DNA from: Verrucomicrobiaceae bacterium
GTDB lineage: Bacteria > Verrucomicrobiota > Verrucomicrobiia > Verrucomicrobiales > Verrucomicrobiaceae
Direction of reading: 5' to 3'
Assembly (NCBI GenBank): GCA_019694165.1
Contig: JAIBCL010000002.1
Coordinates: 186,001 to 250,000, forward strand
Length of the DNA stretch: 64,000 nt
Of this stretch, positions 1-64,000 are shown piece after piece; the stretch's first letter is position 1, and every line of letters starts with the position of its first letter. Under the pieces are notes generated by a model. That model was given only the letters and a program-made list of their open reading frames with translations. It was not told the origin of the DNA and made no database searches. The position numbers were made by a program, and so were the translations under genes.

Positions 1-2655
1 ATTGGAGTAGGATGGATCCTGGTAGCCACCGGATTGGTTCGAGCCATCCGCCAGGCCCCAGGCGATGATGTCGGCGGCGATGCGGTTGCCCAACGCGGCC
101 GGTGTGGTACCACTGGTGGTGGTGATGCCCGTGTCATAGCCGAGCGCAGCCATTTGTGAATCCAGCCGGTTGTTGGTGGTGGTGGCGTTGTCGATGGCCT
201 GCTGGTTGCTGCCGTTGAAGGCGGGAATGGGAAAGCGGTTCTTCAAGATGCGGTACGCAGCGTAGCTGATCGCTTCCTTGCGCGCGGCGGCCACGTCTCC
301 GGCGGTGGCACGCTCGTGATGGATGTAGCCGATGGCGGTGGTGTCGTAGGCGCTCCATGCATCGTACATGGCGGTGGCGACGTGGAAGAGATTGCGCGCA
401 TGCTTCGGCGGATGCGGGGTGTCGATGCGGATGGCATTGAGCAAAACCTCATTCCATGTGCGGGCGATGCTCGGCGTGGTCTCGATGATCTTGTAAAAGG
501 TGCCGGGCGCGGGCGCGACATCGGTGAAGGAACCGGAGGTGGTAGCGGCGAAGAGATGCTTTGAGGCATCGGTCCAGGTGGTCATGTTGGTGGACTTCTG
601 CACGCGGTAGAGGCGGCCGATCACCTCGGGCCAGGTGACGATCGCATCGCCGTTCGCCTGGAGCGTGACGGCAGGCACGATGGTCTCGCTCTGGATCGTG
701 CCGGTCCAGTACTTCTCCGCCTTGTTGAACGCCGACACGCCGACCTGCGCGCCGATGACGCGGCCGTGGTAGTCGTCTTCATAAGGATGAATGCCGCCCC
801 AGCGGCGGGAGATGCCGGCCTGATCGGCGGCATCATAGTAAGTCGTCCACTGGAGATCGACGTTCGCACTGGGACCGAGGTCGATCTGCAGCGAGTTCGC
901 CGTCGTCGTGTGGTGATGAAAGCCGCCGGGGAAATTCGCGCTGCCGGTGAGCAGCGTGAGAGCCTCGGCCGCGGAGCGCGAGAAGGTGGAATGGCCGGAG
1001 ATGTAGCCGGGGAAGGCCGGCGTGTTGAAGGTCTTGCGCTGGAAAGGCAGCCAGTCCTTCGCCAGCATCCAGCACACCATGCTTTGATTCGTGGCGACGG
1101 AAGGCGCGGGCAGATTGTTTGGATGCTCCCCGGGCCAGGAATACACGGCGATCTCATCGACGAAAGCCGATCCCGGCACAAACGAGCCGGTCGCCACATC
1201 CCAGATGAGTTCGTGTTTGCCGCCAGGGGATGAACTCGCGTTGGTGATGAGTTCCACCACATTCGTCTCAAGCGGAAGACCCTCCGAATCGTAATGCGGG
1301 AGAAGCGGGTTCGACGACTGGCCTTTCGTGCCCATGTGCCGGATGGCAGTGATGGGACGCGTGCCGGAGTAGTAGCGCTTCAAGGACCATGCGGCGCACG
1401 CGGCATCGTGCACGGCGCCCGCGATGGAGAGATAAGTCTTCACGTCCCACTCGAGATCGTTCACCGTGGGGCCGGTGCCGCGGATTTTCTTCACGGTGAG
1501 CGGGTCGTCGGACACTTCGTTCGCCAGCACATGCCAGTGGCCGGGGGGCGTTTCCGAATTCGGCCCGTCAGCCCAGAACTCGGCCAGCGTGCGGGCGTAA
1601 TCGCCACGTTTCACGAGGTTTGCCGCGTAGGGCAGGCCGGTCACGGGATTCGTGGCGCGGCCGGTACCGGTGTCGGTGCCCAGGGGATTGTTGCCGATGG
1701 CACCGGGCGAGATGTCGATGACGGTATTGTCGTTGAGCTTCGCACTCTTGCGCAGACAGTCCATGAAGTTGTCCTTATACGAGGCATCGCTGGAGCTGGG
1801 CTGCCCAGGGCGGCTCAGCTTCGACGGACCACCGAAGGGATCGACCCACGGCTTAGTCGCATCGGCGCGCGTGAGGCTGAAAGGGATGGTGGCCAGCGAC
1901 TGCACTCCCACGAAAGTCTGCGTGCCGCCGGGGATGGGGATGCCGTTCTGCGTCACGCCCGTGGACAGGGCGAGCGGCTGCCAGAGATTCGGGTCCGTGC
2001 CGGAGGGGATGCCGAAGCCGAGCGGCATGTTGTTGACGAAATTCAGGTTCGTGCCCAGCACCGGCAAGGGGAGATTCAGATTGGGATTGATCGCCGCGGT
2101 ATATGCCTGCGGGTAAGTCGTGTTCGAATATCCATCCTGCGCGCCCCAGGTCAGCACGGCCTGGCCGATGCGCTTGCCCACCTCGGCGGGCGTGGTGCCG
2201 TTGGTGATCGCCGCCTGCGCGGTGGCGATGGAGTAGCCCAGCGTGGTGAGCTGCGCATTCAGGCTGTTGTTGGTGGTGGTGGCGTTGTCGATGGCCGTCT
2301 GGTTGCTGCCGTTGAAGGCGGGGATGGGGAAGCGGCTCTTGAGAATGCGGTAGGCCGCGTAGCTGATGGCCTGATGCCGCGCCGCCTCAATGTCGCCCGG
2401 CAGCGGCGTGACTTTTTCATTGTAGAGATAGCCCACTGCTGTGGCGTCATAGGCAGCCCAGGCGTCATACATCGCCACGGCGGTGTGGAAAAGATTGCGC
2501 GCATGGCCGGGGGGATTCGGCACATCACGCCGGATGGCGGCGAGCAGTTCCTCATTCCAGACGCGCGCGGCGGACTGCTGGGCCTGAACATGGCCCGCGC
2601 AGACGACGACGCAGGTGAGCAGCACGGTCAGCAGGCGGAGTGGGGGCGGGCGCAT
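1..2655 (-). CDS. Tandem vanadium-haloperoxidase-like (PAP2 superfamily) secreted protein, C-terminus beyond window
   Basis: The frame is open from an ATG at 2655 to base 1, about 885 codons, so the protein is cut by the window edge. A hydrophobic leader with an Ala-rich end suggests secretion. The first unit is a helical N-terminal region followed by the vanadate/phosphate-binding motifs of the family: SGHSTFS near residue 552 and RRWGGIHPYED near residue 616, with Arg and His six residues apart as in vanadium chloroperoxidase. A short beta-type segment (about 650-715) follows. From about residue 725 the N-terminal unit begins again: WNEVLLNAIR near 727 parallels WNEELLAAIR near residue 38, and the FPIPAFNGSNQ stretch is found in both copies. 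Members of this superfamily oxidise halides or act as acid phosphatases; which applies here cannot be told. The PEP-CTERM gene lies 37 bp upstream in the same direction. Confidence 0.85.
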   Translation of the reverse strand, partial: MRPPPLRLLTVLLTCVVVCAGHVQAQQSAARVWNEELLAAIRRDVPNPPGHARNLFHTAVAMYDAWAAYDATAVGYLYNEKVTPLPGDIEAARHQAISYAAYRILKSRFPIPAFNGSNQTAIDNATTTNNSLNAQLTTLGYSIATAQAAITNGTTPAEVGKRIGQAVLTWGAQDGYSNTTYPQAYTAAINPNLNLPLPVLGTNLNFVNNMPLGFGIPSGTDPNLWQPLALSTGVTQNGIPIPGGTQTFVGVQSLATIPFSLTRADATKPWVDPFGGPSKLSRPGQPSSSDASYKDNFMDCLRKSAKLNDNTVIDISPGAIGNNPLGTDTGTGRATNPVTGLPYAANLVKRGDYARTLAEFWADGPNSETPPGHWHVLANEVSDDPLTVKKIRGTGPTVNDLEWDVKTYLSIAGAVHDAACAAWSLKRYYSGTRPITAIRHMGTKGQSSNPLLPHYDSEGLPLETNVVELITNASSSPGGKHELIWDVATGSFVPGSAFVDEIAVYSWPGEHPNNLPAPSVATNQSMVCWMLAKDWLPFQRKTFNTPAFPGYISGHSTFSRSAAEALTLLTGSANFPGGFHHHTTTANSLQIDLGPSANVDLQWTTYYDAADQAGISRRWGGIHPYEDDYHGRVIGAQVGVSAFNKAEKYWTGTIQSETIVPAVTLQANGDAIVTWPEVIGRLYRVQKSTNMTTWTDASKHLFAATTSGSFTDVAPAPGTFYKIIETTPSIARTWNEVLLNAIRIDTPHPPKHARNLFHVATAMYDAWSAYDTTAIGYIHHERATAGDVAAARKEAISYAAYRILKNRFPIPAFNGSNQQAIDNATTTNNRLDSQMAALGYDTGITTTSGTTPAALGNRIAADIIAWGLADGSNQSGGYQDPSYSN

Positions 2656-2692
2656 GGCGGGCGGAGATTAAGTTGGCCGGAGTGACGGAGGA

Positions 2693-3361
2693 TCAGGACA
2701 GCGCCGGCTTCATGGCGTCCTGACGGCGCGCGCGGCAGAACAGAATGCCCGCGCCGACGAGGACCAGCGCGATGCTTCCCGGCTCGGGCACCGGTGTAAG
2801 CTGGAATTGCGTGCCGGTATTCGTGCCGCGGATTACGTTGTCGATCTCAAAGGTCGAAAGCACTTCGGCGCCCGGATTCATCGGGAACCCCCAGCCGGTG
2901 GTGGCGGTGAAGATGCCCCACTGCGTGGCCGTCTGCGGGGCCGCGCTGTTGAAGACCCAGGTGTAAAGCTGTGTGCCGGTGGGCAAATAGCCGTCGTCGA
3001 TGTTTTCGATCTGGCCGAAAACGTCTCCCGCGCCGAACAGATCGTTGATGATGATCTGGTTGCCGGATGCACCGGCTTGATTGATATCGCCGGCGAAGGC
3101 CAGACCCTCGGCCAGCGGCGTGAACAAGGCATCCAAGGCGAGGTAGTCATTGCTCGTTTGGAGCAGAGCAAGATTCGCCGGTTGGGATACATCGAACACA
3201 CCGACACGGATGATCGAACCGGTGAGGAGCGAATTGCCAAAGGCGTCCGCGTAGGGTGATCCGCCGTTGCTGTTGATCGTCAGGGTCACGGGCGCTGCCA
3301 CGGCGGAAGCCGCCAGGAGGAGCAGGATGCCTGCGGTACGAAGATTGAGGAGCGAGTTCAT
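2693..3361 (-). CDS. PEP-CTERM sorting-domain protein
   Basis: This is a small exported protein of about 222 residues. The start at 3361 was chosen because it gives a clean signal peptide (MNSLLNLRTAGILLLLAAS); an in-frame extension upstream to 3475 is proline-rich and lacks leader character. The C-terminus carries the PEP-CTERM sorting signal: VPEPGSIALVLVG, then a hydrophobic segment and a CRARR basic tail, which in known systems is processed by an exosortase. No exosortase is in the window. The central region (for example LYTWVFNSAAP and QWGIFTA) resembles the next upstream gene, so the two are probably diverged paralogs. Function unknown. Confidence 0.85.
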   Translation of the reverse strand: MNSLLNLRTAGILLLLAASAVAAPVTLTINSNGGSPYADAFGNSLLTGSIIRVGVFDVSQPANLALLQTSNDYLALDALFTPLAEGLAFAGDINQAGASGNQIIINDLFGAGDVFGQIENIDDGYLPTGTQLYTWVFNSAAPQTATQWGIFTATTGWGFPMNPGAEVLSTFEIDNVIRGTNTGTQFQLTPVPEPGSIALVLVGAGILFCRARRQDAMKPALS

Positions 3362-3386
3362 GCGAGGGGCTTTCGGAGATGAGAGA

Positions 3387-4334
3387 TCAAGGTGCCGCGG
3401 AGGAGAAACGCACGCGCCAGAAGTAGCGGGCGGCGCCTGGCTCGGCGGTGCAGGTGCGCGTGTCGAAGTCAGCATCGGACTCGGTCACCGTGCTCGCAGC
3501 AGGCGTCCATGTATTCAGATCGGTCGAGCACTCGGCGATGACCGTGACATCGGCCAGATGACGCGGCGTTTTGAAAATGAACTTCGCCTCGCCCGGAGTG
3601 CCGTTATCGACATGGGAGCGCGGCTCGTCCTTGGCGTTCGGATTCAATTGCCAGCCGTACTCGGCCAGATTGTGGATGCCATCTCCATCCGGGTCGGCGC
3701 TAAAGGCGGTGGTCGATCCCGGCGCATCGGCCGGGAAGTGCTTCATCGCCCAGTTCCCGTAGGTCGGCGCCGGCGTGCCGAGCAAAAGCTGGCCGCTATT
3801 GGCATCTCCCTGGATGGCATTGACGGATCCTTTCGTGGAAAGAGCCGTGGCACCCATGGCCGGAGGCACCACCCATTCCGCAGCGGTAAAAATGCCCCAC
3901 TGGGAGGAGTCACGCGGATTCGCAGCATCGAAGATCCACACGTAGAGCTTGGTGCCCGGCGCCATGTAGCTGCCGGATACATTCGCGATGGTGCCGAAGA
4001 TCTCCCCCGCGGACGGGAATCCGTTCGCGCGCAACTGGCTGCCCGCGCCGTTCGCCTGTGCGATGGAGCCCGCGCCAGAGATGGCCTCGCCCAGTGGCTT
4101 GAACCAGCCCGTCAGAGTGGCATAGTCGCTCGTGTCATGCAGGGTTTGGTCGCGCGTGGCGGGCGGCAGGTTGAAGGTGCCCACGCGGATCGCCGCGCCA
4201 GCCGGCAGGGGCGTGCCGCTTTGGTCGGTGAACTTCCTCCCGCCCACGCTGGTGAGAGTGACCGTGCCGGCGAGGGCGCTGGAAAGGCAATGCATGCCAA
4301 AGGCCGCGCAGATGATCAGAGCGAAGGTTTTCAT
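3387..4334 (-). CDS. Secreted protein related to the neighbouring PEP-CTERM protein, with a type-3-repeat-like segment
   Basis: This 315-residue protein begins with a signal peptide (about residues 1-22). Residues 25-160 match the layout of the adjacent PEP-CTERM protein: IRVGTFNLPPATR against IRVGVFDVSQPAN, and LYVWIFDAANPRDSSQWGIF against LYTWVFNSAAPQTATQWGIF. It has no PEP-CTERM anchor. Instead it carries a calcium-type DPDGDGIHNLAEYGW segment (near residue 215), as in thrombospondin type-3 repeats, and a C-terminal beta domain containing two Cys. Co-directional with both neighbours, with a 25-bp gap to the PEP-CTERM gene. Function unknown; extracellular or surface location is inferred. 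Confidence 0.8.
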   Translation of the reverse strand: MKTFALIICAAFGMHCLSSALAGTVTLTSVGGRKFTDQSGTPLPAGAAIRVGTFNLPPATRDQTLHDTSDYATLTGWFKPLGEAISGAGSIAQANGAGSQLRANGFPSAGEIFGTIANVSGSYMAPGTKLYVWIFDAANPRDSSQWGIFTAAEWVVPPAMGATALSTKGSVNAIQGDANSGQLLLGTPAPTYGNWAMKHFPADAPGSTTAFSADPDGDGIHNLAEYGWQLNPNAKDEPRSHVDNGTPGEAKFIFKTPRHLADVTVIAECSTDLNTWTPAASTVTESDADFDTRTCTAEPGAARYFWRVRFSSAAP

Positions 4335-4352
4335 CGGAAGAGCGGATCTTGA

Positions 4353-5348
4353 TTATGGGCCGACGGGAACCGGTGCGAGCACCATGTTCTTTGCCGTGTT
4401 CACATTGATCACCACGCTGGCTCCGGCCGGCAGCGTGACACTTGTCGAATTCTGACCGAGACCGTTGATCAAGTTCGCGCCATTGCTCAAATAGGTGCCG
4501 CCCTGCGCGAGCGTGCCCGGCGTGAGCGTCACGAGCGAGTCATTGAACGCCTGCATCGAACTGGTGATGCCCAGGGACCCGAGCGTCGTCGTCGTGCCCA
4601 GCGGATTGAGCGCACCCATCAGATTCGGCACATTGGCATTGGCCCGGATGCGCGTGGCCGTGCTCTTCACATACGCCACCTCCCCGCTGCCCACCGTGAT
4701 CGTCAGGGGCGACGTGGCATGGATCACAAAACCCTGCGCCGGACGCACGATCACATTGTTCGAGTCCGTGCCGAAGGAATCCGTCCAGCCCGCACCATTG
4801 TAGAAGTAGGATGTTTGCAGGCCGTTGGTGCCGAATAGGATGAGGCTGTCGATCATCACCGCAAGTCCGCCGCCGGTCGGCATCAGCCCGCCGAGTGTCG
4901 TGTGCTTCCTCACCACGAAAATCATTCCGTTCGTCAATCCGGCAGCGGCGGGCGTGGTATTCAGCTTCAGCGTGTCCGTCGTATTTGAGAGAATGTCGAT
5001 CGCCAGCCCGGAACTGGTGCCCGACTGTGGTTCGGCGTAATGCCGGTTGAACGCCCCTGCCGTCCAGCCGGGGGCGGAAAAACTGACCAGCGCCTTGCCG
5101 TCGAAATCCGCCGTCACGGTGACAGCAGCGCCTTCATACAGGTCGGCAGTCACCAGGCCGGACACCCAGGCTGAATTTCCCGCAGGCACGCTCACCGGAT
5201 AGGTACCGACGATCTGTGAGGTGGCCGCTTGGAGTATGGCATTCGGCAGCGGCAGGAAGATGCCCGCGAGCAGTGCCGCGCAGCACACGGCCGCTCGCTT
5301 GGCAAACCTGGTCACTTGTGGGCCTGTGATGGAGGCGAGGTAGCGCAT
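4353..5348 (-). CDS. TIGR02597-like secreted beta protein
   Basis: This 331-residue protein has an N-terminal membrane/signal segment (residues about 18-41, ending in ALQ-type small residues before ATSQIVGTYPV). The rest is Gly/Thr/Ser/Asn-rich with beta character. The phrases YFYNGAGWTDSFG and RPAQGFVIH recall the uncharacterised TIGR02597 family, best known from Verrucomicrobia; this assignment is from memory of the family pattern. It is the first gene of a minus-strand run of four exported proteins, with an AT-rich stretch upstream (5390-5450) that could hold the promoter. No catalytic motif was recognised. Confidence 0.75.
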   Translation of the reverse strand: MRYLASITGPQVTRFAKRAAVCCAALLAGIFLPLPNAILQAATSQIVGTYPVSVPAGNSAWVSGLVTADLYEGAAVTVTADFDGKALVSFSAPGWTAGAFNRHYAEPQSGTSSGLAIDILSNTTDTLKLNTTPAAAGLTNGMIFVVRKHTTLGGLMPTGGGLAVMIDSLILFGTNGLQTSYFYNGAGWTDSFGTDSNNVIVRPAQGFVIHATSPLTITVGSGEVAYVKSTATRIRANANVPNLMGALNPLGTTTTLGSLGITSSMQAFNDSLVTLTPGTLAQGGTYLSNGANLINGLGQNSTSVTLPAGASVVINVNTAKNMVLAPVPVGP

Positions 5349-5908
5349 GGCGTGTTTGTTCAGAAGGGTTTAACTTTAACGGTCATCGACTGGGACTTCA
5401 ATATAAAAGTCATAAGTTTTCTGTTTATAATAACAAGAACCGACCAGTCCGTGCCAAGCCTCGTTCAAATTCTCCTCCGTCCGGCTTCCCTCGCCGGGCA
5501 TCCTCTCCGTCACCGCTGCATGAGATGCGTGTCATGGTGAAACCGAATGGTTGGGCGCGGATGATACACGCTGAGATGCTTTTTCCAACTGCGAGTATGA
5601 ACCCATGTCAATGCCTGCGGTGGCTGCCCATCCGCTCCCCGCTCCGCAAGAGTGCATTCACATGCCCCGCTCGTCGCGTCTCGGGCGGTTCCTCGGGAGG
5701 CAATGCCCATGTCATTTGCTCGTGATCGTGCGGACAATGGATGCCAAACGGGGATTCAAAGCAGCAGTGCCATTAGATGATGCGTGTCTTCCCTCTCGAT
5801 TGGCGGCAATTGCCCATGGTCATCTTGCACTTTGAAACGGACGCGTCAGATGATGACGCCGCTGTTTTGCAGCCGCCGGCAAGCGAGTCTTTCCTCTGCA
5901 TCCTCACG
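5349..5908. other. Intergenic region, no gene supported
   Basis: This 560-base stretch separates two minus-strand genes. Bases 5390-5450 are markedly AT-rich compared with the surroundings and, read on the minus strand, contain TTGTTA and TTTATA boxes that could belong to the promoter of the TIGR02597-like gene; spacing was not convincing enough to call a promoter. Short frames on both strands in the rest have arginine- and proline-rich compositions typical of GC-driven chance frames. Confidence 0.5.
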
Positions 5909-6883
5909 CTACAGGGGCCGGTGCACCACCATCGTGGCACTGCCGGCTTCGTTGCCGGAGTTCAGCACCACGTACACCTTCAGCGCCACCTGCGCGCCGG
6001 GCTGCGTGAGGGCAAAGCTCGTGATAAACTCGCGCGGATCGGCAGGGTCGTTGGTCGCGATGACCACCGCGTCCTCGTCCTGGTAGGCGTCGCCGGGATT
6101 GCTGCGCAGCTCGTAGCGCGCCAGGTCGGCATCCGCGCTTGCATCGTAGGCCACCTTCGCCTGATCCGGTGCCTGGAAGACGGCGCTGGCGTTCACTGGC
6201 TCCGGCGTGTGGCCCGGCGCGGGCGTCAGCGCTGGCAGCGTATCCACCAGCTCCGGATGCTGCGCGCAGCGCGGCGGCACCGCCTGCCGGTAGGCCTTCA
6301 TCACCTCGTAGGCTTCCGCCTTCATTTTGTCGCGTGTCGCGCGGGAGACTGTCACGGACTGCGCCGCGTTGGCCTCCGAGTCATAAGCTTGGTTCAACTG
6401 CCTGAGGGCATCGTCGAACACCAGTTGCACCATGCCGTCGGACAAGGCCAGCGGCAGGGTCACCCCCGGCGGCGCGACGGCCACATTGATCTTCTTCCAC
6501 AAGGAGTTCGCATCCCGCAGCGGCGCGTAGAAGCGCTCCTGCCCGTCGGTCACGTTCGGCAGCTTGGGCACCGCATTATAGAAGGCCGTGGCAGCATAAT
6601 AGGCGCTCATCAGTTGGGTGAACTCCCGCAGGTGCTCCAGCAGCTTCGCCTTGCGCAGGTTGATGTCGCCGCGGGCGATCTCCTGGTCGTTGAGATGGTC
6701 CACCAGCTCGTCATTGGCCATGCCCAGGTTGGCCTTGAGCGTGCCGAAGTTCACCCGCGACACGGAGGTCTTGCTATCCGGGCTGACGATGAGCGGCGCG
6801 CCCAGCGCCGCGTCCACCAGGCCCCAGTGGGCCGCGAACTCATTCATCGTGGGGACGTAGGAGGCATTGTTCGTGATGGGCAT
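5909..6883 (-). CDS. Hypothetical protein, helical N-terminal part and beta C-terminal domain
   Basis: This 324-residue protein has no recognisable family. There is no signal peptide or membrane segment. Residues 1-210 are strongly helical and charged, with several heptad-like stretches (DELVDHLNDQEIARG, KAKLLEHLREF). Residues about 225-324 look like a fibronectin-type or carbohydrate-binding-like beta domain (DADLARYELRSNPG, VALKVYVVLNSGNE). It is isolated: 560 bp from the gene downstream and 590 bp from the NACHT gene. The upstream region contains the phased T-tract array. Codon use looks normal, so the gene is probably real. Function not assigned. Confidence 0.65.
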   Translation of the reverse strand: MPITNNASYVPTMNEFAAHWGLVDAALGAPLIVSPDSKTSVSRVNFGTLKANLGMANDELVDHLNDQEIARGDINLRKAKLLEHLREFTQLMSAYYAATAFYNAVPKLPNVTDGQERFYAPLRDANSLWKKINVAVAPPGVTLPLALSDGMVQLVFDDALRQLNQAYDSEANAAQSVTVSRATRDKMKAEAYEVMKAYRQAVPPRCAQHPELVDTLPALTPAPGHTPEPVNASAVFQAPDQAKVAYDASADADLARYELRSNPGDAYQDEDAVVIATNDPADPREFITSFALTQPGAQVALKVYVVLNSGNEAGSATMVVHRPL

Positions 6884-7047
6884 GGCTCGTCAGAAGGTGA
6901 GAGGTTCCAGTGACAGGTGCGGCGGTGCATTTTCAGAGAATTACTTGCCATTCGTCAATCACAAAATGCGCATTCTCTCGAAAAACTTTTTCACCATTCA
7001 TTGGGCCGGCTCCAGATTTGAGTTCCAGTGCTGCCACTAGGAATCAG

Positions 7048-7201
7048 TATTTTTGCTCTAGAAGTGTCTAGTTTTATGCCTGAACTTGTCTATTTTCACT
7101 ATGCCATCGGCTATTTTCAGAGTCCAAGCCGATATTTTGAGTCCCGCAGTGACTATTTTGAGGGTGCCGGCTGCTCGTTTCAGAGTCAGAGTTGCTATTT
7201 C
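7048..7201. repeat. Degenerate 21-bp tandem array with phased T-tracts
   Basis: T-rich cores (mostly TATTTT) start at 7048, 7069, 7091, 7112, 7133, 7154, 7175 and 7196. Every interval is 21 bp except one of 22 bp. The intervening bases are only loosely conserved (CAGAGTC-type in some copies). A 21-bp spacing equals two helical turns, so the tracts lie on one face of the helix, a recognised recipe for intrinsic curvature. The array lies about 165 bp upstream of the gene starting at 6883. Confidence 0.75.
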
Positions 7202-7284
7202 ATCATTGCCATCCGCTGCCAGTGCCGAAAGGCTGACTCAGCGCAGCATCCTTGTGGATGATGCCGTCAGTGCAGAGAGAATTT

Positions 7285-7372
7285 GAGGCAAAATCATGGA
7301 GGGCAGAATCATCCTGGCGGCTTCGGACAGGCCTATGCCATCCCATGATTCTGCCCCCCATGATTCTGCCTC
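7285..7372. repeat. Inverted-repeat element, GGCAgaATcAT family
   Basis: Bases 7285-7312 and 7345-7372 form 28-bp arms that are complementary except at two positions, separated by a 32-base loop. Each arm contains two tandem half-units of the type GGCAGAATCATGG. The same architecture (28-bp arms made of two half-units) recurs at 17326-17392, and single arms occur at 31519 and 32231, so this is a dispersed REP-like family. Confidence 0.75.
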
Positions 7373-7473
7373 CAGCCTTCGCGCATCTGGCCCCATCCCC
7401 TTCCCCAGCATCCCCAAAAACCACAGCCTGAAGCCACGCCGGTCAAGAACCCGCCCTCCATGGACCGGTCCGG

Positions 7474-10400
7474 CTATCGTAATTCGCAGTGGAATTCCGG
7501 CCCATTCGCGCCTCGGCGATCCCTGACCGCCTTTTCAAAGGCTTTGACTCCCTCTTCGTCCAGGCCGGGGCAGCGACATAGGTTAATTAGGTCGAGATGA
7601 TCCAGCCTGCGCAGCGGCTCCAGCACGCCCGCACCCTGGAGGCCGGTGCACCGGTCCAGCCATAGCTCCCGCAACGCCCCCAGCGCGCCCAGGCCGGTGA
7701 GGTCCGTCAGCCCGGTGCAGTGCATGAGAGACAATCGCTCCAGCTTGTCCAGCCCGCGCAGTGGCTCCAGCACGCCCGCGCCATGGAGGCCGGTGCACCA
7801 GTCCAGCCATAGCTCCCGCAACGCCCCCAGCGCGCCCAGGCCGGTGAGGTCCGTCAGCCCGGTGCAGCCACTGAGAGAAAATCGCATCAGCTTGTCCAGC
7901 CCGCGCAGCGGCTCCAGCACGCCCGCGCCATGGAGGCCGGTGCACCGGTCCAGCCACAGCTCCCGCAACGCCCTCAGCGCGCGCAGGCCGGTTAGATCCG
8001 TCAGCCCGGTGCAGCCGGCGAGGTAGAGTTCGTGAATGCAGCGACCGCAGCGGAGACTGGCGAGATCACCGCCACGCAAGGTGGTGCAGTCGCGCAGGTC
8101 CAGCTCCCGCTCCAGGCACCGGGTGCCGTCGGCGGTGAAGATCTGGAGGGCGGCATCAAGGCTCTGGAGAGCGGCGGGCCGGATGGCCTCCCGCCGGAGC
8201 AACTCGGGGGCTATGTGCCAGGCCTTTTCGGGGTCGCCTTCATACTCCTCGCGCGTGCAGCGCAGGCGGTGCACCCACAGGGTGCGCCACCAGTGCTGGC
8301 AGAGGGCGGGATCAAGGGCGATGGCGGGGTCCTGGCTGATGCGGATGGCGAGCTGGGCGGCGGCGAAGCTCAGGGGCACGTTCCCGGTCAGCTTACATTC
8401 CTCAGAGGTGAGCGCAGGTAGCGGCTGGTCCAGCGGCTCCGTGGGGACGAGCGGCGGGAAGAGCAGCTCCACCAGCACATCCTGCGCGTCCTGATGCCCG
8501 CGCTCAGGATCGGCCCGCAGCTCGGCCAGGAAAATGAGCGTCTCACGCCAGGCGGTGCGGTCCGCCAGGGCGTGCAGGTCCTCCTTGCCGTAGGCGAAGT
8601 CCGGCGGCGGGGGATATTTGGCATCCAGATGGGCGGCGAGGGCGGCGGGGGCCAGGCGGGCCTTGCGCGTGGTCTCCGCATCGCGGTCATTGAGGCGGGT
8701 AAGTTCAGCGCTGAGCCACTCGGCGGCGAAGAATTCCAGGAAGCTCAGGTGCACGAAGCCGTGCTCCTCCGGCCCGACGGGCAGGATGAGGCCGGAGCGG
8801 CGGGAGAGATGATGCAGGATGGCCGCGACGATCTGCCCGTGGTCCCTGCCCCGATGATGAGCGCTGAAGTGCGTATCCCGCAGCCAGCTCTCGATCAACG
8901 GCTGCAGCACGGCCAGGGCCTCCGCCGCGCCCACGCGGTTCACCGGTGCTCCTGCGGCCGCGTCGCCATCCCCCTGCCGCCACATGAGGGCGATGGCGAG
9001 CCGCCGCAGACACTCCCGCGCCTGCATCGGGGTGACGGGCGGAAAGCGATCCGCCGGGGTGCCCGGCTCCCGCCCGGGCAGCGCAAAGATATGCTTGTGC
9101 TCGTAGTCCAGACTCTCCAAGTAGGCATGGGCGATGGCATGGTAGAGCCGCGCCCGCCCGTCGGGCAGCGGGGTCTTATCCCGCACCAGCACGGCCATGT
9201 AGGAGAGCATGTTCGGGATGCGCGAGAGCAGCCGCACGCCCTCCGCCTCGCGCTGGTCGATGTCGGCGATGTGGCCGTCCACAAAGGCGTCCACCGTCTG
9301 GTCCGGGAAGCTGTAGTCCCGAAGCTGGAACCATTTCACCAAAAAATCTCGCCGCTGCCTGTCATCGAACGGAGCCAGGTAACGCACGTTCGCGACCGGG
9401 AAGGTGAAAGGCTCGCCTGGCTCAACCTCCACCTCGGTATCTTCCGGGCGCGGATCGATCCGATCCTCAAGATCCTCGCGACATTCTTCGAGCACCCCTG
9501 GCGGCTCCGCGCCGAGGCCGATGGCATGGATGGGCTTCGCTGCATCATCAAATGCATCCTGGATACCCACCGCATGACCCAGATTGCGCTTTGCCCGCTC
9601 GATGAGGCGCTGGCTCTGGGACAGGACCTGGGTATGCAGCCATGATGACAGCCAGTTCAGTGCGATGGTGAAACTCAGGTCCTCGCGTTCGATCTTAGGA
9701 ATCCCCAAGAGTTCATCAGTCCCCGGACCTTTAGCCTCGGGGATGTAGAGAACTTTGAAATCCTCCAGCACTTTCCGTTTCCGCTCGGCCGTGACGACCT
9801 CCGCCTTGAAACCATGCAGATGCACCGGTGCCTCCGCGTAGCCCACGATGCGGGAGGTGACGAGCCAGCGGGCGCGGGGATGGCGCAGCATTCCCTCATG
9901 CAGGGCGGCGGCCAGGGCGCGGCGCTTCTCCGGGGAGCCGATCTCATCGAGACCATCGACGAGGAACCAGGCGTGGGGGCTTTCTAGCAAATCGCGGCGG
10001 AATTCCTCCGGTTGCTCATGGAAGACGCGCAGCGGCCCGGCGGCGGCAGGCTTGCCTGGGCCCCTGCCGAGCAGCGCGGCCTCGATGCGGTCGGCTTTCT
10101 CATGCAGATCCGCCAGCCCCTCACGAATGGCGACGAGGTGCTGGCCGAACTCCGCCTGATAGCGCAGCAGGCTTTTCGCCAGCGCGGCCCGCGCGGCGGG
10201 GTGATCGGTGCCGATGGCATCGCTGAGCGCCCGGCTTACGCGGGGGGCGATGCTCGCGGCCAGCTCGCCGGCCAGCCCCGCCGGGTCCGACTGGTCCCCC
10301 AGCAGCCCTGTGAGCCAGCCGGCCAGAAATTTCTGGAGCACTGCCGGCTCAATCGCCGGCCCGTCGGACTTCCCCAACTGCGCCTGCTCCAGCTCCCGCA

Positions 10401-10758
10401 CGAAGTCCGCCTGTGCAAGCGTGCCCTCGCCTTCCTTCTGCCCGTGGACGAACTTCATCCACGCCTCCGGCAGCCCCGCGAGCGCATCGAGGAGCTTTTG
10501 CCTCAGCGCCTCGCGGTCCCTGACGGCGGCGCTGCGCTGGCTGGACAGCAGGTTGAACTCACGCTCTCCGACGACCTGCCGCAGCAGCGCCTCGACCACG
10601 CAGCCGGTGAAGCGCACGAAGTGCTGGTTCGCGTGGTCGAGGTGCTGCCGCTGCGCAGGAGTGACCGCCTTGTCGATTTCCGAAGCGGCGATGTTTCCCG
10701 CGAGGCTGCTAATGAGGTCAACCAGATCGCCACGAAGCTTTTTCCCCGCATCACCCAC
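7474..10758 (-). CDS. NACHT-type STAND NTPase with C-terminal leucine-rich repeats, degenerate (no Walker A, frameshifted N-terminus)
   Basis: Main frame of 1094 codons, starting here from GTG at 10758. A helical N-terminal region (1-230) precedes a NACHT-like module with Walker B FLVDGLDEIG (about 265), the sensor VTSR, and later NACHT-associated phrases (YLAPFDDRQRRDFL, LLSRIPNMLSYMAVL, LPDGRARLYH). The Walker A loop expected 60-90 residues before Walker B is absent: only about 25 residues separate the coiled N-terminal region from Walker B. Residues about 920-1065 are three near-identical 49-residue leucine-rich units. The true start is probably at 10907, in a different frame that reads MISVTALSLFF, with a one-base frameshift near 10825. 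NACHT-LRR proteins in bacteria are often anti-phage sensors; this copy is probably inactive or acts without ATP binding. Confidence 0.75.
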   Translation of the reverse strand: MGDAGKKLRGDLVDLISSLAGNIAASEIDKAVTPAQRQHLDHANQHFVRFTGCVVEALLRQVVGEREFNLLSSQRSAAVRDREALRQKLLDALAGLPEAWMKFVHGQKEGEGTLAQADFVRELEQAQLGKSDGPAIEPAVLQKFLAGWLTGLLGDQSDPAGLAGELAASIAPRVSRALSDAIGTDHPAARAALAKSLLRYQAEFGQHLVAIREGLADLHEKADRIEAALLGRGPGKPAAAGPLRVFHEQPEEFRRDLLESPHAWFLVDGLDEIGSPEKRRALAAALHEGMLRHPRARWLVTSRIVGYAEAPVHLHGFKAEVVTAERKRKVLEDFKVLYIPEAKGPGTDELLGIPKIEREDLSFTIALNWLSSWLHTQVLSQSQRLIERAKRNLGHAVGIQDAFDDAAKPIHAIGLGAEPPGVLEECREDLEDRIDPRPEDTEVEVEPGEPFTFPVANVRYLAPFDDRQRRDFLVKWFQLRDYSFPDQTVDAFVDGHIADIDQREAEGVRLLSRIPNMLSYMAVLVRDKTPLPDGRARLYHAIAHAYLESLDYEHKHIFALPGREPGTPADRFPPVTPMQARECLRRLAIALMWRQGDGDAAAGAPVNRVGAAEALAVLQPLIESWLRDTHFSAHHRGRDHGQIVAAILHHLSRRSGLILPVGPEEHGFVHLSFLEFFAAEWLSAELTRLNDRDAETTRKARLAPAALAAHLDAKYPPPPDFAYGKEDLHALADRTAWRETLIFLAELRADPERGHQDAQDVLVELLFPPLVPTEPLDQPLPALTSEECKLTGNVPLSFAAAQLAIRISQDPAIALDPALCQHWWRTLWVHRLRCTREEYEGDPEKAWHIAPELLRREAIRPAALQSLDAALQIFTADGTRCLERELDLRDCTTLRGGDLASLRCGRCIHELYLAGCTGLTDLTGLRALRALRELWLDRCTGLHGAGVLEPLRGLDKLMRFSLSGCTGLTDLTGLGALGALRELWLDWCTGLHGAGVLEPLRGLDKLERLSLMHCTGLTDLTGLGALGALRELWLDRCTGLQGAGVLEPLRRLDHLDLINLCRCPGLDEEGVKAFEKAVRDRRGANGPEFHCELR
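7584..8024 (-). repeat. Three tandem 147-bp leucine-rich-repeat units
   Basis: The block beginning GTCCAGCCAyAGCTCCCGC occurs at 7654, 7801 and 7948, exactly 147 bp apart. Each unit encodes 49 residues, two leucine-rich repeats (CTGLTDLTGL and LRELWLD, then GAGVLEPLRGLDKL). The units differ at few positions, so they were duplicated or homogenised recently compared with the rest of the gene. Confidence 0.85.
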
Positions 10759-10976
10759 CCCGCCGTCACCGGCGCAGGCGATGGCGAGATCCTTGCCCGA
10801 CCCCGCAGCTTCAAGGACGCCGCGGTGAAGACGGCGAGAGCCTTCGGACTGCGAAAGAGCGGGATGAGCCTGCCGAAGAAGAGGGAGAGTGCGGTCACGG
10901 AGATCATGATGCGCCTGAATATGTACCGGATGTACCGGATCGACTCCGGCGCGTCAATCCGCGCATCTTGCCCGGA

Positions 10977-11029
10977 ATCCCGCCGCCCGCCCCCGGCTCC
11001 CCCCTTCCCCAGGCGGCGGGAGGCGGGAT
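10977..11029. repeat. GC-rich hairpin between divergent genes
   Basis: Bases 10977-10991 and 11015-11029 are complementary over 15 bp with one mismatch, with a C-rich 23-base loop. It lies between the start of the NACHT locus (minus) and exbB (plus). No T-run follows, so it is not a textbook intrinsic terminator; it may act in the leader or promoter of either gene. A direct repeat ATGTACCGG is found twice just upstream (10921-10939). Confidence 0.5.
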
Positions 11030-11153
11030 GCGGGCCACCCGAATCGGAGGTTTACAAGACCGCGCGAGTGGTATTAGTCTTGCTTTATCCCTCCTGTGGG
11101 CGGCGGATGCGCCTCCACCCGGAGGATGTTCATCGCGTCCCCGAATCCATCAC

Positions 11154-11849
11154 ATGCCCGAACTCATCTCCAAAGGAGGACCGCTCGTCTGGCTGCTCAT
11201 CGGCTGCCTTTGTTTCTCCGTCGCGGTCTTCCTGGAAAGACTGGCCTACTACCACCGGGCCAGCATGAACATCGGCGAGTTCCTGGCCGGCCTGTCGAGT
11301 CTGGTGCGGCGCAAACACTATGCGGAGGCGCTGCAGGAATGCATGGCCACGCGGGTGCCCGTCGGCCGGGTCGTGCAGGCTGCCCTCCTGCGCCATCATT
11401 TGAACCGTGAACAGATCAAAGAGGTGGTGCAGGATGCGGGACAGATGGAGGTCACCCGGCTGGAGCGCTTCCTGGGCATCCTCAACGCCATCGCACACGT
11501 CGCGCCCTTGATCGGCCTGCTCGGCACCATGATCGGCCTGCTCGACAGTTTCACCAATCTGTCCTCCACCAACGGCATCATGACGCCGTCCGAGGTGGCC
11601 AAGGGCGTCTATCAAAGCCTCGTGACCTCCGCGCTCGGCCTCGGTGTGGCGATTCCTTCGTATCTCTTCTACGCATTCCTTGCGGCCAAGTCCCGCTCCA
11701 TCATGCACGACCTGGAACGCGCGGGCGTCGAAATCGTAAACATCATCGACGATGCCCGGAGCGATTCCGAACCCGCCGTCGGCGGCAGCATCGTCGAATT
11801 CCGCCAGCCCGATGTGATGATGGACCGCAAGCGCGGTCAGAAAAAGTGA
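11154..11849 (+). CDS. exbB: MotA/TolQ/ExbB-family proton channel protein
   Basis: This 231-residue inner-membrane protein starts at ATG 11154, which places a hydrophobic first helix (PLVWLLIGCLCFSVAVFLE) near the N-terminus; the longer frame from 10968 adds a non-conserved proline-rich extension. Two further membrane helices follow, with the family signature APLIGLLGTMIGLLDSF and later SLVTSALGLGVAIPSYLFY. With the ExbD-like protein encoded 34 bp downstream it should form the proton-driven motor that energises a TonB-like partner. The next genes (ExbD, TonB-like, zinc ribbon) overlap or nearly touch, so one operon is likely. Confidence 0.9.
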   Translation: MPELISKGGPLVWLLIGCLCFSVAVFLERLAYYHRASMNIGEFLAGLSSLVRRKHYAEALQECMATRVPVGRVVQAALLRHHLNREQIKEVVQDAGQMEVTRLERFLGILNAIAHVAPLIGLLGTMIGLLDSFTNLSSTNGIMTPSEVAKGVYQSLVTSALGLGVAIPSYLFYAFLAAKSRSIMHDLERAGVEIVNIIDDARSDSEPAVGGSIVEFRQPDVMMDRKRGQKK

Positions 11850-11883
11850 GCGCGGCGGCCGGTCGCAGAGTCTCCTCCGCTGC

Positions 11884-12297
11884 ATGAAGCTCGAAAGTCA
11901 ACTGCCGCGCCAGAGTCCCTGGCTCTACACGGTGCCGCTGCTGAACACCATCCTGCTGCTGCTCGTATATTTCCTTTTCAGTTCAGGCTTCGTCATCCAG
12001 TCCGGCGTGACCGTGAATCTCCCGCAGTCCGCCTCGCGGCTCACTGGTTTTGATCGCGCACACATGATCACCATCGCCGGCGGCGAGGATGCCCCTGTTT
12101 ACTATGACGGCGCCAAAGTCACGCTCGATGAACTCAACCGCGCTCTTGAAAAAGACCGCAAGAACGACCGCCGTGCCATCATCTATGCCGACGTGCGCGC
12201 CCCGTACGGCAAGGTGATGCTCGTATCCAGCGCCGCGCTGGCGCTAGGCTTCGAGATCGCTCACGGCACCACCCCGCCCGCCATCAGCAGCCGATGA
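11884..12297 (+). CDS. exbD: ExbD/TolR-family biopolymer transport protein
   Basis: This 137-residue protein has a short cytoplasmic N-terminus, one membrane helix (LYTVPLLNTILLLLVYFLF) and a periplasmic domain with the family ending (RAIIYADVRAPYGKVMLVSSAALALG). The helix has Asn rather than Asp at the usual proton-relay position (PLLNTILLLL where ExbD has PLxDxxxxLL). This may change or abolish coupling, or the acid may be supplied elsewhere. The last bases overlap the start of the next gene (ATGA). Confidence 0.85.
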   Translation: MKLESQLPRQSPWLYTVPLLNTILLLLVYFLFSSGFVIQSGVTVNLPQSASRLTGFDRAHMITIAGGEDAPVYYDGAKVTLDELNRALEKDRKNDRRAIIYADVRAPYGKVMLVSSAALALGFEIAHGTTPPAISSR

Positions 12298-13052
12298 CCC
12301 CGGGCCAGGAACCACCCCTGCTCACCTTTCAGTGGCGGGAGCGCGAGAGTCCGGCGGGCCGGCTCTTGTTCTACCTCGCGCTGACCGTTGCCGGCGTCGC
12401 CGGCTTCTTCATGCTCTTCAAGGTCGTCTATCCCCAGGCACGGCATTACAATACCGCGCCCCAGCAGGTCTATCTGCTCGATCCCACCCAGGCCGCCACG
12501 CGTGACATCATGAACCGCACCCTGGATGAGAACTTCCTCCTGCTCGGACCAGACGCCAATCCTGCACGGACCGACGGCGCGGCGGAACGGCTCTTTCCCG
12601 TCTTCAAACCAGGCTTCACCGGCTTTGAGATGAAACTGGTCGAACTGCCAGGCGTGCAGGACAGCAAATCGCTGCCGCGCATCTTCCGCATCGACGACGT
12701 GCCGCTGCCTCCGGTGGCCACCGTAAAAAAAGCTGCCGCCCCCTCCGCCCGCGCTCCGGTTGTGAAGTCAGTGGTCCGGGCCGTCCCTCATGGCACCCTC
12801 GCCCAGCGCGGAATCGCCGGCTCGCGCGACATCAACGCCACGCTGCCGGGCGGGATTGACCCGCCACGCTTCAAGGTCTGCGTCTCGAGCCTCGGCCATG
12901 TGACCTTTGCCCTGCCGCTCGACTCGATGCCAGACGTCAAGCAGATGCGCGCCCTGCAGGCCGGCATGTCGAGTCTTCGTTTCAAGCCGGTGGCCGGCTC
13001 CGCCGTGCAGTGGGGCGAGGTGTCGCTCCAATGGGAACCGCTCCCGCCATGA
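12294..13052 (+). CDS. TonB-like energy-transducer candidate
   Basis: This 252-residue protein has one membrane helix (about 24-45, LLFYLALTVAGVAGFFMLF), a Pro/Ala/Lys linker (about 140-165) and a C-terminal domain (about 190-252). That domain, FKVCVSSLGHVTFALPLDS, ending in LRFKPVAGSAVQWGEVSLQW, follows the strand-helix-strand pattern of TonB C-termini. Its position after exbB and exbD supports the TonB-like role. Sequence similarity is too weak for certainty; it could be a general periplasmic partner of the ExbBD motor. Start and stop overlap both neighbours by ATGA. Confidence 0.7.
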   Translation: MTPGQEPPLLTFQWRERESPAGRLLFYLALTVAGVAGFFMLFKVVYPQARHYNTAPQQVYLLDPTQAATRDIMNRTLDENFLLLGPDANPARTDGAAERLFPVFKPGFTGFEMKLVELPGVQDSKSLPRIFRIDDVPLPPVATVKKAAAPSARAPVVKSVVRAVPHGTLAQRGIAGSRDINATLPGGIDPPRFKVCVSSLGHVTFALPLDSMPDVKQMRALQAGMSSLRFKPVAGSAVQWGEVSLQWEPLPP

Positions 13053-13288
13053 TCAAGGTCACACTCAGCGATCTCATCCTCATCGGCATGGCCATCGGCG
13101 TCGTGTTCGTCTGCATGCAGTGGGTGCTGGCCGTGCTCGCCGAGCGCCGCGCCAGCCGCCGCATCAGCGATAATGTCGTCTTCTGCCGCATCTGCGGCTC
13201 CGCATACCAAGTGGAGAAACACGCCGACATCACCATCTGCCCCGTCTGCCGCACGCCGAACGAGCGCAATACCATGGACGCGATCTGA
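13049..13288 (+). CDS. Small membrane protein with zinc-ribbon tail
   Basis: This 79-residue protein has one membrane helix (about 8-31, LILIGMAIGVVFVCMQWVLAV) followed by a basic stretch and two CxxC knuckles (CRIC and CPVC, 21 residues between the inner cysteines) that should bind zinc. The ATG overlaps the stop of the TonB-like gene (ATGA), indicating translational coupling. Its role with the ExbBD-type motor is unknown. Confidence 0.75.
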   Translation: MIKVTLSDLILIGMAIGVVFVCMQWVLAVLAERRASRRISDNVVFCRICGSAYQVEKHADITICPVCRTPNERNTMDAI

Positions 13289-13297
13289 TTCCCGATC

Positions 13298-15211
13298 ATG
13301 TCCGCCCCTCCGACCACTCCCGCCATCGTCTCCGCCAAAGATCTGTGCCTCACCTTCAGCACGCAGCGGGTGCTGGCTCATGCGACGATGGCCGTGCACG
13401 AACGGGAAAAGGTGGGACTCGTGGGCAGGAACGGATGCGGCAAGAGCAGCCTCATCCGCATCATCGCGGGCAAGGAACGGCCGGATTCGGGCACGGTGTC
13501 AATGCGGAATGATCTGATCGTCGGCTACCTCGCGCAGGAGTTCACGCTCGATGAAGACGCGACGGTGCTCGGCAACGTGCGCGCAGGCGCGAGCGCGGTG
13601 CTGGACATGATCGCGCGCTACGAGAGCGGCGATGTGAAGGGCGGGCAGGAAGAAGAATTGCTGCACGCGATCAATGAGCACGATGGCTGGGGCCTGGAGA
13701 CGCGCATCAAGACGGCGATGAGCGAACTCGGTGTGCCGGCGGCGGATCGCATCGTGCGCGAGCTGTCGGGTGGAGAAAAGCGACGCGTCGCGCTGGCCCG
13801 CACACTGGTGGCGCAGCCGGATCTGCTGCTGCTCGATGAACCGACGAACCACCTCGATGCAGAGTCGATCCTGTGGCTGGAAAAGTTTCTCAATGAGTTC
13901 CCCGGCGCGGTGCTCTTTGTCACGCATGACCGCTATTTCCTCGACCGCATCGCCACGCGCATCATCGAGATCGATGAAGGCGTGATCTACAGTCATCCGG
14001 GCAACTACACCGCGTATCTCGAATCAAAAGCGGTGCGCGATGCCATCGAGTCGAATCACGAACGGCGGCGGCAGACCTTCCTGCGGCACGAGCTGGAGTT
14101 CGTGCGCGCGGGCGTGAAGGCGCAGCGGTCAAAGGCGCGCATCCGGCTGGAGACCTTCGACAAGATCGCTGCGGAAGATGCGCCGACGGAGGAACTGGTG
14201 ATGGATTTGATCATCCCGCCCGCGCCACCGCTGGCGAACATCGTTGTGGATGCAAAAGGCATCGGAGCAGCGATTCCAGATCGCTGGTTGTTCAGTCATC
14301 TCGATCTCAGCTTCGATGCCGCCACCTGCACGGGCATCATCGGTCGCAACGGCCTCGGCAAGACGACGCTGCTGCGCATCCTGATGGGCGAGCAAGCGCC
14401 GACCGAGGGCGTGGTGCAGATCGGGAAGCGCACCGTGTTCAATTACGTCGATCAGCAGCGCCTGCTCCTTGATCAGGAAAAGAGCGTGATGGATGAAGTG
14501 GCCGGCAACAGCGAGTTCGTCACCTTTGGCGACGAGAAGCTGCACGTCCGCACTTATCTGCGGCGATTCCTCTTCACTGACGAGCGCGTCACGATGCGCG
14601 TGAAGGAACTCAGCGGCGGTGAGCAAAGCCGCGTGTTGCTCGCGAAGATCCTCCGTCGCGGCGGCAACTTCCTCATTCTCGACGAGCCGACGAACGACCT
14701 CGATCTGCAAACGATGCGCGTGCTCGAAGAAGCGATCCTCGCCTTTAAAGGCTGCGTACTCGTGGTCAGTCACGATCGCTATTTCCTCGACCGCGTGTGC
14801 GACCGCATCATCGCCTTCGAAGGCCACGGGCAAGTGTCGATCTGCGCCGGAAACTACAGTTACTACATGGAGAAACGCGGAGCGGTCGTGAAGAAAGAGA
14901 TGGCTGCTCCGATGCTGGTGAAGCAAAAGCCAGCCACAGCGACTGCTTCCGTATCGACCAAGCCGCGCAAGCTCTCACAAAAAGAAACCCGTGAGCTGGC
15001 GGAGCTGGAGCCCGCCATCGCCGCACTCGAAAGCGAGATTGCCGCCATGGAAGCCGAGCTAAACGATCCCGCCTTTTACGCCAAGAATCCCACCGGCACT
15101 CAAGACCACATGGTCAAACTCGACGCAAAGAAGGCGGAGCTGGAAGCGAAGTTCACTCGATGGACCGAACTCGAGGAGTTGCGCATCGCGGCCGAACCAA
15201 GCGCGCGATAG
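13298..15211 (+). CDS. uup: ABC-F family ATPase, Uup-like
   Basis: This 637-residue soluble protein has two ABC cassettes. Walker A motifs are GRNGCGKSS (about 45) and GRNGLGKTT (about 350); signatures are LSGGEKRR and LSGGEQSR; Walker B motifs are LLLLDEPTNHLD and FLILDEPTNDLD, each followed by SHDR or THDR. There are no membrane segments. A C-terminal helical tail (about 555-637, ELAELEPAIAALESEIAAME) is the coiled coil typical of Uup. ABC-F proteins act on ribosomes or branched nucleic acids. It lies 9 bp after the zinc-ribbon gene in the same direction, possibly by read-through. Confidence 0.85.
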   Translation: MSAPPTTPAIVSAKDLCLTFSTQRVLAHATMAVHEREKVGLVGRNGCGKSSLIRIIAGKERPDSGTVSMRNDLIVGYLAQEFTLDEDATVLGNVRAGASAVLDMIARYESGDVKGGQEEELLHAINEHDGWGLETRIKTAMSELGVPAADRIVRELSGGEKRRVALARTLVAQPDLLLLDEPTNHLDAESILWLEKFLNEFPGAVLFVTHDRYFLDRIATRIIEIDEGVIYSHPGNYTAYLESKAVRDAIESNHERRRQTFLRHELEFVRAGVKAQRSKARIRLETFDKIAAEDAPTEELVMDLIIPPAPPLANIVVDAKGIGAAIPDRWLFSHLDLSFDAATCTGIIGRNGLGKTTLLRILMGEQAPTEGVVQIGKRTVFNYVDQQRLLLDQEKSVMDEVAGNSEFVTFGDEKLHVRTYLRRFLFTDERVTMRVKELSGGEQSRVLLAKILRRGGNFLILDEPTNDLDLQTMRVLEEAILAFKGCVLVVSHDRYFLDRVCDRIIAFEGHGQVSICAGNYSYYMEKRGAVVKKEMAAPMLVKQKPATATASVSTKPRKLSQKETRELAELEPAIAALESEIAAMEAELNDPAFYAKNPTGTQDHMVKLDAKKAELEAKFTRWTELEELRIAAEPSAR

Positions 15212-15556
15212 CTCGTGAACGAACTCGGCGGCGGAAACAAAGCCGTAACACGCCCGGGCGTCGCCAGTTGATACATCCAGGCTACAAGACCCGAATGGGC
15301 AGCTCTCGCCTGAAGGCACCCGTCCTCAGGGCTTACGCATGAACCGAAAGCGAAAGGCCTCAAACCTATGATTAGCCCCGCAGCAAGATTCAGGATTCCA
15401 CAGATGGGTTCAGAAGAAGTCCAATCCGTGGTCGTCCTGAATCCGTGGGAATTCACTCAGAAGCAATTCGTGCGTAAGCCCTGACCCGTCCTCTTCTCCA
15501 CGACGATGATGCCTTGATCCTTGCCGCCAAATCCTTCCAACCACTTCTTCACGCGT
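15212..15556. other. Intergenic region containing a small transposable element
   Basis: No gene is supported. The region holds the 159-bp element at 15326-15484 with its target duplication; the remaining about 180 bases on either side show nothing recognisable. Confidence 0.6.
15326..15484. mobile_element. MITE-like element with terminal inverted repeats and 7-bp target duplication
   Basis: The ends TCAGGGCTTACGCATGAA (15326-15343) and its reverse complement with one mismatch (15467-15484) are 18-bp terminal inverted repeats. The 159-bp element is directly flanked by CCCGTCC at 15319-15325 and 15485-15491, a perfect 7-bp duplication as expected from transposition. It contains an inner inverted pair (GATTCAGGA and TCCTGAATC) and no reading frame long enough for a transposase, so it is non-autonomous. 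It sits between the convergent uup and SIS genes. Confidence 0.8.
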
Positions 15557-16345
15557 TCAATTTCCAAGATTGGCATAGTACCGCGCGATCCGCCTGGCGT
15601 GCTCGTCATACGCTGCCTCAAACAACTCCGTCGCTCGCTCCGCACCGACGACGGCTCCGGCAGTGAGCACTTTCGGCGGCTGGCCGGCTTTGGTGAGGCG
15701 GTCGGCGACTTCGGCTTTGATGGTGTTGATGAGAAGACAGCCGCCGACGGTTGAGCCTGGGGCGACGGGCGTTTCGAGGCCGTCGATCTTCACCATCGCG
15801 TCGCCAACGGGCGCGCCGGTATCGAGCGTGATGTCGGCGAAGTGCTGGAGCTTTTTGCCTTCGCGATGACGGCTTGTGCTCTGCTCGCTGTGCGTGGTGC
15901 TGATGATGGCGACGACTTTGACGCCGCGCCTCTGAAATTCCTCCGCCATCTCGACGGGCACGACATTGCAGCCGCTCGATGAGATGATCAGCGAGCTGTC
16001 GCCGTGCTTGAGATCGAAGTTCCGAAGGATGCGCGAGGCGAAGCCGGACACGTTTTCAAGGAACATCGCCTGCCGCTGGCCGTTCGCGCCGACGACGAGG
16101 TTGTGGAAGGTCAGCGAGAGTTCGACAATCGGATTCCAGCCCGGAAACGAGCCGTATCGCGGCCACATTTCCTCGACCATGATGCGACTGTGGCCAGAGC
16201 CGAAGACGTGAACCATCTGGCCGGAGAGAATGGTCTTCGAGAATAGATCGGCAGCTTCGTGAATGAGCGGAAGCTGCTCGCGGACGCGGCCGAGAATCGT
16301 TTCCGAAGCGTCGAGGTATCGTTCTGCTGGTGATGCGTGTGTCAT
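15557..16345 (-). CDS. SIS-domain sugar-phosphate isomerase-like protein
   Basis: This 262-residue cytoplasmic protein has the SIS fold: VHVFGSGHSR (about 45-54) and LIISSSGCN with VKVVAIIST (about 117-150). It resembles UPF0309-type SIS proteins, thought to act on phosphorylated amino sugars. Its start overlaps the stop of the upstream ROK kinase gene by ATGA, so the two are translationally coupled and probably act on the same sugar. The exact substrate is unknown. Confidence 0.8.
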   Translation of the reverse strand: MTHASPAERYLDASETILGRVREQLPLIHEAADLFSKTILSGQMVHVFGSGHSRIMVEEMWPRYGSFPGWNPIVELSLTFHNLVVGANGQRQAMFLENVSGFASRILRNFDLKHGDSSLIISSSGCNVVPVEMAEEFQRRGVKVVAIISTTHSEQSTSRHREGKKLQHFADITLDTGAPVGDAMVKIDGLETPVAPGSTVGGCLLINTIKAEVADRLTKAGQPPKVLTAGAVVGAERATELFEAAYDEHARRIARYYANLGN

Positions 16346-17244
16346 GTGAATTCAAGTAAACTTCGGACGGCACCAAAACATCCCGCCATATCGCCCGCCA
16401 TGGCGGGAACTATGCGTGCCGCGTGCCCGGCGGGTCGCCACTCGAATTGGTCGAGGAAGCGGCCGAGCGGCTCGAAGAGATGTGGCCCGGCTCCGCTGGC
16501 GATTCCGCCACCGATGATGACGACCTCGGGATCGAGCACGTTGATGAGTGAAGCGACGGCTGCGGCGAGTTTGAGCACGGAGTCGAGCCAGATAGCTGCC
16601 GCATCGGCATCACCGGCGGCGACTTTGGAAATCAATTCGAGCGTGGTGGCATATTTCCCCTGCCCTCGTGCGGCGATGGTTTGATTGCCGATGGCATCTT
16701 CGAGGCTGCCGGGCGTGTTGAAGTCGTCGGTCGGTGCCATGGCATCGACCGTGATGTGTCCGAGGTGGCCAGCACGACCGACCATGCCTTTGAGCAAGCG
16801 ACCGCCGGCGAAAACAGCGCCTCCGACACCTGTGCCAAGCGTGAGCATGAAGGCATCGTTGCAGCCTTGTGCCGCGCCGATCCAGACTTCGCCGAGAAGC
16901 GCGGAGTGCGCGTCATTGAGCACGTTCACGCGCCGATCGAGAAAGGCTGACCAATCGAATTGTTCGAGTCCGTGCATGCGACCGGGCATCAGGCGGATGC
17001 AACGACCCGAAGGATCGGCAAGTCCAGGAGCCGAGAGGCCGATGTCGAGCTTTTGCGCACCTGCCTCGCTCTCCAACTCCTCAACAATCTCGCGCACAGT
17101 CACAGCGAATCGCGGCACATCGCCGACAAACTCGCCATCGCGCGTCGGTTTGCTCAGCGTGGCGACGGCAGCGCCAGTGGCGCAATCAATGAGCGCGGCT
17201 TTGATGTTCGTGCCGCCGAGGTCGATGCCGATGGCGAGGGTCAT
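16342..17244 (-). CDS. ROK-family sugar kinase without the zinc cysteines
   Basis: The start at 17244 was chosen because it begins directly with the phosphate-binding motif (MTLAIGIDLGGTNIKAALID); the in-frame extension to 17328 overlaps a hairpin repeat. The 300-residue protein has the ROK/actin-like fold: GLSAPGLAD, LNDAHSALLGE (catalytic Asp) and LTLGTGVGGAVF. The usual ROK zinc motif with three cysteines (CxCGxxGCxE) is replaced by a Cys-free stretch ending in PGSLED, so zinc is probably not bound. Paired with the SIS gene by an ATGA overlap, it probably phosphorylates a hexose or amino sugar. Confidence 0.8.
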   Translation of the reverse strand: MTLAIGIDLGGTNIKAALIDCATGAAVATLSKPTRDGEFVGDVPRFAVTVREIVEELESEAGAQKLDIGLSAPGLADPSGRCIRLMPGRMHGLEQFDWSAFLDRRVNVLNDAHSALLGEVWIGAAQGCNDAFMLTLGTGVGGAVFAGGRLLKGMVGRAGHLGHITVDAMAPTDDFNTPGSLEDAIGNQTIAARGQGKYATTLELISKVAAGDADAAAIWLDSVLKLAAAVASLINVLDPEVVIIGGGIASGAGPHLFEPLGRFLDQFEWRPAGHAARIVPAMAGDMAGCFGAVRSLLEFT

Positions 17245-17325
17245 GGAACAACGGAATGGTGGAAGGCTGGAAATTGCGGCGGTACCGTCAAGCAAGCGAT
17301 CAAGAGTAGAGCCAATTGCAACACC

Positions 17326-17392
17326 CATTCTCTTGCCTCCATTCTCCTGTCATTCTCAGCGATGATGACAGGAGAATGGAGGCAAGAGAATG
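17326..17392. repeat. Perfect 28-bp inverted repeat (REP-like hairpin)
   Basis: Bases 17326-17353 and 17365-17392 are exactly complementary over 28 bp, with an 11-base loop. Each arm is two half-units of the type ATTCTCYTGYC. It belongs to the same family as 7285-7372, 31519-31544 and 32231-32256. It lies upstream of the ROK gene start. Confidence 0.85.
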
Positions 17393-17476
17393 AATTTGAA
17401 CTATCCAACTCCCGAACTCGGAGGTTTTGCAACTGGCTCAGCAGGCTTCGGATATTCAACAACGAACGAAAACAAT

Positions 17477-17613
17477 CCCCCTCACCCCAGCCCTCTCCCC
17501 TTGGGAGAGGGAGCAGGACGCGCTGCCGCGCGACTTGTGCAAAGCACGCTTTGGCCCTGGCGCGGCAGCGCCACCGTCTCCCTCTCCCTTGGGGAGAGGG
17601 CTGGGGTGAGGGG
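17477..17613. repeat. CCCTCACCCCAGCCCTCTCCC-bounded dispersed element, copy 1
   Basis: The left end CCCCTCACCCCAGCCCTCTC is repeated as its reverse complement at the right end (GAGAGGGCTGGGGTGAGGGG). Each end also contains a small hairpin (CTCTCCC facing GGGAGAG). The internal sequence differs from copy 2 at 53867-54106, which is longer. Elements with these ends are dispersed in many GC-rich bacterial genomes; no transposase or clear target duplication was seen here. Confidence 0.75.
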
Positions 17614-17724
17614 GCAGTTGCTCGCCCGCGGAAAACGTCGTCGAACTCAGATGGATTCATGTATTGCTGAACAGCTTTGAAATTGACGAAGAACGAGTCC
17701 GGGTGAGCACGCAGTTGCAGCAGT

Positions 17725-18525
17725 TCACGATTCGCCCCTCCCCTCGCTGACCGTCCATCCGCCATCCACCGCAAGCACCTGACCGGTGATGAATTTGGAA
17801 TCGCGAGACAGAAGAAACAACGCAGCCCCATCGACATCTTCGGGCACGCCGACGCGGCCGCCGTCGAGAGGTTGCTTGGCGGCGACGAAGCGCATGATGT
17901 CGTCGTTCTCGCACGCGCGGGTGGACATCGGCGTCTCGACGAGAGCGGGTGCGATGACGTTGATGCGGATGTTTTGCTTCGCGTAGTAAGCGGCGGTTGA
18001 TTTGCTGAAGCCGATGATCGCGGCCTTCGTCGCTGCGTAGGCGTGCGAGGCGAAGTATTGCGGCGAGGGCGACCAGCCGAGCACGCTGCCCATGTTCAGG
18101 ATGCAGCCGCCGTCGCCTTGCTTGATGAATTGACGGACGGCGGCGCGGTTCGAGAAGACGACGGACGAGAGATTGAGATCGACCGTGTAGCGCCAGCCTT
18201 CGTCGGTGATTTCATGGAGCGCGCCGTCGCCTTTCGAGCGTCCGCTGCCCCCGGCCACATGATAGAGCGCATCGAGCCGACCGAAGGACTCGACGGCGAG
18301 CGCCACGGCGCGGTCGGCAGAGCTGGAATCGCTCGCATCGGCGGCAAAGCCTCGCGCATTCTCGCCCAGCACCGACAGCGCGTCGGCCACGTTTTTCTCC
18401 GAACGGCTGGTGACCACGACACGCGCGCCATTTTCCACCAAGCGACGCGCCCCCGAGAGTCCGAGACCGGTGGTGCCACCGATCACGACCACCGACAGCC
18501 CATCGACATCGTAGTGCGCGCTCAT
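17725..18525 (-). CDS. Short-chain dehydrogenase/reductase
   Basis: This 266-residue Rossmann-fold oxidoreductase starts at ATG 18525; an upstream in-frame extension to 18747 overlaps the divergent hydrolase gene and is not conserved-looking. It has the cofactor motif GGTTGLGLSG (about 15-24), VAGG, the catalytic Ser in NMGSVLG, the YAATK active site (Tyr and Lys), a PALVETPM loop and the GQVLAVDGGW ending typical of classical SDRs. The Arg after the second strand (VVTSRS) favours NADP(H). It is upstream of, and co-directional with, ROK and SIS, consistent with a sugar catabolic set, although a 480-bp gap intervenes. Confidence 0.85.
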   Translation of the reverse strand: MSAHYDVDGLSVVVIGGTTGLGLSGARRLVENGARVVVTSRSEKNVADALSVLGENARGFAADASDSSSADRAVALAVESFGRLDALYHVAGGSGRSKGDGALHEITDEGWRYTVDLNLSSVVFSNRAAVRQFIKQGDGGCILNMGSVLGWSPSPQYFASHAYAATKAAIIGFSKSTAAYYAKQNIRINVIAPALVETPMSTRACENDDIMRFVAAKQPLDGGRVGVPEDVDGAALFLLSRDSKFITGQVLAVDGGWTVSEGRGES

Positions 18526-18640
18526 GCGGCGGCGATTATCCCGGGGCGCGATGCGGCAACAAGACGAAATCGCACAATACAATTCCAGCGGCGGGAAAGG
18601 ACAAGATGCCGAAGCTGCGTATGTAGCCGCCTCTTTTCCC

Positions 18641-20323
18641 ATGAAGCTCATCACTCTTTCCCTTCTCTCCCTCATCGCAGCGGCCACGCTCCGAGCAGAA
18701 TCGCTGCCGGATGTGAAACGCATCGTCTTCATCGGCGACAGCATCACGCACGGCGGCGGCTACATCGAATACACGGAGACAGTGCTGCTCGCCAACACGA
18801 AGAAGCGCTACGAGATCATCGGTGTGGGCTTGAGCAGCGAGACAGTTTCCGGTTTGTCCGAAGATGGCCACGCTGGCGGACAATTTCCACGGCCGGATGT
18901 GCATGAGCGGCTCGAACGCGTGCTGGCGACGACAAAGCCGGAAATTCTGCTCGCGTGCTACGGCATGAACTGCGGCATCTACCAGCCGCTCGATGAAGGT
19001 CGCTTTCAGAAATACAAGGACGGCATCCAGTGGCTTCGCGACAAAGCGAAGGCTGCTGGCGTGCAGGAGGTGATTCATCTCACGCCGCCGACTTACGATC
19101 CCGTGCAGAAGAAAGGCGAGGCACCGTTTTACAACGACGTGCTCGGTGCCTACGGCAACTGGCTGCTCGATCAACGCGCAAAGGGCTGGCAGGTCGTGGA
19201 CATTCATAACGTGATGGACGCCGCGCTCGCCGAGTTGCGGAAGAAAGATCCGGCGGCCTACATCTCAAAGGACGGTGTGCATCCCGGCCCCGAGGGGCAC
19301 TTGCTGATGGCGCAGCAAATCCTGAAGCACTGGGGCGTGAAGGCCGACTACACCATCGCCGATTTCACTCCGCCCAATGGCAAACTCAGCACCCTGCACG
19401 CACTTGTCTCAAAGCGGCAGAAAATCATCAATCCGGCTTACCTCAGTGCCGCAGGCCACAAGCGTCCGGGCGTGAAGGCAGGCCTGCCACTCGACGAAGC
19501 GAACAAGCAGGCGGCGGAGATCACGAAAGAAATCGACGAAGTGCTGACGAAAAGCTCAACTGCGGCGAGCGACGCGCCATTTCCTGGCAAGAAATCGAAC
19601 TGGAACGGCTACGACAAATACGACTTCACCGTGGACGGCAAACCCGTGCTCGTCGTGACGCCGAAGACGGCCGCGCCGGGCAAACCGTGGGTTTGGCACG
19701 GCGAGTTTTTCGGTCACAAGCCCGCACCGGACATCGCGCTGCTCGGAAAAGGTTTTCACATCGTTTATATGAGCGTGCCGAACATGCTCGGCAGTCCCGA
19801 GGCGGTGAAGCATTGGAATGCGTTCTACGCGGAGCTGACGACGAAGTATGGATTCGCGAAGAAGGCCGCGCTCGTCGGCCTCAGTCGCGGCGGATTGTAT
19901 TGCTACAACTGGGCAGCGGCGAATCCCGACAAGGTCGCGTGCATCTACGGCGACGCGCCGGTGTGCGACTTCAAGTCATGGCCCGGCGGCAAGGGCAAAG
20001 GCAAGGGCGATCCGACGAACTGGGGCTACGTGATGAAGCTCTGGGGCTTCAAGGACGAAGCTGAAGCGATGGCCGCGAAGGTGAATCCGATCGACAACCT
20101 CGAACCGCTTGCGAAGAACCATGTGCCGCTGCTGCATGTCTTCGGCGACGCCGATAAAGTGGTGCCGTGGGATGAGAACACTGGCATCATTGAAGAGCGC
20201 TACAAGAAACTCGGCGGCTCGATCACGCTCATTCGCAAGGCCGGTGTCGATCATCATCCGCACGGCTTGGATGACTCCACGCCGATCATTGAGTTCATCG
20301 AGAAGCACGCGGCGAAGCAGTAG
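18641..20323 (+). CDS. Secreted SGNH/GDSL hydrolase fused to an alpha/beta hydrolase
   Basis: This 560-residue exported protein starts at 18641, where a signal peptide begins (MKLITLSLLSLIAAATLRAE). Domain 1 (about 25-235) is an SGNH hydrolase: GDSITHGGG with the nucleophile Ser, the GMNCG block and the catalytic DGVHPG Asp-His pair. Domain 2 (about 300-560) is an alpha/beta hydrolase: GLSRGG nucleophile elbow, DADKVVPW carrying the Asp, and HHPHGLDD carrying the His. Both domains therefore look catalytically complete. Such pairs occur in carbohydrate esterases of polysaccharide degraders; substrate not known. Divergent from the SDR gene with 115 bp between. Confidence 0.85.
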   Translation: MKLITLSLLSLIAAATLRAESLPDVKRIVFIGDSITHGGGYIEYTETVLLANTKKRYEIIGVGLSSETVSGLSEDGHAGGQFPRPDVHERLERVLATTKPEILLACYGMNCGIYQPLDEGRFQKYKDGIQWLRDKAKAAGVQEVIHLTPPTYDPVQKKGEAPFYNDVLGAYGNWLLDQRAKGWQVVDIHNVMDAALAELRKKDPAAYISKDGVHPGPEGHLLMAQQILKHWGVKADYTIADFTPPNGKLSTLHALVSKRQKIINPAYLSAAGHKRPGVKAGLPLDEANKQAAEITKEIDEVLTKSSTAASDAPFPGKKSNWNGYDKYDFTVDGKPVLVVTPKTAAPGKPWVWHGEFFGHKPAPDIALLGKGFHIVYMSVPNMLGSPEAVKHWNAFYAELTTKYGFAKKAALVGLSRGGLYCYNWAAANPDKVACIYGDAPVCDFKSWPGGKGKGKGDPTNWGYVMKLWGFKDEAEAMAAKVNPIDNLEPLAKNHVPLLHVFGDADKVVPWDENTGIIEERYKKLGGSITLIRKAGVDHHPHGLDDSTPIIEFIEKHAAKQ

Positions 20324-20555
20324 AGGCAGTCCGCTGAGTTGCCTGACGTTTGAGGGTGAACCAGCGGCTTGCACCAACTTCGAAGCGAAACCAATCGCCG
20401 CGCGAATCATCGCAAATTGAGAGGAGGCATTTCGCCGAAAGTGGAATCGCGCACTGTCATCGGTGCGCACACGATGAACCGTCCGATGGCGATGCGCGTG
20501 CGTTTGTCGGGCGTCACTCACGGCTCCCTTGACCCTCAGCCCTCATCATCCACCC

Positions 20556-23318
20556 ATGAACCCGACCCTCATTTGCGCGGAACAACCTCGCGCTCGATCG
20601 CATCGCCACCTCATTGTTCGGCTCCTTGCTTCCACCGTTTGGTTGCAGGCTGCCAACGTCGTCGCCGCTACTTTGACAGTGACAAACACGCTCGACAGTG
20701 GCGCCGGTTCGCTGCGAGGCCAGATCGCTGCGGCTGCATCTGGCGACACCATCACCTTCGATCCGGCGCTCACCTTTGCGGCGCCCGCAGCAATCACGCT
20801 CACAGGCGGAGAAATCTCCACGAACAAGAACCTGACTATCGTCGGCCCTGGCGCGGACAGGCTGACCATCTCGGGCAACTCTGCATCCCGCATTCTCATC
20901 TTCACTAGCGGCACGCAAAACGTGTCGCTCTCGGGATTGACCCTGGCCAATGCGCTCAATACCGGCGGGTTCGGCGGAGGCTTTCTGTCGTTCGGCAGCG
21001 TGAACGTGCGCAATTGCGCCTTCACCGGCAATCAGGCGGCAGTCGGAGCGGCGGCGTATGTGCAGTCGGGCGATGCTTCGTTTGTGAACTGCCTTTTCAC
21101 CGGCAACACAGCCACCGCGCAAGGCGGCGCGGTCAGCTTTCAAACCACCGCCAGCACTCACAAGCTGGACATGATGAACTGCACGCTGACTGGAAATGCC
21201 GTGACCGGCTTTGGCTACAGCACGCTGCAGATCGGAGCATTTGCACCGGGCATTTCGCAGGTCTTCGTGCGCTGCTGCACGTTCGCGAACAACACGACGA
21301 CAAACCCCTCGCTCGGCGAGGCGATCGTGTGCGGATCAGACGGCGCAGCGTCGTCATCCGTCGTGACGCTGTTCGGCAACATCTTCAAACATGCGAGCAG
21401 CGTGACGCTCGCGATCCACAGCCAGAACGGCGGACCGCCGGGCACCTACATTTCCGAGGGCTACAACTTTGCCAGCGACAACGGCGGCGCGTTTCTCACA
21501 GGCGTGGGCGATGTGCTTAATGCCGATCCGCTCCTCGGGCCGCTCGCTCCCAATGGTGGCCCCACGCAAACGCGCGCGCTGCTCTCCGGCAGTCCGGCGA
21601 TCGGCATTGTACCTCCGGCTTTGCGTCCCGCCGATGCCTTCGACGTCGATGGCGATTCCAACACGGCGGAATTGCTCCCCGTGGACCAGCGCGGCATCAC
21701 TTTCGCGCGCGTGTCCGGCGGACTGATGGACGTGGGTGCGTTTCAAACACAGAAACCTTCGCCCGTCGCATCGCCCGCGCTGGGTGACATCATTACTGGC
21801 AACGACGCGACGGATGCGGCTGGCATCACGAGCATCGGCAAATACGACTTGCTGAAGCGCGGCGGATACTTCGCGCAAAACGGACAGCTCATTTTTCCGG
21901 GCTATCTGCTCATCGGCACCAACGGCGTGACGCTCTCGCCAAACAACTTCATGGGTCTGTGGAAGCTTGACGGTTCTGGCATGAAACTGTTTGCGCGTAG
22001 CGGCGACACCGCGCCGGAAACTTCGAGCACCGTCTTCGACGTGCTGCCGCAAACACCCGCGATCAATCGCCATGGGGAGGTGACGTTCCTCGCTTCCCTT
22101 CGCGTCGGCTCGGGCGCGCCCGCGGCAACGACGGATGACGACACCGGCCTCTGGAGCGAAATCGGCGGCACAGGCATCGGCATCCTCATGCGCGAGAGCG
22201 ACACGATCCCGAGCATCGCTCCATTGCAGATCGGTGCATTTGGCTCAGGCGCATTCGCCACGGCAAAGACGAGCGCGACCACGGGAGAGGCGGCTTTTTC
22301 GATCACGATGAAAAACGGCAGCACCGACACGGCCATCCTGCGCGCCAGCGTCACAGGACCGACGGTCACCGCCGTTGGCGTGGTCGCGCGTGAAAACACC
22401 ACCGCGCCGGGCACGGCGGAGTTGTTTGGCAATCTCGCCGGCTCCTACTCCGATCCGCAGCGCATGGACGCCGCAGGCAATCTGCTCTTTGCCGCGCTGA
22501 TGAAATCGGGACGCGAGAGCCTCTGGTATCAGCCCATCGGCGGCGCGGTCACGAAGATCTTCCTCGCCGGCGCATCCGGCGTGGGTGACGTGGCGCCAGG
22601 CACTGGCGGCGCCACCTTCAAGAGTCTCAAATCACCCGCCATCGGCAGCGGTGGCACGATCACCTTCCGCGGCTTTTTGAACAACGACGGTGACAATGCC
22701 GCCGGATTGCAAAACGACGGCATCTGGCGCGGCATCGCGGGCGTTGGCTTCAATTGCATCCTGCGTCGTGGCGACAGCGCTCTGCCCGGCATGCCCGGCG
22801 GATCGAAGGTCGGCAACGTGTGGCACAGTTGGCTCACTGCGGCGAATCACGGCGCGTGGCGCGGCTGGCTCGACTTGAACGGCGATGGATCGAGCGCTGC
22901 CCCTGCGGACGTACAGGCCATTTACACCGATCTCTCAGGCACGATGTCGATGATCGTGAAAGTGACCGACTCGGCGCCGGGCATCGCCGGCGCGACATTC
23001 AGTGCATTCGATCTGCCGGTGGTGGGCGGCGCGGAGCAGATGGCATTCCTTGGAGCGGTGACCGGCGGCGGCACCACCCCCGCGAACAACAAGGGCCTGT
23101 GGCGATCCGCCGCCAACGGAGGTCCGCTCGCACTGATGCTGCGCACCGGTGACTCGATGGTGACTTCACAAGGCCCGAAAACCGTGACCAACATCGACCT
23201 CCCCGGCTCAAACACGACCAACCGCAGGTGGGAGCAAAACGTGATGGACACCAATGGCCGGCTCATCGTCTTCGTCACTTTCAACGACAACTCAACGAGC
23301 GAAGTGATCGTGCCGTGA
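20556..23318 (+). CDS. Large secreted right-handed beta-helix protein
   Basis: The protein has 920 residues from ATG 20556; a TTG start at 20529 is possible but less likely. A basic leader (SHRHLIVRLLASTVWLQAAN) is followed by TLTVTNTLDSGAGSLRGQI, the CSLREA-like opening of polymorphic or beta-helix surface proteins. Residues about 60-390 carry repeated parallel-helix rungs (NCAFTGN, NCLFTGN, NCTLTGN) and end with PNGGPTQTRALLSGSPAIG, a common closing phrase of such domains. Residues about 400-920 form a second beta region with repeats (LLIGTNGV, ILMRESDTIP, LMLRTGDSM) like choice-of-anchor-type proteins. No anchor was recognised. Confidence 0.8.
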   Translation: MNPTLICAEQPRARSHRHLIVRLLASTVWLQAANVVAATLTVTNTLDSGAGSLRGQIAAAASGDTITFDPALTFAAPAAITLTGGEISTNKNLTIVGPGADRLTISGNSASRILIFTSGTQNVSLSGLTLANALNTGGFGGGFLSFGSVNVRNCAFTGNQAAVGAAAYVQSGDASFVNCLFTGNTATAQGGAVSFQTTASTHKLDMMNCTLTGNAVTGFGYSTLQIGAFAPGISQVFVRCCTFANNTTTNPSLGEAIVCGSDGAASSSVVTLFGNIFKHASSVTLAIHSQNGGPPGTYISEGYNFASDNGGAFLTGVGDVLNADPLLGPLAPNGGPTQTRALLSGSPAIGIVPPALRPADAFDVDGDSNTAELLPVDQRGITFARVSGGLMDVGAFQTQKPSPVASPALGDIITGNDATDAAGITSIGKYDLLKRGGYFAQNGQLIFPGYLLIGTNGVTLSPNNFMGLWKLDGSGMKLFARSGDTAPETSSTVFDVLPQTPAINRHGEVTFLASLRVGSGAPAATTDDDTGLWSEIGGTGIGILMRESDTIPSIAPLQIGAFGSGAFATAKTSATTGEAAFSITMKNGSTDTAILRASVTGPTVTAVGVVARENTTAPGTAELFGNLAGSYSDPQRMDAAGNLLFAALMKSGRESLWYQPIGGAVTKIFLAGASGVGDVAPGTGGATFKSLKSPAIGSGGTITFRGFLNNDGDNAAGLQNDGIWRGIAGVGFNCILRRGDSALPGMPGGSKVGNVWHSWLTAANHGAWRGWLDLNGDGSSAAPADVQAIYTDLSGTMSMIVKVTDSAPGIAGATFSAFDLPVVGGAEQMAFLGAVTGGGTTPANNKGLWRSAANGGPLALMLRTGDSMVTSQGPKTVTNIDLPGSNTTNRRWEQNVMDTNGRLIVFVTFNDNSTSEVIVP

Positions 23319-23434
23319 AGCTTCCACGGCCGGCTGCCGGTGCTTGCCGTTCGAATTTCGACCACACACCAGCGTCGGAATCAGGCTCGTGTTTCCGGTT
23401 GCGCGGGTTGGGAGTGGGTGGAACTCTCCGCCCC

Positions 23435-23827
23435 ATGTCTGGACTCGTGGACTTTCCTCCTCACACATGGCTACAGGGCTTGCAGGCTCTTTTTGCGCTC
23501 GCCATCGGCCATGCGCTGGCAGACTTCCCGCTGCAGGGCGAGTTCCTGGCGATGTGCAAAAACCGGCGGCACCTGATCCGCCTGAAGGACGCGAATCTTC
23601 CGCCCTCGATGTGGATCAGTTGCATGGCAGCGCACTGCCTGATTCATGCCGGCATGGTGTGGATCGTCACCGGATCGGCCCTTCTGGGAGCAGTGGAACT
23701 CGTGATTCACTGGGCGCTCGACGTGGCGAAGTGCGAGGGCAAGACGGACTTCAGTGTTGACCAGTGCCTGCACGTCGTGTGCAAGATCATGTACGTCATC
23801 GCCGGAATGGCGCACCTGGTGGGTTGA
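23435..23827 (+). CDS. DUF3307 family membrane protein
   Basis: This 130-residue protein starts at 23435. The family pattern is visible: an N-terminal helix with HALADFPLQGEFLA, then CMAAHCLIHAGMVW and a later helix with HWALDVAK. It has three to four membrane helices, with His/Asp residues in the membrane boundary. DUF3307 proteins are uncharacterised. It lies between the beta-helix protein (116 bp) and the phosphodiesterase-like gene (38 bp). Confidence 0.75.
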   Translation: MSGLVDFPPHTWLQGLQALFALAIGHALADFPLQGEFLAMCKNRRHLIRLKDANLPPSMWISCMAAHCLIHAGMVWIVTGSALLGAVELVIHWALDVAKCEGKTDFSVDQCLHVVCKIMYVIAGMAHLVG

Positions 23828-23865
23828 GGCAAGATGAGCCGGCGCGGTTGCGCCTGGAATGAGGG

Positions 23866-25266
23866 ATGCAAAGGACAGCGGTCATCAATGTCGTCGGACT
23901 CACGACGAGGCTCATCGGGGAATCGACGCCCAACATCCGTGCCTTTCTGGAGCGAAACCGCTCCGCGCGCATCGAGCCGGTGCTGCCAGCAGTGACGTGC
24001 ACGGCGCAAGCCACCTACCTCACGGGGAATCTGCCTCGCGACCATGGCATCGTGGCCAACGGATGGTACGACCGCGAGTATGCCGAGCACCGTTTTTGGA
24101 AACAGTCGAACCACCTCGTGCGCGGCGAGAAGCTGTGGGAGGCATTGCGCCGGAAGGATGCCGAATTCACCTGCGCAAAACTGTTCTGGTGGTTCAACAT
24201 GTATTCATCAGCAGACTACGCCATCACGCCGCGCCCCTTGTATCCGGCGGATGGAAGGAAGGTCTTTGACATTCACACGCAGCCGATGGGCATGCGAGAG
24301 AGAATCAAGAAGGACCTTGGTCCATTTCCCTTCGCCAGCTTCTGGGGACCGGGTGCCGACATCAAATCATCTGTCTGGATCGCGGAGTCTGCGAAATGGG
24401 TGGAGGAAAAGCACTGGCCGAGCCTGGCGCTGGTGTATCTCCCGCACCTCGATTACAACCTGCAGCGCGCAGGGTTGAAGTGGGACGCCATCGGCCAGGA
24501 CCTGCGGCAGATCGACGAAGTGACCGGAAACCTGATCCGATTCTACGAAGCGAGAAACATCAAGGTGGTGCTGCTCTCCGAGTACGGCATCACTGACGTG
24601 GACAGGCCCGTACATCTGAACCGTGTGTTTCGCGACAAAGGGTGGCTCTCAATCAAGGACGAACTCGGCCGCGAGACGCTGGAGCTTGGAAGCTGCCGGG
24701 TCTTCGCCATCGCGGACCACCAGGTCGCGCACGTTTACGTCAATGATCCTTCTCTACTAGATGCCGTGCGCGCCATGCTCGAAAGCACCGACGGCGTCCA
24801 ACAGGTGCTGGGCAAGGCGGAGAAGTACTACAACGGCCTCCAGCACGAACGCAGCGGTGATCTCATCGCCATCGCGGATGCACGAAGCTGGTTCACTTGG
24901 TACTACTGGAAGGACGACCGGCTGGCACCCGACTTTGCCCGGTGCGTCGATATTCACCGCAAGTGTGGCTATGATCCGGCGGAGCTTTTCATCGATCCTG
25001 CCTTGAAGGTGCCCAAGCTCAAAATCGGCATGAAACTTGCCGCGAAAATGGCCGGCTTCCGGATGCTGATGAATGTGATCCCTCTCAATGCCAGCCTTGT
25101 CAAAGGCTCCCACGGGCGAGTGCCGGAAGACACGAATGACTGGCCCGTCCTGATCGGCGAGCTGCCGAATCTGCCGCGATCCGGTGCAGTCACTGCACAC
25201 GAAGTCTGCCAGCATCTCTTCACTCACTGTGCCACCGGACACGGCTACGAGGGACTCAGTCTGTGA
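23866..25266 (+). CDS. Type I phosphodiesterase / nucleotide pyrophosphatase family protein
   Basis: This 466-residue protein belongs to the alkaline-phosphatase superfamily branch. The nucleophile region PAVTCTAQATYLTGNLPRDH (about 41-60) is followed by HGIVANGWYDRE. Metal-ligand candidates are HLDYNLQ (about 191) and LSEYGITDVD (about 237). A further HxxxG-type site follows near the C-terminus (KGSHGRVPED). No signal peptide is seen, so it is probably cytoplasmic. Family members hydrolyse nucleotide or lipid-type phosphodiesters; the family is also found in Ebo-type clusters, but no other ebo gene is present here. Confidence 0.8.
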   Translation: MQRTAVINVVGLTTRLIGESTPNIRAFLERNRSARIEPVLPAVTCTAQATYLTGNLPRDHGIVANGWYDREYAEHRFWKQSNHLVRGEKLWEALRRKDAEFTCAKLFWWFNMYSSADYAITPRPLYPADGRKVFDIHTQPMGMRERIKKDLGPFPFASFWGPGADIKSSVWIAESAKWVEEKHWPSLALVYLPHLDYNLQRAGLKWDAIGQDLRQIDEVTGNLIRFYEARNIKVVLLSEYGITDVDRPVHLNRVFRDKGWLSIKDELGRETLELGSCRVFAIADHQVAHVYVNDPSLLDAVRAMLESTDGVQQVLGKAEKYYNGLQHERSGDLIAIADARSWFTWYYWKDDRLAPDFARCVDIHRKCGYDPAELFIDPALKVPKLKIGMKLAAKMAGFRMLMNVIPLNASLVKGSHGRVPEDTNDWPVLIGELPNLPRSGAVTAHEVCQHLFTHCATGHGYEGLSL

Positions 25267-25582
25267 GTTCCTGGCTCTATCGGCGCATCCACTGACTTGG
25301 GACAACCCTCTCAAGCGAAAGAGGGCCATATTCTCTGTATTCCGGACTTGGCGGCCGGCGAGGAAATCGAACTGATTCGCTGGAAATGATACGACTCACG
25401 AACTCCGGCAATTCTGGTTGATGCCCAAGCATGACAAAAAACAACTATGTCATTGAAGTTGCAGGGGAAAATATTTAGACTCCTAAATTAAATCGCATTT
25501 TTGATTGAAAATGTTTTTATAATTACCATATTTCGGATGTGCTGACCACTCCACGCCTTCAATCCGCGCACTCTCATCCCCT
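25267..25582. other. AT-rich intergenic region before the scaffold/GTPase operon
   Basis: No gene is present. Bases 25435-25545 are strongly AT-rich against the GC-rich background. A TATAAT box occurs at 25518-25523, about 60 bp before the start of the scaffold gene, making this a plausible promoter region, although no well-spaced -35 box was found. Confidence 0.45.
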
Positions 25583-28411
25583 ATGCCATTCACCATACGC
25601 AGTCTCTTCCAGCAAGGTCCAAACGAGGACAAGTCGTCCGGTACCGCTGCGGTGCTGGAACCTCCTCTGCCGCCTCCAGCTTCGTCCAGTCAATTTGGTG
25701 GAGGAGGGTTGCCCGTTCCAATGAGCAGTCCGTTTGGCATGGAAGTCCCCCCAGCCAGTCCGTTTGGTGGTTCGCTATTCCAAGCCCGCGATGGTGAAGC
25801 GGCTGGGGGCGCACCGGTGCATGTGCGGCCCGCGGGTGGATCGCCATTTACCCCCGGTGGCGGTGGCCAGACCTGTCTGACCGTCGCCGACGTGTTGCCG
25901 CAGTTGCCGCCCGAACTCGCTCGCGCCAATTCCCTTCCGCCGGACCATCAGATTTGCCTGGCGCCGCATCTGATTGAGGCCGCGTTGAGCAACGGCCATG
26001 CGGCCGTGCCAATTTTTGAAATCTACCGGGTATGCCCAGCTATTTTCCAGACGCCAGTTTCCCCCCAAGACCCGCGACATGTGCCGCTGCCAGCCGCAAA
26101 GCTGCCGTCCCTCATCGCTGCCACACAAGCTGGCAGCGGCCATTCAGCGCCTGCTTTCAAACCAGCGGGACCTCCGTCGATGCCAGACACCCAGCAGAGT
26201 CCGTTTGGCGCTGCGTTGGCAGGGGACATCATGGGAGCCGCTCCGATGCAGATTGAAATGCAGGGCCGGGCACCGTCGGTCCTGCCACCACGTCGGGAGA
26301 ATAGCGCTCCTCCGCCGCTAATGCCGGGCCCTTCGTTTCCCTTGGCTACCGCGCAGGACGCGGTGCCATCCCCATTCAGTGCCACCGCTCCGTTCGGCAC
26401 GCCGGCATCGTCCCCACCTGTGCCGATGCAGACTCAAGCCGGCCCTTCGCCCTTTGTTTTTTCGTCGCCTCAACCGCCTGCACCAATTCCTCAGACGCCG
26501 CCTACGCTGCCACCCGCATTCGCAGTGCCGGATCAACTCCCGACCGCGAATCAGGCCTTCGGCCCCGCGTTGGTTTCGCCGTTTGAAGGAGCCGGTTCAG
26601 TCGCATCACAGTCTCCACAAGTGCCTGCGTTCTCCGTGCCAGCACGTCGGGACGAACCGCCCACGCCCGCAGCCGGCCCCTCACCGTTTGGCAACTCACC
26701 GATCTCATCTCCAGCACCGCAGCCTTTTGCTCTCACCGAGCCAGAACCGCCTGCGCCGCCACCCCCCGCTTTCCCTGCACCTGCACAATTTGGCCTTCAG
26801 CCCGCCGCTCCGTCTCCTGCGCCGTCGATGATGATGCCTCCGAAGCATGCACAGCCCGCGCAGCCGTCTCCGCCTCCCGCGCAGCGCGCCGACACGACTG
26901 GCGGTCCGCTGAAACTCTCCCTGGCCACCTTGCTAAAAGGCTACACCAGCACCGACCTGGGATTCGATCCGGGCATGGTGCCATCGTGGATCATGACCGC
27001 CATTCCGGGGTCAGTCATCAGCAATCAGATGGCCGCCGGAAATGCGCAGGTCGAACTGGGCTTGCTCATCGATGGCACCACCGACATTGGTTTCCGCAAT
27101 GTCCTGTCAGGCGCACGGAGGGAACTCAAGATCAATCTTCCCGCCAATGAAGTATTCCATGGATTACCATCCACGTCGTGCCCTGCGCCTGCATCCACTG
27201 AAATTCCAGCACCATTCGCAGCACAGCCTCCTCCGCCGGCACCTTTCGTGATCCAGCCTCCGGTGTCTGCGGTGCCCCAGCCACAACCCACCAACCCCTT
27301 TGCCGCCGCAAAAGCAGCGGCAGCGGCCGCTGGTAGAACATCTCCCTTGCAGCCCATGCCCGGTGTGACTCCGAGCTCGGGGCCCATCCAACCGAAACCA
27401 AACGCCAACTTCGGATTCGCCACTCCTGCCCCCACCCCCGCTCCGCTGCCCGACCCGTCCGTTGGGTCGGTGATGAACGTAAAGCCGGTCGGCTCGTTTG
27501 ATCCCTTTGGTTCGACTTCCGTGCAAAGCTGGGCCGGCAAACCGGCACCCGCCGTGTTCCCGCAGGCGCAGGCTCCCGAGGGATTCAGTAGCGAGCAGCT
27601 TTTCGGTGCTCCCACCCAGATTCCCGCCGCACAGCCGCTCCCGATGCCATCTCTCCGCGAAGTGGCAGCACCTTCGCCCGTTGCTGGTGCCGCGCCCGAC
27701 ACGTTCACCCCTCTGCCGGGAATTCCGCCACCTCCCCCAGCTCCCTCCGCCCAGCCGTTTCTCACCGGATCGGCCCTGCAGTCGTCCCTCACGCCATCGC
27801 CACTGCCGCCCCCGATCGCAAATCCGTTCACGGGGCCGCTCAAACAGACTGCGCCACAGCCTCCGACTTCATTCGCTCCTCCTGTCCCGTCCGTTCAAGC
27901 AATACCTCACGCACTTGCACCCGCCACTTCGCTCGCCGCGCCATCCCTTCCAGACTCGGCCAGTTCAGTGCTCGCCATCACCCCCGTATCGCAAGGTGAT
28001 GCAGAGCAGGTCATGCTGCGCGCCTTGCTCGGCGTAAATGAAAACCTCACTGTGACTCGCGTCGTCGATCTCGTCTCGTCGATTCCCGGCATCGCAGCCT
28101 GTTCCTGCGTGAACGGCACGAGCAGCGTGTCCCGGGGCGGCTCCTCCCAGACTGCGCAGGATTTCCAGCGTCAGGCTCCCGACCTCGCGCGCAACATCCA
28201 TGCCCTGGCACCTCTGATCGGCATCTCCGGGGCGGAGACCTTCTCCATCAACACTGCGGACCGTCTCATCACCTTCTCCTTCCATCCCCCCATCGCTCTC
28301 GGCGTCCTCCACGAGGAAGGCGAGCCCGCCGCCGGCCTGCGCGACAAGATCACGCTCATCAGCCGCGAACTCGCGCGCATGGTGGCGAAAACCGGCGGAC
28401 ACATCGCCTGA
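25583..28411 (+). CDS. Giant proline-rich scaffold protein with C-terminal roadblock/LC7-like domain
   Basis: This 942-residue protein has no leader or membrane segment. Most is low-complexity Pro/Ala/Ser with many SPFG and PFG motifs. Two folded islands stand out: residues about 97-175 (LTVADVLPQLPPELARAN, CLAPHLIEAALSNGHAAVPI) and about 434-520 (LKLSLATLLKGYTSTD, VISNQMAAGNAQVELGLLI). They share the layout of a strand, a helix, a Gly turn, VxLxxL and a closing LP. Residues about 795-942 resemble a roadblock domain (VVDLVSSIPGIAACSCVNG; ending RDKITLISRELARMV). The MglA GTPase gene follows after 6 bp and another roadblock gene after that. A scaffold that recruits the GTPase is inferred; no close characterised relative is known to me. 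Confidence 0.75.
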   Translation: MPFTIRSLFQQGPNEDKSSGTAAVLEPPLPPPASSSQFGGGGLPVPMSSPFGMEVPPASPFGGSLFQARDGEAAGGAPVHVRPAGGSPFTPGGGGQTCLTVADVLPQLPPELARANSLPPDHQICLAPHLIEAALSNGHAAVPIFEIYRVCPAIFQTPVSPQDPRHVPLPAAKLPSLIAATQAGSGHSAPAFKPAGPPSMPDTQQSPFGAALAGDIMGAAPMQIEMQGRAPSVLPPRRENSAPPPLMPGPSFPLATAQDAVPSPFSATAPFGTPASSPPVPMQTQAGPSPFVFSSPQPPAPIPQTPPTLPPAFAVPDQLPTANQAFGPALVSPFEGAGSVASQSPQVPAFSVPARRDEPPTPAAGPSPFGNSPISSPAPQPFALTEPEPPAPPPPAFPAPAQFGLQPAAPSPAPSMMMPPKHAQPAQPSPPPAQRADTTGGPLKLSLATLLKGYTSTDLGFDPGMVPSWIMTAIPGSVISNQMAAGNAQVELGLLIDGTTDIGFRNVLSGARRELKINLPANEVFHGLPSTSCPAPASTEIPAPFAAQPPPPAPFVIQPPVSAVPQPQPTNPFAAAKAAAAAAGRTSPLQPMPGVTPSSGPIQPKPNANFGFATPAPTPAPLPDPSVGSVMNVKPVGSFDPFGSTSVQSWAGKPAPAVFPQAQAPEGFSSEQLFGAPTQIPAAQPLPMPSLREVAAPSPVAGAAPDTFTPLPGIPPPPPAPSAQPFLTGSALQSSLTPSPLPPPIANPFTGPLKQTAPQPPTSFAPPVPSVQAIPHALAPATSLAAPSLPDSASSVLAITPVSQGDAEQVMLRALLGVNENLTVTRVVDLVSSIPGIAACSCVNGTSSVSRGGSSQTAQDFQRQAPDLARNIHALAPLIGISGAETFSINTADRLITFSFHPPIALGVLHEEGEPAAGLRDKITLISRELARMVAKTGGHIA

Positions 28412-28417
28412 TCGGTC

Positions 28418-29050
28418 ATGCCCACCGTTCGTCACGATGAGCGAAGCGTGAGCTTCAAGATTGTCTATTGCGGAACTCCGCTTTCCGGGAAGACCACCAA
28501 CATCTCCCAGCTCCACGCCAGGCTCGACCCTGGCAGCCGCAGCGATCTTGTCTCCCTGTCCACCGTTGCCGACCGCACCCTGTTCTTTGATTTTCTCTCC
28601 GTCCAGACCGCCGCCATACCCGGCTATGGCACCACCTTTCACCTCTACACCGTTCCCGGCCAGATCACCTACAATGCCACGCTCCAGCTCGTCCTGCGCG
28701 AGGCAGACGGTGTCGTCTTCGTTGCAGATTCCCAGATGGACCGCCAACGCGCCAACATCCAGGCATTCCAAAACCTCGAAGCCAATCTCCGCCTTAACGG
28801 ATCGTCGCTCGACCACCTGCCCGTCGTACTCCAATACAACAAGCGCGATGTGCCCAATGCCGCCCCGGTCGAGTACCTGGAATTCCTCCTCAACAATCGC
28901 GCCCGACGCTTCATCAGCTTCGAGGCCGAGGCAAAAAAGGGTCGCAACGTCATCGCCACGCTCAATGCGATCTCACAGTCCATTCTCGTGAACTTTCGCA
29001 ATCAACTCATGTCCACCCAGCCCGTCGGTCCCGCGCTCGCCGTCGCCTGA
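28418..29050 (+). CDS. mglA: MglA-type small Ras-like GTPase
   Basis: This 210-residue cytoplasmic GTPase has the MglA hallmarks. The P-loop is GTPLSGKT (19-26). The usual DxxG switch II motif is replaced by TVPGQITYNA (near 78), as in MglA. VVFVADSQMDRQ follows, and the base-specificity motif is QYNKRDVPN (near 143). In Myxococcus and Thermus, MglA is controlled by the roadblock protein MglB and sets cell polarity or motility. It lies 6 bp after the scaffold gene, with a roadblock gene 123 bp downstream. Confidence 0.9.
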   Translation: MPTVRHDERSVSFKIVYCGTPLSGKTTNISQLHARLDPGSRSDLVSLSTVADRTLFFDFLSVQTAAIPGYGTTFHLYTVPGQITYNATLQLVLREADGVVFVADSQMDRQRANIQAFQNLEANLRLNGSSLDHLPVVLQYNKRDVPNAAPVEYLEFLLNNRARRFISFEAEAKKGRNVIATLNAISQSILVNFRNQLMSTQPVGPALAVA

Positions 29051-29173
29051 GCCGGTCCGCGCCGCTCCGGCAGCCGCCATCGCTTTCGTTTCATCCTGCT
29101 CACCATGTGAACCGTGCATGCCTGGGCCGCAAACGTCATCACCACCTACCTCCAAGACCAGTCACTCAAGGCC

Positions 29174-29689
29174 ATGAACTCGCACGCCCACTCCTGCCTC
29201 CAAACCCTTCTCGATCTGCCCGGCGTCGAGAACGTCCTGCTCATTGACCACACCGGCGACTGCCTCGCGCATCTAGGCCACACCAAGCTCTCACCCGCCC
29301 AGCTCACCGTCTGGAGCGTCCTCGCCCGCGCCTCATTTGGTGCCGGCGACGAACTCGGCCGCCGCGCCGACTCCGGCTCGTGCCAGGAGATCACCAATGT
29401 CCACGAACGCGGCGGCTCTATCCTTCGCCTCGTCCCAGGAGGCCAGTTGCTCGTCGTCCACTTCTCAACCACGCCCGCCCTGGGCACTCTGCGCCTCGCT
29501 GTCCGCCAAGCTGTTGACCAACTCGCCACCGCCTTCGTCCCCGCCGCTCCCGAAGCAGGCCGACACGCCCGCAGCGATGCCATTGATCCCCAGCTCCCCG
29601 CCACCGTCGGCGCCGTTCTCTTTGAAAACTACGAGACCACCGACGAAGACATGGAAGCCATCAGTTGCGCCATGTGCCACGAAGACTAA
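29174..29689 (+). CDS. Roadblock/LC7 (MglB-like) protein
   Basis: The start at 29174 gives a 171-residue protein; a GTG at 29114 in the same frame is an alternative. Residues 8-100 follow the roadblock pattern: LQTLLDLPGVENVLLIDHTG, DCLAHLG, then two helices and LRLVPGGQLLVVHF. The C-terminal 60 residues are probably flexible and end with a CAMCHED tail carrying two cysteines. MglB proteins are GTPase-activating partners of MglA, so it probably acts on the GTPase encoded just upstream. Confidence 0.85.
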   Translation: MNSHAHSCLQTLLDLPGVENVLLIDHTGDCLAHLGHTKLSPAQLTVWSVLARASFGAGDELGRRADSGSCQEITNVHERGGSILRLVPGGQLLVVHFSTTPALGTLRLAVRQAVDQLATAFVPAAPEAGRHARSDAIDPQLPATVGAVLFENYETTDEDMEAISCAMCHED

Positions 29690-30128
29690 TCGGCGATCCA
29701 ACGCATATCGCACGCTCGGCGCTGCATTCCGCGTGGAGACGCCCATCGTGATCTGGGAGACATCTTCAGCCTTGCACACGCCGGGAACCTCGATCTTCCG
29801 ATCCCGATGAGAAGCAGGCCGTGTTCGTCTTCACAAACGGACGCGCCACGTTGGACTTGATAAACCTGGGTTGCATGAACGACCGCAAACCAGAGTGCGA
29901 GAAGGACTCAGCGCATCCGACCGCGCGATCAGCTATCCAAAGGATCGCGCGCAGGACGGTGTGAAGGTCCGGCTGTGTGATGTCGAGCGTTTGCGCTAGG
30001 TCGTGCCACAGAAGATGGCCGGCCTGATGCGCGCACAAAATCCGAGCCAACAAGCTCAACCCTCGAACGGCCTTTCCGTCTCGTGAGCGCGATCGTGTGA
30101 CGTTCTTTTCGTCACCCTTCTCACTCGC
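29690..30128. other. Intergenic region, nothing recognised
   Basis: This 439-base gap separates the roadblock gene from the FAD oxidoreductase gene. No reading frame on either strand shows a known domain. A long minus-strand frame that crosses it is the antisense shadow of the oxidoreductase gene. No repeat or clear promoter was identified. Confidence 0.5.
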
Positions 30129-31499
30129 ATGATACCGCTCAGTCACGCAGTCGCCCGTCGCAAGTTGCTTCAATGGTTCGCCTCCGCTGGACTTGGTCCG
30201 GCGATCGGCAGCAAGCTGGTCGCGGATGAAGTTGGGGCGGCCAAAGGAGCGCGTGAGTTGCAGCCGACGCCGGTGGAGGATCGTCCGCATTACCCGGCCT
30301 TCCTGCGCGATGGGCAAGTGATTCAGCCGGAGCGACCGCTGCCGGTGTTTCGCGAGACGGATGTGCTTGTCGTCGGTGGCGGTGCGGCGGGTTTTGCGGC
30401 AGCCGTGTCGGCAGCGCGCGCAGGTGTGAAGACGATGCTGGTGGAGCGATATGGGTATCTCGGTGGGCTGTGGACGGGTGGCATCGTGCTCGTGGTGATC
30501 AGCACGCATGCCACGCAGAATGGCGACCTCACGCAGGTGGTGCGCGGCATCGGCGGCGATCTGATGGACCGCCTTGCCAAGGTGCAGCCAGGGATCGTGA
30601 ACTACGAGCCGGGCAAGCACAACCCGACCTCCGATCCCGAGGCGACGAAGTTCATGATGGATCAGATGATCACCGAGGCAGGCGTGGACATCGCGTTTCA
30701 CTGCTGGGCCACGGATGTGATCATGGAGGGCAACACGATCCGCGGCGTGGTCTTTGACAGCAAGGCCGGGCGCCAGGCGATCCTCGCGAAGGTGGTGATC
30801 GACACCACGGGCGATGGCGACATCTTCGCCGCCGCCGGTGCCGAGCATGAGCAGCGCCTTCATGCGATCGGCCTCGTGCATCGCATTGGCAATGTGGACC
30901 GCGTTGACAAAGACAAGCTCGCGCAGGCTGGCCTCAAGCAGATGGGCTCCATCGAGCCACTGCCGTCGGTGCGCTGGGTGAACTTGCGTGGCCCGAGCAC
31001 GAACGGACTCGACATCGCGGAACTCACGCGGCTGGAGATCGAGCATCGCAAGGCGATCTGGGAGCGCGTGCAAAAGATCCGCGCGACGCCCGGAGGCGAG
31101 GACGTGTATTTGATGCAAGTCGCGCCGCAGCTCGGTGTGCGCACCACGCGACTGCTCGCAGGCACGCACCAGCTCACCTACCAGGAGTCGCGCGAGCCGC
31201 GAACGTTTCCCGACACCGTCGCCATCGGCGGCGCGCAGAATGGCAAGCACGCTGGCTGGCCAATCCCTTATGGCGTGCTCCTGCCGAAGAAGCTTGATGG
31301 CCTGCTCACGGCGGGCCGCAGTTCGTGCGTGGATGAAAAGCTCGTCGAAGACATGCGTCTCATCGCGTCCTGCCTCACCACCGGCCACGCTGCCGGTGCC
31401 GCCGCTGCGCTCGCGGTGAAGGACAACTGCACACCGCGTGACGTGGACATCGCGAAGCTGCAAGCGTTGCTCAAAGAACAAGGCGCTTACCTCGGATGA
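30129..31499 (+). CDS. FAD-dependent oxidoreductase (FAD_oxidored/PF12831-type) with twin-arginine leader
   Basis: The 456-residue protein begins with a Tat-like leader (VARRKLLQWFASAGLGPAIG), pointing to export in folded form. The dinucleotide-binding motif VLVVGGGAAGFAAAVSAARAG (about 78-97) is followed by VERYGYLGGLWTGG, as in this family. VIDTTGDGDIFAAAG and the C-terminal GRSSCVDEK and TGHAAGAAAALAV complete the FAD fold. Substrate unknown; relatives are often annotated as FAD-dependent oxidoreductases of planctomycetes and verrucomicrobia. A polyferredoxin gene follows, a possible electron partner. Confidence 0.85.
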   Translation: MIPLSHAVARRKLLQWFASAGLGPAIGSKLVADEVGAAKGARELQPTPVEDRPHYPAFLRDGQVIQPERPLPVFRETDVLVVGGGAAGFAAAVSAARAGVKTMLVERYGYLGGLWTGGIVLVVISTHATQNGDLTQVVRGIGGDLMDRLAKVQPGIVNYEPGKHNPTSDPEATKFMMDQMITEAGVDIAFHCWATDVIMEGNTIRGVVFDSKAGRQAILAKVVIDTTGDGDIFAAAGAEHEQRLHAIGLVHRIGNVDRVDKDKLAQAGLKQMGSIEPLPSVRWVNLRGPSTNGLDIAELTRLEIEHRKAIWERVQKIRATPGGEDVYLMQVAPQLGVRTTRLLAGTHQLTYQESREPRTFPDTVAIGGAQNGKHAGWPIPYGVLLPKKLDGLLTAGRSSCVDEKLVEDMRLIASCLTTGHAAGAAAALAVKDNCTPRDVDIAKLQALLKEQGAYLG

Positions 31500-31518
31500 A
31501 AGCGATAGACGGTTTGAT

Positions 31519-31544
31519 GGCAGGAGAATGGGGGCAGGAGAATA
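31519..31544 (+). repeat. REP-like half element, GGCAGGAGAATGG type
   Basis: This 26-base sequence is two half-units of the dispersed family (GGCAGGAGAATGG then GGCAGGAGAATA). It lies between the FAD oxidoreductase and the polyferredoxin gene. The reverse complement occurs at 32231-32256 with one mismatch, so the first half of the polyferredoxin gene is bracketed by inverted copies. Confidence 0.8.
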
Positions 31545-31629
31545 AGGACACTGATTCTCCGGTCCTCGTTCCTTTGTCGGTCACTCGTGTTCTGCGTCGC
31601 TTCATTGTGAAGCGATCCAACTCGATGTC

Positions 31630-32844
31630 ATGAAGAGGCCGTCTCCACGCACGCTACGCAAAATGAGCCGCTGGGTTTCGCTCATCGTCATCGCGGCGCT
31701 CGTGAGTCCGTGGCTGCGTTCGGTGTTGCCGGTGGCGGCGGTGAGTCCGTTCGTCGCGTTGGTGTCGGCGGTCGCGGCACGCAGCGTGGGGATCATCACG
31801 CTCATCGGTCTGCCGATGCTTATACTCGCGGTGCTCGTGCCGCGCGTCTTCTGCCGGTTCGTTTGTCCGGTGGGCTTTCTTCAAGAGATGGCTGCGCGCT
31901 TGCGACTGCCGGGTCGTGCTCGCTGGCGGTCGTGGCCGAGAGTTGGACGATGGTTCTTGTGGCTCACCATCGGCGGAGCGCTCGCCGGATATCCGCTCTT
32001 CGTGTGGCTCGATCCGCTCGCGCTCTTCACCGGATTCTTCAGCGCGTTCCGACTTCCCACGACCATCGCCACCATCGGTGCAGGTGCGCTGCTGCCACTC
32101 GCGATGCTCCTCGACGTCCTGTTCCCCGGCGCTTGGTGCAAACGGATGTGCCCGCTCGGCGCGCTTCAGGAGGCTCTTGCGATTGCCAAGCAAAGCCTCG
32201 CGAACAGAACACGGGCCACAGATGAATCTTTATTCTCCTGCCCCCATTCTCCTGTCATTCCAACCTCTTCCCCGTTCGCCCTCGCCCGCCGTCCACTGAT
32301 CGCCAGCCTCGTTGGAGGTGCTGGCGCTCTCCTCGCACGACACACTGCTGCGAAGCCTCCACCGCTCCGTCCGCCCGGCAGTCTCCCTGAAGATCAATTC
32401 ACCGGCGTGTGCATCCGGTGCAGCGGTTGCATCCGCGTCTGCCCCTCGCGCATCCTGAAGCCCGATCTCGGTCAGCACGGTCTCGCTGGATTGCTCGCGC
32501 CCGTCGCTGACTTCGACACCGCGTATTGCAAAGAAGACTGCAACGCCTGCGGCCAAGTCTGCCCCAGCGGAGCGATACAACGTTTGTCGTTGGCTGAAAA
32601 GAAGCGATCCATCATGGGCATCGCCAAAGTCGAACTCAGTCGCTGCTGGCTCGCCGAAGGTCGCGACTGCACCGCCTGCATTCGCTCCTGCCCCTATGAG
32701 GCTCTAAGCGTATCGAGCGATGGCTTTGACTCACATCCCGCGCTTGATGCGAGCAAGTGCATCGGCTGTGGAGCGTGTGAGGCAGCGTGCCCTGCGAGGC
32801 CGGAGCGGGCGATTCGCGTGTTTAGCAACAACCTCACCGGATGA
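31630..32844 (+). CDS. NapH-NapG-like fused membrane polyferredoxin
   Basis: This 404-residue protein has a NapH-like first half: four to five membrane helices and cytoplasmic motifs CRFVCPVGFLQ (about 78) and CKRMCPLGALQ (about 173). The second half starts with a Tat-like segment (ALARRPLIASLVGGAGALLA) and carries four Cys clusters: CIRCSGCIRVCP, CKEDCNACGQVCP, CWLAEGRDCTACIRSCP and CIGCGACEAACP, so four 4Fe-4S clusters are predicted, as in NapG. The join (about 201-209, LFSCPHSPV) is encoded by a dispersed repeat. It probably moves electrons between quinol and a periplasmic acceptor; the FAD oxidoreductase upstream is a candidate. There are no nap genes nearby. Confidence 0.85.
   Translation: MKRPSPRTLRKMSRWVSLIVIAALVSPWLRSVLPVAAVSPFVALVSAVAARSVGIITLIGLPMLILAVLVPRVFCRFVCPVGFLQEMAARLRLPGRARWRSWPRVGRWFLWLTIGGALAGYPLFVWLDPLALFTGFFSAFRLPTTIATIGAGALLPLAMLLDVLFPGAWCKRMCPLGALQEALAIAKQSLANRTRATDESLFSCPHSPVIPTSSPFALARRPLIASLVGGAGALLARHTAAKPPPLRPPGSLPEDQFTGVCIRCSGCIRVCPSRILKPDLGQHGLAGLLAPVADFDTAYCKEDCNACGQVCPSGAIQRLSLAEKKRSIMGIAKVELSRCWLAEGRDCTACIRSCPYEALSVSSDGFDSHPALDASKCIGCGACEAACPARPERAIRVFSNNLTG
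32231..32256 (-). repeat. REP-like half element inside the polyferredoxin gene
   Basis: This 26-base sequence is the reverse complement of 31519-31544 with one mismatch. It is translated in frame as LFSCPHSPV between the NapH-like and NapG-like halves. The insertion keeps the frame and falls in a linker. Confidence 0.8.
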
Positions 32845-32887
32845 ATTCCAAGTTGGCGACTAATCCACGAGCGTCTATCCTCTGCGC

Positions 32888-33127
32888 ATGACATTGACTC
32901 TTCCAGACGATCCCGCCTTGGAACAGATCGCCGAGTGCGACATCCGGCTTGATCTCGCCTGCGGTCTATACGCCGCTGGTAGAGTGTCGCGTGGGATCGC
33001 AGCCAGGCTCGCCGGTCTGGAGCGCATGGACTTTGATGAAGAGTTGTTTCGTCGCCGCATTCCCAGCTACACGGAGGAGATGCTCAAGGAAGACCTGGAG
33101 ACAGTGAACGCCCTGTTCTCGAAGTGA
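32888..33127 (+). CDS. UPF0175 family antitoxin
   Basis: This 79-residue protein matches the UPF0175 pattern: an N-terminal strand (TLTLPDDPALEQIA), a central DIRLDLACGLYAAGRVSRG helix-turn, and a RRRIPSYTEEMLKEDLETV tail. Its stop codon overlaps the GTG start of the PIN-domain gene (GTGA), the usual layout of a toxin-antitoxin pair. It is expected to repress its own promoter and neutralise the PIN toxin. Confidence 0.8.
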   Translation: MTLTLPDDPALEQIAECDIRLDLACGLYAAGRVSRGIAARLAGLERMDFDEELFRRRIPSYTEEMLKEDLETVNALFSK

Positions 33128-33609
33128 TTGTCGTCACCGACACCTCCGTGATTCTCAACCTCTGCCTGCTCGGGCAGGAATCGCTGCTCGCTTCACTGTT
33201 TGGGACCGTTCACGCTCCGCCTTCGGTGCGGTCGGAGTTTCAACGCCTCGCTACCGTCGATCTGCGTTTCATCGGTCTCGCTTTTCCTTCCTTCATTCGA
33301 GTCACGCCGGTGACCCAACCTTTGCCGGTGGTCATGCAGAACCAGCGACTTCATGCTGGCGAGCGCGAAGCTTTGTCATTGGCCGTGGAAATGGGAGCCC
33401 AGGCCATCTTGATGGACGAGCGCGCGGGCAGGTTTGCGGCTGCCAGTCTCGGGCTTCGCTGTGTCGGTATCCTGGGCATTCTCCTTCGAGCGAAGGCGAC
33501 GAACCTGCTTCCTGCGATCAAACCTTTGCTCGATCAATTGCATCATCAGGCACGATTCTGGATCGCTCCGGGACTCCGACAGCAGATCCTGAATGCCGCC
33601 GGAGAGTGA
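33124..33609 (+). CDS. PIN-domain (DUF3368-type) toxin
   Basis: This 161-residue protein starts at GTG 33124, overlapping the antitoxin stop by four bases. It has the PIN acidic residues: VTDTSVILN (first Asp), GEREALSLAVEMGA (Glu) and ILMDERAGR (Asp), followed by RCVGILGILLRAK, which is typical of DUF3368 proteins. It is a predicted RNase toxin paired with the UPF0175 protein upstream. Confidence 0.85.
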   Translation: MIVVTDTSVILNLCLLGQESLLASLFGTVHAPPSVRSEFQRLATVDLRFIGLAFPSFIRVTPVTQPLPVVMQNQRLHAGEREALSLAVEMGAQAILMDERAGRFAAASLGLRCVGILGILLRAKATNLLPAIKPLLDQLHHQARFWIAPGLRQQILNAAGE

Positions 33610-33758
33610 TCGGACGGAACCGGTCGCTCGAACGATGAAGCACAAGCATGGCTCAGTTCACGCAGTTGCCTGAGCGGCATCTGTGAAGGATGCGTCGCTG
33701 TCACACGGGCTGTCATACAAAACGCTCCCAGCAGCAACGCATCCCACACTCGCAACCC

Positions 33759-35639
33759 ATGAAGCCGCTTCTTCGCTCAGTCGCTGTTCTTGGTTTGCTC
33801 ATCGTTCATCAGGCGCGAGCCGACGACACGAAGCGCGATGGCCCGCCGTTTCCGCGCATCGGGAACTGCTATGGGGCGGCGCTGGGCTACAAGTCGTGGG
33901 AGGAAGGTGGCGCGTATTGGTCGAAGCTGGGGCTCATCGTGGGAGGGTGCTATGACTTGCACTATGACTGGGACAGCCGCGACTGGTCGAAGCCGCTCGC
34001 GAAGACGGAGGCGAATCTCGCGCGGCTGCGGGAGGTGAATCCGAAGGTGATCGTGCTGCCGTATGTCGATGTCATCGAAGGCATCGATCACAAGTCGATC
34101 CCGGGAGCGTGGTGGGAGTTGAACGCGGAGGGCAAGCGCTGGCAGGGCTGGCCGGGTTACTACCGCATCAACACCAAGTTGCCGGAGGTGCTCGACTACA
34201 ACCTCGCGATGGTGCGCGATCGCATTCTCGCGCGGTCGTGCTTTGATGGCGTGTTCTATGATTGCTGGCATGTGGAGGACATCCTGTGTCCAAAGACCGT
34301 CGCGCTGCGCGATGGACGCGCCGTGGTGATGATCAATGACTGGAACCTGCCCAACACGGGCTTCGAGACGCTGAATGGCTGCCTCGCCGAAGATGAGTTC
34401 AATCGCGTGATGGAGGGCAAGGTGGACTTCGAGGACTTCCTCGCGCGCTACCTGCGCTGGAGTCGCGAGAGTCGAAAGCCGGCGGTGACCATGCTGGTCG
34501 GTCATCCGCGCAAGATGCCGATGGACCCGTTTGCGAATCATCAGCTGCCGTGGAAGCAGCGTCAGGAGGTGCGCGAGAAGCTGCGCGACAGCGATCCGCA
34601 GGCCCTGCGCTTCGGGCTCGCCACCACACTGATGGGCGATGGCTACTTCGGCTACGACAGCGCCAACATGGGGCGCGGCGACTGGTGGTGGTTCCCCGAG
34701 TATGACGCGCCGCTTGGCTTTCCGAAAGGCCCCGCGCATCGCGAGGCCGATGGCACGTGGAGACGTGAGTTCGATGGAGGTCTCGTCGTGGTGAACGGCA
34801 CGCCGTATGACACCACGCTTCATCTCGGTGCGAATCATCGCGACGTGAGAAGCGACCGTGTCGCGAAGGACTTCACGCTGCGCATGTTCGATGGCCGCAT
34901 CCTCTTGCCAACCAACGACTCGCCGCGCGGTGGCGACGATCCACCCGTGCGCATCACGGCAGCGCCGACCGCGAAAGTCATTGCCGCCTCGCTCGATGAA
35001 GACATGCAGGCGGTGAAAACGCCCGGCGGACTGGAGCTTCGTTTGTCGCCAGCAGGAGAACCGCAAAGCATCCTGTGGCACGGCAAGCGCCTCTTCACGG
35101 GCGGCTGGCCGACGGCGAAGAGCAGTGACGGCAGTTCCGTCGAAATCACGAAGTCAGACAAGCCGATCATCAGCGTCGCCGACAACGAAGCGACCGTCAC
35201 ATTCCGCGGCACCACGAAGCTCGGCCACGCGATGATCGACTACGAAGAGAAGGTGATCGCCGAGGCGAATGACTCCTTCACGCTCGACTTCCACTTCACC
35301 ACAAAGTCCGACTTCAAGCCTCAGTTCTGGCGGCACTTCTTCATGCTTCCGGTCTCGGCTTTCAAAGGTGCGCAAGCCAGCAACACACGCAGCGAATGCG
35401 CATTGCCTGAGAAGCTGAGCAACGAAAGCCTGCTTCCCGCAGACACGAAGCTCACACTCCAGCGCGCCCAGCAAACCATCACGCTCGATAGCTCCACACC
35501 GATGAGCCTTGTCGATCATCGCAAGTGGGGGACGGACGAGTATCTCATCGCCAGCTATCCCGTGCGTGGTGAGATCAAAGCAGGGAAGACGTGGTCGTAT
35601 CGGGTGAAGGTGATCGTGAGCGAAGCGGAAGCAAAGTAG
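33759..35639 (+). CDS. Large secreted protein, putative glycoside-hydrolase-like TIM-barrel
   Basis: This 626-residue protein starts at ATG 33759, at a signal peptide (MKPLLRSVAVLGLLIVHQ, then ARA). The N-terminal about 350 residues look like a barrel of the putative glycoside-hydrolase type: KVIVLPYVDVIEG, RSCFDGVFYDCWHVEDILC and TTLMGDGYFGYDSANMG, where paired acidic residues at strand ends (FYDCW, MGDGY) may be catalytic. The C-terminal about 270 residues are beta-rich. No firm family name can be given and the substrate is unknown. It is an isolated plus-strand gene between the toxin-antitoxin pair and the convergent 35715 gene. Confidence 0.7.
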   Translation: MKPLLRSVAVLGLLIVHQARADDTKRDGPPFPRIGNCYGAALGYKSWEEGGAYWSKLGLIVGGCYDLHYDWDSRDWSKPLAKTEANLARLREVNPKVIVLPYVDVIEGIDHKSIPGAWWELNAEGKRWQGWPGYYRINTKLPEVLDYNLAMVRDRILARSCFDGVFYDCWHVEDILCPKTVALRDGRAVVMINDWNLPNTGFETLNGCLAEDEFNRVMEGKVDFEDFLARYLRWSRESRKPAVTMLVGHPRKMPMDPFANHQLPWKQRQEVREKLRDSDPQALRFGLATTLMGDGYFGYDSANMGRGDWWWFPEYDAPLGFPKGPAHREADGTWRREFDGGLVVVNGTPYDTTLHLGANHRDVRSDRVAKDFTLRMFDGRILLPTNDSPRGGDDPPVRITAAPTAKVIAASLDEDMQAVKTPGGLELRLSPAGEPQSILWHGKRLFTGGWPTAKSSDGSSVEITKSDKPIISVADNEATVTFRGTTKLGHAMIDYEEKVIAEANDSFTLDFHFTTKSDFKPQFWRHFFMLPVSAFKGAQASNTRSECALPEKLSNESLLPADTKLTLQRAQQTITLDSSTPMSLVDHRKWGTDEYLIASYPVRGEIKAGKTWSYRVKVIVSEAEAK

Positions 35640-35714
35640 TGCAGGGCTTCGGCCCGCACAGCCTTGGCAGGGCGTTAAGATAGAGAATGGAACTGCGACA
35701 CGGTTGCTCGCCAA

Positions 35715-36827
35715 CTAGGGATTTGGCTCCACGCGCGGCGGGGGGGTGGTGTCGAACTTCAGGCCGCCAAGATCGCCGGCAACCTTCGCCAGATCGGCCA
35801 CCCAAGTCTTGAGCGCGGGGTGATTCGGATTCTCACGGATGGTCTTCACCAGTTCCTGCGTGGCCGTGGTGGCGGTGATGCCGTTGGTCAGAAGGTCGAG
35901 CCACTTGCTCCAGTAGAGAGTCTTGTATTCGCCTGCCCCCCATTGCAGGAGATCATCGGGCTGCAGGGCGATCTCCTGCAGCATCGTCTCTGCCTTCAGG
36001 TACTCATCCCACACGGCGGGCAGCTCGGACTTTTTGTTGGCACGGTACCACGGGAGGATGATGTTCGAGTAGGCAGCGCGGAAATCCGCCGGAGAGCGCG
36101 GCCATTGCGCGGGCGCCTCGATATAGGTGCCAAGGCTGTATGCCTCGGCAAAGAGCGTGCTCGTCACGGGCTGGCGCAGTTGCCGTGCGGCGCTGCTCTT
36201 CTTGCGCGCCAGCGTGCGCTCCGCCGCACGCTCCTCCTCCTCACGCTTCGACTTCTTCCCCACCGTGGCCACGACGCGCCGCGGCGGCGGCCCCTGCACC
36301 GCAGAGGCGGCCGCGGGGAGATAGGCGATGACGGCCTGCATGTAGCTGCGCAGCCTGGCGACGATCTTTGCATCGCTCGTCGCATTGGCGGACTCGAGCA
36401 GCACCACCAGCAATTCCACCTGGAGCTGCAACATCGCGGAGGTGGTGCCCTCACCCAGCGAGGACAGCGCCTTCTTCTGCCAGTCGCCGTTGGCGCGCGC
36501 TTCCTGGTCCTCCTTCGACGTGGCCGGCTTGCGGTCGATGTTCACCACACGGTAGCTGGCGAGGTAAAGGTCCAGCGCATCCTGCTCCGTGCCCGCCCCT
36601 TTTCGGAATTTCTCAAGAGCACCAGCGAGCACCTCCTTCTTCGTCCTGGCGAATTCCTGCTGCACCTTGGTGATTTCAGCCAGCACTTTGGCCGTCTCGT
36701 CATCGGTGAGGCCCGTGGAAGGCGCGCTTTTGCCATCGCCGGAGACGGCGGGCGGAGGTTCGGCCGTCTGCGCGGCGAGCGAGGCGGCAACACGGAAGGC
36801 GAAGAGAAAAAGGAGGCAGGCTTTCAT
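35715..36827 (-). CDS. Secreted helical protein, paralog of the protein at 37288-38331
   Basis: The start at 36827 (MKACLLFLFAFRVAASLAAQ) gives a signal peptide; an in-frame extension to 36986 overlaps the upstream dgkA gene region. The 370-residue mature protein is mainly helical and charged, with a basic middle (KKSKREEEERAAERTLARKK). The C-terminal half matches the neighbour: ADFRAAYSNIILPWYRANKK against VDFGAMWEKTILPVFREKKK, and MIRDNPGHP-type endings (IRENPNHPALKTWVADL). No enzymatic motif seen. Function unknown. Confidence 0.75.
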   Translation of the reverse strand: MKACLLFLFAFRVAASLAAQTAEPPPAVSGDGKSAPSTGLTDDETAKVLAEITKVQQEFARTKKEVLAGALEKFRKGAGTEQDALDLYLASYRVVNIDRKPATSKEDQEARANGDWQKKALSSLGEGTTSAMLQLQVELLVVLLESANATSDAKIVARLRSYMQAVIAYLPAAASAVQGPPPRRVVATVGKKSKREEEERAAERTLARKKSSAARQLRQPVTSTLFAEAYSLGTYIEAPAQWPRSPADFRAAYSNIILPWYRANKKSELPAVWDEYLKAETMLQEIALQPDDLLQWGAGEYKTLYWSKWLDLLTNGITATTATQELVKTIRENPNHPALKTWVADLAKVAGDLGGLKFDTTPPPRVEPNP

Positions 36828-36894
36828 CGGATGCACAGTCATTAACGCCGCGGGACGGCCCGGCCTTTGAACCTCCACCCTCTTCGCGCACGAT

Positions 36895-37263
36895 TCACCG
36901 CAGAGCCAGCAATCGCGGCCCAAACACCAGAGCACCCACCACGGCCGCAGCGACGGCAGCCGCGAGCACACCGGCGGCCGCCACATCTTTCACCACACGG
37001 ATTCGCTCCTCGTCCTCGACAGTCACACGGTCGGCCAGCTTCTCGATCGCCGTGTTCATCGCCTCGGCCGCGATTACCACCCCGCAAGCCAGCGCCACCA
37101 GACACCACTCCACGGCGCTGATGCGCCACCAAATGCCCGCGCCAGAAACCGCCGCTGCGGCCAGCAAGTGGATGCGTGCATTGCGCTCGGAAAAAAACAG
37201 CCAGGCGAGTCCGCGAAAGGCAAACCAGAAACCGCGCATGAACCTCAACAGGCCGTCGAGCAT
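36895..37263 (-). CDS. dgkA: Diacylglycerol kinase / undecaprenol kinase family
   Basis: This 122-residue inner-membrane protein has three predicted helices and the family active-site motif EAMNTAIEKLADRV (about 67-80), where the Glu residues and Asn bind the Mg-ATP. An N-terminal amphipathic segment (FWFAFRGLAWLFFSERNARIH) precedes the helices, as in the Gram-positive-type undecaprenol kinases. The role is to phosphorylate diacylglycerol or undecaprenol, recycling lipid carriers. It is sandwiched between two paralogous secreted-protein genes. Confidence 0.9.
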   Translation of the reverse strand: MLDGLLRFMRGFWFAFRGLAWLFFSERNARIHLLAAAAVSGAGIWWRISAVEWCLVALACGVVIAAEAMNTAIEKLADRVTVEDEERIRVVKDVAAAGVLAAAVAAAVVGALVFGPRLLALR

Positions 37264-37287
37264 GATCTGCGTGTGGCCGTGGTCGCG

Positions 37288-38331
37288 TCACTGAGGAGCC
37301 GCACCCGGCGTGGATGGCACCGCACCGGGCGTGGCGGAAGCCACCATCCGCTTGAATTCCTCCAGCCACTTTGGCGAGTTTGGGTGCCCGGGATTGTCGC
37401 GGATCATCGCCAGCATGTCGGCCATGGCATTGACGGGTTTGTCACCGTTGGCGAAGAGATCCTGCAGTTTGGCCCATTTGATGTCCGGCACCTCGTTCTG
37501 CTGCCAGAGGGACAGCTCGGCATCCGAGATGGATCCTTTCTTAAAGCCCGCTTCCGCGGCGATGCGCGCGTCCCATTGGGCGCCGAGTTCGGACTTCTTC
37601 TTCTCGCGGAAAACCGGCAGAATGGTCTTCTCCCACATCGCCCCGAAATCGACCGGCTCGAGACTCCAGCGCTGACCGTCGAGGTAGTCGCCGATCTGGA
37701 AGGCCGGCACGAATGGATTGCCACCACCGCCGCCGCCACCACCACGACCTCCGCGACCACCGCCGCCGCCACCGCCGCCACGCAAGCTCCCCGCCAGGTA
37801 GGCGCCGGCACGGCCGCGCAGCTTGTCGGAGGCGGCCACCACGTCCTGAATGTACGATGTCAACTCGGGCAGCATTTTGTCGATCTCCTTGGCCTCATGC
37901 GCCTCGAGCGAAAGGACGAGGTACCGAAGCTGGAAGCGCACTGCGAGGCCGAAGTCGCCATCCTCCTTCACCTCCTTGGCCGTGCTTTCCTTGTTCCGCT
38001 CGGCCTGCTTCTTCACCTGTTCCTCACGGGTCTTCTTCTCGTCGCGCGTGAGCGCGCGGCGGTCGGCGATGAGCTTCTCGCAGTCCTCATACAAGGACAG
38101 AGCCGCAGCATCGCTCGCCGTGCCGGCGCGCAGCTTCTGAATAATCGCTCCGAGATTCGCCCCGCGCTGCTGGGCGATGGCCTTCTCCACGTCCGCGAGC
38201 TGCTTCACGATGGTGTCCACTTGCTGCTGGGTGAGCGTCGGTGGCGCGGGTTTTGGCGCAGGATCCTGGGCGGAAAGCGGAACGCACAAGCCGAGAAGGG
38301 CGGCAAGATGGAGATGGGAACGGGTGTTCAT
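37288..38331 (-). CDS. Secreted helical protein with polyglycine segment
   Basis: The start at 38331 (MNTRSHLHLAALLGLCVPLS) places a signal peptide; a longer frame to 38622 runs into the ispH gene. The 347-residue protein has a proline-rich start (DPAPKPAPPTLTQQQ), a charged coiled-coil-like region (RDEKKTREEQVKKQAERNKE), a glycine stretch (about 206-228, GGGGGGGGRGGRGG), and a C-terminal half paralogous to the 35715 gene (MIRDNPGHPNSPKWLEEFK). The function is unknown; the glycine tract is a probable flexible linker. Confidence 0.75.
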   Translation of the reverse strand: MNTRSHLHLAALLGLCVPLSAQDPAPKPAPPTLTQQQVDTIVKQLADVEKAIAQQRGANLGAIIQKLRAGTASDAAALSLYEDCEKLIADRRALTRDEKKTREEQVKKQAERNKESTAKEVKEDGDFGLAVRFQLRYLVLSLEAHEAKEIDKMLPELTSYIQDVVAASDKLRGRAGAYLAGSLRGGGGGGGGRGGRGGGGGGGGNPFVPAFQIGDYLDGQRWSLEPVDFGAMWEKTILPVFREKKKSELGAQWDARIAAEAGFKKGSISDAELSLWQQNEVPDIKWAKLQDLFANGDKPVNAMADMLAMIRDNPGHPNSPKWLEEFKRMVASATPGAVPSTPGAAPQ

Positions 38332-38485
38332 GGCCGGAAATCGTAGGTCATCTGGAACGTGCCGGGAAGGGAGAAGTTTGGCGAGTTTTTTTGATCCGGC
38401 CGTCACGCTTCGGCTGCGTACGCCAGAACCGCCACAACCGCACGCCAGCAACGCGCGCGTTGCGGAGAAAACTGAAAAGCGAGAG

Positions 38486-39382
38486 TCACGCGATGCGTGC
38501 GGTGGCGCGGAGGAATCCGTGCGCGGGGGAGAATCTCGTTTCGGCGGCGATGCGGCGCAGGCTGGCGACGACGGCATCGACGGTCTCGTCGAGCGTGGAC
38601 GTGCCGGCGGTGACACCCACACTGCTCACACCACGGAACCAGCCGGCGCGCAGCTCGGCGGCGCTCTCGATCTGAATGGCGGCGCGGCCAAGCTGCCGCG
38701 CTCGTTCGACGAGCTGGCGCGTGTTGTTGCTGGTATGTCCGCCGACGACGACGATGAGGTCGTTGGAACGGCAGAGTTCCACCAGCGCGTCCTGCCGCTG
38801 CTTCGTGGGACGGCACACCGTGTCAATGAAGCGCACCTCGGCGGCCGGACGTGCTCTTTTCAAACAATCAACCAGATGCAGCACGCGCCCCAGCGGCTGC
38901 GTGGTCTGGGCAATGACACCATAATGCGGGGCGTCCGGCAAGCCGGCCATGTCGGCCTCGTGCAACACGACGGCAGCCCCGGCGAAATCTCCGACAAGGC
39001 CCCGCACTTCGACGTGATCCGCCTGGCCGATGACGACCGGCAGGTACCGGCCGGCGACTAGCGCCGCCAGGGCATCGTGCGCCTTGCGCACAAGCGGGCA
39101 GGTGGTGTCCGTGACGTTGAATCCGCCGGCACGCCATGCGTGCCGTCTGGCCTCCGAGGCGCCGTGCGCGGTGATGATGACGTCCCGGGTCGTCGCCGAG
39201 CCGGGATCATCGAGGCTGCCGCTGAGCGCACCCGCAGCCTTTAGATGGCGGTCCACCTCGGGATTGTGGACGAGCTGGCCGAGGATGGTGACGGGCTTCC
39301 TGGCTGCGATGGCGTGTGCCGTGCGCAGGGCGTCGCGCACGCCGAAGCACATGCCGTGATGTCTGGCGATGGTGATGTTCAT
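38486..39382 (-). CDS. ispH: 4-hydroxy-3-methylbut-2-enyl diphosphate reductase (IspH)
   Basis: This 298-residue enzyme of the MEP isoprenoid pathway reduces HMBPP to IPP and DMAPP with a 4Fe-4S cluster. The three cluster cysteines are present: Cys12 (MCFGV), Cys95 (TTCPLV) and Cys190 (DTVC). The substrate-binding histidines in LGQLVHNP and ITAHGAS, and the TQTT-type loop (AQTTQPLG), also fit. The start at 39382 (MNITIARHHGMCFGV) is well placed; the frame extends upstream but overlaps the operator palindrome. A 15-bp palindrome 40 bp upstream is shared with the neighbouring regulator operon. Confidence 0.92.
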   Translation of the reverse strand: MNITIARHHGMCFGVRDALRTAHAIAARKPVTILGQLVHNPEVDRHLKAAGALSGSLDDPGSATTRDVIITAHGASEARRHAWRAGGFNVTDTTCPLVRKAHDALAALVAGRYLPVVIGQADHVEVRGLVGDFAGAAVVLHEADMAGLPDAPHYGVIAQTTQPLGRVLHLVDCLKRARPAAEVRFIDTVCRPTKQRQDALVELCRSNDLIVVVGGHTSNNTRQLVERARQLGRAAIQIESAAELRAGWFRGVSSVGVTAGTSTLDETVDAVVASLRRIAAETRFSPAHGFLRATARIA

Positions 39383-39421
39383 TTCGTGGGTGGTTCGGGT
39401 TGGTTGTGGGACTGGCCAAAG

Positions 39422-39436
39422 CTTTGTATTGCAAAG
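39422..39436. promoter_or_regulatory. Candidate operator palindrome upstream of ispH
   Basis: CTTTGTATTGCAAAG, with symmetry extending to 8-bp arms (AAGCTTTG and CAAAGCTT), lies 40 bp upstream of the ispH start and 25 bp past the stop of the winged-helix regulator gene. Its exact reverse complement sits before the regulator operon at 40410-40424. It is a candidate binding site for that regulator. Confidence 0.55.
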
Positions 39437-39460
39437 CTTCAAGGCGAGGCAAAGGCTCGT

Positions 39461-39760
39461 TCACGGTTTCGCGGCGCGCACGATGGCTTCGAGCACATCA
39501 ATGTACTCTTTGAACGCCTTCCTGCCCGGCTTGGTGAGCTTGTAGGTCGTGCGCGGGCGGCTGCCGGAATCATCGCGCTCCTCCTCGACGAAGCCCGCCC
39601 CGGCGAGGATGCGCAGGTGGGTGATCAGGTTCCCATCGCTCATGCCCAGCTCGGATTTCAAATCCTGGAAGCTCCAGTCGTCGTGACCGGCGAGCAGCGT
39701 CATGATCGACAGGCGGGCCTTCTCGTGGATGACCTTGTCGAGCTGGTCGAAGTCGATCAT
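39461..39760 (-). CDS. Winged-helix transcriptional regulator (ArsR/MarR-like, HTH_34 type)
   Basis: This 99-residue DNA-binding protein has the winged-helix core: KARLSIMTLLAGHDDWSFQD, LKSELGMSDGNLITHLRILA, then the wing (RPRTTYKLTKPG). It has no sensor domain, like small transcriptional regulators paired with membrane proteins. Its start overlaps the stop of the upstream membrane gene by ATGA, so the two are translationally coupled. Its gene sits between the two copies of a 15-bp palindrome, suggesting it represses its own operon and ispH. Confidence 0.85.
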   Translation of the reverse strand: MIDFDQLDKVIHEKARLSIMTLLAGHDDWSFQDLKSELGMSDGNLITHLRILAGAGFVEEERDDSGSRPRTTYKLTKPGRKAFKEYIDVLEAIVRAAKP

Positions 39761-40401
39761 GTCTCTGCAATCTGGGGCGCAGGCGTGCGAACAAAGACCG
39801 CCACCGCGTAGGCGACGTGCAGCAGGCCGAAGGTGGTGCCGAGGAAGATCGAGGCCACGGCGGCCCCCTTCCCTCCGGCCGCCAGATCCGGCTGCGTGAA
39901 GTAGATCACAGCGAAGAACCCGCCCACGACGAGAAACGCGCGGCCGAGGCGCACGAGCGAGCGCGGGGAGAAATGCTCCGTGGCCAGCAGCGCGAGACCG
40001 TAGCAGAGGATCCACAGCAGCGCCGCCAGCGCCAGCTCTCCGCGGAACCAGATCAGAAACACACCCAACAGGCCGCCCACCAGCATCGGCGGAGTAAAGG
40101 CGCGCAGGGCCAGTGCGAGGCGGCTGTTCTCCGAAAAAAACGGCTGGGAGCGGCTGCGGGCCTCGCGATGCAGCATGAACATGTTGACCGCGGAAGTGAC
40201 GGCGAGGATGCCGACCCATTCCGTGAGAAATCCGCGCGCGCCCATCGCGCCGGCGGTGAGGAAGGTGATGGCTGAGGCTATGAGCGCCAGCACGCCGCCG
40301 CACAACGCCGCCGGAGCCGAGATGGCCCGGTACACCTGGGACTTTTCGAGGAGAGAGCGGATGACGCGCAGGTGCTCGAGAGCGGTTTGCTGGGTGGTCA
40401 T
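39757..40401 (-). CDS. Multi-pass membrane protein paired with the winged-helix regulator
   Basis: This 214-residue protein starts at ATG 40401 (MTTQQTALEHLRVIRSLLEK), with a short helical cytoplasmic N-terminus. It has six predicted membrane helices, including LCGGVLALIASAITFLTAGA, PPMLVGGLLGVFLIWF and GGFFAVIYFTQPDLAAG. No family was recognised. The gene overlaps the regulator by ATGA, a layout seen with membrane proteins whose expression is controlled by the attached small regulator. Confidence 0.75.
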   Translation of the reverse strand: MTTQQTALEHLRVIRSLLEKSQVYRAISAPAALCGGVLALIASAITFLTAGAMGARGFLTEWVGILAVTSAVNMFMLHREARSRSQPFFSENSRLALALRAFTPPMLVGGLLGVFLIWFRGELALAALLWILCYGLALLATEHFSPRSLVRLGRAFLVVGGFFAVIYFTQPDLAAGGKGAAVASIFLGTTFGLLHVAYAVAVFVRTPAPQIAET

Positions 40402-40409
40402 GGCGCTTA

Positions 40410-40424
40410 CTTTGCAATACAAAG
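40410..40424. promoter_or_regulatory. Candidate operator palindrome before the membrane-protein/regulator operon
   Basis: CTTTGCAATACAAAG, the exact reverse complement of 39422-39436, ends 9 bp upstream of the start codon at 40401. This position would cover the ribosome binding site or the promoter start, suiting a repressor site. Confidence 0.55.
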
Positions 40425-40543
40425 CATGAGTGGCAAGGAGATTTTCCCTGGCGGCGCAGAGACAAGATGCGGACAGCGAATCACCACATCAGCGCAGCGA
40501 TCCCGTCTGGACGATCTTCCCATCCAGTCCTAGACTCGCACGC

Positions 40544-40816
40544 ATGAACCAGCACACCTGCCGCGTCCTCAGCACCATTTGTTTTCAAGGAGGCATCCTT
40601 TCCATCGCCCTCTCGATCTGGACCTGGTGGTTCCTTGGCGGTGCCAGCGGAGACGATGCGGAGACTCGCGCCCATGCCGAACGCTTCGGCATCTTTATCG
40701 GTCTCTGGGCGCCGACGCTGCTGATCCTCTCGAATCGCTTCGACCGCTACGCAGACAAGGCCAGGCCGCTGCCGGGACAGATGGTGCAACCTGACGAAGG
40801 CGCGGACGGCAAGTGA
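40544..40816 (+). CDS. Small two-helix membrane protein
   Basis: This 90-residue protein starts at 40544 (MNQHTCRVLSTICFQGG); upstream in-frame codons to 40430 overlap the divergent promoter. Two predicted helices (IALSIWTWWFLG and FGIFIGLWAPTLLILSNR) and a polar tail follow. There is no known family. Divergent from the membrane/regulator operon. Confidence 0.6.
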   Translation: MNQHTCRVLSTICFQGGILSIALSIWTWWFLGGASGDDAETRAHAERFGIFIGLWAPTLLILSNRFDRYADKARPLPGQMVQPDEGADGK

Positions 40817-40935
40817 CCGCGGCGCGGTCCCGGGCTGCCTGCCGGCGGCAGGACAAACGCACATTGCGTCCGCTGAATCGGCGGGTATTCATGGCTGCGT
40901 CCGTCTGGACGCCGTACTCGAATCCACAGGCCGCC

Positions 40936-41799
40936 ATGAATCCCGTCATCCCGCGCCATCTGTCTCACACCTCCGTGCTCACGCTCGTCGCGTTCCTCGC
41001 ATGCGATCCGGCCTCGTCGTCTGCGGCGACGCGCACATTCAAAGACACCTCTGGCCGCAGCATCGAGGCCGAGGTGGTGTCCGTCAGTGGTGATGCAGTC
41101 ACGCTCCGCCGGTCGGACGGGCGTGTGTTCTTGCATCCCCTTGCCATTTTCGCGCCCGAGGATCAGGCATATATCAAGAATGGTGGTCGTGAAGTGAAGC
41201 GGACTGACGCGTCAGCGCCGGTGCCGGGCAAGGTTGAGAAAAAGGAAAAGGAAGACGCTCCCCCGGCCGTGGTCGAACCAAAGAGCGCCTCCGCAAGCGG
41301 CCAGCCGTATCTGCTGGAGCCGCGCATCCGCATCGGCAAAAGCGACCGGCTGTCGAAGATCGAGAAGTTCGACGACCGCGCGCTGCGTCTCTCGGTCGGC
41401 GTGGACATCACGAACCGACACCCCACGCGCGAGCTGCACGGGGGCAAAGGCACGCTCATCATCATGGGCCGCTCGGTGCTGCAGTTGCGCGAGTATGCAG
41501 TGCTCGGCCGCGAAGAATTCCCCGTGGATGTGCCGGTGAAGACGCCATTCCGCTTCGAGGGCAAGGACATCGCCAGCGAGTACGACGACAAGGGCGGCAC
41601 CTCGCGCTTTGGCTACACCTACTCGGGCTACGTGTTCGTGCTCCAAGACGCGGAAGGACGCATCATACTTGCCGCAGCCTCGCCGGGCGGGAATGCACGC
41701 TTTGCAGAGAAGGTGCTCACTCTGCAGCCCAAGACCTACGTGGACCGTGACTTCGAGCCGCTCAAGGGCCGGCCGGCCACCACCATCCGACTGCGGTGA
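40936..41799 (+). CDS. Secreted SHD1-domain protein
   Basis: This 287-residue protein starts at 40936. The leader (LTLVAFLACDPASSSAA) suggests export, possibly with a lipobox-like Cys. Residues 36-78 (RTFKDTSGRSIEAEVVSVSG, then RRSDGRVFLHPLAIFAPEDQ) match the SHD1 (SLA1 homology domain 1)-like motif common in planctomycetes and verrucomicrobia. A charged linker (about 85-110) and a C-terminal beta domain follow. The function is unknown. Confidence 0.75.
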   Translation: MNPVIPRHLSHTSVLTLVAFLACDPASSSAATRTFKDTSGRSIEAEVVSVSGDAVTLRRSDGRVFLHPLAIFAPEDQAYIKNGGREVKRTDASAPVPGKVEKKEKEDAPPAVVEPKSASASGQPYLLEPRIRIGKSDRLSKIEKFDDRALRLSVGVDITNRHPTRELHGGKGTLIIMGRSVLQLREYAVLGREEFPVDVPVKTPFRFEGKDIASEYDDKGGTSRFGYTYSGYVFVLQDAEGRIILAAASPGGNARFAEKVLTLQPKTYVDRDFEPLKGRPATTIRLR

Positions 41800-41871
41800 T
41801 CGCCGCACGCTGGACGGATGATCACTGCAAAAACGAGTGCGCACGACGTGGTGCCCGAAGCACCGGCATCT

Positions 41872-42981
41872 TCACCGGCCCGCCGAACGCACACTCTTTA
41901 TCAAAGCCTGCACCGCCTCGCCAAACGTCGGCGCGCCTCCATCTTCATGCGGGTGACCCTTCCGCCACTCGGAAAATGCGATGGCGGCAATGACTCCAAC
42001 ACACAGGAGCGCCCATCCCGCCTCCGCCAGCCACGGCGTGCGCCGACGGCCCAAATCGGCCGGATGCGCAAGCGGCACGGGCCGCAGCACGGCTCCTGAT
42101 TTCCTGGCAGCCGCCGCCCGCCGCGCCGCACTCTCCTCCGCGATGGCAAGATTCAGCGCCGCTCCGACCTCGCGCGCCGTTTGATACCGGCGCGCGGGAT
42201 CGACCATGAGGCACTTCGACATCACACCGGTGAAGGAATCCGGCAGCCTGGCCCCGCCATGGCGCGCGGCCTGGCGCGGCGTCTCCCCGGTGAGCGTCTC
42301 GTGGATCACCACACCGAGCGAGTAGATGTCAGCCCGGTGATCCACCGCCGCGCCCACCACCAGCCGCTCCGGCGCGGAATAGTCCGGCGTGCCGTAGCCG
42401 TCATCCCCACGCGCCAGCTCGGCCAGCGGCCGTGCCACGCCAAAGTCGGTGACCTTCACACGGCCGTCGCGGGATATCAGAATGTTCGCCGGCTTGATGT
42501 CGCGGTGCACCACCCCGCAAGCGTGGGCATGCTGCACGGCGTCACAGAGCTGGCGGACGAAAGAGTGCGCGTCTGCCGCACCGATGCCACCGGCGCGGAT
42601 GGTGCGGTGCATGTCCATGCCATCGACGAATTCCATCAGCAGCCACAGGTGTCCGTCGTCAGTCTGGCCGTAATCGTAAACCGCGACGATGTTCGGGTGA
42701 CGGAGCGCGAGCATCGTCTTTGCCTCCATGACAAAACGCCGCGCGTCCTCCTCCTGTCCTTCGTACGGAGGCGGCATCACTTTTACCGCCATCACGTCAT
42801 CATCCACGATGCGGCGCACGCGATACACCACGCTCATCCCGCCGATGCCGGCCACCGACTGAAACTCAAAATCAGGCAGCATTTCCGCCAGCCGCTCCTT
42901 CGACGGAGGCACGAACGACGCCGCGGAAAGCCGCGCCGTGAGCGATCCGGGAGAGGGGGGCGTGACTGCGTCGTCTGCCAT
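41872..42981 (-). CDS. Membrane-anchored Ser/Thr protein kinase
   Basis: This 369-residue protein has a complete Hanks-type kinase domain (about 38-305): a glycine-rich loop (GIGGMSVVYRV), Lys67 (VMAVKVMP), HRDIKPAN with Asp161, DFG at 179-181, and the activation segment GYGTPDYSAPERL. A proline/arginine-rich linker leads to one membrane helix (about 322-340, AGWALLCVGVIAAIAFSEW) and a short extracellular tail with no sensor domain. Targets are unknown. It lies 15 bp after the xylose isomerase-like gene on the same strand. Confidence 0.9.
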   Translation of the reverse strand: MADDAVTPPSPGSLTARLSAASFVPPSKERLAEMLPDFEFQSVAGIGGMSVVYRVRRIVDDDVMAVKVMPPPYEGQEEDARRFVMEAKTMLALRHPNIVAVYDYGQTDDGHLWLLMEFVDGMDMHRTIRAGGIGAADAHSFVRQLCDAVQHAHACGVVHRDIKPANILISRDGRVKVTDFGVARPLAELARGDDGYGTPDYSAPERLVVGAAVDHRADIYSLGVVIHETLTGETPRQAARHGGARLPDSFTGVMSKCLMVDPARRYQTAREVGAALNLAIAEESAARRAAAARKSGAVLRPVPLAHPADLGRRRTPWLAEAGWALLCVGVIAAIAFSEWRKGHPHEDGGAPTFGEAVQALIKSVRSAGR

Positions 42982-42996
42982 CGGAGAACGGGCCGC

Positions 42997-44040
42997 CTAC
43001 TTCACTCCCATGATGTGCTTCATCACGGCAAGCTCCAGCGCCTCGTAGTCGCGCGCATCGATGAACTGCCGCTCGAGCTTCCGGTCCCAACTGCGCACCT
43101 TCTGCACGAGGTGGAGGAATATCTCGCGGCTGTTCTTCAGATGATCCGTCACACACTTCCCTTTCTGCGTGCGCATCGTCTTCACGTCGAGTCCCACGAA
43201 CTCGCCCCGGCTTCCGTAGCCGGCCTCCTCGAGCACACGCACCTGATTGAAAGCCGCGCGCAGGTTCGCGCTGCCGAAGTTCTTGTCCTGATCGTACTTC
43301 AAACCGTTCTGGTCATTGAGGTGGACGGAGGCCAGCTTGTCGTGCGCCAGCGCAAAGGCCATCTCATCGCTGGGATCGAGGCCGGCGAGCAATGCGTGCG
43401 CGGTCTCGATCAGTCCCTTCACACGACTCGGATCGCTGGACGCATGCGCGAGAGCGATGGCGTGTCCGATGGTGGGCACGTATGCCTGATCGGTCGGCTC
43501 GTTCGGTTTCGGCTCGATCCAGACTTCGATCTCCTTGTCGTGCGCGAGCATGGCATTCACCGTCTCAAGCAGACGCTGGTAGGCCACGCGCGCATTCTTG
43601 CTCTCGCGGATGTAGGTGCCCTCGCGTGCGAGCCATAGCACCGTGGCCTTGCTGCCGATCGCGCGCGCGATGTCGATGCTCTTCTTCGTGCGGTCGAGGG
43701 CGTATCTGCGGTCCTTCGCGCTGTTCGAAGTGAAGCCGCCGTCAACGGTCTGCGGCGCAAACCAGAGGCGCGGCGCGACGAATTCCGGAACCAGCCCCTG
43801 ATTCGAGAGGATCTTCTTCACCTTCGCCGCCTGCTTCGAGATTTGCTCCGGCGTGAGGCCGTCGATGCCCGGCACCACATCGTCATCGTGAAACTGCACG
43901 CCGTCGAAGCCGAGCTGCTTGTAGAGCGCATACTTCTTCTCATGCGGATACGCCTTGCGCACTTCGGGGCCGAAGGGATCGGCACCCTCGCTGATGTTCC
44001 AGGGTCCGAAGGAAAAACGATACTTGGTGGGCTTGCTCAT
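42997..44040 (-). CDS. xylA: Xylose isomerase-type sugar isomerase
   Basis: This 347-residue TIM-barrel enzyme has the class I xylose isomerase layout: YRFSFGPWNISEGADPFGPE, FHDDDVVP (catalytic His and Asp, about 51-54), WIEPKPNEP (metal Glu and Lys), HLNDQNGLKYDQDKNFG (metal ligands) and GEFVGLDVKTMR (Asp). It is slightly shorter than typical class I enzymes (about 385-400), so the natural substrate may differ. No kinase or xylulokinase gene is adjacent; the nearest neighbours are the protein kinase and a DUF1501 gene. Confidence 0.8.
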   Translation of the reverse strand: MSKPTKYRFSFGPWNISEGADPFGPEVRKAYPHEKKYALYKQLGFDGVQFHDDDVVPGIDGLTPEQISKQAAKVKKILSNQGLVPEFVAPRLWFAPQTVDGGFTSNSAKDRRYALDRTKKSIDIARAIGSKATVLWLAREGTYIRESKNARVAYQRLLETVNAMLAHDKEIEVWIEPKPNEPTDQAYVPTIGHAIALAHASSDPSRVKGLIETAHALLAGLDPSDEMAFALAHDKLASVHLNDQNGLKYDQDKNFGSANLRAAFNQVRVLEEAGYGSRGEFVGLDVKTMRTQKGKCVTDHLKNSREIFLHLVQKVRSWDRKLERQFIDARDYEALELAVMKHIMGVK

Positions 44041-44244
44041 GGGAATGGTGTGTGGTGTTGCACTGCGCCGCGCGGGCGTGTGAATCTGGCGAACGAAGCC
44101 GGCGGGTCAACCATGCCCGCAGACCGAGTGTGCGATTCCCTGGCAAGGCATGGCTCAGGAGAGCACCAACGGGCGTCTTCGCGTCCGAGCGGCCAAAAGC
44201 ATCCGACGGGACGCCAACTCTGCCCCTGCACCGAGAGCAGGCAT

Positions 44245-45699
44245 TTATGCGAACAGATCCGTCACCGCCTTGCCCTTGCCGTCGATGGTCACATAGAACG
44301 GACGGCTTTCGATCTCGAACTGCGTCTTCGGGCTGATGCCCATCGCCGTCATGATCGTGGCGTGCAGGTCTTCGACGGGGATGGGATTCTTCACGGCCAC
44401 GAGCGGTCGTTCATCCGCCGTCTGACCGTAAAGAAAGCCCTTCTTCACGCCGCCGCCGAACATCACCACGCTCGTGCCGCCGGTGAAGTGGCGGTGCAGA
44501 CCGTAGTGCTTTGCCTCCTCGATTTTTTCCACCTTGAAGGTCGCCTGATCGCTCGCGTTTGAGCCTGGCTTGCCCTCGATGATGGCATCGCGGCTGAACT
44601 CACTGGCGATGACGATGAGCGTGCGGTCGAGCAGTCCCTTCGCTTCCAAGTCGCGGACGAGTTGCGAGATCGGCATGTCTATTTCCTTGTGCAGTCCGGC
44701 GACAGTTTCGTGACCGTCCTTGTGCGTGTCCCAGTAAAGGAAGGGCACGTACTCGGTCGTCACCTCGACGAATCGCGCGCCGGCCTCGATGAGCCGCCGC
44801 GCCAAAAGGCAGCCGCGACCGAAGCGGCCCGTGTCGTATTTCGCGTAGCTCTCCTTCGGCTCCAGTGTGACGTCAAAGGCCTCGCGCTCTTTGGAACTGA
44901 GCAGGCGATACGCATTGTCCAGGCTGCGCAGCATCGACTGCTGCTGGTAATCGCTCATGTAGTCGCGGTGCGGACTCTGATCGACGAGCTTGCGGAAGAA
45001 CTTGTCGCGACTGGCAAAGCGGCCCGGGTCCATGCCCTTTGGCGGCCGCACCGACTGCGCGGCTTCCTCCGGGAAAGGCAAATTCATCGGACCGTATTCG
45101 CTGCCGAAGAATCCGGCAGTGGTGAATGCCTTCAATTCCTCGCTCTCGCCCACGCCTTCGAGCCGCTGGCCGATGTTGATGAATGCGGGCATCACCGGAT
45201 TGCGCGGACCGAGCACCTTCGCCATCCAAGCGCCGATGTGAGGGCACGCCACCGTCTGCGGCGGCACATAGCCGGTGTGCCAGTGATACTGATGGCGCGA
45301 GTGCAAGATGCTGCCGAGGTCTGGCTGCACCGCCGAGCGGACGAGCGTCGCTCGGTCCATCACCTTCGCGATGTTTTCGAGGCCCTGGCAAATCTTCACG
45401 CCATCGACGGCAGTGTCGATCGCCGGGAAAGTGCTCAGCATCCGCTTCACCTCGAGGCCCTTTTCAAAAGGCAGATACCCTTTTGGATCAAACGTATCCG
45501 GCGCCGCCATGCCGCCCGCCATCCAGAGGAGGATGCATGCATCCGCCTTTGGCTTCGGCTGGACGACTTTCTCGCCCGTCTTTGCCCAGATGGCCTGCGG
45601 CTCGCCTGTCATCCACGCAGCGGTGCCGGCTGCGGCGAGCTTCTTCAAGAATTCACGGCGGACGATGTATTCGGGTTGTGTAGGATGGGTGAAGTCCAT
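44245..45699 (-). CDS. DUF1501 family protein with twin-arginine leader
   Basis: This 484-residue protein has a Tat-type N-terminus (IVRREFLKKLAAAGTAAWMT). The body has the DUF1501 phrases LWMAGGMAAPDTFDPKG, SRHQYHWHTGYVP and CLLARRLIEAGARFVEVTTE, close to sulfatase/alkaline-phosphatase folds. DUF1501 proteins nearly always sit beside DUF1549/DUF1553 cytochrome-like proteins, as here (24 bp gap), but their function is uncharacterised. Confidence 0.9.
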   Translation of the reverse strand: MDFTHPTQPEYIVRREFLKKLAAAGTAAWMTGEPQAIWAKTGEKVVQPKPKADACILLWMAGGMAAPDTFDPKGYLPFEKGLEVKRMLSTFPAIDTAVDGVKICQGLENIAKVMDRATLVRSAVQPDLGSILHSRHQYHWHTGYVPPQTVACPHIGAWMAKVLGPRNPVMPAFINIGQRLEGVGESEELKAFTTAGFFGSEYGPMNLPFPEEAAQSVRPPKGMDPGRFASRDKFFRKLVDQSPHRDYMSDYQQQSMLRSLDNAYRLLSSKEREAFDVTLEPKESYAKYDTGRFGRGCLLARRLIEAGARFVEVTTEYVPFLYWDTHKDGHETVAGLHKEIDMPISQLVRDLEAKGLLDRTLIVIASEFSRDAIIEGKPGSNASDQATFKVEKIEEAKHYGLHRHFTGGTSVVMFGGGVKKGFLYGQTADERPLVAVKNPIPVEDLHATIMTAMGISPKTQFEIESRPFYVTIDGKGKAVTDLFA

Positions 45700-45723
45700 G
45701 GGATCAGCGACTCAGGTTGGCGG

Positions 45724-48162
45724 TTATCTTATCATCAAAAACTCCGGCATCATGCAGATCGCCCAGAGCAGATCCTGCACGCCTTGTTCGGTCGGTTTCG
45801 GGCCGAGGAGTTCTTGTGTCGTGGCTAGTTCGTTCGGCGAGGGATCGCGGGACAAGGCGTGACGATACAGTTGTGTCGCAAGCGCCTTCGCGTCGATCTC
45901 ATTTCGCGCACTGATCTTCTTCGCGCCTTTCGCCAGCGCGTCGGCGAGCGTCTGGCCGTTGGCGAGATCGATGGCTTCCAGGGTGGTGAGGTCGTTCGGT
46001 CGCGTTGAGACGATTTGATCGCGATTCGGCCTGCCGAGCGTGCGCATGAGGAAGTCGCTCTTCACCAGCGCGGCGCGAACCATTGGTTGCTGGGCGATGG
46101 AACCGCGAGCGAGCAGGGCTGGGGCTTCGGTCTTGATCTTTGTCACCCATGAGCCAACGGGCTTCGTGATGACGAAAGCCGGCCGCCAGTCTTCTTTTTT
46201 CGCAGCCGCACCGAGGCGGCCTTCTTTGACGCTAGGCACCGTGCTGGTCCACTGCCAGCTCTCGTCGGTGGCGATGGTTTCTTCCTTGCCGTCGGCATGC
46301 TTCACCCGGGCCTCAAAATAGAGTCCTGCTGCGTTCGGACCTCTGCCTGCGTTCTTGGCGATGATGGTGATCGAGTTCTGGCCCTCACGGAGACTGTCGT
46401 TCAGCGCCAAGGCTTCGAGCGAGGTCCAGTCATCGTCTTGAGCGACCAGCCGGTTGTTCACGAAGAGCGTGTACTCATTGTCGCAAGTGATGACGCCGAT
46501 CACATTCTCGATCGCGCCTTCGATCTTGAAAACCTTTCGCAGTTGGATCATCTCGCCCGCAGGCGGTGCCGTCGGGCCTTTGGCCGAGTCGCCCCAGATC
46601 CATTGTCCTGCGAGCGTCACTGATTTGCCCGCTTCCTTGTCCACCTTCCCGCGCAAAACGGGCGCATCCATTTTCTTCGGCGCGGCATCGGTCAGGGTCC
46701 ACACAGCATCGACGAACTGCTCCGCCGTCATCCGCTTCGCTCGCGGCCCGGCGAAGACGTAGCCATGATCGTCCTCACCCGCGTCGATCACCTGTGCCTT
46801 CGATTGATAGGCTTGCGACGTCGCGATGTGGGCGAGCACTTTGCGCAGGTCGTGGCCGCTCTCGAAGAGTTGAGTCGCGAGGTGATCGAGCAAATCGGCG
46901 CTCCATGGCTCGGTCTGCATGGCATCGACGGGATGCACGATGCCGCGGCCCATCATCCGCTGCCAGAGACGGTTCACGATCGTGCGTGAGAAGCGGCCGT
47001 TCTGCGGACTCGTCATCAGCGCGGCGAGCTGCTTCAGGCGCTCCGGCTGCGCGGCCTTTGCGTCCACCTGACCGATCTCAGGGAAAAGCCACGAAGCCAC
47101 TGCCTGTTTTCCCGTTGCCTTGTCACAGCGCGCGATGTCGAGCGGACGCGACGAGTAAATGGCGGCCAGTCCGTAAGCCTCATCGAGTTTCCAGCGGTCA
47201 ACGAAGCTGTCGTGGCACGATGCGCACTTCATGTTGATGCCCAGAAAGCTCTGCGAGACGCTCTGCGCGAACTGGATCTCCACGGTCTGCCCCGCGCTCA
47301 CGTCGCCACGCCACTTGATGCCGTCGATGTAGCCGCGGCTGTCCGGGCCGGGCGGCGCGATCAGCTCGCGCGTGAATTGATCGAAGGGCTTGTTCACCAC
47401 CAGCGACTCGTAGAGCCACTTGCTGATCTGCTTCCGACCGCCTGTGATGAAGCCGGTTCCCGAGTAGTCATTGCGCAGCAGATCGTTCCAAAACGTCAGC
47501 CAGTGCTCCGCGTAACCGATGTCATTCGCGAGAAGCGACTCGATGAGCTTCGCGCGCTTCTCCGGCGACTTGTCGGCCAAAAACTTGTCCAGCACCTCCG
47601 GCTGCGGCAAAAGACCGACGAGATCCAGATGCACCCGGCGCGCAAAAACCGCGTCTTCGAGCGGCTGCGGTCGCGTCAGCTTCTTCTGTGCGAGATACGT
47701 GTCGATGATCCGGTCGATCGGATGCATGCGGCCATCGACCGCAGCCGGCAATTCCGGTTTCCGCGGCTTCAGCGGCGGCTCATACGCCGGCTTCTTGAAT
47801 GCAAACCCTTCGTCCCACACGACTCCTTCGTCGATCCACTGCTTCAAAAGCGCGACCTGCCCCGCTGGCACTCGTTTTCCCTTCGGAGGCATTTGCTCGT
47901 CGGGGTCGCTGGAGAGAACCGCCGCAATGAGCGAACTCTTCGCGCTCTGCCCGCTGACAATGACCGCGCCGTCTTCACCGCCATCGAGCAGCGACTTCCG
48001 ATCGTTCATCGACAGCCCTCCCTTCTTCTTGTCACCCGTGTGGCACTCCGCGCAATGCTCGCGGATGATCGGCACGATTTGGTGGGAGAAATCCACGGCC
48101 GCCCCGTTGGCGAATGCTGCAAAGGCGATGGAAAGACTGAGACTGCGAAGTAGCAACGACAT
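45724..48162 (-). CDS. Planctomycete-type cytochrome c, DUF1549/DUF1553 protein
   Basis: This 812-residue secreted protein has a leader (MSLLLRSLSLSIAFAAFANG). A cytochrome c-like domain with haem site CAECHTGDKKKGG (about 38-50) and the distal MPPKG Met follow. The DUF1549 part carries RRVHLDLVGLLPQPE and a second possible haem site, MKCASCHDSFVDRW (about 312). The DUF1553 part carries FSRTIVNRLWQRMMGRGIVHP and ends in LLWAICMMPEFLMIR. A carbohydrate-binding-like insert (about 545-665) is also present. It probably passes electrons in periplasmic oxidation of complex carbohydrates with the DUF1501 partner. The first residue begins the operon; the nitrate locus lies 117 bp upstream. Confidence 0.9.
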   Translation of the reverse strand: MSLLLRSLSLSIAFAAFANGAAVDFSHQIVPIIREHCAECHTGDKKKGGLSMNDRKSLLDGGEDGAVIVSGQSAKSSLIAAVLSSDPDEQMPPKGKRVPAGQVALLKQWIDEGVVWDEGFAFKKPAYEPPLKPRKPELPAAVDGRMHPIDRIIDTYLAQKKLTRPQPLEDAVFARRVHLDLVGLLPQPEVLDKFLADKSPEKRAKLIESLLANDIGYAEHWLTFWNDLLRNDYSGTGFITGGRKQISKWLYESLVVNKPFDQFTRELIAPPGPDSRGYIDGIKWRGDVSAGQTVEIQFAQSVSQSFLGINMKCASCHDSFVDRWKLDEAYGLAAIYSSRPLDIARCDKATGKQAVASWLFPEIGQVDAKAAQPERLKQLAALMTSPQNGRFSRTIVNRLWQRMMGRGIVHPVDAMQTEPWSADLLDHLATQLFESGHDLRKVLAHIATSQAYQSKAQVIDAGEDDHGYVFAGPRAKRMTAEQFVDAVWTLTDAAPKKMDAPVLRGKVDKEAGKSVTLAGQWIWGDSAKGPTAPPAGEMIQLRKVFKIEGAIENVIGVITCDNEYTLFVNNRLVAQDDDWTSLEALALNDSLREGQNSITIIAKNAGRGPNAAGLYFEARVKHADGKEETIATDESWQWTSTVPSVKEGRLGAAAKKEDWRPAFVITKPVGSWVTKIKTEAPALLARGSIAQQPMVRAALVKSDFLMRTLGRPNRDQIVSTRPNDLTTLEAIDLANGQTLADALAKGAKKISARNEIDAKALATQLYRHALSRDPSPNELATTQELLGPKPTEQGVQDLLWAICMMPEFLMIR

Positions 48163-48279
48163 GCACCAACAAGACGCGGCACCAGTGGCAGGACTGTCAT
48201 GAAGAACACGAGATTCGTCTTGTGTGCCGGCGCGCCCGATCTGCCTCCCCCGACTGGCAACCTCCTTCCCGCCGTCTGC

Positions 48280-50469
48280 TCACACCTTCTCCAGCCTCAC
48301 CGCACTGTGCTTGTATGCTGGCTGGCGGCTGTGCGGATCAAATGCAGAGTGCGTGAGCTGGTTCACCTGGTTGTCGTGCATCGGAAGAAAAACTTCGCCT
48401 GGCGACACACACGTCGTCACCCGCGCTGTCGCCGTCAGTTGCGCGCGCTTTGAAATCACCCGCACGCTCGTGCCGTCGCGGATTCCGAATCGCGCCGCGT
48501 CCTCGGCATGCAAATCCAGCAACAACTCTTCTGGCGCCATCTTCGCCAGCACCGCCGACTTTCCCGTCCGCGTTTCCGTGTGCCACTGCGCGCTCGTGCC
48601 GCGCCCGGTGATCAGGATGAGCGGAAACTCTTCGCACCGCTGCTCCGGCGCGGCCTGCGGTTCGTCGAAGACAAACTTCGCGCGCTTGTCTGGAGTGAAG
48701 AATTTGCCGTCTTCGAACAATCGTCTCTCATTCGTCATTCGCCATTCTTCATTCGTCATTTTCGCCGCCGGCCATTGAATTCCCCCGCACCGTCCAATCT
48801 CCTCATATCCCTCGATCCCCGTGAGGTCGCACGGCTGGTCCGCCGTGCAGCGTTGGAGCACGCGAAACACCGCCTCGGGACTCGTCCACTCGCGAAACAA
48901 ATCCTCGCAACTCCAGTAGTGTGCGATGAGGCGGAAGATGTGGAAATCGGCGAGCGCCTGTCCCGGAGCGCGCCGCACTTTCGGACTGTAGCCGATGCGC
49001 CGCTCGCTGTTGATGAAGCAGCCTTCCTTCTCGCCCCAGCCGGCCGCGGGCAAAACGAGATGCGCTCGCTTCGCCGTCTCCGTGCTGCAATAAATGTCCT
49101 GCACGACGAGGAAGTCGAGCTTGTCAAGAACGCGGTTGAACCGGCTCTGATCGATCCACGAGTGGCTCGGATTCGTGGCGATGAACCACAGCGCCTTCAC
49201 CGTTCCCGCATCGGCGGCGTCGATGATTTGATCGTAAGCAAGGCTCGGCCGGCTCGGGATGCGCTCGACAGGTATTCCCGTTGCCGCGCCAACCTTCTCG
49301 CGATGGGCGGCGTTCCGAAAATCGTGTCCGCCCAGCAGATTCGTCGTGTTCGAGAACAGGCGCGATCCCATCGCATTGCACTGGCCGGTGATCGAGTTCG
49401 CGCCAGTGCCCGGCTTGCCTATGTTTCCTGTCATCAGCGCAAGGTTGATGATCGCCTGCGCAGTGCGCGTGGCCTGGTGGCCTTGGTTGACACCCATTGT
49501 CCACCAGAACGAAACACGCGGAGTTCCATCGCGGATGGTCTGGGCGAAGTGCGCGAGTTGCTCCGTGCTCAGTCCGGTCTCGGCGCAGACTCGCATGGGC
49601 GTGAAGGACGAGACGAATGAGGCGAAGGCGTCGTATCCAGTCGTGTTCGCCTTCACGAAATCGTGATCGATGCCTCCGTCACGCGCGAGCAAATACGCCA
49701 GACCATAGAGCAATGTGAGATCGCTCTTCGGCTTGATCGCGTAGTGCTGCGTCGCGGACATCGCCGTTTCCGTGGTGCGCGGATCGACTACGATGACCTC
49801 CGGCTTGCGTTTGTTGCGCAGCACGCGCTGCCACATGATCGGATGAGCGATGCACGGATTCGCACCGATGAAGACTAGCACGTCGCTCTCTTCAAAGTCC
49901 GCATACGTGAACGGCGGGGCATCGAAGCCGAAGCTCTCCTTGTAAGCCGTGACCGCCGTGGCCATGCACTGGCGCGTGTTGCCATCGCCGTGGATCAAAC
50001 CCATGCCAAACTTCGCCAGCGCGCCGAGGTAGGCCATTTCTTCCAGCATCATCTGTCCTGTGCTGATGAATGCCGCAGCCTCCGAGCCGTGCTTCTCGAT
50101 GATGCCGCGCATCTTGCCGCAGAAGTACTTGAGCGCGGTATCCCAATCGACCGCCTCGCCGTGCAGCAGTGGCGTAGTCGCGCGGTCGGGCGCATCCAGC
50201 GCCGTCAGCGCCTCCCAGCCTTTCGGACACGTCGTGCCGATGTTCACCGGGTAGTCGGGATCGGGCGTTACGTTGATCGCCTCACCATCCTTGAGATGCA
50301 GTTTGAGGCCGCACCCGGTCGAACAATAGCCGCAGATCGCTTTCGTCGTCGCATCCGGCGCCAGCCGTGACGGCACCTGGCCGAGCCCGAACTTCGCAGG
50401 CTCGCGCACGAGATCGGCGGTGAGCGGGCCGTCCCATTCGCGAAAAGTCATGGCAGGTGCAGTGATCAT
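48280..50469 (-). CDS. nasA: Assimilatory nitrate reductase catalytic subunit (NasA/NarB-type molybdoenzyme)
   Basis: This 729-residue bis-MGD molybdoenzyme has the 4Fe-4S ligands Cys46, Cys49, Cys53 and Cys81 (CGYCSTGCG ... TTCPKG). Typical molybdopterin motifs follow ([57 protein letters not shown]). The catalytic Cys is in NTRQCMATA. It reduces nitrate to nitrite. It has no Tat leader, so it is cytoplasmic. There is no NasB-type or C-terminal 2Fe-2S domain; the DmsB-DmsC fusion encoded just upstream is the likely donor. Residues about 569-581 ([13 protein letters not shown]) are encoded by a dispersed repeat. Confidence 0.9.
48727..48762 (-). repeat. TCATTCGTCATTCGCCATTC-type repeat inside nasA
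   Basis: A tandem array of ATTCG/CCATTC units, encoding [11 protein letters not shown] on the minus strand, is a repeat type found dispersed in many bacterial genomes. It is in frame and sits near residue 570 of the nitrate reductase, in a surface loop by inference. Confidence 0.7.
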
Positions 50470-50470
50470 T

Positions 50471-52051
50471 TCAGTTTCCCGGCATCTTTGATCCTGCCGC
50501 CGCCGTGAAGAAATACCGCCGCTCGATCAACTGGCTCCAAAACGTGAGCGCCAATGATGCTGCCAGCATCCATCGCGACGACGCGCCAGCGGCGATAAGC
50601 GTCGGGATCACGAGACCCGTCGCCACCAGGAGGAATGCGCGCGCATCCATCTGCCCGCGCAGTCGCTCATGAAGAATGCGCGCCGATCTGTGCCACGCCG
50701 AATTTTCGTCCTCCAACGCATTCCTGAAGCCCGCGAGTTCCCAAGCCGAAAGCGCCCAGCGAATCGCCAGCGTGAAACCGATCGCCCATGTCGCGACCGC
50801 CGCCCCGCTCCATTCCCAAACTGTAGCGCATAGCGCCGCGCCTAGCAGCAGCGTGGTCCCGAGAAATTTGCCGGACACATTGGCGAGCGACCAGAGCTGC
50901 TTGCGCGTGTCCACATACACCATCACCGAGCATGCTACCGCCGCCAGTCCCGCGAGCGCGGCTGCGGTCAAGGTGAGTCGCATCGCTCCCATGTCACTCA
51001 TGCACCACGCTGCGATCGTGCTCATTCCCGCCCCGGCGAATCCACCGAACGCGATGATTTCCCGCGACAGCCAGGACTTCCGCCAGCCAAGAAACGCGCG
51101 CCACGCCTTCAGCGGCTGGCCGAGATGCAGCACGCTCAGAAGGATGCCGACGACGCCGGTGAAGAGAGCTGCCGCGCTCGCGAAACCGGCTAGTTTCAGG
51201 TCGAGCGCATGACTCCACAGCGCCGCGGCACACGCGACAAAAGCTCCCGCGCTCATTTGCGTGAGCACCAGCATCCAAGCGAGCGGTTCGTGCCCTTCGT
51301 CGAGCATGAGCCGCGATGCGTCCGCCGGCTGCGCATTTGTCGGCAACGGCTTTGCGCTGACATAGCGTGTCGTGGGCTGGGTGTAGTCGCTCGGAAAGAC
51401 GCAGGGAAGCATTCCTGTGGAGGTGATGGTTTCCGATGACTTGCTCACGACCCGGATCTTGATGGCCTCGTTCGGGCAAGACTGTACACACGCAGGGGCT
51501 TCGCCGGCTGCGAGGCGGCCGTGGCACATGTCGCACTTCCGCACGATGCCTCGCTTCACATTGAACTTCGGCACGTCATACGGGCACTTCAGGATGCAGT
51601 AGCTGCAGCCGATGCATTGATCGTCGAGATGCCGCACGATTCCGGTGGCCTCGTCCTTTTCGTACGCCAGCACCGGACAACCGTTCGAGCATGCGGGATC
51701 GGCGCAGTGATGGCATGCAGAGGTGACCGTTTGCAGATACGGCTGCTTCCTCGTGCCAACGAGCGCGCCGACGTCGCGCCAGCTTTCGTCTTCATCGAGA
51801 CCGTTCAGCGAGTGACAGGCCGCCACACACGCCTTGCAGCCGGTGCAGGCGTCGAGATTCACTTCAAACGCATACTGCTCGCCCGGCCCCGGTTTTGAGA
51901 GCGGGATGAGATGCGAGAAGCGCTGTCTGACGGACTTTGACTCGTGTTCCTCGGAAAAAAGCGCCACGGGCGTGCGGAGCGTTCGCTGCTCTTTCAGCAC
52001 GCTTGCCAGCAGGTCTGACGAGTCAGACACGTCTGACCGCGCCTCGGTCAT
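50471..52051 (-). CDS. DmsB-DmsC fusion: polyferredoxin plus membrane quinol anchor
   Basis: This 526-residue protein has a DmsB-like first half with four 4Fe-4S clusters: [40 protein letters not shown] and [21 protein letters not shown]. The second half is DmsC-like with about eight membrane helices ([40 protein letters not shown]). DMSO reductase B and C subunits are normally separate proteins. It overlaps nirA by ATGA and abuts nasA, so it probably passes electrons from menaquinol to NasA. Residues about 5-13 (RSDVSDSSD) come from a dispersed repeat. Confidence 0.85.
52013..52038 (-). repeat. GTCTGACxxGTCAGAC-type repeat in the DmsB-DmsC start
   Basis: The sequence GTCTGACGAGTCAGACACGT, followed by CTGACC, belongs to a short palindromic family also seen at 55180-55222. 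Here it is translated as RSDVSDSSD near the N-terminus. Confidence 0.65.
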
Positions 52052-53805
52052 GCGGCGCAGAATGCCTCTTGGAGCTGGCCGATGGTTCTTTGGTTGCAGA
52101 AGGAGTGGAAGGTTTCATCGGGGCTGCTGCGGCCGCTAAGATAGCCTTTGAGCATCGCCTCCAGCGTGGTGCCCAGTGATTCGAAGGGCACGCCGCTGAA
52201 GATCTGACGGCCGATCTTGCGATTCTCGCCGAAGCCGCCACCAACAGTAACGTGATAGCCTTCGCCGCTTTCGGATTTTACCTTGGTGCCGAGCAGGCCG
52301 ATGTCGCCCATGAAGTGCTGCGCGCAACTATGCGGGCAGCCGGTGAAGTGGATGTTCACGGGTTTGTCGAGCTTCACGCGCTTGTCGAGATACTCCATCA
52401 TCGCGATGGCGTGGCCCTTCGTGTCGGCGGCTGCGTATTTGCAGTAGCGGTTGCCCGTGCAGGCGACGAAGCCGCTCTTGAGGTTGGATTGCTCGCAGTG
52501 AAAGCCGAGCTTCTTCAGCGACTTCGCGAGCGTGGCGGCGTAGGCCGTCTTCACGTTTGGAATGATGAAGTTCTGCCAGACTGTGAGCCGCACCTCGCCG
52601 CTGCCGTAGCTCTCGGCGAGATCGGCGATGCGCTCCATCTGCTTGGCGGTGAGCTGGCCGACCGGCACGCTGGCACCGACATATACCAAGCCGTCCTGCT
52701 TCTGCGGATAAATGCCAACGTGCGAATGGCCTTGTTGCGAGAACGAGCGCTTCGCCTGGAGCGGCGAATTGGTCCCGAGGCGCGTGAGCTTGAACTTGAG
52801 ATGCTTCTCCGCTTCCACGAGCACGCCATCGAGACCTTTGTCCTCCACGACATATTTGAAGCGTGCCTTCTTGCGATTCGTGCGGTCGCCATGCTCGATG
52901 AAAACGCGCAGCAGAGCCACCATCACATCATTGAGCTGCTCCGGCTTGACAATCACCCCCCAATCACTCGCAAAAGTCTGATGACCGGTGACGCCGCCCA
53001 GAGCGATGCGGAAGTAGATGCCCGGCTCGATGCCTTCCCCGTTTTCCGTGATGCGCACGGCGCTGGCGCCGATATCGTTCGTGTCCTCGACTGACGAGAT
53101 GAGACCACCGCCATCGTAGGCGATGTTGAATTTGCGCGGCAGGTCGTAGAACTCCTTCGAGCCGATGATCAACGTCGCGAGTTCGTTCATGAACGGACGC
53201 ACGTCGATCAACTCATGCGGATCGTAGCCCGCGCACGGGTTCATCGTGATGTTGCGGATGTTGTCCGCGCCCGCGCCTTTGGAATGCAAACCGCAGCCTT
53301 GAATGCCGCGAAGCACCTCGGGGCAATCTTTTGGCTCGATGAGGCGGATTTGAAAATTGTTACGAGTGGTGATCTGGATGTAGCCGGTGGTCAGATCGCG
53401 CGCGATGGCGGCGAGTTCGCGAAGCTGGTAGCTCTTCACCACACCGCCCGGGATGCGCAGGCGGCACATGTAACCGTCCTTCACCGGGTTCAGCCAGAAG
53501 AGGCCGTTCCATTTGTAGCGAAACACATTCTCCGGCTCCGGCTTCGCATTCCAGCGCGCATCCATCACCAGATTTTCGATGGCATCGAACGGATGCAGCT
53601 CGCGCTTGATGCGCTCTTCCTTCGTCAGGTCATCGAGCGATGGGCCGGATGGAACCGGTGCCGCTGCGGGAGTCGGAGCCAGATCGCCAAAGCTCACGCC
53701 GCCGGCGGTGATCCCGGCGAAAAACCCTTCGAGGTAGCGTTGCTGTTCGGACGAGAAACCGGCGTTCGCAGGTGAGGCTGGAAAGGGAAGTGTCGCGGTC
53801 ATCAT
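52048..53805 (-). CDS. nirA: Siroheme nitrite reductase (NirA-type)
   Basis: The start at 53805 gives 585 residues; an earlier ATG at 53838 is possible. It has two nitrite/sulfite reductase ferredoxin-like half-domains and siroheme-binding domains. Cluster and siroheme ligands are CTGNRYCKYA and GCPHSCAQH. Other family phrases are TRNNFQIRLIEP, CAGYDPHELIDVRPFM and GGGFGENRKIG. It reduces nitrite to ammonium with six electrons. It probably receives electrons from the adjacent CysJ-like diflavin protein instead of, or as well as, ferredoxin. The N-terminal FSSEQQRYLEGFFAG resembles that of the diflavin protein, which suggests a docking motif. Confidence 0.88.
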   Translation of the reverse strand: MMTATLPFPASPANAGFSSEQQRYLEGFFAGITAGGVSFGDLAPTPAAAPVPSGPSLDDLTKEERIKRELHPFDAIENLVMDARWNAKPEPENVFRYKWNGLFWLNPVKDGYMCRLRIPGGVVKSYQLRELAAIARDLTTGYIQITTRNNFQIRLIEPKDCPEVLRGIQGCGLHSKGAGADNIRNITMNPCAGYDPHELIDVRPFMNELATLIIGSKEFYDLPRKFNIAYDGGGLISSVEDTNDIGASAVRITENGEGIEPGIYFRIALGGVTGHQTFASDWGVIVKPEQLNDVMVALLRVFIEHGDRTNRKKARFKYVVEDKGLDGVLVEAEKHLKFKLTRLGTNSPLQAKRSFSQQGHSHVGIYPQKQDGLVYVGASVPVGQLTAKQMERIADLAESYGSGEVRLTVWQNFIIPNVKTAYAATLAKSLKKLGFHCEQSNLKSGFVACTGNRYCKYAAADTKGHAIAMMEYLDKRVKLDKPVNIHFTGCPHSCAQHFMGDIGLLGTKVKSESGEGYHVTVGGGFGENRKIGRQIFSGVPFESLGTTLEAMLKGYLSGRSSPDETFHSFCNQRTIGQLQEAFCAA

Positions 53806-53866
53806 GGCTGAGTGTTTGCGATTGGATTTCCGTGGCATGAGGCGCTTTGGGGCGAACGACGAGAAT

Positions 53867-54106
53867 CCCCCTCACCCCAGCCCTCTCCCCACGGGAGAGG
53901 GAGACGAAGGCGCTTCCGCGCCAAGCGTGAAAGCAGTCCAGTCACTCTGCGACTGGCGGCTGTCCCAAAGCGCCGTTGTGAAGATCGAGTATCGAAAGAC
54001 AGGCCGATGTGGGAAAAGAAGCGATGGACACGAAGCGATCGGATCACCAGTGGCGCGGAGCGCCTCCAACTCCCTCTCCCATGGGGAGAGGGCTGGGGTG
54101 AGGGGG
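53867..54106. repeat. CCCTCACCCCAGCCCTCTCCC-bounded dispersed element, copy 2
   Basis: It has the same ends as the element at 17477-17613 (left CCCCTCACCCCAGCCCTCTC; right end its reverse complement), but a longer interior of unrelated sequence. It sits in the gap between the diflavin-reductase and nirA genes, where it may form hairpins in the polycistronic message. Confidence 0.75.
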
Positions 54107-54171
54107 AAGAGTTCCGTTCGCTCCTCACGCTCCGAAGTTTCACGGCATTCACACCGCTGAACTGTGACCGC

Positions 54172-55803
54172 TCAATACACATCGCGCAGATACCTCTTCG
54201 CTTTCTTCATATCCGCCATGTAAGCCGCAGCATCTTCAGCGGTTTTGCCGCCAGCGGTTTGAATGACTTGAAGGAGCGCGGCGTCCACGTCCTTCGCCAT
54301 GCGCGAGGCGTCACCGCAAACGTAGAAGTGTCCGCCTTCGTCGAGCCACTGCCAGAGTTCGCTTGCGGCGCTCATCATGCGGTTTTGCACATAGACCTTC
54401 TCGGCCTGATCGCGGCTGAAGGCGGTATCGAGGCGGGTGAGATGTCCGGACTTCAACCACTCCATGATTTGATCGTGATAAAGAAAGTCGGTCGCGCGGC
54501 GCTGGTCACCGAAGAAGAGCCAGTTCTTGCCCGTAGCTCCGGTGACACCGCGCTCCTCCAGAAAAGCCCTGAAGGGCGCGATGCCAGTCCCGGGTCCAAC
54601 CATGATCACGGGCAGGCTCTGATCGGCAGGTGGCCGAAAATGAGGGGAGGTGTGGATGAACACGCCAGTTGTGTCGCCGATGGCGAGCCGATCCGCCAGA
54701 AAAGTGGAGGCGACGCCTTTGTGCGCCGTGCCGTCTTTCTCGTAGCGCACGACGCCGACGGTGAGATGCACTTCGCCGGGATGCGCCTTCGGACTTGATG
54801 AAATGGAGTAGAGACGCGGCTGCAGCTTACGGAGCGAGCTGACGAACTCATCGGGCGACAACGGCTTCTCTGGAGTCTTCCCGAACCATTCGCGCACGCC
54901 GTAGTGTGAGATCAACGCATCGCGAAGCGGCGCGCTTCCCTCATCCGGCAAAGGAACGGCGGCAGTGGGATCCAAGCCATGGGATTTGATCACGGCATCG
55001 ACGACGTCGGGGCAATTCTTCACGCACACACCGAGTGCATCGCCAGCTTCATAGCTGAGACCGGAGCCTTTGAGCGAGAACGCGATGTGGCGCGTGTCTT
55101 TTGACGAGCCGCGTGCGTTGAGAGAGTGGTTTTGGAGGAGAGGCGCGGGAAAGGGGCGCGCCTTTGAATAGCCGGAGCCAGACGAGTCGGACTGCTCTGA
55201 CAAGTCCGACCGCACAGACGAGCTGCCGTTGAGCGCATTGAAAGCCGCCGCGCTCCACTTCTTCGCGGGAGCATCAAAATCCACGTCACAGTCCACACGG
55301 GGTGCCACCCGCTGTGCGCCGAGTTCTTCAAGGCGAGCATCGAGCTTCTTCCCGGCGAGGCAAAACGTGCCGGAGTAGTTTTTGTCGCCGAGCGCGAGCA
55401 CGCTGTAGCGGACGCCGTCGAGCTTGGGCGAGCTTCCGTTTTGATTCAGGGCGCTCCAGAATGTCTGTGCATTGTCCGGCATGTCGCCTTCGCCCCAGGT
55501 ACTGCTGATGATGAGCACGTTCTTCTCGCGCGTGAGATCGGCGGCCTGCACGGCATCGAGGCTCTCGGCGCGCGCGGTGAAGCCCTTTGCCGCAGCTTCC
55601 TTCGCCAGTTTTTTCGCGTAGCTCTCAGCGTTGCCGCTCTGACTGCCGAATGCGATGAGCAGCGGAGTCTTTGTCTGCTCCGTCGCACCCGCGGCAGTTC
55701 CGGTCTGCGCACGGTTCAGGAGGCCGGCGATGAAGCCGTTCAGCCAGGCGCGTTGCTCGGCGGAGAAAGGTGCGTTGTCAGGAATGGCGGGTGCGACGGG
55801 CAT
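54172..55803 (-). CDS. CysJ-like NADPH diflavin reductase (probable nitrite reductase partner)
   Basis: The start at 55803 gives 543 residues, 20 bp after the upstream kinase gene; an upstream ATG at 55857 would overlap that gene. The N-terminal segment (FSAEQRAWLNGFIAGLLN) is followed by a flavodoxin domain (LIAFGSQSGNAESYA; SSTWGEGDMPDNA; LALGDKNYSGTFC), a FAD domain (RLYSISSSPKAHPGE) and an NADPH domain (GPGTGIAPFRAFLEE; ending KKAKRYLRDVY). It is named as sulfite reductase flavoprotein in databases, but its position between nirA and the nitrate genes argues for NADPH-driven electron supply to nitrite reductase. Residues about 194-207 come from a dispersed repeat. Confidence 0.85.
   Translation of the reverse strand: MPVAPAIPDNAPFSAEQRAWLNGFIAGLLNRAQTGTAAGATEQTKTPLLIAFGSQSGNAESYAKKLAKEAAAKGFTARAESLDAVQAADLTREKNVLIISSTWGEGDMPDNAQTFWSALNQNGSSPKLDGVRYSVLALGDKNYSGTFCLAGKKLDARLEELGAQRVAPRVDCDVDFDAPAKKWSAAAFNALNGSSSVRSDLSEQSDSSGSGYSKARPFPAPLLQNHSLNARGSSKDTRHIAFSLKGSGLSYEAGDALGVCVKNCPDVVDAVIKSHGLDPTAAVPLPDEGSAPLRDALISHYGVREWFGKTPEKPLSPDEFVSSLRKLQPRLYSISSSPKAHPGEVHLTVGVVRYEKDGTAHKGVASTFLADRLAIGDTTGVFIHTSPHFRPPADQSLPVIMVGPGTGIAPFRAFLEERGVTGATGKNWLFFGDQRRATDFLYHDQIMEWLKSGHLTRLDTAFSRDQAEKVYVQNRMMSAASELWQWLDEGGHFYVCGDASRMAKDVDAALLQVIQTAGGKTAEDAAAYMADMKKAKRYLRDVY
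55180..55222 (-). repeat. GACGAGTCGGAC-type repeat in the diflavin-reductase gene
   Basis: The sequence consists of alternating GTCCGAC/GTCAGAG-like units and is translated as VRSDLSEQSDSSG in the linker between the flavodoxin and FAD domains. It is related to the 52013-52038 repeat. Confidence 0.65.
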
Positions 55804-55823
55804 CGGGTTTGCGGTATTGGGGG

Positions 55824-57455
55824 TCAATGATGGAATCGCAGCTTGAGTGCCATCCAAAGTGCGAGGGCCAGAAGGATGAAGAATCCGGTCTTGTAGAAGG
55901 CCAGCGGGTTGCGCTCGACGAGCGGCGCGTTTTCTTCAAAGAAGGGCGCCACCTCGTCGGGGTGATTGAGATCGAAGGCGATCTCGGAGTAGTGCTGGTA
56001 GCGGCGCTCAGGCTTGATGGCGAGCGCACGAGCGATGACGGCATCCAGCCATGGCGGGATGTTAGGATTGAGTTTCACGGCGCGCTTTGCGGGCGTGAAG
56101 ACGGGCGTCTGAAAGCGCTCGATGTTGCCGAACGGCAGCTTGCCGGTCAGCGCCTGATACATCGTGACGCCGATGGCGAAGATCTCCGTGCGCTCGCTCA
56201 CCGGCGCACCGTGAAAGCGCTCCGGCGCGAAGTAGCTGGCAGTGCCGGCGCGCGACGTGACCGAAAAAATCTCCGCCGCGCTGCCGAGATCGACGAGCTT
56301 GAACGACAGCTTCGCGTAATCACCCACGCAAAGAATATTCTCCGGCTTGATGTCGCCGTGAGCGAGGTCGAGGCGCAGCAGCTTCTGCCCGGCCTCGACA
56401 AGAAACTGCCCCAGCGCGACCGCCGAATCCACCGAGAGCCTGCGTTCGTGAAGCACAGCGTGGAGGCTCGGAGCATCGACAAACTCCATCACATAGTAGC
56501 GTGCGGTCTGCCCCGGCGGTTCATAGGCGCGGACGAAGTGAGCCGACTGCGCGCGTGTGGCGTTCCAAGTCTCCCGTGTGAAGGCGTCGAGGTGCGGTTC
56601 GCTGTCCTTCGCCTCGCGCGGGGCGAATTTGATGACGATTCGCTGGCCGTCCTTGTCCGCGAGCCAGACGCGGTCCGTGCCGTGGAACGGGCGGATCAAC
56701 TCGAAGCCATCCACTGAGTCGCCTTTGTTCAGCACATCGGGGATCGTCAGAGAGCGTTCATTCATGGCGCGCAGTTTCCCGGTTTGCTCAATATCGAGCA
56801 CCACCGCGCTCATGTCATCCCGAGTCTCTGCGCGCGCTCGTCCGCGCGCGGCCTGCACGATGTTGCGGGCCGTGGTCCGTTGTTTCAGCGCGAGTTCGAG
56901 ATCGCTGCATCCGAAGTGATTCGACACGCCGTCGGAGCAAAGCAGCGCCACGTCGCCATCCTGAAGGTCGGTCGTGAAACAGTGCGGCTCGATTTCCTCC
57001 GCCATGCCGAGCGCGCGGGTGAGCATGTTCTTCCGCTCGGGTTCGACGTGATCTTCGGAGAGCAGTTGAAACGCGCCATCGCGCCAGAGGCACACACGCG
57101 AGTCGCCGACGTTCAAGCCAAAGAGCCGGTCGCCCTCGATCACAGCGGCGGCCAGCGTGGCGACCATTTCGCTGCGACCGTAGCTGGCCTGCGATTCCTT
57201 GAAGAGCGACCGGTTTAACATGCGCGTGAATTCCAGCAGAGCGCGCTGAGGTCCCCATGTGCGAGGGCGAGCGCTGTAGTGCTCGATGAGAGAGTCCACC
57301 GCGCGCCGCGCCGCGCGTCTCGCTGGCTCGCCTGAACCCGCTCCATCGCTCAGCACGGCGATGACCGTCTGGTCCCACGCACGCACGGCAAAGGCGTCGG
57401 AGGAATCGCTTCCTTCATCGCTGGCGATGCCGTGAGTGGTGGTGCGGATTTTCAC
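55824..57455 (-). CDS. PP2C phosphatase-Ser/Thr kinase fusion with C-terminal membrane helix
   Basis: This 543-residue protein has an N-terminal PP2C domain (about 1-230): VLSDGAGSG, NVGDSRVCLW, LLCSDGVSNHFG and DDMSAVVLD. The C-terminal kinase domain (about 240-510) has the Lys in QRIVIKFAPREA, AHGDIKPENIL (with HGD instead of HRD) and VDLGSAAE (DLG instead of DFG). The glycine-rich loop is degenerate. A membrane helix (about 520-540, FFILLALALWMALKL) ends the protein. A very similar arrangement is known near nasA/nirBD in Pseudomonas aeruginosa (PA1782 region), so a regulatory role in nitrate assimilation is plausible. Substrate unknown. Confidence 0.88.
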   Translation of the reverse strand: MKIRTTTHGIASDEGSDSSDAFAVRAWDQTVIAVLSDGAGSGEPARRAARRAVDSLIEHYSARPRTWGPQRALLEFTRMLNRSLFKESQASYGRSEMVATLAAAVIEGDRLFGLNVGDSRVCLWRDGAFQLLSEDHVEPERKNMLTRALGMAEEIEPHCFTTDLQDGDVALLCSDGVSNHFGCSDLELALKQRTTARNIVQAARGRARAETRDDMSAVVLDIEQTGKLRAMNERSLTIPDVLNKGDSVDGFELIRPFHGTDRVWLADKDGQRIVIKFAPREAKDSEPHLDAFTRETWNATRAQSAHFVRAYEPPGQTARYYVMEFVDAPSLHAVLHERRLSVDSAVALGQFLVEAGQKLLRLDLAHGDIKPENILCVGDYAKLSFKLVDLGSAAEIFSVTSRAGTASYFAPERFHGAPVSERTEIFAIGVTMYQALTGKLPFGNIERFQTPVFTPAKRAVKLNPNIPPWLDAVIARALAIKPERRYQHYSEIAFDLNHPDEVAPFFEENAPLVERNPLAFYKTGFFILLALALWMALKLRFHH

Positions 57456-57477
57456 TGGAATGAAAAGCTCGGGGTGA

Positions 57478-58683
57478 TCAGATACGAGCCTCGGCCAGTG
57501 CGCCCCATGTGGTGCGCCAGCGGACTTTCACAAGCGCCAGACCGACGAGGGCGAGCACGCACAGCGTGGAGAAGGTGAGCAGTCCCGCGAGATAGCTGCC
57601 GGTCCAGCCTTTGGAATAACCGAGCGAACTCGCGAGCATGAAGCCGCCGAGTCCGCCGCCGCAACCGACGAGGCCCGTCATCACACCGATGTCCTTGGCG
57701 AAACGCTGCGGCAGAAGCTGGAAGACGGAACCGTTCGCCATGCCGAATGCACCGGATGCGAGGAAGAATCCGAGCGCGCAGAGCGGGAGACTGCCAGCGC
57801 ATGCCGCCAGCACTAGCGCCGCCGCCGCGATCGTGTAGAAGAAGTACAAGGCGCTAATGCCGCCGAGACGATCCGCGATCGCACCTCCAAACGGCCGGCC
57901 CACCGCGCCGATCAGCGTGCACAGCGCCGCCCAGCTACCGGCATCGACCGGCGTGAGTTTGAACTCCGATGTGAAGTAGATCACCAGTGATGCCGCGAGG
58001 CCCGAGAAACCACCGAAGCTGATCGTGTAGAAGAAGCAGAACCAGTGAGCGTCCTTTTCCTTCAGCAGGTTCACATAATCGCGCAGCGTCTTCTTTTTCA
58101 CCTGCACGTCTGCCTCCTTCGACAAGACCGCATACGCGACGATCACGAGGATCAGCGGAATCAGCGCGAAACCAAAAACCGCGTTCCATCCGTAAGCAGC
58201 GGCGAGGCGTGGAGCGAGAAGCGAATCGATTACAACACCGACATTGCCCGCACCCGCAAGGCCAAGCACAAGGCCCTGCATGTTCGGCGGATACCAGCGT
58301 CCCGCCTGTGGCAGCGCGACGGCAAAACTCGCGCCCGCCACGCCGAGCACGAGGCCAAGCATGATCGTGTGTGGAAACTGATGCAGACCGAGGAACCACG
58401 CGACGGCCATGCCGGCGATCACGATGACTTGTGCGATCAAGCCCGTGTTCTTCGCGCCGATGCGATCGACGAGCATCCCGAGCACGATGCGCATGAACGC
58501 GCCCGAGAGATAAGGCACCGCCACCATCAGCCCCTTTTGCTGTGGCGTGAGGCCGAGCGTGGTGCCGATCTGCGCGCCGAGCGCGCCCAGCATCGTCCAC
58601 ACCATGAAACTGACGTCGAAGTAGAGGAACGAGGTGAGAAGCGTGGGCCAGTGGCCCGAGTTTTTGATGTCTGAGAGTTTCAT
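57478..58683 (-). CDS. narK: NarK-type MFS nitrate/nitrite transporter
   Basis: This 401-residue inner-membrane protein has 11-12 predicted helices. Family motifs include the N-terminal FLYFDVSFMVWTMLGALGAQ, FMRIVLGMLVDRIGAKNTG, GLVLGVAGASFAVALPQAGR (nitrate signature region) and ASGAFGMANGSVFQLLPQRF (second signature). It imports nitrate. It is the first gene of the unit running through the kinase fusion, diflavin protein, nirA, dmsBC and nasA; the upstream gap contains the shared T-N11-A palindrome. Confidence 0.9.
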   Translation of the reverse strand: MKLSDIKNSGHWPTLLTSFLYFDVSFMVWTMLGALGAQIGTTLGLTPQQKGLMVAVPYLSGAFMRIVLGMLVDRIGAKNTGLIAQVIVIAGMAVAWFLGLHQFPHTIMLGLVLGVAGASFAVALPQAGRWYPPNMQGLVLGLAGAGNVGVVIDSLLAPRLAAAYGWNAVFGFALIPLILVIVAYAVLSKEADVQVKKKTLRDYVNLLKEKDAHWFCFFYTISFGGFSGLAASLVIYFTSEFKLTPVDAGSWAALCTLIGAVGRPFGGAIADRLGGISALYFFYTIAAAALVLAACAGSLPLCALGFFLASGAFGMANGSVFQLLPQRFAKDIGVMTGLVGCGGGLGGFMLASSLGYSKGWTGSYLAGLLTFSTLCVLALVGLALVKVRWRTTWGALAEARI

Positions 58684-58784
58684 AAGGTCGTTGTTGGTCT
58701 TGTTGATGTTTGGGAAAGCGGGTGGCGTGCCAGAGCGGCAAGTTTGGGGTGATTTATGCGGTGAATCTCTTTTTGGCTTATAGA

Positions 58785-58799
58785 TGAATGGTGTTCATG
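58785..58799. promoter_or_regulatory. Candidate LysR-type operator upstream of narK
   Basis: ATGAATGGTGTTCAT fits the T-N11-A pattern of LysR regulators and differs at two positions from the palindrome at 61445-61459 between lysR and the nasS-like gene. It lies about 100 bp upstream of the narK start, within the 168-bp gap to the porin gene. Confidence 0.55.
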
Positions 58800-58850
58800 C
58801 ATGGTGCCCGGCACCCTCCCGGGCCTCCCGACGAGGGGCCGAGGCGTTGT

Positions 58851-60233
58851 TCAGAAGTCGATCTGCACTTGCGCGTAGGCGAAGTCGGCATCGTCCGACT
58901 TCTTGGTGCCTGCGTCCTTCAAGTAGCTGCCTGCGAAAAAGCGGCTGTAGCCAGCCTGCAGGCTGAGGTTCTTGCCGACTTTGTAAGCGAGCGTGACGTC
59001 GAGTTCGGAGCCGCAGAAACTGTCAGCGCCCGGTGTGATCGGCCGCACGGCCGTGGTGCCGTTCGCCCGATACCAGGCGTCGCTTGTGTCGGCGAGCCAG
59101 AAGAGATGGTAATCGATTTGTGCCTTCAGCTTCGCGGTCGGCTGCACGCTAAAGCTCAGGGCGGGGTTGTGGATGTTCTGCCACGCGAAGGCGTCCATGT
59201 AGCCGTAGAACTTGTGGTTCGTGGGATACAGATTTTGGAACGTGCCCACCTTGCCGTCCGCCGCATTGCTGTCGCCGGTGGCGAAGTTGTACTCGATGCC
59301 GAACCGCGGCTTCCATGGGCACTTGAGCCAGTTGTAGCCCACGCCCCAGTGACCGGCGAATGCGGTGAGGTCCTTGCTCTTCACGTCGCCGAATTGCACG
59401 GCCATTTCCGTGTCGTAATCCCAGCCGCCGAGCTTCTTCGGATCAGCCTTCATGCGCGTGCCAAGCGTTACGAAGTCGGTGTGGCCTGCGGTGGAACTCT
59501 CGTGCAGCTCGAGTGCATAGAGATCGGTGACCTGCCACGGAACGAAGCCCGTGCTGCTGAAGTACACACCGCTGAGCACTTGATTCCGACCGACGCCTTT
59601 GTTGTTGAAGAGATCCGAGGCGTTGAGCTTGTCGGGATCAAACGTCACGACAGATGCGGCGAAGACGTCCACCCACCAGTCGCTCTGCGCGTAATGAAAA
59701 CGCGCGGCGTCGAAGGTGCGGCCCAGATTGTTCCAGTCGAGCGGGCCGAGGATGCGTTCGTCCCCGTATGAGAAAACCTGGCGACCGACGGTGAGGTTCA
59801 TGTCCTTGCCGCCGAGTTGAATCCACGCCTGGCGGATGTCGGCGGGATCGTCGCCCTCCGCTCCGAGCTGGCCGGGGATGTTTGGCCGATCCGAGTCGAA
59901 CTCGAAGGCGCTCTGACCCTGCACGTAAAAGGTGAACCACTCGACCGGCGTGATCTTCATTCCGAGACGCACGCGCTGGAGCAGCCACGAGTCATCCGTG
60001 AGCGAGTTCAGGCTGTCGTTGAAGTCGAAATTGTTCTCGCGGTATTCGAATCGCATCTTCTCCTGGAAATCGAAGACGAGTTTCCCGTCGAAGAACGACA
60101 GCGGATTGTCGTCGGGCTTCGGTGCGACGGTGACCGGAGCTTTGGGATTCTTGGCGGAGACAGGATCAGACGTTCCAGCTTGGGCGGAAACGGCGAGGAC
60201 ACACAGCAGTGAGAGGAGATGACGAGGTTTCAT
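58851..60233 (-). CDS. Alginate_exp family outer-membrane porin
   Basis: This 460-residue protein has a leader (MKPRHLLSLLCVLAVSAQAG). A long beta-barrel follows with family phrases: LVFDFQEKMRFEYRENNFDF, LLQRVRLGMKITPVEWFTFY, LTVGRQVFSYGDERILGPLD and WDYDTEMAVQFGD. It ends in a terminal Phe (AYAQVQIDF), as expected for outer-membrane insertion. Alginate_exp proteins also include nitrate-related porins. It sits 21 bp downstream of the nasS-like gene and upstream of narK, so nitrate entry through the outer membrane is inferred. Confidence 0.85.
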   Translation of the reverse strand: MKPRHLLSLLCVLAVSAQAGTSDPVSAKNPKAPVTVAPKPDDNPLSFFDGKLVFDFQEKMRFEYRENNFDFNDSLNSLTDDSWLLQRVRLGMKITPVEWFTFYVQGQSAFEFDSDRPNIPGQLGAEGDDPADIRQAWIQLGGKDMNLTVGRQVFSYGDERILGPLDWNNLGRTFDAARFHYAQSDWWVDVFAASVVTFDPDKLNASDLFNNKGVGRNQVLSGVYFSSTGFVPWQVTDLYALELHESSTAGHTDFVTLGTRMKADPKKLGGWDYDTEMAVQFGDVKSKDLTAFAGHWGVGYNWLKCPWKPRFGIEYNFATGDSNAADGKVGTFQNLYPTNHKFYGYMDAFAWQNIHNPALSFSVQPTAKLKAQIDYHLFWLADTSDAWYRANGTTAVRPITPGADSFCGSELDVTLAYKVGKNLSLQAGYSRFFAGSYLKDAGTKKSDDADFAYAQVQIDF

Positions 60234-60254
60234 GCGGGTTCGGGTTTGAGGGTT

Positions 60255-61364
60255 TCAGGCGGAGGCGAGGGCGGGCCTGTTCTTTCGTGGGTTTGTTTTT
60301 TGAGGTCGGACACTTGTCATCGCACGTCGCGGCGGCAGTGGGCACCAGCACCTCTCCATGGCTGCATCGGCGCTTTTGCGTTGTGCGGGCGTCAGGAGTC
60401 CCTGGCGGATGAATTCATCGACGATCCACCGTCCGCGGGACGGGATAGGCTCATTGGCATCGTGGCGATGGAAGATGTGAAAGCCGCCCACGTCAGCGGA
60501 CCTGCCGGTGCCGAGATCGAGCGGGCCGACGAGGGAGCTGTGCAGCGCGTGGCGGCAGTCGGGGAAATGACCGCTTTCAAACAGAATGCGTTCCACTTCG
60601 GGCCGGTTTGCCGGTAAATCGCAGAATTCGCATGACTCGCGCAGCGCGGCGACGATCGCGCCCGCCTGGTCTTCGTGCTCGGCGATGAAGCGTTCCGGCA
60701 TCAACAGCACTTTCTCGGGATGCAGCGGCGCGAGCTGTTCGCTGGTCGCGGCGATCCAACCATCGCCCGCGGCGACAGCCACCGAGTTCCACGGCTCGCC
60801 GACGCAGTAGCCATCGATCAATCCGGCGGCGAGATGCGAAGGCATCTGCGTCGGCGGCAGCACGACGATGCGCGCCTGATGCTCATGATCGACACCGCCC
60901 GAGGCGAGCCATTGCCGCATGAGGAACGCATGCGAAGAACAGCGCGACACGATACCCAGCGTGAGCATGCGACCGGGGCTGGAGCGCAGCAGCTTGTGCA
61001 GGCTCTGGGCGTCGCGCACGCCGCGATTCCAAAGGTCACTGCTCAGCGTGATCGCGTTGCCGTGAAGATTGAAGACGAACGGTGCCAGCACGGGCATCGC
61101 CGGCGTGCTGATGCCCATTTGCAGAGCCAGCGCCATGCCGGCGATCGCGTGCGCGGCATCGAGCTGTCGGTAGAGCAGCTTCTCGCGCACCGTGGCCCAG
61201 CCGGGCTCGCAGCTCAGCCGCACCATCACTCCGTTGCGGTGAAACATGCCCTTCGCCTCCGCCACCAGCAGCGGCGCGCAATCCACGAGCGGGACAAAAC
61301 CGATTCGCATCGGCTGGATCACTCCCCGGAGCGCGTGTGAGGTAACTGGGCGGACGGCCTTCAT
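60255..61364 (-). CDS. NasS-like cytoplasmic nitrate sensor (NrtA/CmpA-family binding protein without leader)
   Basis: The start at 61364 gives 369 residues; ATG at 61310 (MRIGFVPLVDCAPLLVAEAK) is an alternative. The NrtA/CmpA ligand-binding fold is visible: IGFVPLVDCAPLLVAEAKGM, EPGWATVREKLLYRQLDAAH and GLIDGYCVGEPWNSVAVAAG. There is no signal peptide or lipobox, as expected for the cytoplasmic sensor NasS rather than an ABC-transport binding protein. In other bacteria NasS binds and inhibits the antiterminator NasT until nitrate is present. No NasT (ANTAR) gene is in the window. Divergent from lysR. Confidence 0.75.
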   Translation of the reverse strand: MKAVRPVTSHALRGVIQPMRIGFVPLVDCAPLLVAEAKGMFHRNGVMVRLSCEPGWATVREKLLYRQLDAAHAIAGMALALQMGISTPAMPVLAPFVFNLHGNAITLSSDLWNRGVRDAQSLHKLLRSSPGRMLTLGIVSRCSSHAFLMRQWLASGGVDHEHQARIVVLPPTQMPSHLAAGLIDGYCVGEPWNSVAVAAGDGWIAATSEQLAPLHPEKVLLMPERFIAEHEDQAGAIVAALRESCEFCDLPANRPEVERILFESGHFPDCRHALHSSLVGPLDLGTGRSADVGGFHIFHRHDANEPIPSRGRWIVDEFIRQGLLTPAQRKSADAAMERCWCPLPPRRAMTSVRPQKTNPRKNRPALASA

Positions 61365-61444
61365 GTGCCATCCAACACAAGCAGTCGCGGTGCCAGCAGC
61401 CGGGTCCGAGCTATAAATCACTCGCAAACTTTTTCACCTGATGC

Positions 61445-61459
61445 ATGAATGGCATTCAT
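61445..61459. promoter_or_regulatory. Candidate LysR-type operator between nasS-like gene and lysR
   Basis: ATGAATGGCATTCAT is a palindrome (CATGAATG, then G, then CATTCATG) with T-N11-A form. It overlaps the annotated lysR start and sits 80 bp upstream of the divergent nasS-like start. The near-identical sequence at 58785-58799 makes it a candidate site of autoregulation by the LysR protein. Confidence 0.6.
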
Positions 61460-62369
61460 GGATGACATTCTTGATTCCCGGCAGGTGCGCGCGTTCGTGG
61501 TGCTCGCGGGCTGCGGCAGCTTCAGCCGCACCGGCCGCGAGCTGCACCTCACGCAGAGTGCGGTGAGCCACGCCATCAAAGCGCTGGAGACGAATCTCGG
61601 CTGCCAGCTATTCCACCGTCAGGGGAAAGCCGTGCATCTCACGCATCACGGCCGCGAATTCCTGACACACGCGGAAAACATCCTTCGCACCATGTCCGCC
61701 GCGCGCACGAGTCTCGGCGCGCTGGACCGCACGCCACGCGGACGGCTGCGCATCGGCTGCACGGCGGCGGCATCACAATTCATTCTGCCCGCCGTGTTTC
61801 GCGAGTTCAAGGAATCGTTTCCGCTCTACGACATCAAGGTCGTGCCTGGCGAGACACCGGAGACCATCGAGCGCCTCGTGAAGAATGAGATCGACCTCAG
61901 CGTATCGTTGCGCCCGTCGGACACCTCGCGCCTCGAGTGCCATCCGATTTTCGAGGACGAACTGCAATTTCTCGTCTCGCCCCTCCATCCGTGGACGCAG
62001 ACAAAACCGAAGGCGAAGGATGCCGCCGCGCAGACACTCATCGTCTCCAGCCGAAACAGCCTCAGCTTCGCGATGGTGAACGAGTTCTTCCTCAAGCAAG
62101 GCGTGCGCCTCACGTCCTTCATCGAACTTGGCAGCACCGAGGCGATGAAAGAACTCGCCAAGCTCGGCATCGGGGTCGCCGTCGCCGCCGGCTGGACCGC
62201 GCAGGCCGAGATCGCCGCAGGCCAGCTCGTGGCGATTCCATTGCCGCGCGCAAAGCTGCGCCGTCGCTGGGTGGCAAACACGCTCAAGGGCCGACCCCTG
62301 AGTCTCGCCGAACGCACGTTTCTTGGCCTCTGCAAAGAAGCAGGACGGAGGGTGCAGGTGGTGGAGTGA
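61449..62369 (+). CDS. LysR-family transcriptional regulator
   Basis: This 306-residue protein starts at ATG 61449; ATG 61458 (MDDILDSRQVRAFV) is an alternative that would lie almost outside the palindrome. The N-terminal helix-turn-helix (about 12-70) includes GSFSRTGRELHLTQSAVSHA and IKALETNLGCQLFHRQ. The effector domain follows (GRLRIGCTAAASQFILPAVF; NEIDLSVSLRPSD; LGIGVAVAAGWTAQAEI). Divergent from the nasS-like gene, it is the probable regulator of nitrate assimilation in this locus. Effector unknown. Confidence 0.9.
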   Translation: MAFMDDILDSRQVRAFVVLAGCGSFSRTGRELHLTQSAVSHAIKALETNLGCQLFHRQGKAVHLTHHGREFLTHAENILRTMSAARTSLGALDRTPRGRLRIGCTAAASQFILPAVFREFKESFPLYDIKVVPGETPETIERLVKNEIDLSVSLRPSDTSRLECHPIFEDELQFLVSPLHPWTQTKPKAKDAAAQTLIVSSRNSLSFAMVNEFFLKQGVRLTSFIELGSTEAMKELAKLGIGVAVAAGWTAQAEIAAGQLVAIPLPRAKLRRRWVANTLKGRPLSLAERTFLGLCKEAGRRVQVVE

Positions 62370-62393
62370 TCGCATGCAACCACCCCAGCCCGC

Positions 62394-63953
62394 CTATGCG
62401 TGCGCCACGGCGTGAAATTGCTCGAGCACTGCATCCATCGTTTTCAGCACGATGGGTTCGCCGATCTTCAGCTTGGCGCGCTCGGCGAAGAGAGCTCGCG
62501 CGACATCGTCGTAGGCAGGCGTCTTTCCGGTGCGACGCTGGACGAGCATGGTCACGTAGCGGATGGAGCGGTCGATGAGCTTGTTGTTGCTGGGCTTCAC
62601 CCAGGTCATGAGGTTGTCCAGATAGCGGCCCAGCCTGCCCATGACCAGCGTGGAATGAATGTTCAACGCCATTTTCAGGATGAGATGCCGGGAGAAGTCG
62701 GGAACACCATGCAGGTGCAGGCCTTGCTGCATGCCGTCGAGATCAAAAACGAGCGTGCCATCCTTGTCGAGAACCCGGAAGACATGATGGCGCGCACCTC
62801 GCGTACGCGCGGCCCGCTTTGCCAGGAGCTGGTCGGAAAAGTCGTAGCCACCGAGCAACTGCGCGCCGGCAAGACCGCGGACTTCGGGCCAGTCGAGCGT
62901 GCGCGGCGCCCTGTGCAGCAGCGCGCGCCACGCGGCCGCCGCGTCCGGCTGGCCGCTCATGTGAAAGTAGCACCACGAGGCAGGCTGCGCGGGAACATCC
63001 AGGTTTTCAAATGGCGGCAGGCTGAACGTGGGCGCGCGCTCAGTCGTATCCGTGACGACCGTGACTCCGTAGCGCCCGCTCTCGTAGATCACAAACTCGC
63101 CGGCTTCGTAGGCGGCGGCTTCTTTTTCCACAAACGGCTGGAGGAACGCAAAGTCGAGGCTCTCGACAAGTTCACGCAGACGGGTGACCGCGCGCTGGGC
63201 CTGTTGTGGCTCGCGCCGATGCAGAAGGGCGAATCCGATGGCCGCCATGAGCACCGTGCTGGCCTGCATGCGCGTGCTGCCGGAGATGGCCATCGGACCG
63301 ACGGCAAGATTCATCTTCTCGATCCGCCTGTCCTCGATCACCCTGCGCGACCGGTCCACGATGCGGGTGAGCTTGTCGTCCGGATTGCAGTAGAGGAACC
63401 AAGGTGCATTTGACGACACCTCCGCCGCGCGCTCGGTGGCGCCGATGACGAACGGCGTCTCGCCTCCCTCGGTCGAGCTGATCAGCAGATCGCCCTCCGC
63501 AAAACCCAGCTCGTCGAGCTGCCGGCGGCCGAACTCGGGATGGTCCTCGAAGTTCTCGATGGCTTTGATCAAGGCGAGATCGCCACCCGCCATGAAGGCG
63601 ATCACGCTCTCCCGCTGCGCCGGGGGCAGCATCCCTTCGCGGCAAAAGACCTCAAGGCTCATCGACAACCGACCCGTGGCACCGCACCCGCAGAGAAAGA
63701 TGCGACGACCTGCCAGCAGGGTCTTCTCGATCGCAGCCGCCAGCGCGGGGATGCGCGCCGCCTTCTGCTCGAAACGACGCATCGCGAGGACATCGACGCG
63801 GTGCAGCTCGCGGACCGCCTCGCCGAGATCGTCCTTGGCGAGATGCGAAAGGGACACCGTAAAGGGATGCTGCGCCTCGGTGTCCAGCCCGCCAAGTTGG
63901 TAGAGGCCGGCCACCGCGAGGTACGCGTCGAGTTCTGACTTCATCGGCTTCAC
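62394..63953 (-). CDS. MurQ/GckR-like SIS protein (sugar-phosphate etherase or regulator family)
   Basis: The 519-residue protein has two SIS-like regions. The first (about 75-215) carries RRIFLCGCGATGRLSMSLEV and LLISSTEGGETPFVIGATE, comparable to the MurQ phosphosugar site, and AISGSTRMQASTVLMAAI is the MurQ-type STRxxAxT motif. The second (about 290-500) has IYESGRYGV and a helical tail. It resembles N-acetylmuramic acid 6-phosphate etherase and its eukaryotic relative GckR, but is longer than MurQ (about 300). An ATG at 63944 is an alternative start. It is convergent with lysR and its role is unknown. Confidence 0.75.
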   Translation of the reverse strand: MKPMKSELDAYLAVAGLYQLGGLDTEAQHPFTVSLSHLAKDDLGEAVRELHRVDVLAMRRFEQKAARIPALAAAIEKTLLAGRRIFLCGCGATGRLSMSLEVFCREGMLPPAQRESVIAFMAGGDLALIKAIENFEDHPEFGRRQLDELGFAEGDLLISSTEGGETPFVIGATERAAEVSSNAPWFLYCNPDDKLTRIVDRSRRVIEDRRIEKMNLAVGPMAISGSTRMQASTVLMAAIGFALLHRREPQQAQRAVTRLRELVESLDFAFLQPFVEKEAAAYEAGEFVIYESGRYGVTVVTDTTERAPTFSLPPFENLDVPAQPASWCYFHMSGQPDAAAAWRALLHRAPRTLDWPEVRGLAGAQLLGGYDFSDQLLAKRAARTRGARHHVFRVLDKDGTLVFDLDGMQQGLHLHGVPDFSRHLILKMALNIHSTLVMGRLGRYLDNLMTWVKPSNNKLIDRSIRYVTMLVQRRTGKTPAYDDVARALFAERAKLKIGEPIVLKTMDAVLEQFHAVAHA

Positions 63954-64000
63954 GATAGCATTCGACCGGGGAATGCGAGCGCTTGTTCAGGCCGCCGGCA

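Follow-up and report, generated by a model that had tools for sequence, protein, structure and literature searches.

A proline-rich protein with a built-in roadblock domain, encoded beside mglA, as a candidate partner of MglA in Verrucomicrobiota

MglA is the best studied Ras-like polarity switch of bacteria, but outside Myxococcus little is known of its partners. The phylum Verrucomicrobiota includes prosthecate cells, bacterial tubulins and pili. A 64,000-nucleotide stretch (the window) of a 7.8 Mb Verrucomicrobiaceae genome raises the question of whether a long proline-rich protein encoded next to mglA, called the scaffold below, is one of these partners. The three-gene set lies on the + strand and begins with the scaffold gene (25583..28411; 942 aa), whose stop codon is followed after 6 bp by mglA (28418..29050; 210 aa) and then by a roadblock gene (29174..29689; 171 aa from its ATG). 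The frame of the roadblock gene is open from a GTG at 29114; the ATG at 29174 is the more likely start because the closest relative aligns from that methionine. Checking of the ORF coordinates showed that the layout and the 6-bp gap reported in a preliminary description of this DNA are exact. That description also counted a third roadblock domain, a claim rejected here: the operon encodes two, one at the scaffold C-terminus and one in the downstream protein, and the sole other Robl_LC7 match in the genome sits on another contig. Unrelated enzymes are encoded on either side of the trio: upstream a phosphodiesterase, downstream an FAD oxidoreductase and an iron-sulfur protein. The window also encodes a 929-aa protein matching DUF7453 (20529-23318) and a small one matching DUF3368 (33124-33609).

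The mglA product contains the P-loop GTPLSGKT, the segment DRTLFFDF at the Arg-finger position, the catalytic Gln in VPGQ, and NKRD. It matches MglA of T. thermophilus (3t12; E = 1.4e-51) and of M. xanthus (E = 1e-49) over the whole domain, and alignment with these two solved proteins indicates that both the intrinsic Arg finger and the catalytic Gln are kept. An Arg finger together with this Gln is the catalytic pattern of Group 1 (PMC4316618), and the protein is classed here as Group-1-type by that pattern, not by a tree against the published groups. The downstream protein shows weak matches to Robl_LC7/MglB (E = 0.004 in Pfam, below the cut-off; E = 0.005 in the PDB). It appears to be a diverged MglB-like roadblock protein and is presumed to be the GAP of MglA.

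Alignment of the scaffold with 22 relatives identified four conserved parts (aa 1-10, 94-182, 438-532 and 800-936), separated by Pro-rich, poorly conserved linkers. No part of the protein matches any Pfam or NCBIfam family. Proline accounts for 19% of the whole chain, and the 621 aa outside the domains are 25% P, 16% A and 10% S. The scaffold is a real gene, since its orthologues retain the start peptide, both internal islands and the C-terminal domain at the protein level.

The C-terminal part (aa 800-936; 27980..28390, + strand) had been described as roadblock-like, and structure prediction bears this out. The AlphaFold model (pLDDT 91) has the alpha-beta-beta-alpha-beta-beta-beta-alpha order of the roadblock fold, Foldseek matches it to MglB and LAMTOR proteins with probability 1.0, with the MglC structure 7ct3 also among the matches, and VIA-align superposes it on MglB/LAMTOR with Z scores of 12-14 (for MglB 1j3w, Z 13.3 and rmsd 3.3 over 117). 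The fold is recognised only via structure prediction: a profile search of the PDB with the C-terminal alignment recovered no roadblock, and Pfam Robl_LC7 does not match the window copy and matches 3 of 23 relatives (E down to 0.0013). In a tree of 81 roadblock domains, where the shortness of the domain limits support values, all 31 scaffold domains are monophyletic (31/31; support 0.996) and the downstream proteins cluster with MglB of other phyla (0.816). Where other phyla have a second, free-standing roadblock next to mglA, it does not belong to the MglB group. Judged by this tree, the scaffold roadblock is a paralogue distinct from MglB.

The two internal islands (aa 94-182, 25862..26128, and aa 438-532, 26894..27178; both + strand) had been taken for two unknown folded regions. 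The absence of known relatives holds, but the islands are not two different domains: they are copies of one duplicated family of ~90 aa (profile comparison E = 3e-5), here named the I-domain. Copy 1 has no Pfam or NCBIfam match. The AlphaFold model of copy 2 alternates strands and helices (pLDDT 89) and found no match in the PDB or BFVD with Foldseek or VIA-align; these libraries cover solved and viral folds, so a new fold is not proven. The I-domain also occurs in two outgroup loci, L146 and L165 (E = 1.5e-6 and 5e-5), whose labels do not name Verrucomicrobiota, in a protein with hydrophobic N-terminal segments that adjoins mglA and separate roadblock genes. This arrangement points to a possible origin of the Verrucomicrobiota scaffold through gene fusion. 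Weak matches to copy 2 in genomes G321 and G221 were lost under an iterated profile.

The scaffold starts with a conserved aromatic/basic peptide, MPFTIRSLFQ (aa 1-10; 25583..25612, + strand; order consensus M[ASG]FS[IFL]R[SN][LMI]F), which is a possible membrane or pole anchor. Its hydrophobic moment is higher than in other ORFs (p 0.0003), yet shuffling the peptide's own residues gives values just as high (median percentile 0.41); an amphipathic helix is therefore a suggestion and not a demonstrated feature.

The linkers carry four SPFG motifs, at aa 49 and 59 (25727..25768), aa 206 (26198..26209) and aa 367 (26681..26692), all on the + strand, against 0.06 expected from shuffles. The repeats emphasised in the preliminary description are thus real, and SPF is also enriched per linker in the scaffold's own family (9.9 observed, 1.1 expected) and in the reduced relatives found in family f2, which is probably Akkermansiaceae (6.6 observed, 0.3 expected). 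However, SPF occurs at chance frequency outside the order, which rules out SPFG as part of the conserved core beyond it. The giant disordered chain proposed earlier is likewise a feature of this lineage: the protein here is indeed Pro-rich and 942 aa long, but linkers average ~620 aa in its own family and ~350-390 aa outside the order. The core that is conserved consists of the I-domains, the roadblock and the short peptide at the N-terminus, whereas the long disordered part and the SPFG repeats are lineage-specific. Five f2 loci (L106, L107, L109, L110 and L111) encode a short protein that is rich in SPF, lacks I-domains and has a shortened roadblock; in L111 (2716-4259) its neighbour is an MglA-like protein with a seemingly degenerate P-loop (GAADTGK).

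The three genes co-occur in most of those Verrucomicrobiota lineages that encode MglA. A search with the full-length protein detected the scaffold in 82 of 190 genomes from the order, and by an automatic rule it adjoins mglA at 100 of 141 distinct mglA loci, many of those failing the rule being from other phyla or at contig ends. The two genes are on the same strand in 89 of the 100 adjacent loci, with a median gap of 14 bp, and divergent in 11. In a phylum sample of 288 genomes, 26 encode MglA and 20 of these have the scaffold next to it; the six others are G264, G288, G324, G362, G377 and G396, four of them from one family. According to iterated profiles, the trio lies on one strand in Verrucomicrobiales, Chthoniobacterales-type and Limisphaerales/Pedosphaera-type loci, and the scaffold is divergent from mglA in Lentisphaeria/Kiritimatiellia-type loci; these lineage names are approximate, as contig labels of MAGs may be wrong. 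That adjacency was kept while orientation changed argues for a functional linkage of scaffold and mglA. Distances of the scaffold domains and of MglA are also correlated across loci (rho 0.49-0.53), which shared phylogeny explains equally well.

Other genes accompany the trio in parts of its range. In eight loci, which include two from one genome, a gene for a PilB-type ATPase precedes the scaffold at a distance of 3-124 bp. PilT-type genes are present in 276 of the 288 genomes of the phylum sample, which makes the co-occurrence of scaffold and pili uninformative. Genes for ExbB and ExbD follow the trio in ~15 loci, and in 21 Limisphaerales-type loci a divergent gene encodes a regulator with a REC domain and DUF4388, which we take to be the PATAN domain. 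PATAN proteins near mglA have been noted earlier (PMC4316618). The C-termini of the divergent ~360-aa REC-DUF4388 proteins in L140-L181 match a roadblock profile weakly (E = 4e-4 to 7e-3), and these regulators are possibly REC-PATAN-roadblock proteins. In L127, L128, L130, L133 and L138 a gene for a TPR protein precedes those for PilB and the scaffold, and the protein from L128, the one tested, contains an MshEN domain. L105 (1616-4853) encodes a scaffold-type roadblock protein without mglA, followed directly by ExbB, ExbD and TonB-like genes.

A literature search on MglA or small GTPases in Verrucomicrobia, and on MglA with proline-rich or PATAN partners, found no account of the scaffold, in agreement with the earlier view that it is not a described MglA partner; subscription journals were mostly outside this coverage, so the result is not proof. 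The closest parallel is the RomR-MglC-MglB system of Myxococcus xanthus, in which RomR (REC domain, Pro-rich linker and C-terminal helix) binds the roadblock protein MglC, and MglC docks the GAP MglB (PMC12719032). Both systems combine a Pro-rich multidomain protein, a second roadblock and MglB or an MglB-like protein with MglA. The scaffold shares the RomR-like linker (25% Pro outside its domains) and the MglC-like presence of a roadblock paralogue distinct from MglB (own clade, 0.996). In contrast to RomR, whose C-terminal helix binds a separate MglC, it carries its roadblock within the same chain, together with two I-domains, and a Pfam search identified no REC domain in it; the scaffold is not a RomR.

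Other known systems share fewer traits. The Group 1 MglA/MglB pairs of Wuichet and Sogaard-Andersen (2014) have the Arg finger and Gln in MglA and an adjoining mglB-like gene, whereas here the order is mglA then mglB with a conserved third gene; their survey of small GTPases in prokaryotes describes the gene neighbourhoods of mglA as variable in Groups 1 and 5 (PMC4316618). SopA of Myxococcus, likened here by its description, also belongs to the MglA pathway and has two folded regions without known relatives and a disordered linker, but no roadblock has been reported in it and its homologues are reported only in Myxococcales. Ragulator/LAMTOR likewise places the roadblock fold around a Ras-like GTPase at a membrane, but its roadblocks are separate small subunits and its partners are eukaryotic Rag GTPases. 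Conservon (Cvn) and Group 3 systems combine a small GTPase, a roadblock and a further conserved gene in one locus; their partners are a histidine kinase and CvnC, or a receiver/winged-helix protein, and no CvnA-type kinase or CvnC domain was found in the trio or in those neighbours that were tested. HGbRL of Methylacidiphilum is a Verrucomicrobiota protein in which a sensor-type domain is fused to a C-terminal roadblock, but a globin takes the place of the I-domains and its operon is reported to carry a methyltransferase gene, not mglA (PMC4476040).

The scaffold gene, conserved as the third member of the locus and encoding both a second roadblock and a new domain, offers a concrete candidate for an MglA partner in Verrucomicrobiota. 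The scaffold is very probably a dedicated partner of the MglA module, and the trio is probably a core part of the cell-polarity or pilus-control machinery in the phylum. The best overall explanation, to which we assign slightly better than even chances, is that across Verrucomicrobiota the scaffold belongs to the MglA/MglB polarity module as its third component. The N-terminal peptide would attach it to the membrane or pole, and the hydrophobic N-terminal segments of the I-domain proteins in L146 and L165 hint at membrane attachment. Fold and gene order point to an MglC-like role for the scaffold roadblock: built into the chain, it would dock the MglB-like GAP and, through it, MglA, and would thereby set the sites at which MglA-GTP forms or disappears. 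The I-domains, joined by the SPF motifs in this order, may recruit effectors or inputs, the likeliest being PilB for type IV pilus extension; in relatives, ExbB/ExbD proteins or REC-PATAN regulators are candidates. The scaffold would then do the job of RomR and MglC in one chain, with an anchor, effector-facing I-domains, a flexible linker and its own roadblock, as a second architectural solution. This full docking-platform mechanism, with anchor, roadblock dock and effector recruitment, stands at even chances.

Three alternatives, the first two of them serious rivals, place the scaffold elsewhere in the pathway or outside it. It could be mainly a regulator of the nucleotide state of MglA, its roadblock either pairing with the MglB-like protein as a heteromeric GAP or acting as a Ragulator-type GEF, and the linker being only a tether. 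MglB acts in heteromeric complexes, and heteromeric roadblock complexes often serve as GAP or GEF (PMC9481161); moreover, LAMTOR subunits are among the top Foldseek matches of the C-terminal domain besides MglB, and other phyla, too, have a pair of roadblock genes around mglA. This reading, which we consider unlikely, leaves the conserved I-domains, the N-terminal peptide and the SPF motifs unexplained, and MglA already has an intrinsic Arg finger and Gln. Less probable still is a downstream effector that binds MglA-GTP through its roadblock and relays the signal to pili or to ExbB/ExbD, a role comparable to that of SgmX/SopA in Myxococcus. The roadblock is a regulator fold and not a known effector fold; several lineages do have PilB or ExbB/ExbD genes next to the operon, which favours this role, but the linkage is confined to those lineages. 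SopA, with its likewise two-part folded architecture and disordered linker, acts on PilB localisation (PMC11580455).

The poor conservation and widely varying length of the linker could also indicate a low-complexity protein that is merely co-inherited and has no function in the MglA module. This is highly improbable, as three folded domains are conserved next to mglA across many families, through changes of orientation. Beyond the proposed third component of the MglA/MglB module, the I-domain could be a new fold by which MglA polarity systems, in Verrucomicrobiota and elsewhere, specifically read effectors or membranes, with the scaffold uniting GTPase, GAP and pilus machinery in one polar assembly, possibly an SPF-driven condensate in Verrucomicrobiales; this wider proposal is speculative and more doubtful than the docking platform itself. 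The window's genome has a second roadblock region (L218; G000:C32), in which two small roadblock-like ORFs lie by protein kinase-like and hemerythrin/globin-like ORFs, as judged by eye.
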